Assembly: GCA_022925895.1 (NCBI GenBank)
Contig: JAKSYS010000680.1
Location: 1-33,484 of the forward strand
Direction: 5' to 3'
DNA: 33,484 nt
DNA from: Fragilaria crotonensis
Taxonomy: Eukaryota > Bacillariophyta > Fragilariophyceae > Fragilariales > Fragilariaceae
Below, piece after piece: positions 1 through 33,484 of the stretch. The notes below the pieces were generated by a model, which saw nothing but the letters and a program-made list of their open reading frames with translations, was not told the DNA's origin and searched no databases. Position 1 is the stretch's first letter. Each line of letters starts with the position of its first letter. The position numbers and the translations under genes were made by a program.

Positions 1-1620
1 ATCCTGCTTCCCTTTAGATCAACTTGTAGTACATCCGTAACATGGATCGCCATGTTGTGATTCGACAGAAATTGGCGGAGAGAAAGGATCCACGTTGGCG
101 TCAGGTAATCCAAAACGATTGTTGATGCTCCAGAAGATGGGACAAAATACCCGCTTCCAACCGCGTCTTCAATTGTATGACCAAAAGTTCTCCCACTTCC
201 GCACGACGGTAGATATGATGGCGAAAGTACTTCACCATCTCAATTCCACACTCGGTGCGAAGATCCATCAGTCCCAATCCTCCCATGGAAAGCGGCCCGT
301 GGCGGACTGCTGTTGGTAGATTCCTATTCATCCCTAGCTTTGTACAATTGCCGGCAATATCCTTGTTTGTATCGTTCCAACTCCTCCTCATCGATCGCTA
401 ACGCTGGAAGCGAGTATCGCATTGCTGGCTCATAGGTTGTTCGTACGAAAACTCTTATGTCGCTCGACGTCAACCGTGGTGTCTGTATCCGGATGCGTAC
501 TGTCGGCCTTTTTCTTCAGTATGGAAACGGGGAAAAATCGCTGATCGGGTTTTGTAACTCCAAGTATTCGTGTTGCTTGATTGAGTGATTGTCGGCGAAT
601 TACAACTCGGTGCGGATCTTGTCCTTGGCCTCAATCTGACTGTTGCGAGGGGATCTATCGTTTGCTCGAAGAATGGGACGTCCTGACCTCCAATCCCAAT
701 ACATGACAAACCACGAGCATTTTGAAAGATTTAGAGAACCTCCGAGTAGTGCAATAGTTTCTCCCATGTTTGTGCTAGATCTTCAAGGCTTGTTACGAGA
801 TCTTCAAAGGACATACTTCCGTTGTCCGTGAATCCGAGGGCAGTGTCGTCCACAAATGCATCCACCAATCTCGAATGCGTATTGACGCCGTCCGATGATC
901 GGAAGCTCATTCGGAGGGGACTGACTCGCTCCAGCGTATTCAGAAGAATGACTACCAACGTGAGCCAAACAGCAGGGATGCCTGCCTTGCCCTGTACCAA
1001 AAAGAGGAGCAAATGGAGTACCTGTATAGGAATTCTCCGACACCCATACACAGTTTTAACCATATAGCGCATAAGTTCCAACGATTGGGCGTGAGACCTT
1101 ACAGCATTGATCGGCATGCCGCATCGTCGGGCGGCCAACATTCCCAGGGCTACTATGATACGATCGAAACACGCAGACGCGTCATTATCGAATCGAGCGT
1201 AGTTGGTCTTCAAAAGTCTACTCATGTCGGCCGTTAGTTGGGTCAACATGATAGGTTCCATTGTCGTTTTCCCTGGAGTTGAACCGTGTTGGCCTGAGTT
1301 GAGTAGATTCATCTGCACTGCTCTCCGTACCAGTCGCGATCCCCAAGTGAGTTTCAGGAACAAGTTATAGTCTGCCTCGAACAGATGAATGATACGTAGA
1401 CGATTGATTTTGGGATCTCCCTTATCTTTTCGATCATGACGTTCACTGCTTTTTGCCATCTGGGAATAGATATCCCGCGTGTCACAACAATGTTCAAGAA
1501 TTTGGCCATACTGTCGAGCAGGATCGGATCCTGTACCAACGCTTTATAGTGACCGAGGTGTCGTCCAGATGGGGACGTAGTGGTAGATTCCTTCCAACTT
1601 AGGATTCCTTTCTTGAAATC
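1..1620 (-). pseudogene. LINE reverse transcriptase domain, frameshifted and truncated by the window edge
   Basis: Reverse transcriptase of the LINE, which copies element RNA at the target site. The minus strand shows the finger region RLRIIHLFEADYN (near 1400), motif A as DNDASACFDRI (near 1180) and motif C as FVDDTALGF (near 840), so the catalytic aspartates are kept. A frameshift lies near 1000: the GTGQG segment before motif B is in another frame from the following AVWLTLVV. Downstream, CSWFVMYWDW (about 720-690) and the post-RT block ECGIEMVKYFRHHIYR (about 260-210) can be read in shifted frames. At least three frame changes make this a pseudogene. The domain continues beyond position 1. 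Confidence 0.85.
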
Positions 1621-1699
1621 CTCACTGGAGATGGTAATGGGGATTGATCAGTCTTGTACCGAGTTGGGAATGGTGAACGACGCGAGAAAACTTTCAATA

Positions 1700-2650
1700 G
1701 CATGTCGTCTCCATGCCATGAAGATGGTACTATCCCCGTAGGAGATCCTCGGCTGCAGGAGACAAACTGGTGAATGTTAACGCGTCATGGATCGTGCCAT
1801 TGCCGCAAGGTGAAGAAGCTGCAGCTCTGAATGCGTCTCTATTGAACTTGACAAGGTGGGCTTCGATTTCTCGCGAGAGATGATGGTGTCCCACATTATG
1901 TCCGGGAGGTCTCTCCAATACCGTGTGCACATCGCCGGGCTGAGTTACCTTGCTGGCTTCTTTCTCGCGAGGAATTTTCAACTTTGTGAGTGGAGAGTAT
2001 TCCCGGTTTAATCAAGTTTTTGATATGTGAAAACATATTTCGATTTGATCGCCTGAGAGTGTTCGTCGTACGATTTTGGCCTTTCGCATGGATTCATGCT
2101 GTGTGGTGATTAGTGTCAGCGTCGTATGTGTCTAACAGATCTTGAAAACTCTGTTGGCGGTGAGACAATGAATGTTTCTGAACGATGCGCAGTTGTTTAG
2201 ATGCCTCGTTGAGACGCTTTCTGACCGTGTTCACATCCAATGCCTGACCAAACTCGGGAAGTCGAAAGGACGAGTCAAATTCTTGAATCTTCGTTTCCCA
2301 TCTTTGAAAGGTTTCTGGTAATCTGCCCCATGTAGGAGTTCGCGCAGTCGGAGTTTCCAGTATCGCATTATCACCCCGTATTGCGTAGTTTCGGCGACCA
2401 TTTATATGTTTTCGGTTGGATGGAGAACCTTTTCGGCATGCATCATCGCGCGGCCTTGGTCGTTGTCCCACGCACATAAGAGTTTGCGGAGTTGTGGCGT
2501 TGTCATTTCCTGATGACGTGCATGTAACTCTTGGATCCGAGATTCCATATTGTGAGTCTCGTAGTATTTCCGGACTCCCGATAGATACGTAGCAACCATT
2601 TCTGGATTTCCACTGTACAACGATCTCATATTCGGTGTATCCATTGGACT
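1700..2650 (-). pseudogene. LINE ORF2 linker between endonuclease and reverse transcriptase
   Basis: This region connects the endonuclease and reverse transcriptase in the same direction. It reads in three overlapping pieces with frame changes between them: 2644-2402 (includes MRSLYSGNPEMVATYLSG), 2477-2094 (a basic, Arg/Lys-rich piece) and 1981-1730 (includes HDALTFTSLSPAAEDLLRG, just before the RT fingers). No enzyme motif is visible. I assign it to ORF2 from position and continuity. It could include a DNA-binding segment, but nothing in the sequence proves that. Confidence 0.6.
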
Positions 2651-3765
2651 ATCAACCGTATCCCCAGGATTTCTTCCAGTCTTAGATCGACATAGAGACC
2701 TCGGTGATCTGATTGTGGGCCTCTATATAAGCAAGACTGCCTTGGCGCATTACAGAGGATACAACTTTTGACACCTGAGTATATAATCGATCCGTCGATT
2801 CGCTGAACCAATAAATGTGGATGGGGCAGGGTGAGTGCTGTGTAAGTCAGACAAATCGCAGGATCCAATAAATTCCTGCAAGTGCTTATCCTGATAGATG
2901 GTTCCGTTTGCGTCCATCATTACCAAAATCGAGTGCCCTGCATTCTGGAGCTTCATGATTGTCTGTCGGAGATCTGATAGTATCCTCTGTCGGGGCTGGG
3001 GAGAAACTTCACCTTGTCTCCGGTAGTACTCATGTCCCTTACCAATGCACTCCCTAGTGGCGCCTGCCTTACTGATCCTCGCATACTCTGTAGACAGTGA
3101 GTAACGAAAGAGTGGATCCGCCTTTACCTTCGATGGTGATTCCACTCCATCTGCCCAGTCCTGTAGGGTCGCAGATTCCTGGACCTTGAACTGTCGTTGT
3201 GTGTTTTCCTCGGATAGTGGTGAGACATCCCCTGCCTGAAAAGATTCGCTACTCGAACATCGATCCACCTCCGTTATTGGGTACCCAAAGACTGTTTTCC
3301 CCAATCTAAACTGTCTCTAACACTCGCTGTGTATTCCATTTGGAGATGGTATTGTTGCCACGCGGTGTTTGTCTCAGCCAATCCAAAACAGTCGACTCTG
3401 AATGCCGCCATCTGGGACATGTAGTATTTGTAGTCCTCCAATCCGGAGGAATACGTCAATCCCTTTACATTCTGAAAGAATATCCTTAACGAACGTGGGT
3501 CTTTATACACAACCGCATCACCGAATGATTGTGTAGCCTGTGGGTCTGTTTGCTTTCTTGCTTTGATTCGTCCAGGGCGATGTCTCGGGAGCATTAAAAC
3601 TGATGACAGATGTGGCAGTGGTGGATGCCTGTCTTGTCCTTGTGACATATAGCGGCCTCTTGTTCTGTTGGACATTCCGCCATTGCATGATTGACCAAAT
3701 GGAATCGTGGTAGTATCTAGGCTGTTCATTTCTCTCGCGGTAGTCTCTCCTCGTGTCCGCATCAC
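2650..3765 (-). pseudogene. LINE ORF2 N-terminus, apurinic endonuclease-like domain, frameshifted
   Basis: Endonuclease that would nick the target DNA to prime reverse transcription. The first piece (3765-3274) carries IFFQNVKGL followed by DCFGLAETNTAW, the strand plus catalytic Glu region of AP-type endonucleases. After a frame change near 3300 the second piece (3304-2750) carries ILVMMDANG (in place of GDFN), then STHPAPSTFIGSANRRIDYIL, matching the Ser-Asp strand order near the domain end. A third frame gives GPQSDHRGLYVDL, the terminal SDH motif. All recognisable catalytic blocks survive, but at least two frameshifts separate them. The first ATG of the frame is at or just inside 3765; the true start is not certain. 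Confidence 0.8.
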
Positions 3766-3958
3766 CTCTCTGTACGCTGCTGATTATGATGCTGTGTCGC
3801 CATTAATCAGGTTTGCCACCGTCTGGATCGAGGGGTCTTGTGTATTGATCGTCCAGATCGGTTGGGGCTTCGCGATGCAAGGTTCCCAATATGATGTTGT
3901 CCGCTAGCCTGGTGTAGGGTATTAGCGTGTTGTAGTTCCTCGAAAGCATCTTCAAGGT

Positions 3959-6900
3959 TTAAGCAGACGTCCGACGACTCAGACATATCCTCAAGAAGGT
4001 CTTCACCACCGATTCCATGAATTGCGAATCCTTCACCCTTCTCTTCTTGGTATGCAAGGCCTCTATTGGTTTAATCTTGTCCTTATCTATCTTATCCGCA
4101 ATTATGCAGTTGTTGTGTTCGTCATCGCCGATTCGGTGTTTGATCTTGTATGCTGTTTCTTTTCTCAGGAGATCTGTAAACGCTCGTGTCTTGGGATGAG
4201 TCCTGAGATGTCTTCGATTTCGTCGATCCAGAATGCACGCTCGACCCGCCACTATGTTGGCTTCTTTGTTTGCCCTAGGATTTTCCAAATTTCCAGGGTT
4301 TGAATACTTCGTGCCGTCGATGTGTTGTCGTGTCATTGCTATTTCCATTTTGTCCGCCATGGCTGTCATAAACTGAGATAATTGTTCGAATTGTTTCTCA
4401 TGTCCAACATCGTGTATGACATGTCTTGTTGGCTTTCCATTGTGAGAAGTATCTTGTCGTTCATGTCTGAAAATTGGTTGGATGTTTCCTTGGAAAGTAC
4501 CTCCAAATTATCTGATAAGATCTTTTGCTCTTTTGCCGATTGTTCCAGCTTCACATTTGAATGTTCTAGTTGCGTCTGGACTGCCGACATTTTGGTATCC
4601 AACTCCTCTATTCTTGTGAATTGCCGTTCAAGATTGTTCAAGCGGTCCGATGATATCTTCCCTGATGTTTTCGACTCCTGTTGTTGTCGTTTGATTAACT
4701 GTTCGAGTTCATGGAATCTAGAGTCCGTGCTATTCATTCGAGAGACAACTGTCATTGATCGTGTTGAGGTTGTGCTTCTTTCCTCTTCCATACTTGTGGC
4801 AGAACTTGCCTCCGACCCGAGGTACGGATTGTTTTGCTCATGGTTGTTGCGTTGGTTAGTTGTTCCAGTGGACTGATCGCTACGGTTGTTGGACGCCTCA
4901 GATGGAGTTGGCCATGCTTGTTTTGTGCGTTGGAGATGTGAGTTCAGACTGGTGTTCTGTGAGACTGTTTGGGGCTTGTTGTGATTGGAATTGTTGCTTG
5001 GCGACGTTGAATCTGACCTTGGTTGTCCTTCTGGTTCTCGGTGCCATGTTGTCGCCATCGACATTTGTTCCAGGAATTGCACATTTGCTTGGATCTCCGT
5101 CTGAATGACTATTACGTCGGGAAGACCTGGTAAATTGTCTCTGAACCTTGCTTCTCGATGACTCGGAGGGAAAAGCCTTGATTTGTATTGCTGCCATTGA
5201 TATTGTGCGCGTTTAAAATAATGACTCGGAGTCACCAAATATGCCTTGTTGTCATTTGTCCCGTTAACTGCATCGCATAAAGCTGAAGTGGTTCCGTCCT
5301 TTTCTTTAAGAGATGCTATCCATTCTCGTGTAGATCGTTTTGTTGTTGATCCGTCTTCATGGTATTCAGTGCGAACTTGATCAAGATGAGTGACTTGTGG
5401 AGAAAGTGTGATCGCTTGCAATGACTTTGCCCACCTGTCATGGAACTGAAAATGTTTCCGAACCTGTTCGTTGCTCATTGTGCCTAGCGTATCTTGGTAA
5501 GAACAGAGCGATACCTCGTCCCGTCATGATCGGAAGAAGTGCTTGGCACAACGGTGTGACATTTCTCCCCGCATTGGATCGTGAGATGTGGAATTAGCTG
5601 ATCCATAGGGCACTTTTTCTGTCGAATGACGTCAAAAATGGAGCATGATCCGGCAGTAAACTCCTTAAATACTTGTTGTACCAGAGTTTATGAGTGGTGT
5701 TCGGAGCTTTGAGCAGGATATATCCTGCTGTAACCATTTTACCACTTGAGCTCGCAGAGTTTGAAATTGTGACATCAAGTTGTTTTGTTGTAAACTTTTC
5801 CTTCATCATTTCAGAATTCTTCCACATGGACGGATTGTTCTTAAAGCCAAAGCGGACTCCAAATATCATCTGAGATCGCTCTGGTATCATTGTAACTTTC
5901 GGAGATATATAGTCTCGTAACCCGATAGCTGTTAGATTTTGCACCGAATTTGACATCATCAAATCTTCGCTTTCCCACCGGTACAGCATTCCGTATTGTT
6001 CGGGAGAATATCACTCACTAAGTTGTAGATTGCTTCATTCATTTTATTTTTGTCGCTTTCGTATACTGCCAAATCCTCCGGTGGGAACCATTTGATCGTG
6101 ACTCGATGGGTACCATCGTTTGTCGGAATGTTTGGATGTGGTGCTGTTTGGGTGGTTGTATTGTTCCATGGCGTCGTACTCTCCTTTTCATTTAGATCAT
6201 GTCGGTTGTTACCAAATACGTGTTGGGTTTCCTGTTCAACTTCGTTATCCGTCACATTTCGACCAAGTGGAAGTTGCTGAGAATCCTGCTTCTTATTCTC
6301 TCTCATCGTTTTGTTGAGCTGGTCAGCTTTTTTCCTTTCCTTTCGATCACGTCTTTGTTCTTTTGGATCAATGGGAGTTGTCCTCGTTGTTCCGGCAGTT
6401 TGTTTTCCATGGGTCGATAGTTCCTTGGTAATTCTTCTGGGGAAGATTAAAACCAGGAGCAAAGGCACCGACAACATTGCTCGTATTCACGTTAATAATG
6501 GACTGCTGATTTGGTGGGCTCTTTGATCGACGGCGTCCTGAAACTGGGATCCAAGCTTGGGCATCGTCAATCTCCATTTCCTCTTGCTGTTTGAAAATCG
6601 CATCTCTTTCCAAGAGTAAGCAGTGGTATCGGTTTCGTGCAATGTCGTTGGGTCATGGACCGCTAGATACGGTTGAGAGATGTTGGTTGCCCAATCGTTT
6701 AACTTGACTGGAACCTGGAGATCACGATCAACGTGACTCATGAAGTTATACCAGATTGCTCTATGGACCATGAGAGGATCCGTGTTAACAGCTGCCCAAA
6801 CTTTGTCGCATTCGAAACAATCTTCGAACACAAACAATCCAAGATGAATGTATCGATTCCAGTTGGTTGGGTGTCCGTACTGCCGATAGGCCTGCGCGTT

Positions 6901-7065
6901 GGCGTTCCTACGATAACGTTCTTGGCGGGAAAACCAGTCGGGAGCTTCGGGAATGGGTTGATCTACCCAGGTGTCAGTCTCGAATCCATACATCGTGTGC
7001 GATGGAGTCAAATCGACGGGGAGAGCCGAAGGAGGCGTGGGAGCCGTTCCTTCGGTCATGGTCAT
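3959..7065 (-). pseudogene. LINE ORF1-like (gag-like) reading frame with several frameshifts
   Basis: A long reading frame 5' of the endonuclease, starting at an ATG at 7065 (MTMTEGTAP). It continues through frame changes near 6600, 6440, 5990, 5610, 5490 and 4367, and ends at 3959. The first part has a Trp-rich block (WFSRQERYRRNANAQ). The middle is charged (PKEQRRDRKERKKAD) and then holds RVTIKWFPPED. The last part is Lys/Arg-rich. Position and basic charge suggest the nucleic-acid-binding ORF1 product of the LINE. No zinc knuckle or RRM can be read with confidence. I recognise the style as a recurrent diatom element protein, but the function is inferred. Confidence 0.65.
4366..5478 (-). 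CDS. Intact 370-codon segment of the LINE ORF1, coiled-coil protein
   Basis: This is the longest unbroken part of ORF1, with an ATG at 5478. The N-terminal half (residues 1-135) is a mixed globular region including YFKRAQYQWQQYKSRL and LPGLPDVI. A Ser/Asn/Thr/Gln-rich linker follows (about 150-235). Residues about 245-345 form a heptad-like coiled coil rich in Glu, Gln, Lys and Leu (LEQLIKRQQQES, LEVLSKETSNQF). LINE ORF1 proteins often trimerise through a coiled coil. The reading continues in another frame from 4369 to 3959 (KMEIAMTRQHIDG), so the stop at 4366 probably comes from a one-base indel, not the native end. Confidence 0.6.
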   Translation of the reverse strand: MSNEQVRKHFQFHDRWAKSLQAITLSPQVTHLDQVRTEYHEDGSTTKRSTREWIASLKEKDGTTSALCDAVNGTNDNKAYLVTPSHYFKRAQYQWQQYKSRLFPPSHREARFRDNLPGLPDVIVIQTEIQANVQFLEQMSMATTWHREPEGQPRSDSTSPSNNSNHNKPQTVSQNTSLNSHLQRTKQAWPTPSEASNNRSDQSTGTTNQRNNHEQNNPYLGSEASSATSMEEERSTTSTRSMTVVSRMNSTDSRFHELEQLIKRQQQESKTSGKISSDRLNNLERQFTRIEELDTKMSAVQTQLEHSNVKLEQSAKEQKILSDNLEVLSKETSNQFSDMNDKILLTMESQQDMSYTMLDMRNNSNNYLSL

Positions 7066-7141
7066 GATGCTTGGGGTACGCGACAACTTCCTATTTACTG
7101 TACGCAATTACGGACTGCGGACAGACTGTACTTGCGAAACT

Positions 7142-8110
7142 CTAAACTAGAAAATTGTGTTGTCTGGCCACATCTCTGGACTCCTGCACTCTGTCGCAGA
7201 AATTAGCTCTCTCTCTACCGGAAACAAGCGCGTGATCCAATGTGAACGATGCGCACTGGGAAGGGACTTTGATGAAGATCCGATGCTTATCGGGGAGTAA
7301 ATAGGCTTGGTAATGATGGTTGGTGTAGTCACGGGGGTCGACACACATCTCAATCGTGAATCCATTGTGCAGTTTTCCGTTTGTCCTTCTCCCCGTGAAG
7401 TGGAACACCTGTGCCTCTCTGTTCCTCTCGGGGCTTTCAATATCCACTTCAATCTCAACTTAATCATACATGAAAACGGTGTGTTGATCAGAATGAATGC
7501 AAACACAAAATGGAATAAAAGAAAGTCAATACAACTTACCAAAATCCTTCGCCATCAAAACCCGGTGAATGTACGTCATATCTTTGCTTGCGGTTGCTGG
7601 AATGGTAGTAGCAATGGACATCATGTTTGTTGCTTCTGATGGGTTTGTTGGCAGTGATGCAAACAATGGTTGATGCAGAATAGGAGGAGGTGATCCAAAT
7701 GTGTTTTGTTCAGGTGGTGGCGGGGATCCGTGGAATGGAACAATGCTTGAGGCGATTTTGAAGGTTGTGCCAGAAAATAGACGGAGAGCAACTTGATGAA
7801 ATGACTCTGCTGGGAGAAGTTTCCACTTTGCTATCTTGTTGCGAACCTGCTTTCTCAGGTCTGACTTGGTTCTCCCGTAGAGCTCTGGCTTTCGATCACA
7901 AACACTTTTGGCAGATACTTGATATATTCCACCTTTCTTCTATGTCTACCAAGAGCTGGCGTAGTACTGCGTCGCTCAGACCCTTTGTCTTCTTGACAGC
8001 TGTGCTATGGGGAGCAGTACAGGGCAATTCTGGTTTGCTTGTTGTTGGCCGTTGTCGTCTGAGATTCTGTTTCGGTTGTCGACTTCCATTGACCAAATCC
8101 AAAATTGTGA
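7142..8110 (-). pseudogene. Intron-containing 5' ORF of the LINE or an adjacent gene
   Basis: Minus-strand coding remnant. The upstream exon reads KGLSDAVLRQLLVDIEERW, then after a frameshift near 7915 continues as DRKPELYGRTKSDLRKQV through about 120 open codons to MAKDFG at 7540. A GT–AG intron (7539-7459) removes 81 nt and rejoins in phase to EIEVDIESPERNREAQ, ending at 7142 after VDPRDYTNHHYQAYLLPDK. Composition and the in-frame splice support real coding history. I do not recognise a domain. It could be the first ORF of the diatom LINE or a neighbouring host gene. The first coding base is not determined. Confidence 0.5.
7459..7539 (-). other. Predicted 81-nt spliceosomal intron
   Basis: On the minus strand the donor is G|GTAAGTTG at 7540/7539 and the acceptor is ATTAAG| at 7459. 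Removing it joins exon phase 1 (codon G + TT = Val) and continues an open frame on both sides. Length and GTAAGT donor fit small diatom introns. This rests on sequence alone, with no transcript evidence. Confidence 0.6.
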
Positions 8111-8190
8111 ATCACACCAAGAATGGGCCAAGTGAATGTGCCTACGAGGTGCCATTTTCAAACAACCACGGCTTCAATGTACTCGGAGTA

Positions 8191-8500
8191 CTGTAGAATG
8201 ATCTGTTCGAATTAACCGTCAAAATCTTCTAGTTGAATTTTAACACAGTAATTTGTCTTACTGCAAACCTACCAGGTACTTGTACTGTAGTATCCAAGGA
8301 TCAATGGTGTATGCATGTATGATTGTACTCCAGTAACACTTACAATTCTCGTCTTGAGTACGTACCCTGCATACAACTATAACATGATGGTACATACGAT
8401 AGTAACTCAAAGATTAGTAGGGCTGCATACAATATCTATTTGCATTGTACAGCAATGTCCTGTAGAATGAACAGTACAAATTAACGGTCGTAATCTACTA
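8191..8500 (+). repeat. Imperfect 41-bp direct repeat, copies at 8191-8231 and 8460-8500
   Basis: Both copies begin CTGTAGAATGA and contain AATTAACSGTC; 33 of 41 positions match. They lie just left of the MULE/Ulp1 block, between the retroelement and the transposon. The 230 bp between them is AT-rich, with several TACTGTA-type words and no gene. They may be remnants of an element end or a duplicated short sequence. Confidence 0.5.
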
Positions 8501-8789
8501 TTCTTTAGACAAGGCTTGGCTTGATGGTGTGAGGAAGAATGTGGTCATCTTGTGTGCTCCTGGATACATTCTGGTTGCATTGTCATACGCCGTCAGATTT
8601 GCTTCTTGGGCTTGGAGACCGGCCACCAACAACAAAATGCTCGTATACAGTGCTGTACAAATACAGCAACAATCTTTTTTGACACCAACACAACACAATC
8701 TCATCAGCCATTCATCATCATCAACAGAATCACCCTCGTTCTCGCCCTTCCCTTGTTGACAGTCCCTGTCTCTGATTTCTTGTCTCATT

Positions 8790-9034
8790 ATGCCACCAAA
8801 GAAGAAGCCAAGTAGAGGAGGTGCTGTTGAGAAGAACTTTTTCCACGAGACCCAAGGTTCAATTTTGCTCTCTCGGCACATGCAGAAGATGTGCAGGCGC
8901 TGCGCAAGAATAAGTATTTGAGTACAAAGAACCTGTTGGACTACTTGATCCAAGGAGGAGCTCCATCCCACACCACCATTGCTTCCTCTCAGGATGAAGA
9001 TATATCGGTACCACCATTGTACATTGTGGATTAG
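8790..9034 (+). pseudogene. N-terminal fragment related to the Ulp1-type ORF, opposite strand to it
   Basis: From an ATG at 8790 the plus strand reads a basic start (MPPKKKPSRGGAVEKNF). After one frameshift near 8860 it continues as AEDVQALRKNKYLSTKNLLD, then YLIQGGAPS, ending at a TAG at 9034. The block LRKNKYLSTKNLLDYLI matches the N-terminal end of the protease ORF at 11228-12106 (AFLSTALLDYII preceded by DVECL in another frame). No protease core follows, so this is a detached head segment. It faces the transposase, whose decayed C-terminal end is only about 10 bp away. Confidence 0.5.
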
Positions 9035-9045
9035 CAACAACTTCC

Positions 9046-10935
9046 CTATATTAAATTGTGACCTTGCTGATTTGCCAACCTGACAGATAGTTCCGTGGAA
9101 CCATTACCGACGTGTGACTGAGATCCAGTATCCTCCATTGTTTTCAGTACATCCCCGAACTGCGGACTGGCTTGACCGATAGGATCATTCCCAAACACAA
9201 CAACATCTCGTTGACTCTTGATGTGTGAACGGCATTTCCGAGTCGAGTTAATCCCAACGCCTGTATGCTCACGCGGAAAAGAACACAAGGTGTCATAAAG
9301 TCGACTTCTTTCCACTTTCTGTACACCGCACAGGCATGCCGGCAGGGAAACATACAATCTTGCCATGCCCCACACGAACACCATTGTACACCAGGCCTTA
9401 CGATGTGAATACTTCGCTGGTGCATTGGTGACCCGTGGGCGACGGAGAGGACAATGTCATGCTCGCCTTCGTCAGCAGTGGAACCATACTCTGATGATGT
9501 CACTTTGAACTCATCACACCCAAGTTCAATCTCCATCACTGCCATGGATGCTGCAGCATCCCAACGTGCTTTAAAAATCTGAGCGACACGGGGAACAACT
9601 TCCGAATCCTCACGCTTCAAATACTTCGTTCGACAATCACCAATCCTTGTCGACATAATGTCAACAATCTTTTCTAAAGCTTCCATCCACGCCAGATCCC
9701 GAGCCTCTGAGAACATGTTGTTCACGCTCTCACTCGTGTTGGATGTAACAATTCCGTATCGAGGGGCAAGTTCGAGTGTTGCCAGGCAATCCATTGTGAA
9801 CATTTCCAGAGCACACCGCCGCTTTCAATGCTTTCAATAGGCAGCAGCGCTGGGCTTTATTTGGCGCACCAGATCCAGCATATTAGCAGCATTCCTTGCA
9901 GAATACGTCTTGGCCATCGCCATAACATAGCGTCCACACTGTTTTCCAAACCGCTGGGTCACGTTGATTCTATGTGCTTAGCACAGCTAAACTCCAAATT
10001 CTTTGGGAAAACATCGTCCAGGGCAGCCTTGAGACCCTTATCCCGATCCGAAATAAAGACAAATGAACGTCCACTAAGGATAGGAGATGCTTGCTTGAGA
10101 AGCCTTAGCATCTTCGTCCATGTTGCTCCATCTTCGTTACCAGAAGATATCATCAGCCCAATGGGAAACACATCATTGTTTCCTGACAACACAGATGCGA
10201 CATACAGTGTTCCCTTGTACTCGCTGCGCAGGTGAGTTGCGTCAAGCGAAACAACAGGTCGCACAAACTTCAGAGCCTCGTTCATAAAACCAGGAAAGAA
10301 ATAGACATCGACCAACTCGTTGGTTTCGCTCTTGTGCATCCGATGACCGACTTGGGGTTGCATTTCTTCATGGCTTCTACGTACGGGATAATCTGCTCAA
10401 AACTCTTCGCAATTAATCTCCGTCCTACCCCGGCATCGGTTGTTATTACACGGTATGCCGTCATGTGGACAATTATACCGCATTCGTTTGCTGCGGTTTT
10501 GATGACGTCGTTCGGTGTCGGATCACCATCCTTCGTTTTGAGAACCTTGACGACAATGTCATTCAGCTTTGCATGGCGACGCTTCTTCCATTTCCGCCCA
10601 TCTTTTGCCTTTGCTGGGCGGCGAACGTCACTGTGTTTGGTCTTCATCTTCGAGACAAAACTTCCATTGGCTCGTCGGCGGGAGATACGAATTTGGAAAG
10701 GACACCCCAGATGCTCGCGGCATTCGTACACACGAAATTTGTCGTTGATTGACCTCTTGATGCGCAAGTAATTCCCAGTCCGAACTTCATAAGCTTCGAC
10801 AATAGGATTCACAGCTTCCAGTGTTGGAAAGCACTGCAACTTTGCTTCCTTCATAAGGTCGTAGAAGGTAGTGTCGCCTGAAAGAGCGCTAACACTATCT
10901 TCATTCTCTGTCTTTGAAGCAGCAGCATCTTCCAT
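9046..10935 (-). pseudogene. MULE (Mutator-like) transposase with SWIM zinc finger, frameshifted
   Basis: DDE transposase of the Mutator family, which cuts and pastes its own element. An ATG at 10935 opens a 217-codon N-terminal region with a MuDR/FAR1-like zinc-binding area (FRVYECREHLGCPFQIRIS). The catalytic core follows in another frame: RPVVSLDATHLRSEYKG (first Asp), FISDRDKGLKAAL (second Asp), and TSNTSESVNNMF (likely the Glu). A SWIM finger closes it: WCSCGAWQDCMFPCRHACAV, with CxC…CxH intact. Frame changes near 10340, 9965, 9810 and 9280 inactivate the gene. Family residues are otherwise well preserved. An acidic N-terminal extension may have begun upstream near 11030. Confidence 0.9.
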
Positions 10936-11042
10936 CTGGGATTCAGTGTCAGTGTCGATGGTGTCAAAAATTCTTCATCGTCGTCCTTTACCTTCGCCTC
11001 ATTACTTATGTTTCTGTTATTCGAAGGAAACACATCAGCAGT

Positions 11043-11179
11043 CAGAGTTGCAAATCTTTTGTGTCTCTCACCCGAGTGCTATGTTGTCCTCATCCTCGTC
11101 GTCCACACTGGCAGCAGAGTTGCCAAATCTTGTGTCTCTCACCGGAGTGCTATGTTGTCCTCATCCTCGTCCACACTGG
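11043..11179 (+). repeat. Tandem duplication of about 70 bp
   Basis: Two successive copies (11043-11111 and 11114-11179) each carry CAGAGTTGC, then GTGTCTCTCACC, GAGTGCTATGTTGTCCTCAT and CCACACTGG. They differ by a few indels. On the minus strand part of each unit reads as an acidic run (DEDEDNIAL), so this may be the degenerating acidic N-terminal extension of the transposase. Confidence 0.7.
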
Positions 11180-11227
11180 TGGTCTCCTTGATGTCGTTGG
11201 CAGCACCACAGACCTGCAAGGGAACAC

Positions 11228-12106
11228 TCAATAGTGTATCCTGATCCTCAGTACAATCGATGGTTGGGACACTACTGTTTCCTCCTCGGTGACAAAGAGC
11301 AGAGGGAAGCATTTCCTGAAAACGCCACGAATCTGCTCACGTGAAGGGGATTTTGCATTAATCAAAGCCGTCGCCAAGTGTTTCCTACCTTCTGTGACAT
11401 TACTTTGAGTGAAAGACATCTCATCAACTTCTTTTCGTTCAAGAAGATGTAACACGACAGCGACTGTAAAGATTCCGCAGTCGTATCCATTGTTCTGCCG
11501 AGGACATTCTTTGTATTGTGCGCGTTGAAGAACGTCGACATCTGACTGGTGTAGGGACTGATATTTGGCTTCATGAAGAATGTAGAACTTAAAGAAGAAG
11601 TTGACCTTCTCGACAATTTCAGCAGCAGTACTGGAACGATGAATTCTCGTTCGTGCGCGCTCCATAGAGTCGTAGAAACACACGTTCACAAAGAATTTTG
11701 GATCATTTACCGAAAAGTCAAAGCATGCCACAAAGAAATGTCCGGGACTATCAGGTGGCCCCCGAACAATTGGAATAATAAGCCTCTGTGGGACATCCTC
11801 GATGTTTTCATCGAGAATATTCTTGAAATCGCCATCCTTGACATGGTATTTGAGAACATTCTTGAACTTGGTGCGAATCTTGCGAATGTGATTCTGGTAT
11901 GCTTTCCAATCATTCTTTGTTCTCGCTTGTTCCCTTTTAATTGAGGCAGTTAGATTCATTGATGATATAAATGCCTCTGCACCAAGACTACCCAGCAACG
12001 GTTCAACAGCCGGTACTGTATGTGACAATGTCGAGTCAGGCAGTAAAGTTGTAAGGTTGATGATGTAGTCAAGAAGAGCAGTACTGAGAAAAGCTCTTTT
12101 AGACAT
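11228..12106 (-). CDS. Ulp1/SENP-like cysteine protease (C48 family) associated with the MULE
   Basis: Ulp1-type proteases cleave SUMO or similar modifiers; MULEs in plants repeatedly carry Ulp1-like ORFs (Kaonashi-type). This 292-residue ORF starts at an ATG at 12106. The likely triad is complete: His123 in GHFFVACFDF, Asp146 in CFYDSMERA, Gln204 in PRQNNGYDCG and Cys210 in YDCGIF. The N-terminal part holds LSTALLDYI. The protein once began further upstream, because the segment before it (LFPGDPRFGVVIKPP, DVECL, about 12115-12190) reads in another frame, so the ATG at 12106 is probably a truncated start. It shares orientation with the transposase and is 290 bp upstream of it. Activity is possible but unproven. 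Confidence 0.8.
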   Translation of the reverse strand: MSKRAFLSTALLDYIINLTTLLPDSTLSHTVPAVEPLLGSLGAEAFISSMNLTASIKREQARTKNDWKAYQNHIRKIRTKFKNVLKYHVKDGDFKNILDENIEDVPQRLIIPIVRGPPDSPGHFFVACFDFSVNDPKFFVNVCFYDSMERARTRIHRSSTAAEIVEKVNFFFKFYILHEAKYQSLHQSDVDVLQRAQYKECPRQNNGYDCGIFTVAVVLHLLERKEVDEMSFTQSNVTEGRKHLATALINAKSPSREQIRGVFRKCFPLLFVTEEETVVSQPSIVLRIRIHY

Positions 12107-12300
12107 TCAACATCACTTGCCGGCGGTTTGATGACAACTCCAAAACGGGGATCTCCAGGAAACAACTGAGTTCGCGCATGACGAGAAGGCTTTCGTAAAG
12201 ACAACATTGCCAAGAAGTTTGGTTTGAGGAGCGAGTGGTGTGACAGATGAGAGTGCAAAGATTTTTCCATTCTCTGTGTTCGATGCAGTTGCCTCCAAAC
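12107..12300 (-). pseudogene. Frameshifted N-terminal extension of the Ulp1-like ORF
   Basis: Upstream of the protease ORF the minus strand reads ATASNTENGKIFALSSVTPL and APQTKLLGNVVF (about 12295-12190) in one frame, then RHARTQLFPGDPRFGVVIKP and DVECL in a second frame, before the protease frame itself. Two one-base shifts would join them into one N-terminus. No ATG is seen at its start, so the native beginning is unknown. Confidence 0.4.
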
Positions 12301-12384
12301 AATGAAGTCAACGCTACTGTGTATGAGGCAGTAGGTCAAACACTGTTGTCGTGCACACCTGAAATTTAGCACCACAATGACATC

Positions 12385-12663
12385 ATGGATGAAGAGCCAT
12401 TTATGCAACAGACCTCTGTGGTCAACATTATGACCACAGTCAACATCATTCATAAGCGTAAAGTTCTGAATAGTATAAAGAGATGTGAACACATTGGAAA
12501 TGAAATGTTTGAGGAAAATGCGACGGCAATGATGCTCATTTTGATGTCTTCTACAGGACGGGGTACCATTCATTTCGTGAGAAATGAAGATGGCAGGCGT
12601 GGAAATTGGATTTTTGGTGATTATGGACTAAATTGTAAAAAGTGGGCAAAAGAAATGGACTAA
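12385..12663 (+). CDS. Small ORF of unknown function, 92 residues
   Basis: An ATG-started plus-strand ORF (MDEEPFMQQTSVVNI) with a stop at 12663. I do not recognise it. The middle is rich in Ile, Met, Asn and Lys with no visible signal peptide or membrane segment; the end is Trp- and Lys-rich. The last 40 nt overlap two copies of a short GACTAAATTGTAA word that continues downstream, which argues that the 3' part is non-coding. It may be chance. Confidence 0.15.
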   Translation: MDEEPFMQQTSVVNIMTTVNIIHKRKVLNSIKRCEHIGNEMFEENATAMMLILMSSTGRGTIHFVRNEDGRRGNWIFGDYGLNCKKWAKEMD

Positions 12664-12744
12664 ATTGTAAGTGCAAACGTATTTGTACTAAATAGTAAGT
12701 CATTGTACTACTTTGAAAAATCTTTAAAAAGGACTAAATTGTAA
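12626..12744 (+). repeat. Three copies of GACTAAATTGTAA
   Basis: Identical 13-bp words sit at 12626, 12658 and 12732, with a variant TACTAAATAGTAA near 12687. Spacings are irregular (32 and 74 bp). They lie in AT-rich DNA just beyond the Ulp1/MULE block. Function unknown; could be an element terminus. Confidence 0.5.
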
Positions 12745-13165
12745 TTTCCCATAAACTATTGTGCATACGGTATGAATTGTGTTCGGTACGCGAGTCACCG
12801 TACGAACGATCATGATGTGCGACTGATGTGCGATTGAACACAATGTAACGTTTTCTTTATCGGAATCTCGTTTTCCTACCGTCTATCGTACGTTTTAGTC
12901 AATTGTGAAGTTGACGATTACGATTTCACCGTCGTTTCGTCAAGTGCCAGTTGTAGACTATACAGACACACTTGTCAATCAACAGTGGGGATCGGATGAT
13001 GCAAGAAGCCTAGTGCTTGACGCAACCCCACAATGTGAGCCCAAAAGGAGGGATGCAAATTGTAAAGATAGTTAGAAGTGCGAACAGAGTGTTTATTACT
13101 AAGGCAATAACTAATGTCTAACCAGCTTCAATAGTGATTTTTCTTTCACACTTGCTTATCTCCAT
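12745..13165. other. Intergenic stretch without a recognisable gene
   Basis: About 420 bp with short, broken frames and some local repetition (TGTGCGACTGATGTGCGATTG near 12818-12838). No RNA gene or promoter could be recognised. Confidence 0.5.
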
Positions 13166-13765
13166 TCACTTAATGCCGTATTGAGATTTCAGTTTCAACA
13201 ATCGAACTTCCTGATGAATGTGTTTTCGGACGACCTCCAAGGGGTACTCTTGGTACTGAATTCTAGTATGATAGAGCTGATGCGGAGTCATCCTCTCATG
13301 GTTCTTGATGGAAACATCAAATTTGAGAAGCCGTTCAGCCTCTGAACCATGCCATTGCAACTCGCCACGATAATTGTGCGTAGGTGTTGGGAAATGAATC
13401 CTGTCATGCAGCAGTGCAGCATTCTCTTCTGCAGCCCTGCCACTCTTGGAAAGTTGCTGCTTCTGCATTGCTCGAAGCCGTTGAGGAAACTTTTGGTAGA
13501 GAAATCCTGAAAACTCTGGTCGAGGAGCACAGAACGTCTTCCATACGTCTGCAGGCGACATGATTCCCGACACACTCGGCACTGTTCCAGTTGTCAAAAG
13601 ATTGCGTAGCCCTTTGCGCATTGCTGTTTCTCCATGGTGGCTCATCAGCAGAGGCTGATTGCTCCTGTGGTAGTCATTGGGAGCTGTGCAGAAAGTGTGC
13701 TGAATTTTAAACTGAAGTCGTGCATCGTGACCGTGGGAGTACCGTTGAAACAGGAGCAACGACAT
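13166..13765 (-). CDS. Unrecognised 199-residue protein with a repeated aromatic/His-Gln-Glu motif
   Basis: ATG at 13765, stop at 13166. The protein is basic and rich in His and Gln, with no membrane segment. Two blocks look related: PADVWKTFCAPRPEFSGF followed by FPQRLRAMQKQQ (residues about 71-103), and PHQLYHTRIQYQEYPLEV followed by VRKHIHQEVRLLK (about 160-191). Both read [P-x-x-L/V-aromatic]…R-x-[EQ]-[FY]…[FP]…R…Q. Before the second is WHGSEAERLLKFDV. It resembles a recurrent diatom hypothetical family I cannot name. The 32-bp TGAGTCA repeat lies about 90 bp upstream of its start. It could belong to a transposon. Confidence 0.5.
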   Translation of the reverse strand: MSLLLFQRYSHGHDARLQFKIQHTFCTAPNDYHRSNQPLLMSHHGETAMRKGLRNLLTTGTVPSVSGIMSPADVWKTFCAPRPEFSGFLYQKFPQRLRAMQKQQLSKSGRAAEENAALLHDRIHFPTPTHNYRGELQWHGSEAERLLKFDVSIKNHERMTPHQLYHTRIQYQEYPLEVVRKHIHQEVRLLKLKSQYGIK

Positions 13766-13857
13766 CAGTTGAGCTTTCGAGTTCGTGTGGAGATATTTTC
13801 AGGTTTTCGATGCCGGTTTGTTTTGGTTGAGTTCTGTTGGGTGCATCATTTTCTGCA

Positions 13858-14000
13858 TGAGTCGTTCTACCTGAGTCATTTGCTCACCCTGAGTCGTTTT
13901 ACATGAGTCATTTGCTCACCATGAGTCATTTTACCTGAGTCATTTGCTCACCATGAGTCACTTCACCAGAGTCATTTGCTCACCATGAGTCACTTTACCT
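13858..14000 (+). repeat. 32-bp tandem repeat with paired TGAGTCA boxes
   Basis: TGAGTCA/TGAGTCG occurs at 13858, 13872, 13890, 13904, 13922, 13936, 13954 and 13986, with one variant (AGAGTCA) at 13968. Spacing alternates exactly 14 and 18 bp, so the unit is 32 bp in about 4.5 copies, with TTTGCTCACCA between boxes. TGAGTCA is the classic GCN4/AP-1 bZIP half-site palindrome. The array sits upstream of the minus-strand ORF ending at 13166. Confidence 0.85.
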
Positions 14001-14857
14001 GAACTATGGTCACGGCTTACTAACCCTGATGCGGATATCTATTTTCGGAGTAATTACATGATCCTTACATATAGTACAATCGTATCAACAATGTAATTGA
14101 CATCAATTGAAAATGTGTATGTCGTTTTTTAATATAACAAACGATTAGCACGTTCTCCGCATCAGCAATCAAAATTGGTCCAGCTTGATATCGACGTAAA
14201 TGAAATATTGTAGTGAGTTCGAATTTGGGGTTTTAAAGGTTGCACTACCTCGCAACGTGGAATGGTGGCACACAAGAACTGCGGTGTGCTGGTGTCTGCA
14301 TCTAGAATAGTCCAGTACTCGTTTCCAGTAGCGAAAAGTCAATTTTCCGCAACCTCCAGAGTTCGATTACATTGTTCTGCCTGCTGACCGATGGGATCAG
14401 CAAGTATTCTTGCATCCAACCACACGAAACACAAATGGTGGTGACAGCCAGTGACACAGCAGTACGAAGATGACATTGTGTTTGCATTTGTTGCCAGAGA
14501 TCCAGGTTGCACCTGGGCTGTAATAATGGGAAAGGCCCCGCCGATAGAGCATCACAGGCAGTCTTGATCCAGATCCATCTCATCGAAGTACAATTATATC
14601 TTTGGTTACAATACTCCACATTGTGTGTTTTGGATTTGAGGATTGTACATGGGACCAAACCGTCACAAAAGGCCAAGACAAAACGCACTCGCTTCCCGTC
14701 TTCACGCGTTGAATGTGAGGTAAAGATTTGCCTATATAAAGACCTTTTCTCGTCGCAAGGACAATACCCAAGTTCAAACCCAGCACCCAGCGTTACTATC
14801 TGGTAGCACCAGCGCCAAGAACACCACTTGACCTACGGCAGTCATGTACGACTTTCT
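14001..14857. other. Intergenic stretch, no supported gene
   Basis: AT-rich on the left (14040-14220), then a region around 14300-14800 with moderately long frames on both strands. Neither frame shows a recognisable domain or convincing composition. It may contain decayed transposon sequence or the 3' flank of the LRR gene. Confidence 0.4.
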
Positions 14858-16473
14858 TCAATTGCCGGTTCTTGATGCCACTCCCTTGCACGCATCTATA
14901 AATGCTTCGCTGTCGACGAAGTCAGTGGGGTCCTTTGACATCCTGATCTCCAATCCAAGGGCACAGACCTCGGCTGGGATTTGCTGGGACAACATGGTAT
15001 GCTCGAAATTGGCAAAACTCAGTTTGGTAAGTGCACCCACTTCGCTTGGCACATTCCCAGTCAGCATAGTTGTCAGACATGTCGAGAACAACCAAATCTG
15101 TCAACAGACCAAGCTCAGTAGGGATGGTCCCGGAAAAACGGTTCGACCAAAGTTCAAGGGAAGTTAATTTGGTCAATCGCGCCAATTCGGTTGGCAAAGT
15201 CCCAGTCCATTCATTGATGAGGAATGCCACGCTCTCCAAAGCAGTGAGACGTCCGATGTGTGTCGGTAGCGTCGACGAATTATGCCCTAAACGGTTTGCG
15301 TCGCTTACCACGGAAAGCGACGTTAAATCAGTCATGGCCACAAAGGCGTCCGTCAACCATGTATTGCTTGGAGTGGCGACGCCATCTAAGTAAAGAGTCC
15401 GTATATTGCTGAGGAGGGTAACCTCGGATGGAATCGCAATCTCATCTGTATTGGAAAGCACGAACACCCACAATGTGGTTAATCGCGACAGCTGTCCAAT
15501 CTCTGTTGGAAGCGGCCCTGCCAAGAACACGCTTCCCACTGTCAGCGATTCTGGAGGTAAAAAGGTCAATTGAGATCACAGATAGAACGCAGCCATAGAA
15601 AAGCAAAAACATTCTTGAGGCGAACAAATCTGCGTACCTAATGATTCGACAGTACCGATCTCAGTGGGAATCGATCCAGACAAAGCTGAACCTTCTAAGT
15701 CGAGCATCGTCAACTTTGTGCACAAGCCTATTTCGGAAGGAAGCTGACCCGCCAATGTAGTTGATCGCAGGTCAAGAGTCTTCAAGTCCACCAAACGTCC
15801 AATTTCACTGGGCATGCTTGTCCCTCCAAGATTGTTCCCTGCTAAACTTAGACTTTGGAGCGAAGTCAGAAGTCCCAACTGTGAGGGGACATCTCCCACC
15901 ATTTGGTTGTCGGGCAAAGAAAGGGCGACAATAACGTCCTTCTTGCCGTCCTTGTCTTTCGTACAGTTGACACCGTGCCATTCGCACATTGGCGAGGGCT
16001 GCATCCAATTCTGGGCACTCCTCCACCCATCTCCCCTCAAAGAAAAGTAAATGGTTGCCAAAGCGAAGTACACATCTATATCCTCCATTTCATCATTGTT
16101 TGCACGAGTCCACCGGATTGCCAAGGCATTAGCCGCGATAAGCTCAGCGGGACAGTCATCACCTGCTAGACTCCTAGTCACGTCGTAGTCGGGCAGCGAT
16201 GGATAAATTGCCTTCAGTTCCTCGTACTTCACGCGAGCACACTCTGGCACGATGCATTCAGTGTTGATAGGATTATTGCCGGTACACTCATTTCCCGAGG
16301 AGTTCCCCGCTGTTGGTGATTGGCGGACTGTCAGAACGATGCATACCACGGCTGCAAGAAGAAACGAAACAGCACCGGCAATGAGCAGATAGCAGCGGAA
16401 TCGCTTGAGCGTGCTCTCCAACTGGGTCATGGCACCTTCAACGGTGCCATCATGAGAAGTATTGTAGGGCATC
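14858..16473 (-). CDS. LRR membrane protein (plant-type LRRs, single N-terminal anchor), one intron, one frameshift
   Basis: Likely surface or endomembrane leucine-rich-repeat protein of the kind expanded in diatoms. First in-frame ATG at 16473 (MPYNTSHDG). Residues about 27-49 form one membrane helix (YLLIAGAVSFLLAAVVCIVL); a Cys-bearing spacer (CTGNNPINTEC) follows, then DGWRSAQNW and CEWHGVNC, the usual LRR N-cap. Repeats of the type SxLxGxIPTEIGxLxxL follow. A GT–AG intron (15637-15551) joins VESL to ESLTVGSVFLAGPLPTEIG. A one-base shift near 15065 separates LVVLDMSDN from MLTGNVPSEVGALTKL, so the annotated end at 14858 needs that shift. No kinase domain follows. An upstream exon is possible, since the frame stays open to about 16560. 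Confidence 0.8.
15551..15637 (-). other. Predicted 87-nt intron in the LRR gene
   Basis: The donor (TTAG|GTACGC) and acceptor (CCTCCAG|) flank a segment that would end the protein early if retained. Removal completes codon G+AA (Glu) and restores a regular LRR (VESLESLTVGSVFLAGPLP). The restored repeat spacing is good support. Confidence 0.75.
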
Positions 16474-16573
16474 TGTTCGTTCACAGGCTCGATTCCGCTA
16501 CAAGTGGCAAGCTGGAGCTCCTTGATTGTTGGTGTGGTTACGATGGGTGAAAATGAAGAAGAAAATCATCAAG

Positions 16574-17033
16574 CACGCAAGAAAGTGTGACTTGTCGCAT
16601 GCCACGCAAAAAGACATTGAAGAAGCTCGCAGCTTGTTCTGCACAATCAAGACTTCGAAGCGCCTTACGCTCATACTTTTCCCGGAATGACTCCTGTATC
16701 CAACAATTGATCAGGGGATAAAATAGATATTTCTCATCCCCGAAATAAAAAGACGTAACTCATTTTATCCCGTAACTAAAAAAATATGCATCCCTAGATG
16801 ATTGTCCAATCAGATCATGAGCGAATCCCTAAGTGAACTGAATAGTACGACAAATACACATCAAGTTGCTCATGGTCCAAAGGCCAAAGTCCGAAGTGGT
16901 TGCAATTACGTACGCATCCTACCCAAGGTAACGTAGAACGGATAGCGACGTTAGCAATGTGCCTGTGTGGGAAACAAAGACTTGATATATACGCTCTATA
17001 TGACATACAGAGGGTGGTGATCTTTACCTACTA
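16574..17033. other. Intergenic region between the LRR gene and the PCIF1-like gene
   Basis: The two genes are divergent, so this DNA holds both promoters. Visible: an AT-rich part at 16710-16800 with repeated TTATCCC/CATCCCC words. No gene is supported. Confidence 0.5.
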
Positions 17034-17276
17034 CTTGTACCTGGTACCTGCTACCAGCCACTGGTATGTCACCAATTCGGAATTCCCGTTTTAGTACCTG
17101 GTAAGTAGTCTGCGATTGTTGTCGCGCAAACGTCGCACTGTTCAGGGTGGGCCGTAATTTCTTTCTTATTATATATCCATTCATATTATTTTTTATTAAA
17201 TGATTCCAGTATCAAGCAATGTCAGCAGAACCAGGCGATCTCGTAACCTGGTAGTAGTACCTGGTACCAGTACTAG
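17034..17276 (+). repeat. Cluster of ACCTGGTA/TACCAG words upstream of the PCIF1-like gene
   Basis: Words of the form TACCTGGTA, CCTGGTACC and TACCAG recur at about 17037, 17043, 17052, 17095, 17246 and 17258-17269, partly as palindromes (CCTGGTACCAG). They occupy the region 140-380 bp upstream of the 17414 ATG. Similar words occur singly near 8273 and 30752. They may be promoter elements or simple-sequence drift. Confidence 0.5.
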
Positions 17277-17413
17277 AGTAGGAAAGGTCATTCTTCATGG
17301 TCTGGCATCTACCGTAGCATCTGTCAGTCGGGATGTACTCATACATAACACATGCAGGTCAACGTGACGGCGACCGCCATCACACAACGAGTGTCGCGAT
17401 ATAAGAGAAGGAA

Positions 17414-19174
17414 ATGTCATCCGTTTTGTTCCAACACCCATCTCAGATGCCCAACGCTATCACTGCTAAAACCGGTAACAGTAATAATCCAAGTCATGAT
17501 AGTCGTAGCAACAATCGGAATATGAGCAAGAAACAACGAAACAAGCCGATTTTGGCAGCTGGTCGAAAGTTGCATCAATTGCCAGAATCCATAGAGGCCA
17601 CAGGTGTGGGAGTGGCCATGGCAGCGTTGCCGAATCGAATCTTGGGACAAGGCAAGCGAAAGGTTTGGGCGGGCGTGGAACGTTGCATCGCGGCGCGTCG
17701 CGAATTGGTGACTACTGCAAGTGGTAGTGCTAGTAATACTGGTACTCGAACAACCGGTAATAGTCGCAATGGCACGAACGAATCACCGATGACTGCAAGC
17801 ACAACATCACGGCGTCGACAACAATGTCCTTGGCAGCCAAAGTTGGAGGCACTTCGTGCGGCATGGATCTTCAAGCTTCGAAAACGATTTCGGGATGATT
17901 GTGGATCCAAGGCTCCTCCTGCGCTTGCCTTTGAGCGTTGGTTCCAAACAAATGAAATGTTATTTACTAATGACAATATTATAAGCGATCCAATACTGAT
18001 CCCCACGACGACCAAACAGACAGTGAACACGACAACAAAGACGAAACGAACCATTATGACGTGGGAATCTATTCTCAATGGTCCATCGGCGCCTGCGGCC
18101 ATTGCGTTCAAGGAGGATTTGGAACGAGCCACAATCGATAGGCACGACGCGGAGCGGATTATCTGCGCCTTGTATGAGAACGTGGCGGCTGCAGCCCGTG
18201 ACATGGCGGATCAGCAAGCGGCAGCACAACGACAGGAGCGAGAGAAGCCTAGTGACAATGCTACGTCAACGACAGCCACCGGAGGAGTGGTCAAGCTGGT
18301 TCGACACAAGCACACGTACGATTTGTTTCTCATCAACAACCAGAAACATATTTTGAAATTGAATCATGAACATTACGACAAGTTGGCGGCGCTTTGGAAT
18401 GTGACGCATGATTTGAGTCCGGACAAGAATGACGATCGTGATGAATTCTACAGCGATTTATACTGCCTCTTGGCGCGGTATTATTCGATTCAAGGACCTG
18501 GATTTCAAGCAGCATGTCCCGAAGCTGTCTTTGACACGTTGCAGTCTGGCCTCCATGTACAACATGAATGCTTCGCAAGTCCGCTGAACTGTTACTACGG
18601 TTCTTTTTGTTCGGCATTTTTTGAGGTTGATGAACCATTTGGATCTTCAGGCTCGTTTTGGGACTTTTCACCGACTCTGGGTGGAAGCTTCCAAGCAAAT
18701 CCACCCTTTGTCCATCATGTCATGGTGCGCATGGTGAGCAAGATAGAATCGCTTCTCTTGAACGACGAAACTGTTCCATTTTCGTTTGTCGTGATTGTCC
18801 CCGTTTGGTTGGAGGAATCGTCGTATCAAGCAATGGCTGCATCAAAATATAAAACCCATCACTATATCATTGCCAAGGCCGATCATGGATTTTGCGATGG
18901 CGCACAACATCAACGAAGAGATCGGTATCGTGTCAGTCCCTACGACACTGCCGTATTCATCTTACAAAACACAGCCGGAAAGACCAAGTTTGTTCCATCG
19001 TGCACATTTGAAGCCGATCTGAGACGTGCCTTTGCCACTGGTGTCCCTACCGAGGCTGCGATACTTCGCCGCAAGAGAGATGGTCGTGGAGAGATGGTCG
19101 TGGAGAGACGGACGAGGACGGTGGTGGGGGTGTGTACAAGGGAAGGAAACGGAATAAAACCGGTGACGGTGTAG
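17414..19174 (+). CDS. PCIF1/CAPAM-like cap-adjacent adenosine N6-methyltransferase
   Basis: Members of this family (animal PCIF1/CAPAM) methylate N6 of the 2'-O-methyladenosine next to the mRNA cap, using S-adenosylmethionine, in the nucleus. The 586-residue single-exon ORF starts at an ATG at 17414. Residues 1-135 are low-complexity, Asn/Thr/Ser-rich. A helical region follows (139-270). The catalytic core spans about 290-525: HECFASPLNCYYGSFCSAF (384-402), the signature NPPF (429-432) after GGSFQA, SFVVIVPVW (457-465) and YDTAVFILQN (510-519). The N-terminal WW domain of the animal protein is not visible. The C-terminus is probably frameshifted: a basic tail in the next frame ends at 19242. 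The upstream gene is divergent, so this is monocistronic. Fragments of this gene recur at 21.9, 26.9, 28.0 and 31.9 kb. Confidence 0.9.
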   Translation: MSSVLFQHPSQMPNAITAKTGNSNNPSHDSRSNNRNMSKKQRNKPILAAGRKLHQLPESIEATGVGVAMAALPNRILGQGKRKVWAGVERCIAARRELVTTASGSASNTGTRTTGNSRNGTNESPMTASTTSRRRQQCPWQPKLEALRAAWIFKLRKRFRDDCGSKAPPALAFERWFQTNEMLFTNDNIISDPILIPTTTKQTVNTTTKTKRTIMTWESILNGPSAPAAIAFKEDLERATIDRHDAERIICALYENVAAAARDMADQQAAAQRQEREKPSDNATSTTATGGVVKLVRHKHTYDLFLINNQKHILKLNHEHYDKLAALWNVTHDLSPDKNDDRDEFYSDLYCLLARYYSIQGPGFQAACPEAVFDTLQSGLHVQHECFASPLNCYYGSFCSAFFEVDEPFGSSGSFWDFSPTLGGSFQANPPFVHHVMVRMVSKIESLLLNDETVPFSFVVIVPVWLEESSYQAMAASKYKTHHYIIAKADHGFCDGAQHQRRDRYRVSPYDTAVFILQNTAGKTKFVPSCTFEADLRRAFATGVPTEAAILRRKRDGRGEMVVERRTRTVVGVCTREGNGIKPVTV

Positions 19175-19242
19175 AACAGCGGAGGCGACAAGAGCGTGCC
19201 AGTGCGAAGCCAGCGAAAAAGACGAAGCGGACGAAGAAGTAA
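19130..19242 (+). other. Probable true C-terminal tail of the PCIF1-like gene in a shifted frame
   Basis: After the short G run at about 19124-19129 the alternative frame reads VYKGRKRNKTGDGVEQRRRQ then ERASAKPAKKTKRTKK and a TAA at 19240-19242. This is a strongly basic, nuclear-localisation-like tail. The same tail DNA is recognisable in the copies at about 21972 and 31945. A one-base length difference in the G run would join it to the main ORF, so an indel or sequencing error is likely. Confidence 0.55.
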
Positions 19243-19705
19243 CAAAGTGATCGCTACGCATCATGCCTTTTTTCTTCTCAACACGATGTCGAGGTTTGCG
19301 TCAAGGCCATGGAAAGAAATCTACCTCGCCACCCAAGACAGAACACGATGGATAGATGTCCATTTTCACAGTTCTTCCCCACCAACCTTCGTGTTGCGTT
19401 TGATGGGTACTTGTAGTTGTCTCCTTAACCCAACACCCATTGGCTTTCAACTACCGGCAGACGGCCGAGCAATGTGTGCTACTGGAGTAGTGCAGACTAG
19501 GAGGCGCCGTGTGTGTGTGGACATCCACTGCGCACCTCCAAGCGAAATCGTTCCGAAAATTGTTCTACTGGAAGGTCCGGCCCATGCACGTTCCAGCCGT
19601 ACCGTTAGGGGCAGTTGAGTTGCGCGTCAGCCTTGCTCCGATTTGCATGATGCGAGAATTTTAGCAATCGTAATGATCCATCCGAGCCGGCAAGGTTGCT
19701 GCATC
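19243..19705. other. Downstream flank of the PCIF1-like gene, no supported gene
   Basis: A 140-codon plus-strand frame crosses this stretch but lacks an early ATG consistent with a gene, overlaps the tail above and shows no domain. I treat the region as 3' UTR and intergenic DNA. Confidence 0.4.
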
Positions 19706-20020
19706 GTAAGCAAATTTTTCTTGACAGTAAGCAAAATCAGTAAGCAAATTATGCCGGTAAGCAAATTTTGTAAGCAAATTTTTTCTGTAAGCAAATTTGA
19801 TTTTCGTAAGCAAATTCTTCTTTGCTGTAAGTAAATTTTATTTAGGTGTTTGAAAATTGGTATGTTTTTACGTAGAAAAGACAGTCCCCGTAAGCAAATT
19901 TAATCTCCCAGTAAGCAAATTTTGTAAGCAAATTTCTGCTTACAATAGATTTGCTTATGGTAAGCGAATTCCGTAAGCAATTTCATTCCGTAAGCAATTT
20001 TTTTTTCGCTGTAAGCAAAT
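19706..20020 (+). repeat. Array of GTAAGCAAAT boxes
   Basis: GTAAGCAAAT or close variants start at 19706, 19727, 19740, 19757, 19770, 19787, 19806, 19827, 19890, 19911, 19924, 19960, 19973, 19990 and 20011. Inverted copies occur near 19938 and 19949. Steps of 13, 17 and 21 bp dominate, plus 19, 36 and 63. Each box begins with a good splice-donor core, GTAAG. The array sits between the PCIF1-like gene and the repeated-domain cluster. Function is unknown. Confidence 0.85.
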
Positions 20021-20436
20021 GTTCTTACAGACGTCAGCCGTGTCACCACCACGCCGGCACATCCAATTTTGCGCAAGCCAGACATCGATCGGAACTTGTT
20101 TCCCTCCCGGCGGGCGCGCATACTTCCTTTATTCAGGACTTCGCCCGTATTGCCGGACCTTCCCGAAGGTGTACTCCAAGTGTATTCCACGGTGGGTTGA
20201 ATCGAAGATGAGAATCAGCGATCGGCTCCGACTTTCATTTTGTATTTAAAAAGTCTTCACAGTGTGTGCATCGAAAGCACTGTAAGAATGTTTCCAGTGC
20301 GGGAGTATACACGAATTCACACGACGCGTGAATGATCGGCGATCCAAAAGCATGGACAATGTCAACACTTGAACAGGACAATTACATGACGTTCAAAGTC
20401 ACACAACTCCTAACCAAGCACTGAAACTACGTGGAG
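20021..20436. other. Intergenic, upstream flank of the first family gene
   Basis: No gene is supported. Near 20230-20280 there is a short AT-rich stretch (TTGTATTTAAAAAG) that could serve as a promoter for the gene starting at 20437, but no firm element can be named. Confidence 0.4.
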
Positions 20437-21153
20437 ATGCGTGACTTTCCTGATACTGTCCGGAAGGCTGTCGGTGCTGTTGTACCATTACCTTGCGCTC
20501 AACCGTTTATTGGTATGAAGCTGCTGCAGCCCATTCGGCACGACCAGGTGGCCCGGCATGGCCTCTTTAGACGCAAGCCCGTGCTTACAGATTTCGAGAC
20601 TAATGCAAGGACTCGTGCCGATTTCGTTGTCGATCTACCGGTAGGTGTAAAGGAAAAACTGGAAAGCCTCGGCGCAAATTCCGGGGCGCAGTATGTACGA
20701 GCATTGCAAGTGACTCAATCAGCTCCCTTCCTCAAAGCGCGTTTGCACGTTGTCAACCCACCACAAGCTAATGATCTTGCCGGAATCGGCTTGAAGGCTG
20801 CAAGTGACGACAACTGGAGCCTATGTTTATACAGTGGACTAATCACGAAGAAATCCTTGCCAACGCTAGGAATGAGAAGTATCCTACAGAACGCTGACAT
20901 TAAGTCGGATGACCATTTGACAAACATCAAGGGAGTGGTTACTGCCATTTACTCCGTCACCGGAGCGTTGACGTACGTCGGAGATGTCGAGCATGTTACT
21001 ACGGGTGAAGCGCCAATTGAAAGTGCCCATGTTCTCAAGGGATGGCACTACACGGCAACCGACGATGGAAACGTCATCCTGTCCGAAATTGGTCCAAAAG
21101 AATGGATTATTGCCATCGAGTACAAGACGTTGGAAGAATTGATGATGAGATAA
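20437..21153 (+). CDS. Stand-alone member of a repeated domain family (gasdermin-N-like candidate)
   Basis: The 238-residue product starts at ATG 20437; a stop lies in frame 15 bp upstream. Family marks: FPDTVRKAV at the N-terminus, GMKLLQPI (26-33), basic GLFRRKPVL (42-50), DLAGIGLKA (113-121), LITKKSL (135-141), GVVTAIYSVTGALTYVGD (166-183) and EWIIAIEYKTL (222-232). No membrane segment or signal peptide is seen; amphipathic β-hairpins are plausible. Length, the early helix plus basic motif and the late strand order recall the pore-forming gasdermin N-domain, but this is pattern reading and not a search result. It converges on the pseudogene at 21182, only 28 bp away. Codons 157-232 are almost repeated at 27646-27880. 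Confidence 0.75.
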   Translation: MRDFPDTVRKAVGAVVPLPCAQPFIGMKLLQPIRHDQVARHGLFRRKPVLTDFETNARTRADFVVDLPVGVKEKLESLGANSGAQYVRALQVTQSAPFLKARLHVVNPPQANDLAGIGLKAASDDNWSLCLYSGLITKKSLPTLGMRSILQNADIKSDDHLTNIKGVVTAIYSVTGALTYVGDVEHVTTGEAPIESAHVLKGWHYTATDDGNVILSEIGPKEWIIAIEYKTLEELMMR

Positions 21154-21181
21154 GGACCGGACAACTATGCATTCACAGATT

Positions 21182-21870
21182 TTATTGGGTTGCTTGCTCC
21201 TTCGTCTCGTATATCTCTCCCAACTCCAGTAACTCAATGCCGATCATCCATTCAACTGGACCTGTTTCAGACAGCACGACATGTCCAGAATCGGTCACCA
21301 TGTATTGGCATCCCGCCATTATTTTGACTTGCCCGGTAGGCGTGGGGTCAAATTGCACTCCACCGGTAGTAACGAGCCTAGAATCTCTGATGTATGTCAA
21401 CCCTCCAGTGACGGAGTATAAAACAGTAACCAGTCATGTCTTCCTATTCATTGAGTGAAGCCTCTGAACGTCGTACTCGTCCAGGAAAATAATCAATGCA
21501 ATCGCATTCACCGATTTCCTCGTAATTTTGCAATCGTTAAAAGAGAAGCTCCGAATCTTGTCAGTAGTTGCCTTCAAGTCGATGCTGGCAAGATCCAGCT
21601 GATTCCGTCACCACCCAAGCAAGTATATACTGCACGCTGAACATTTTGACAAGGCTTGCTAGTTTTTCTCGAAGCTCGTCCTCGATATGCGCGATGAGAG
21701 TTTCAGCCTTCGCTTCGACAGTATTAAGCACATCCTTGCGTCGAAAAAGGCCGTAGCAGCCCATGCGTCGACGGCATGGTACGCATGCCGTACCCAGCCT
21801 GAGGACGGCGTTTGGAAAGGCGTGGTTTGCTTAATTGATGTGTGTCACAAACCTGACGCAGTCAACGTAA
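21182..21870 (-). pseudogene. Decayed family copy, ankyrin-type lineage
   Basis: Read from 21870 leftwards it gives AFPNAVLRLGTACVPCRR, then a deletion of about 50 nt that removes the GVKLLELIDH block, then MGCYGLFRRKDVLNTVEAKA. Shifted frames follow. Its C-terminal part (21400-21182) is open again: YIRDSRLVTTGGVQFD, AGCQYMVTDSGHVVL, EWMIGIELLEL. It is closest to the minus-strand genes at 22442 and 29643, including the TQ end. The ankyrin part is missing. Confidence 0.75.
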
Positions 21871-21884
21871 TTGATATTTTGTTC

Positions 21885-22065
21885 AGCCGTGCACCACCGA
21901 AGACGCGGATGACCAGGCGGCCAACCGACCGTTGGGCAACATGTATAAAAGAGAATTACAAAATAATGTAAAGGAGCAGGCGAGGGAGTGGAACAGTGGA
22001 GGTGGCAGAGAACTTGCTAGCGCGAAACCAGCGAAGAACGTGAAGCAGAGGACGACGAAACTAAA
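21885..22065 (+). repeat. Dispersed unit with PCIF1-gene 3' tail remnant
   Basis: The left part (GACGCGGAT, GGCGGCCAAC, CAACATGTATAA) recurs at about 27958-28005. The right part, from about 21972 (GGCGAGGGAGTGGAACAG then GTGGAGGTGGCAGAGAAC), matches the basic tail of the PCIF1-like gene at 19168 and the copies at 28038 and 31947. So a family-copy 3' flank and a PCIF1-gene tail are joined as one repeated unit. Confidence 0.65.
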
Positions 22066-22441
22066 TGTTTGCCATATACTGTGTTTACGTTTTCCTCTTT
22101 TAGGACGAGCGGCGATTTCAAACTTCAAGTTATGAGGAGACACCGCGCCACTCAGTCCTATTTCGACCGGTTCTACCGGTAGTGCAAGTGCAAACATGAA
22201 TAAAAGTTTTCTAAAAGGTTGTCAGGTCCCAAGCAACGTATCCGTGGTACCACCACAACATCCTTTCATTCCACATGGTATGTAATGCATGATTTACGAA
22301 AGATTAGTCGAGAATTCTGAAGCATCCCTCATGCATTTTTCTGTGCTTCTTCATTATGCATGCTGATCATAGGTCAGTTGGCCGGCAGGTGAACCATACC
22401 TTCAGACATGGTGACCCAACTTTTCTAAGTCGCAACGATCT
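22066..22441. other. 3' flank of the ankyrin gene, no gene
   Basis: Holds GACCGGTTC (near 22163), AATAAAA (near 22198) and GGTCCCAAGCAACGT (near 22226). The same sequence order is visible near 32081-32180 next to the other PCIF1-tail copy, so this looks like more of the duplicated unit. AATAAAA is on the plus strand and would not serve the minus-strand gene. Confidence 0.4.
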
Positions 22442-24598
22442 TTACTGCGTTAAGAAATCCTTCTTTGCGTCTGTCGTTTCCAACTTGAGGAACTCAATGC
22501 CGATGATCCGTTCAACTGGATTGGTTTCAGACAGGACGACTTGTCCAGAATCGGTCACCGTGTATTGACATCCCTCCATGATTTCGACAGGCCCGGTTTT
22601 ACTTTGGTCCAATTGCTTTCCACCATGAGCAACGCGACCAGAATCTCCGACATATGTCAACCCTCCAGTGACGGAGTATATAACAGTAACCACCCCCATC
22701 TTGCGTGTTGCAGGGACGCCATGTTCGTCCAGGAAATCAATCAAGTCCATCACTGACACCGATTTCTTGGTAATTCGACCATCGTTAAAAGAGAGGCTCC
22801 AACTTTTGTCACCAGTAGCCTTCAAGCCGACGCTGGAAAGATCCACATCTCGTAGCGGGTGTGTAGCGTGAAACGCCGACATCAAGCTAGCTGATTGCGT
22901 CACGTCCGAAGCAAGTATAAACTGCACGCTGAACTCTTTGACAAGGTTTTTAAGTTTTTCTCGTTGCTCGTCCTCGACGCACTCGATGAGAGTTTCAGAA
23001 TTCGGTTCGACGGTATTAAGCACATGCTTGCGTCGAAAAAGGCCGTAGCATCCCAGATGGCGGTGATCGATGAGCTCCAGCAGCTCAATGCCAATGCAAG
23101 GTAGACGACATGGTACGCATGACACACCAAGCCTGCTGACAACGTTTGGAAAGGCGTTGGAGTGCTTGATTATTTTCTGTGACAAACCTGACACTGTTTG
23201 GACGCCCCTTTTGATGTCAAGCTCATCGGCTTTCAGCACCCCAAAATCCTCCAAGTGACGTGCAACATCATCGTTTTTCTCCTTGCGAGCCACATCAAGA
23301 GCTGTTTCGCCGTCTTTATTTGTGATATTCAAAACAACCCCTTTGTGTTCCAATAAAGCTCCAACCACTTCCAAATGGCCTTCCTTGCTTGCTTTGATTA
23401 GCGCGGTATCGCCGTCTTTATTCGTGATATTCACATCAACCCCTTTGTGTTTCAATAAGGCACCAACCACTTCCAAACGGCCTTGCTCGCTTGCTTTCAT
23501 TAGAGCGGTGTCGCCGTCGTTATTGCTGATATTCACATCAACCATTTCGTGTTTCAATAAGGCACCAACCACTTCCAAACGGCCTTGCTCGCTTGCTTTC
23601 ATTAGAGCGGTGTCGCCGTCGTTATTGCTGATATTCACATCAACCATTTCGTGTTTCAGTAATGCATCAACCACTTCCAAATGGCCTTGCTCGCTTGCTT
23701 TGATTAGAGCGGTGTCGCCGTCGTTATTGCTGATATAAACAGCAACCATTTCGTGTTTCAGTAATGCATCAACCACTTCCAAATGGCCTTGCTCGCTTGC
23801 TTTGATTAGAGCGGTGTCGCCGTCGTTATTGCTGATATAAACAGCAACCATTTCGTGTTTCAGTAATGCATCAACCACTTCCAAATGGCCTTGCTCGCTT
23901 GCTTTGATTAGAGCGGTGTCGCCGTCGTTATTCCTGATATAAACAAAAACCCCTTTGTGTTCCAATAAGGCTCCAACCACATCCAAATGGCCTTCCTTGC
24001 TTGCTTTGATTAGAGCGGTGTCGCCGTCGTTATTGCTGATATTCACATCAACCCATTTGTCTTCCAATAAGGCTCCAACCACATCCAAACGGCCTTCCTT
24101 GCTTGCTTTCATTAGAGCGGTGTCGCCGTCGTTATTGCTGATATTCACATCAACCCATTTGTCTTTCAATAAGGCTCTAACCACTTCCAAACGGCCTTCC
24201 TTGCTTGCTTTCATTAGAGCGGTGTCGCCGTCGTTATTGCTGATATTCACATCAACCATTTCGTGTTTCAGTAATGCATCAACCACTTCCAAATGGCCTT
24301 GCTCGCTTGCTTTCATTAGAGCGGTTTCGCCGTCTTTATTCGTGATATTCACATCAACCCATTTGTCTTTCAATAAGGCTCTAACCACTTCCAAACGGCC
24401 TTGCTCGCTTGCTTTCATTAGAGCGGTTTCGCCGCCATACTTATCCTTGATATTCACATCAACCCCTTTGTGTTCCGATAAGGCTCCAACCACTTCCAAA
24501 CGGCCTTGCTCGCTAGCATGGATGGGCGCTAACTTAACCTTGTCGAGATTCCCACCTCTGGCATTCCGAATCAATTCTGAATCAAACCTATCACTCAT
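22442..24598 (-). CDS. Ankyrin-repeat protein fused to the family domain (718 residues)
   Basis: Single open frame from ATG 24598. Residues 1-22 form a head (MSDRFDSELIRNARGGNLDK). Residues 23-57 are a first, slightly divergent repeat, and 58-431 are eleven ankyrin repeats of exactly 34 residues (TALMKASEQGRLEVVxALLK, then HxxVDVNISNNDGD). A C-cap follows (432-461, TALDVARKEKNDDVARHLED). The family domain occupies about 478-707, with CYGLFRRKHVL (517-527), ITKKSVS (609-615), GVVTVIYSVTGGLTYVGD (635-652) and RIIGIEFLKL (697-706). Repeats are nearly identical at protein and DNA level, which means recent expansion or homogenisation. A receptor-plus-effector design is the natural reading; ligand and action are unknown. 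Confidence 0.85.
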   Translation of the reverse strand: MSDRFDSELIRNARGGNLDKVKLAPIHASEQGRLEVVGALSEHKGVDVNIKDKYGGETALMKASEQGRLEVVRALLKDKWVDVNITNKDGETALMKASEQGHLEVVDALLKHEMVDVNISNNDGDTALMKASKEGRLEVVRALLKDKWVDVNISNNDGDTALMKASKEGRLDVVGALLEDKWVDVNISNNDGDTALIKASKEGHLDVVGALLEHKGVFVYIRNNDGDTALIKASEQGHLEVVDALLKHEMVAVYISNNDGDTALIKASEQGHLEVVDALLKHEMVAVYISNNDGDTALIKASEQGHLEVVDALLKHEMVDVNISNNDGDTALMKASEQGRLEVVGALLKHEMVDVNISNNDGDTALMKASEQGRLEVVGALLKHKGVDVNITNKDGDTALIKASKEGHLEVVGALLEHKGVVLNITNKDGETALDVARKEKNDDVARHLEDFGVLKADELDIKRGVQTVSGLSQKIIKHSNAFPNVVSRLGVSCVPCRLPCIGIELLELIDHRHLGCYGLFRRKHVLNTVEPNSETLIECVEDEQREKLKNLVKEFSVQFILASDVTQSASLMSAFHATHPLRDVDLSSVGLKATGDKSWSLSFNDGRITKKSVSVMDLIDFLDEHGVPATRKMGVVTVIYSVTGGLTYVGDSGRVAHGGKQLDQSKTGPVEIMEGCQYTVTDSGQVVLSETNPVERIIGIEFLKLETTDAKKDFLTQ
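23290..24530 (-). repeat. 102-bp tandem repeats encoding 34-residue ankyrin units
   Basis: Twelve copies of a 102-bp unit, for example GGCCTTGCTCGCTTGCTT at 23479 and again at 23581. Variants come in blocks: SEQGHLEVVDALLKHEM versus SKEGRLxVVxALLxDKW, arranged in runs, and two neighbouring units (repeats 7 and 8) are identical at protein level. That mosaic indicates unequal crossing-over or gene conversion. Confidence 0.9.
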
Positions 24599-25839
24599 AA
24601 CGATCAGCTTGTGACAGGGATCAATGCAAGTGACGATCGAAATCTAATCTTGGCTGAGGGTGATCTGATCTGTGACACGCTAAAGCAAGTCAATTTACGT
24701 GCTGTGTTGAGCGTTGAGAATTCGCGAATCTGTTGTGGAGCTCTGTAGAAGGATGCAAGTGCACAGAACCATGAATCAGCATTTTGAGGGAGTATCATAC
24801 AACTCCGAGCATTCCAGTACTATCATAATCCTACGCAACAGTAATTTGCAAAGCCGCTAGCTCATTTTAAGACGATCGAGCCATACCGGTATGAGCAGCT
24901 AAATAAATAGTAAGACCCTCTAACGACAATCTCAAATAAACATGGCTGGCGAATGAAATCCCATAGACGGTGCTGTACGGTGTACTCTAAAGTTCCCCAT
25001 TTAGCGCTCCCAAATAAAAATTTTCAAAGATATGCCCCAATAATAATCCGGTATAAACGTACACAGGGATTGCACACGATACAACAGGCCTGCACCACGC
25101 CGGCCCCGTTGCTGGCGATTGCAACGGGATCATCCAAGCGATCTAAACGAAAAACGGTGAAGTGTGTTTTCCGGTCGTTCGAATACTCTCTCTCTACTAC
25201 TAGCTAGTATGGATCGAAATGAAAGGTCGACGTGACTGTATAAGATCAAATCCAAACTCTCGTTGGGAGTTCAAATTTACACGATCAATCCAATATATGA
25301 TGTATATAAGCATATAAGCACTATTTCAAAAAAAGTCACGAATGCATTCCCGGTCCTTTACTTGTATAGCAGTACTCAGATTGAATTCGTTCCTAAAACA
25401 ACGCATAGGCCAGGCGGATCCGACTGAAAAATCCATCACACTAATGCCGTTGAAGCATGTTGAATTTTGAACTACTTGTAGACTTGTAGTCTACTCGGAG
25501 TACCCTTGCACCTGGTTCTGCGAGTATGTTGTGTTCTGTATGCCTGAGGATGGTGCGTAGAATTTGTGCATATCCCAAATGATTGAATCAAGGATCAAGG
25601 TATGTATATAGCATATGCGCCGTCCTCGAGAAAGTCTATTTTGGTGCACCATACTACATGTACTGTAATAATCGTAGTAAACAATTCTGTACCTGTATGA
25701 TACTACGTACCAATTGACCAAAAAAGGAGACTTCATTGATGAGCGAAAGGAATAACACCACGCATCTTGATCCAAGGTCTGCAATCGACGGAAAACAACA
25801 TAAACAACTGACGGCGCCACGCTAGTACACCAGCACCAT
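24599..25839. other. Divergent intergenic region, 1.2 kb, no gene
   Basis: It separates the divergent ankyrin gene and the plus-strand gene at 25840, so it should contain two promoters. It holds short AT-rich parts (24896-24930, 25290-25340) and a CTCTCTCTACTACTAGCTAG stretch near 25188. Frames crossing it show no domain. No RNA gene was recognised. Confidence 0.45.
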
Positions 25840-26892
25840 ATGCCGACTCTCGACGACTTACATGATGCTGTCCGAATCGCTATGAAAACGGGCTTGCCTT
25901 TAGCTCGGCCAATCACGGGCATGCAGCTCCTGCAGTTCATCGGAAACGCCGACGTGGAATGGTACGGCGGTATCTTAAGACGCAAGTACGTGCTAAAAGA
26001 ATCCAAGCACCCTTCTGATACTCTCATCAAGTACGTCGATCTCCATGCCAACCATCACAAAGAACCACTTCAAAGAATTCTGGACGCTCAGGACCAACAA
26101 TACCTTAGACCATCTGACGTGTTGAGATCACACTCCTCTGAAACGGAAGCAAGCACATCCGTCCCACTTCAAGGCGCGGGCATTCTCAGATTCGGCTTCA
26201 TGTCTAAAAACAAGAAGAAATTCAGCATCGAATTTGGCAACGGACAAATTCTGAGGAAATCAGTGTCAACAATGAATTTGATTGATTTCCTGGACGACCA
26301 TGAAGTCAAGAGGCGTCGCTCCCTAACGAACATGAAGGGAGTGGTTACTGCTGTTTACTGTATCACTGGAAAGTTGGTGTATAAGGGAACGACCGTTCAC
26401 GTCACCAGTGGTGGAGCGCACTTGAACACAGCGCCAAATCTGCCAATCAACGTTACGGCGGGATTCATGGAGACAAATACGGAAGGGGTAATCCTGCCAG
26501 AAAACACTGAGGAATCTGGAGGATTGACTAATACCGTAAATTCCTCGTCTGTCACTGCAGGTGGAGTGCAATCGAACGCCACGCCAACCGGACCTGTCAA
26601 CGTTAATACGGGATTTCAAAGCACACTTGCAAATATGGAAGACGCACTCCTACCAGAAACGAACACTGAGGAATCTGGAGAATCCACGTCTGTCGCTGCA
26701 GGAACAGTGCAATCAGGTCTTACTTCAATTGCGCCTGTCAATTATACGGCGAGATTGCAACGAACGATGGCCAGTTCGGAAGCGGTAAGCGTGTCACCAA
26801 GCGATACCGATGAATGGATTATCGCCGTTGACATCCTAGAGTTTGATGAACAAGAAAGGGGTAGCAATCGATTAAAGTTCGTTGCACCTTAG
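25840..26892 (+). CDS. Family member with a triplicated C-terminal segment (350 residues)
   Basis: ATG at 25840. The N-terminal half follows the family: LHDAVRIAMKTG (7-18), GMQLLQFIG (27-35), GGILRRKYVL (43-52), SDTLIKYV (59-66), ILRKSVSTMNLIDFL (137-151), GVVTAVYCITGKLVYKG (167-183). The following β segment is present three times, degenerately: residues about 187-231 (VTSGGAHLN…LPENTEESG), 237-283 (VTAGGVQSN…LPETNTEESG) and 284-320 (VAAGTVQSG…). The usual ending EWIIAVDILEF closes it (325-335). Ser/Thr-Glu-Glu-Ser linkers join the units. It has no ankyrin part. Its function is unknown beyond family resemblance. Confidence 0.75.
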   Translation: MPTLDDLHDAVRIAMKTGLPLARPITGMQLLQFIGNADVEWYGGILRRKYVLKESKHPSDTLIKYVDLHANHHKEPLQRILDAQDQQYLRPSDVLRSHSSETEASTSVPLQGAGILRFGFMSKNKKKFSIEFGNGQILRKSVSTMNLIDFLDDHEVKRRRSLTNMKGVVTAVYCITGKLVYKGTTVHVTSGGAHLNTAPNLPINVTAGFMETNTEGVILPENTEESGGLTNTVNSSSVTAGGVQSNATPTGPVNVNTGFQSTLANMEDALLPETNTEESGESTSVAAGTVQSGLTSIAPVNYTARLQRTMASSEAVSVSPSDTDEWIIAVDILEFDEQERGSNRLKFVAP

Positions 26893-26904
26893 AAAATTAG
26901 AATT

Positions 26905-27140
26905 GCTTCCAATGAAAGACGATAAAGTTCAATTTTCGTTTGTGGTTATTGTCCCTGTTCGGTTCGAGAAATCGTCGTATCAATATATATGGCCGCATAA
27001 AATTTAAAAACCCAACACTTAAAATCATCGCCAGGCCGATCATGGGTTTTACCATGAGGCACAATATCAAAAATTGAGGAAAGCCGAGGCTGAATGTCAG
27101 ACCGAGAACAGCTGAAAGATGGTCTAACACAAATACGGTT
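26905..27140 (+). pseudogene. Fragment of the PCIF1-like gene (catalytic core 3' part)
   Basis: The sequence reads FSFVVIVPVRFEKSSYQ then, with stops, KADHGF-like (QADHGFYHEAQYQK). This parallels SFVVIVPVWLEESSYQ and KADHGFCDGAQHQ of the gene at 17414 (residues about 452-520). DNA similarity is clear over at least 180 bp, for example TCGTCGTATCAA and GCCGATCATGG in order. Internal stops mean it is dead. It begins 13-20 bp after the stop of the family gene ending at 26892. Confidence 0.8.
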
Positions 27141-27174
27141 GCAACAAGGTGGGGATCTAAGAAATCTACATGTC

Positions 27175-27514
27175 GGTTCTTCTGCCATTCAGTCACCGAT
27201 TTCCTCGTAATTTTGGAATCGTAAATAGAGAGGCTCCAACTCTTGTCAGAAGTAGCCTTCAAGCAGACGCTGACGAGATCCGCATCTTGAAGTGGGAATT
27301 TAGCGTGGAAAGTTGACAAAAAGGCAGCTGATTCCGTCACCACGCAAGCTAGTATATAGTGCATGCTGGACTTTTCGACAAGGTCTTCAAGCTCTTGGGT
27401 ACTTGTATTCTTCACACCCGGTTTCCGTTTAAACGTCAGAGTAATGGGTAATGTACTTGGGGACACCGCGAACTCCGTTTGTGCATAGGTTCTAGCGAAG
27501 TCGTGCAGAAGCAC
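27175..27514 (-). pseudogene. Truncated family copy (middle portion), minus strand
   Basis: The minus strand reads TQELEDLVEKSSMHYILACV, VTESAAFLSTFHAKFPLQ, DADLVSVCLKATSDKSWSL and ITRKSVTEW, matching residues 545-615 of the ankyrin-fused protein. It stops at about 27180, exactly where the PCIF1-gene fragment begins in the opposite orientation, so a rearrangement junction lies there. The N-terminal FRRK region is lost or unrecognisable. Confidence 0.7.
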
Positions 27515-27992
27515 TGTTCGAGAGAGCTACTGATCTTGCAAGGAACGGATTGACTGGAGCCTCGCTGCGTTCGGCAATGGCCAAATCAAGAAGAAAGTAT
27601 GTTCAATGATGGAGTTAAAACATATTCTAGAGGAAACTGACGTTATGGTGGATGATCATTTGACAAACGTCAAGGGAGTGGTTCCTGCTATCTACTCCGT
27701 CACCGGAGCGTTGACGTACGTCGGAGATGTCGAGCATGTTACTACTGGTGAAGCGCCAATTGAGAGTGCCGATGTTCTCTCCGGATGGCAATACGCGGTG
27801 ACCAACGATGGAAACGTTATTCTGTCCGAAATCGATCCAAAAGAATGGATGATCGCCATCGAGTACAAGACGTTGGAAGAATTTGATGAGCTATATGATG
27901 CTAGTTGCAAAGCTGGTTACTCGTTGAGAGTACGTGATCACGATAGACCACGAAAGAAGACGCGGATTACCTGGCGGCCAACTGACCATTGA
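27510..27992 (+). pseudogene. C-terminal half of a family gene, 5' part decayed
   Basis: An open stretch from ATG 27606 gives 128 residues. Coding similarity extends further left in other frames: ATDLARNGLTGA, then after a small deletion WSLAAFGNGQIKKKVCSMME. The C-terminal half is intact (GVVPAIYSVTGALTYVGD, EWMIAIEYKTLEE) and is about 90% identical in DNA to 20905-21135. After that it runs into repeat sequence (RKKTRITWRPTDH). The ATG at 27606 might allow a short protein, but the domain is incomplete. Confidence 0.7.
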
Positions 27993-28004
27993 TTAACATG
28001 TATA

Positions 28005-28922
28005 ATGAACCAACACAGAACAAAATGCATGAGGAAGGCGATCGTGTCGAACGGCGGAGGCAGCACCTTTAGTTTTCAAGTGAACGGGAGTACAGAAATT
28101 CTCAGCATACCTGATCCATCCGAAAGCAAGGACGATATCAACGCTCGAACCAGATTATTGTACTGCAGTATGGAGGACGCCTTTTCAAATGCTGTCCGGG
28201 AGGCTCTCGGTGGAGTTCCACCAGTACTTGTCCCTTGCGCTCAACCATATCCAGGTGTCAAGCTACTGAATCTCATCCCACGCTCCCACATTCGAGTGTC
28301 TGGCCTTTTTCGACGCAAGCGTGTGTTTGGGAACCCCGGAAATTCGTATGATTCTCTCCTCCGTTTAGTTGATCACGATGATGATCAACGAGAAGAACTT
28401 GAAACGATTGTTACAGAAGCCGTACCTGTCAGTTTAAAAACGATTCCAATCAATTCCATGACGGTGGGTTTTAATGCATTCATGCCCTTGCAAGACATGG
28501 AACTTGCCGGCGTTGGTCTCAAGACTTTGAATGACTGCAACTGGAAAATCAATTGCAGCCATGGCCAAATTGAAAAGAAATCATTGTCAATAATAACATT
28601 GACAGACTTTTTAGAGAGGAATCGCGTCGCGTGGCGTCCTTGCATGAGTATCTTCGAGGGAGTGGTTACTGCAATCTACTACATCACCGGAGGGGTGAGA
28701 TACATTGGAGATTCCGAGCTCGTCACAACTGATGGAGTGCAATTGGATCCCACAACGCCAACTAGGCCTGTCAACATAATTGCCGCGGGGTGGCATTATG
28801 TGGTGAACAATGCTGGTCAAGTCCAATTGTTCGAAACCGATCCAACGGAATGGATTGTCGCCATTGAGTACCAAAAGTTGAAAGAAGGAACTGACCACCG
28901 AATCAGGCTCGTTGATTTTTAG
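28005..28922 (+). CDS. Stand-alone family member (305 residues, domain from Met56)
   Basis: Open from ATG 28005. The first 20 residues are encoded by the dispersed repeat also seen at 21.9 and 31.9 kb (ATGTATAATGAACC, then GGCGATCGTGTCGAACGG), so translation may really start at Met56 (MEDAFSNAVREALGG). Domain marks: CAQPYPGVKLLNLI, SGLFRRKRVF, DMELAGVGLKTLND, GQIEKKSLSI, GVVTAIYYITGGVRYIGD, VTTDGVQLD, EWIVAIEYQKL. The core is complete and uninterrupted. It lies 12 bp downstream of the partial copy ending at 27992, with no sign of shared transcription. Confidence 0.75.
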   Translation: MNQHRTKCMRKAIVSNGGGSTFSFQVNGSTEILSIPDPSESKDDINARTRLLYCSMEDAFSNAVREALGGVPPVLVPCAQPYPGVKLLNLIPRSHIRVSGLFRRKRVFGNPGNSYDSLLRLVDHDDDQREELETIVTEAVPVSLKTIPINSMTVGFNAFMPLQDMELAGVGLKTLNDCNWKINCSHGQIEKKSLSIITLTDFLERNRVAWRPCMSIFEGVVTAIYYITGGVRYIGDSELVTTDGVQLDPTTPTRPVNIIAAGWHYVVNNAGQVQLFETDPTEWIVAIEYQKLKEGTDHRIRLVDF

Positions 28923-29205
28923 AAAAAGCATGAAGCTTCGCGTCGACCCGATCAACAATCACCAATTACCAATACAGCCATTAACGACGATCGAAAACAT
29001 GATTCACTTGGGGACAAACCGACCGTTTGATCAACAAGCATCGTGCAATAAGGAATGAAGAAACGAAGAAACACAGTAAATTGTACTACTCTCTAGTAGA
29101 CCTACTCGAGTGCAGTTCTGGAATATGCATTCTGAAGTACAGTACCGTAGTACTACTACTCGAGTATTGGTGAAGGAATGTGGGTATGCGTGTTGATTGT
29201 ACAGA
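28923..29205. other. Intergenic, palindrome-rich
   Basis: Contains many TAGTAC, GTACTAC and CTCGAG words (29085-29165), giving small foldback potential. No gene. Confidence 0.4.
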
Positions 29206-29363
29206 TCCGATTAGGTTTCACCGATTTGACGTCAGCGCGTACCAATCAGGATGCTCTCAGCATGTTACTGTCTTACTGTAGTACTGTATGTCAGTACGTT
29301 GAACGTGAAGTCATCAGTACTGTGACGTGGGCGTTGACGTCAAATTGGTGAAACCTAATCGGA
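29206..29363. mobile_element. MITE-like element: 29-bp terminal inverted repeats around a 100-bp core
   Basis: The left arm at 29206-29234 starts TCCGATTAGGTTTCACC and ends TTTGACGTCA. The right arm at 29335-29363 is its reverse complement with one mismatch in 29. Both inner ends carry the palindrome TGACGTCA, a CRE-type bZIP site. The core has no ORF. Flanking target-site duplication is not obvious, so element status is inferred from the inverted arms. Confidence 0.65.
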
Positions 29364-29642
29364 CCCATTGGAGAAAGGCAATACTGTACACTGTAGTAAC
29401 CGTACAGTAGATCGAGCAAGTATCCATCCAAAATGTGACAGTAGGTAGGTCTTGTCTAATAAGTTTTGTTAAACTGAATTACGTGTCATCACATTCATTC
29501 AGTTATGAGAGCATGGTAAGCTCTCCAACCAGATATTAAATGATTTGATCAGTAGATTCCACAAAACAAACTCCATACTTCTTCTGTAGGATAAATCCCA
29601 ATGCATGCATTCAAAGCTTGGTCGGTCGCCTGGTAATGATCT
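29364..29642. other. Intergenic, 3' flank of the minus-strand gene
   Basis: AT-rich with TACTGTA-type words near 29385-29410. No gene is supported. The stop of the minus-strand gene at 29643 faces this stretch. Confidence 0.4.
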
Positions 29643-30671
29643 CTATTGCGTTGCTACCGGTAGTTCCTTCTTCTCGTATATATCACCCAACTCGAGGAAC
29701 TCAATGCCGATGATCCGCTCAGCTCGATTGGTTTCGAACAGGATGACTTCTTCAAAGTTGTTCACCATGTATTGACATCCCGCCATGATTTTGACAGGCC
29801 CGGTTGGCGTGGGGTCCAATTGCACTCCACCGGTAGTAACGAGCCTCGAATCTCCGACATATGTCAACCCTCCAGTGACGGAGTATATAACAGTAACGAC
29901 TCCCGTCTTGCTATTCATAGAGCGAAGCCGCTTGACGGTATTTTCCTTCAGGTAATCAATCAAGTTCGTCTCTGACACGGATTTCTTCGTAATTTGACCC
30001 TCGTTGAAATAAAGGCGCCAACTCTTGTCACTTGTACGCTTCAAACCGACGCTGGCAAGATCCGCATCTTGTAGCGAGAATTCCGCGTGAAAAGCCGAAA
30101 TAAAGCCAGCTGCTTGTGTCACGTCCCACGCTATTGTAGACTTCTCGTCGAACTCTTTGACAAGGGTTTCAAGTCCTTCTCGTTGGTCGTCCTCGACATG
30201 ATCAATGAGAGTTTCAGCATTCGCATCGAAGGTATTCAGCACCCGATTGCGTCGACAAAGACCGTAGTAACCCAGGCGGCGGCGGTGATCAATTAATTCC
30301 AGAAGCTTGACACCGGTACAAGGTCGACGACATGGTACGCATGTCGAACGGAGCCAGCTGACAGCGTTTGGAAAGGCGTTTTTGGACGAGAAGTGCGTCA
30401 TGGATTTGGGCGGCGACCTACCTGATGCAATCAACGCCAATTTTGGGTGCATTGACACAAGCATGTCCTTCACACTCCTGTGGTCGTCGTTTAACGCCCC
30501 ATGTGCCATGAGGAACTCTAATCCCGAAAGATCCTCCAAAAATGCATCATCACCTTCTTTATCCGGTCGAGGCGTATCAAGAGCTTGGTGTGATGTGCAG
30601 CCAATTAGCTCGTTCTCGAGATTTTCATTCGTGTCATTCTGGATCAATTCTGAATCAAGATTGAGACACAT
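29643..30671 (-). CDS. Family member with vestigial ankyrin N-terminus (342 residues)
   Basis: ATG at 30671. The head (MCLNLDSELIQNDTNENLEN) corresponds to MSDRFDSELIRNARGGNLDK of the ankyrin-fused protein. Residues about 27-60 (SHQALDTPRPDKEGDDAF, LEDLSGLEFL) correspond to its ankyrin C-cap; the repeats between are missing. The domain runs from about 98 to 330: AFPNAVSWL, GVKLLELIDH (120-129), YGLCRRNRVL (136-145, FRRK altered), ITKKSVS (227-233), GVVTVIYSVTGGLTYVGD (257-274), IIGIEFLELGD (320-330). The frame is intact. It appears to be a repeat-collapsed paralogue, which implies the ankyrin fusion preceded the duplication. Confidence 0.8.
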   Translation of the reverse strand: MCLNLDSELIQNDTNENLENELIGCTSHQALDTPRPDKEGDDAFLEDLSGLEFLMAHGALNDDHRSVKDMLVSMHPKLALIASGRSPPKSMTHFSSKNAFPNAVSWLRSTCVPCRRPCTGVKLLELIDHRRRLGYYGLCRRNRVLNTFDANAETLIDHVEDDQREGLETLVKEFDEKSTIAWDVTQAAGFISAFHAEFSLQDADLASVGLKRTSDKSWRLYFNEGQITKKSVSETNLIDYLKENTVKRLRSMNSKTGVVTVIYSVTGGLTYVGDSRLVTTGGVQLDPTPTGPVKIMAGCQYMVNNFEEVILFETNRAERIIGIEFLELGDIYEKKELPVATQ

Positions 30672-31020
30672 AATGATCTACTCAGTACTCTCTGATTTGA
30701 CAAAGAAGCAACACAAAGTGGCGTCTGACACGCAAACGTCAATTCAAAGTGGTACAAGTACCTGGTGTATTGTTCGCTCGGCAGCTGGTATGATCTTTCT
30801 CATTAGTTGGACGAGGTGTTCAAATATTTCACGTGCGAGGGGGGAACCCCCACGGGAAGGCATTTCAGGCTTTTCACAAGTTCGTCATACAAGAATCTCG
30901 ATCCAGAAATGTGTCCATCGAACAAATTGTCTCCAGAATTCCGAAGTCATATGTCACAATGGCTGGAATCAGGGAAACATTTCTTTGGGTAGGCTATGGT
31001 CGCTCTAGTATGATATAATT
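30672..31020. other. 5' flank of the 29643-30671 gene, no supported gene
   Basis: Short frames on the plus strand lack a domain and lack ATG starts. A small hairpin (GGGGGGAACCCCC) lies at about 30839. AAGTACCTGGTG near 30750 resembles the words upstream of the PCIF1-like gene. Confidence 0.4.
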
Positions 31021-31024
31021 TTAG

Positions 31025-31480
31025 TTTATATTACGCGATAGCGAAGAAAAGCATTCCATTGAAGTGTGATTGGCGTTTCGACTTTAGATGACCTGTCGTC
31101 GAGTTTCATTTTCAGTTTGTAGTTTGTAATAGCAATCCCGCGGTCAATTCGACTGGAACTTTCTTGCGTGAGATCCAATTGCGATCCACCATTGCGGTTA
31201 CGAATGTGGAAGCTCCGGTGCATGTCAAACCCTCCTGCAACGTAGTAGATTGCAGCAGGTCACCACACTCCCGCGACCTGAATCATTACGCTACTCCAAT
31301 GCAGCCCTACTTCTTCTCTTTTGAATTTTGCCCATCTTAAACATGGACACGGATTTGTTCTTCAAAGTGATCAGTGGCGAGAGGAAGGAAGGCTGTAGCT
31401 GTTGTCATTTGTCGCCTTGAAGCCGACGTTGGAAAGATCCCCATCTCTTGCAGTTTTGGGATGGATGCATGTAGGTTCCT
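31025..31480 (-). pseudogene. Strongly decayed family copy
   Basis: In several frames of the minus strand one can read DGDLSNVGFKATNDNSYSL (31460-31390), ITLKNKSVSMF (31370-31335), IYYVAGGLTCTGASTFVT (31255-31200) and VPVELTAGLLLQTTN (31165-31120), in family order. Stops and at least three frameshifts intervene. The N-terminal part to the right (to about 31830) cannot be aligned by eye. Confidence 0.6.
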
Positions 31481-31944
31481 GGGATCTCGACCGTGGCAGT
31501 AGAGAGATTTAGAAAAGGGTTCGCCTTGTGAGTCACTATACAACCGGAGCAAATCGACATGGCAGGAAACAAGGGTTGATATTGTCGTAGGAAACGATGA
31601 TGGATCAAGAACAAGTAACCTTGGCGCGAAGCGGAGGATTTGCTGCTCCTCCCGTAAGAACATTCGCACAAAGTGTAGGAAAGTGCTTAGGCCAGTCGTC
31701 GACTCTCTGGTACTCGTGTCAAGTGTCGGTCGACCGTGATTGATGATTGGATTAGCAATCGAGGACCAGAAGTTGGAAGAATACATGGGAGAAGAAGTAT
31801 ATTCGGTATCCAAAAGGTTATCAGAAAAGGACTAGAAAGTAGGAACTTCTCGCGAACCCCATCACCATTCACCATGAACAAAACAATGATTCACCTGGCG
31901 ACTACCTAACTTGGAAATAATAACGAAGCGCAAAAAATTGTATT
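31481..31944. other. Upstream remnant area, no gene supported
   Basis: A 158-codon minus-strand frame passes through but runs across the decayed family copy in the wrong frame, so it is probably a shadow. The right end (31873-31905, CCATGAACAAAACAATGATTC) resembles 28990-29010 downstream of another family gene. Confidence 0.4.
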
Positions 31945-32180
31945 GAACAGGCGACGGTGTGGAACAGCGGAGGCGGCAAAGAGCGTGCCAGCACCAAAAC
32001 CCGCAAAGAAGATGAAGTAGTTTAGAAAGCAACTAAATTTTCAAGGACAGAAACCCACCTCACGATCTCATTTTATTAGACCGGTTCAAGGACAATGCAG
32101 TTCACGACAAAAGCAAAAGCAGAGACACGAACAGAATTTGATTAAAATGTTAGTCTGGTCCCAAGTGTGTGCAACGTTTC
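31945..32180 (+). repeat. Second dispersed unit with PCIF1-gene 3' tail remnant
   Basis: GGCGACGGTGTGGAACAGCG then GAGGCGGCAAAGAGCGTGCC closely matches 19167-19202 at the end of the PCIF1-like gene. Downstream, GACCGGTTC and TGGTCCCAAGTGTGTGCAAC parallel 22163-22240. So the same composite unit occurs here and at 21.9-22.2 kb. Confidence 0.7.
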
Positions 32181-32220
32181 CATGGCACGCCAGCAGTTGC
32201 AACACGCGCTGTTGGTTTCA

Positions 32221-32932
32221 TCATTCGACATGCACCAATTTCATCGTGGCGGTATCATGCTGTGTGTCCACGTCAACATAGACAACCGAATCTCCAACCT
32301 TGACGAATCCCAATTTCTTCGCATCCTCTACTGCCTCCTCCAACGACCCCGTCCCAACAATGGGATGGATACCACGATAAATCATCAACTGCCGTCCCAA
32401 TTTGGCACTGTCACAAAAGCACAAGATGGGCACTTGTGGTCGGTACGCACTCACGAGCGCGGGGAGTGTCCCATCCTTCAAAGTCGACACCAAAATGGCT
32501 GTGGCCTGTTGCGTATCCGCGGCCGTGACGGCAGCCTTGGCAATGGCACCCATGAACGAGGCGTCAGGAGCCTCGAAACGACGGACCGACGCACCACCCA
32601 CACCACCCTCGGACGCGTACCGTTCAGCACTCAAGATAATGTCATTCATGATTTTGACGGATTCGACAGGATACTTGCCCTTGGCAGTTTCTCCCGACAG
32701 CATGACACAGTCGGCACCATCGTAAATGGCATTCGTCACGTCTGCAACTTCAGCGCGAGTGGGACGAGGGTTTTTGGCCATACTTTCCAACATTTGAGTG
32801 GCCACAATGACGGGTTTGCCAACGGAGTTGCAGGCGGCCACCATTTCCTTCTGAGCGTTGGTCACTTGCTGCAATGGGAGTTCGACACCCAAATCGCCAC
32901 CTGTTTGCACAGGTCCTTGGTGGTGTCGCCTC
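32221..32932 (-). CDS. Pyruvate kinase, C-terminal half only
   Basis: Pyruvate kinase converts phosphoenolpyruvate and ADP to pyruvate and ATP. Homology begins abruptly at GGDLGVELPLQQVTNAQKE (about 32907) and runs to the natural end (KLVHVE). Present are the late barrel motifs VIVATQMLESM, PTRAEVADVTNAIYDGADCV and MLSGETAKGKYP, and the C-terminal regulatory domain (ATAILVSTLKDGTLPALVSA, YRPQVPILCF). Missing are the N-terminal half of the barrel, the B domain and the catalytic Lys/Arg and Mg-binding Glu that lie before or at the breakpoint, where Arg of RGDLGVE is replaced by Gly. About 225 of roughly 500 residues remain, with no internal stops. It cannot be a working kinase; it may be a captured fragment. 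Confidence 0.85.
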
Positions 32933-32993
32933 CTGTTGGTGTGTTGATGATGTTCTTCCACCCAAAAAGCTGAGCGCGCTTGCTGACACTTAC
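32933..32993 (-). other. Candidate 61-nt intron joining gag fragment to pyruvate kinase fragment
   Basis: The donor CTTTG|GTAAGTGT at 32994/32993 and acceptor CCAACAG|GAGG at 32933/32932 would splice TG+G into a Trp codon and carry the gag frame straight into the pyruvate kinase frame (KLW-RRHHQGPVQTGGDLGVE). This could be chance; there is no transcript evidence. Confidence 0.35.
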
Positions 32994-33238
32994 CAAAGTT
33001 TGCCTGTATTTTCGGAATACTTTGTTGGGAGCGCTGCGACAGCAGCGGTGTAGATCTTCATGCCCTTACATGACTTGTAGTTGAGGAGTCCGGTGTCCGC
33101 TTGGACTGGTGTCCTCGCAAAAATCACAATTGGCGCTGCTGGTGCTCCTAGACCTCCTCCGGAAGGAGGTGCAAAGGCTGCGACAATAGCGGCTCCGACA
33201 GCAGCATCGACGATCGCCTGAACTTGAAATTCGTTCAT
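32994..33238 (-). pseudogene. N-terminus of a copia-type gag polyprotein, truncated
   Basis: From ATG 33238 the sequence reads VQAIVDAAVGAAIVAAFAPP, an Ala/Gly/Pro-rich stretch, then FARTPVQADTGLLNYKSCK and KIYTAAVAALPTKY. This pattern (FAxTPxxAxxGLLDY…GxKIYxxAxxxLPTKY) is the start of the gag of diatom Ty1/copia-like elements as I know them. After about 82 codons homology ends at the splice-donor-like GGTAAGT and pyruvate kinase sequence follows. No RT, integrase or LTR can be seen in the window, so only the gag head remains. Confidence 0.6.
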
Positions 33239-33484
33239 GTTGAGGCAAGCAGTTCGGGCGGTGCTTGTCCTTGATCCTTCGGGATCTTCGTCAATTATCC
33301 GTTCTGGATGAGCTTAGAGCTGCTGTTGCGCAGAGGAAGCGTGTGGGAAATCTGTCTTACCCGTAGGAGAAGATAGATTAAGTTGCAATTATAGATGTTT
33401 CTAACAAGGAAGATTCGATAGAATCAGTGAATCGATATATCGCTTCACATTCGAAATTCGATCCATGGTGAAACAGCCTGATTC
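33239..33484. other. Sequence upstream of the gag fragment, no gene
   Basis: It would be the 5' leader or LTR side of the element, or host promoter for the chimeric ORF. A minus-strand GGGTAAGACAG donor-like word lies near 33357. No primer-binding site or LTR boundary could be recognised, and the window ends here. Confidence 0.35.

Follow-up and report, generated by a model that had tools for sequence, protein, structure and literature searches.

The question raised by this locus is whether a cluster of repeated domains in the freshwater diatom Fragilaria crotonensis encodes gasdermin-type pore-forming proteins. Gasdermins perforate membranes and thereby kill cells in the immune defense of animals, fungi and bacteria. 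Regulated cell death in algae is able to end blooms, and to our knowledge no executioner protein is known for it. A first-pass annotation of the window, the whole 33,484-nucleotide stretch of DNA analyzed here (contig C646), had described at least nine copies of a ~230-residue domain, four of them intact, with features like those of gasdermin N-terminal domains. The copies were delimited by an iterative profile search that started from the 238-residue protein c1 and covered 1,411 stop-to-stop frames of at least 40 residues, taken from the window and eight further stretches. The genome searched was the 62.1-Mb assembly of 881 contigs.

The iterated profile detected eight clear copies of the domain at 20.4–30.7 kb of the window (Table 1), five of them intact by open frame and profile (c1, c3, c4, c7 and c8, one more than had been annotated) and three broken or partial (c2, c5 and c6). 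The proposed ninth copy is at best a very weak trace. E-values of 3e-88 to 3e-100 were obtained for the five intact copies, figures that are inflated because the copies are themselves part of the profile. With c1 as the sole query, E-values of 1.9e-39 (c3), 8.5e-33 (c7), 1.0e-30 (c8) and 1.5e-19 (c4) were observed, which excludes chance similarity. The domain cluster is thus real, and the conserved blocks reported for it, among them AFxNAV, GVKLLxLI, GLFRRKxVL, TLIxxV, DLAxVGLK, GVVTxIYSVTGxLTYVGD, VxIxAGxxY and EWIIAIEYxxL, are present in the alignments. In c4, the profile stretches indicate that the last third of the domain occurs three times in tandem, and this internal duplication may mean that the copy is non-functional or chimeric. 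The public gene model MHU86_23480 (hypothetical protein) spans both c6, the half copy, and c7, which is intact, to give a single protein of 402 aa; the join is possibly a prediction artifact.

Table 1. Domain copies and neighboring features in the window.
Feature	Position	Strand	Description and evidence
MuDR/SWIM transposase pieces	9144-10935		near the Ulp1-type gene
Ulp1-type peptidase gene	11228-12106		match to peptidase family
586-aa frame	17414-19174		intact; PCIF1_WW match, 179.7 bits
c1	20437-21153	+	intact single-domain gasdermin-like protein, 238 aa; ORF, profile 292 bits, structure model and PDB matches
c2	about 21221-21818	-	broken; profile matches in three frame fragments, internal TGA
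c3	22442-24598	-	intact, 718 aa; N-terminal ankyrin array, then gasdermin-like domain; ORF
c3 domain	about 22481-23152	-	profile 304 bits; structure model
c3 ankyrin-repeat region	23264-24520 (ends approximate)	-	Pfam Ank families, 10-12 stretches, Ank_2 424.8 bits
c4	25840-26892	+	intact, divergent; ORF, three profile stretches
c5	about 27188-27580	-	broken partial copy; one TAG inside, partial profile match; head-to-head with c6
c6	27534-27992	+	second half of the domain only (positions about 122-233); profile
c7	28005-28922	+	intact, 305 aa; ORF, profile 291 bits; domain about 28182-28880
c8	29643-30671	-	intact, 342 aa; ORF, 305 bits; domain about 29688-30374
Possible ninth-copy remnant	31374-31508	-	very weak; 13 bits, E 0.004
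Pyruvate kinase gene	32221-32844		adjoins the cluster

Across the genome, matches grouped by hand fall into 22 places on eight contigs: eight in the window, four on C50, three each on C201 and C458, and one each on C127, C609, C803 and C212 (a match on C537 with an E-value of 0.007 was left out). A frame open across the whole domain was found in 14 of these places, five of them in the window, three on C50, two on C201 and one on each of C127, C609, C803 and C212. The C458 copies may partly duplicate those of C201. Pyruvate kinase genes adjoin the clusters on C646, C201 and C458, and because of these common neighbors the three clusters may be duplicates of one region or partly allelic. Protein database searches returned c1 and 15 further proteins, three of which are labeled as F. 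crotonensis (one in the window, two on C50); in two of these searches scoring was limited to about 8,000 candidates. No confirmed relative was detected in viral contigs, searched by c1 and by the profile, or in prokaryote species genomes, searched by the profile; records near the source genome were possibly excluded from both sets.

When neutral substitution was simulated to the observed synonymous distance for six pairs of intact members (1,000 runs), 4.7–9.5 stops accumulated on average and the frame stayed stop-free in at most 8 of 1,000 runs. Because the members were picked for their intactness, this result supports rather than tests the conclusion that they are real genes. The dN/dS values of 0.46–0.84 obtained for 10 pairs correspond to weak constraint or fast evolution.

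Sequence comparisons did not connect the domain to any gasdermin. One check suggested in the first-pass annotation, a search with the Pfam gasdermin profile PF04598, gave no match in the whole genome at E ≤ 10. No Pfam family was found in c1, and among four further members in the window only the Ank families of c3 were matched, the remaining rows lying under their cut-offs. The family profile matched no PDB sequence, and a single-sequence search of the PDB gave one chance match (E 0.25). For five members, PADLOC returned one sub-significant match (E 0.011), to a methyltransferase model.

The predicted fold, on the other hand, points to gasdermins. Template-free AlphaFold models were built for c1 and for c3, and in both the elements follow the gasdermin-N-like order that had been claimed. 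For both models the best PDB matches found by two programs, Foldseek and VIA-align, are gasdermins. The VIA-align lists begin with 13 gasdermin entries for c1 and 20 for c3, after which scores fall to unrelated folds. No match with E ≤ 0.001 was found in the BFVD fold search. A diatom-specific domain of merely similar alpha/beta layout, whose gasdermin match is a product of low-confidence models, would fit the low mean pLDDT of both models (59.6 for c1, 56.7 for c3), the lack of a sequence-profile match to any gasdermin and the weak Foldseek list for the c3 model. We consider this improbable, since gasdermins come out on top for models of two members that are only 41% identical, and the best c1 matches include bacterial gasdermin structures released in 2021, which postdate the AlphaFold2 training data. 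That the domain belongs instead to MACPF/CDC, a pore-forming class whose shape is related, is very improbable indeed: MACPF/CDC structures score under all gasdermin entries among the matches listed, and their chains, at 464 and 473 residues, have roughly double the length. Because model confidence is low, the models support a gasdermin N-terminal-domain fold at moderate strength. Taken by itself, the claim that the domain has this predicted fold is nonetheless very probable.

The anatomy of the domain was then read from the family alignment. Helix 1 and an LLQLI strand are followed by a loop of variable length with the consensus GLFRRK. Candidate counterparts of gasdermin helix 1 and of the basic, aromatic-tipped beta1-beta2 loop can be located by position in the alignment, although the structural matches of the c3 model omit helix 1. 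The beta1-beta2 loop of GSDMD has aromatic residues at its tip (W48, F49, W50 and Y54) together with basic residues for anionic-lipid binding (PMC9699695; PMC12547243). From its order along the sequence, the GLFRRK loop probably corresponds to this element. At the same place, the members on C127, C609 and C803 carry Trp/Phe-rich inserts that are 54, 39 and 47 residues long and made of repeats such as GAG TGG TTT GAC; Trp accounts for 17, 14 and 15 of these residues, respectively, and Phe for 11, 10 and 7. The possibility that the insert is an intron was rejected, as it is stop-free in three paralogues and its length differences preserve the frame. It may instead represent an enlarged membrane anchor. 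Directly after helix 1, a Cys (c1 residue 20, motif PC) is nearly invariant in the family and is a possible candidate site for lipidation or a disulfide. Few parts of the domain are as strongly conserved as the alternating hairpin GVVTAIYSVTGGLTY.

Four members have N-terminal ankyrin repeats: c3 and those on C127, C609 and C803 (Ank_2 scores of 54.5, 46.4 and 72.3 bits for the last three), and three of the four, the latter ones, carry the Trp/Phe-rich insert. The best local matches of these three to the c3 array are 32–36% identical, and in a 26-row tree c3 and the C127/C609/C803 group lie in two different supported clades. A 45-residue piece of member P0006 resembles the end of the c3 array (E 4e-5), and c8, whose N-terminus has a weak likeness to that of c3, contains a weaker such piece (E 0.002), both values coming from a comparison of only six sequences. 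As neither P0006 nor c8 has a Pfam ankyrin match, an old ankyrin fusion later lost in these two is only a possibility. Behind the domain, 11 of the 14 intact frames continue for 5–18 residues, and three on C50 for 27, 52 and 56. A large C-terminal inhibitory domain like that of animal gasdermins is therefore absent from these 14 frames, most of which have a short tail only.

A C-terminal hydrophobic segment was found in two of the 21 members examined, P0013 (C50, L011:737-1651) and P0016, with mean hydropathies of 2.35 and 2.00, whereas none of the other 19 exceeds 1.71; the segment looks like a membrane anchor. Together with the ankyrin fusions and the fast divergence of the family, it would suit a protein that keeps the gasdermin fold and has lost pore formation, such as a signaling or membrane-binding adaptor under ankyrin control. 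We regard such a loss as unlikely, since the conservation of GVVTAIYSVTGGLTY is what would be expected of a pore wall under selection.

The surroundings of the genes were also searched for proteases. In fungi, about 80% of gasdermin genes are clustered with protease genes (PMC10197012). On the eight contigs, no match was found to S8 proteases (PF00082, E ≤ 0.001) or to CHAT (PF12770) and caspase-like (PF00656) proteases (E ≤ 0.01); since this search read short contigs exon by exon, protease neighbors may have escaped it. A Ulp1-type peptidase gene in the window was set aside as a gasdermin partner because its family is matched 44 times in the genome and pieces of MuDR/SWIM transposase adjoin it; the gene probably belongs to a mobile element. 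The window also holds an intact frame with a PCIF1_WW match (Table 1).

In our preferred explanation, the domain represents the gasdermin fold in a branch of its own in diatoms, and the proteins most likely make membrane pores that serve regulated lytic cell death. We hold it to be probable, and not more than that in view of the competing readings and of the c3-model matches, which leave helix 1 uncovered. The resting form would be soluble. Once triggered, the protein would dock on the membrane through helix 1 and through the basic/aromatic GLFRRK loop that follows the first strand; two hairpin regions, including GVVTAIYSVTGGLTY, would insert to form a beta-barrel, and subunits would assemble into the pore. 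In the ankyrin-fused members, the N-terminal array is a likely sensor and restraint. Intact members may also carry a short inhibitory tail, by analogy with bacteria. For the domain-only members, two known proteins could serve as models: the Trichoplax gasdermin, whose dimer is released by reduction, and RCD-1 of Neurospora, which forms a pore only when two variants meet (PMC12547243). An RCD-1-like requirement for two divergent paralogues to meet is a version of the preferred explanation, with which its probability overlaps. It would agree with the single-domain form, as described for RCD-1 in PMC12547243, and with the adjacency of divergent paralogues, several of them head to head (c3/c4, c5/c6 and the C201 pair). 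However, the C201 pair are sisters, at low support (80/67 in the 26-row tree), and do not fall into two old partner clades, and c5 and c6 are broken, so we rate this version as a minor possibility.

Compared with known gasdermins, most intact diatom members resemble the domain-only, cleavage-independent proteins of Trichoplax and Neurospora. Trichoplax gasdermin structure 8jyw matches both diatom models and 8jyv matches that of c3; the Trichoplax protein is domain-only, as are most diatom members, whereas the diatom family occupies 22 places by hand count and includes ankyrin fusions. Bacterial gasdermins (7n50, 7n51 and 7n52) rank among the top structural hits for both models and likewise consist of a ~240-residue domain with little behind it, yet they show no sequence match to the diatom family, and no protease of the S8, CHAT or caspase-like type was matched on the diatom contigs. 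Unlike fungal RCD-1 (8jyy) and HET-Q1, the diatom family has ankyrin repeats on the gasdermin-like domain itself, and no clustered protease was found. With animal GSDMD, GSDMB and GSDME it would share the predicted N-terminal-domain fold and a beta1-beta2 loop of basic/aromatic character, placed by the order of elements, while lacking their large C-terminal domain and a PF04598 match. The apparently new features are the fusion of ankyrin repeats to a gasdermin-like domain and the Trp/Phe-rich insert at what sequence order suggests is the place of the membrane-anchoring loop.

No algal gasdermin was found among the open papers screened by title and beginning of abstract, subscription papers being mostly outside this scope. 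A survey of 67 protist species with human sequences and Pfam models, including gasdermin D, is reported to have found no homologues of the regulators of mammalian pyroptosis (PMC7539657). A broader and more tentative picture, which we think could well be wrong, is that of a photosynthetic protist that has expanded a gasdermin arsenal of its own: ankyrin arrays fused to the pore domain would act as sensor and brake, the anchoring loop of one subfamily would have been stretched into a Trp-rich repeat, and protease-free lytic self-killing would be directed against viruses or parasites or occur between incompatible cells. If the gasdermin assignment is confirmed, gasdermin-type proteins would reach diatoms, negative surveys based on sequence would need redoing by structure, and diatom cell death would gain a testable effector.
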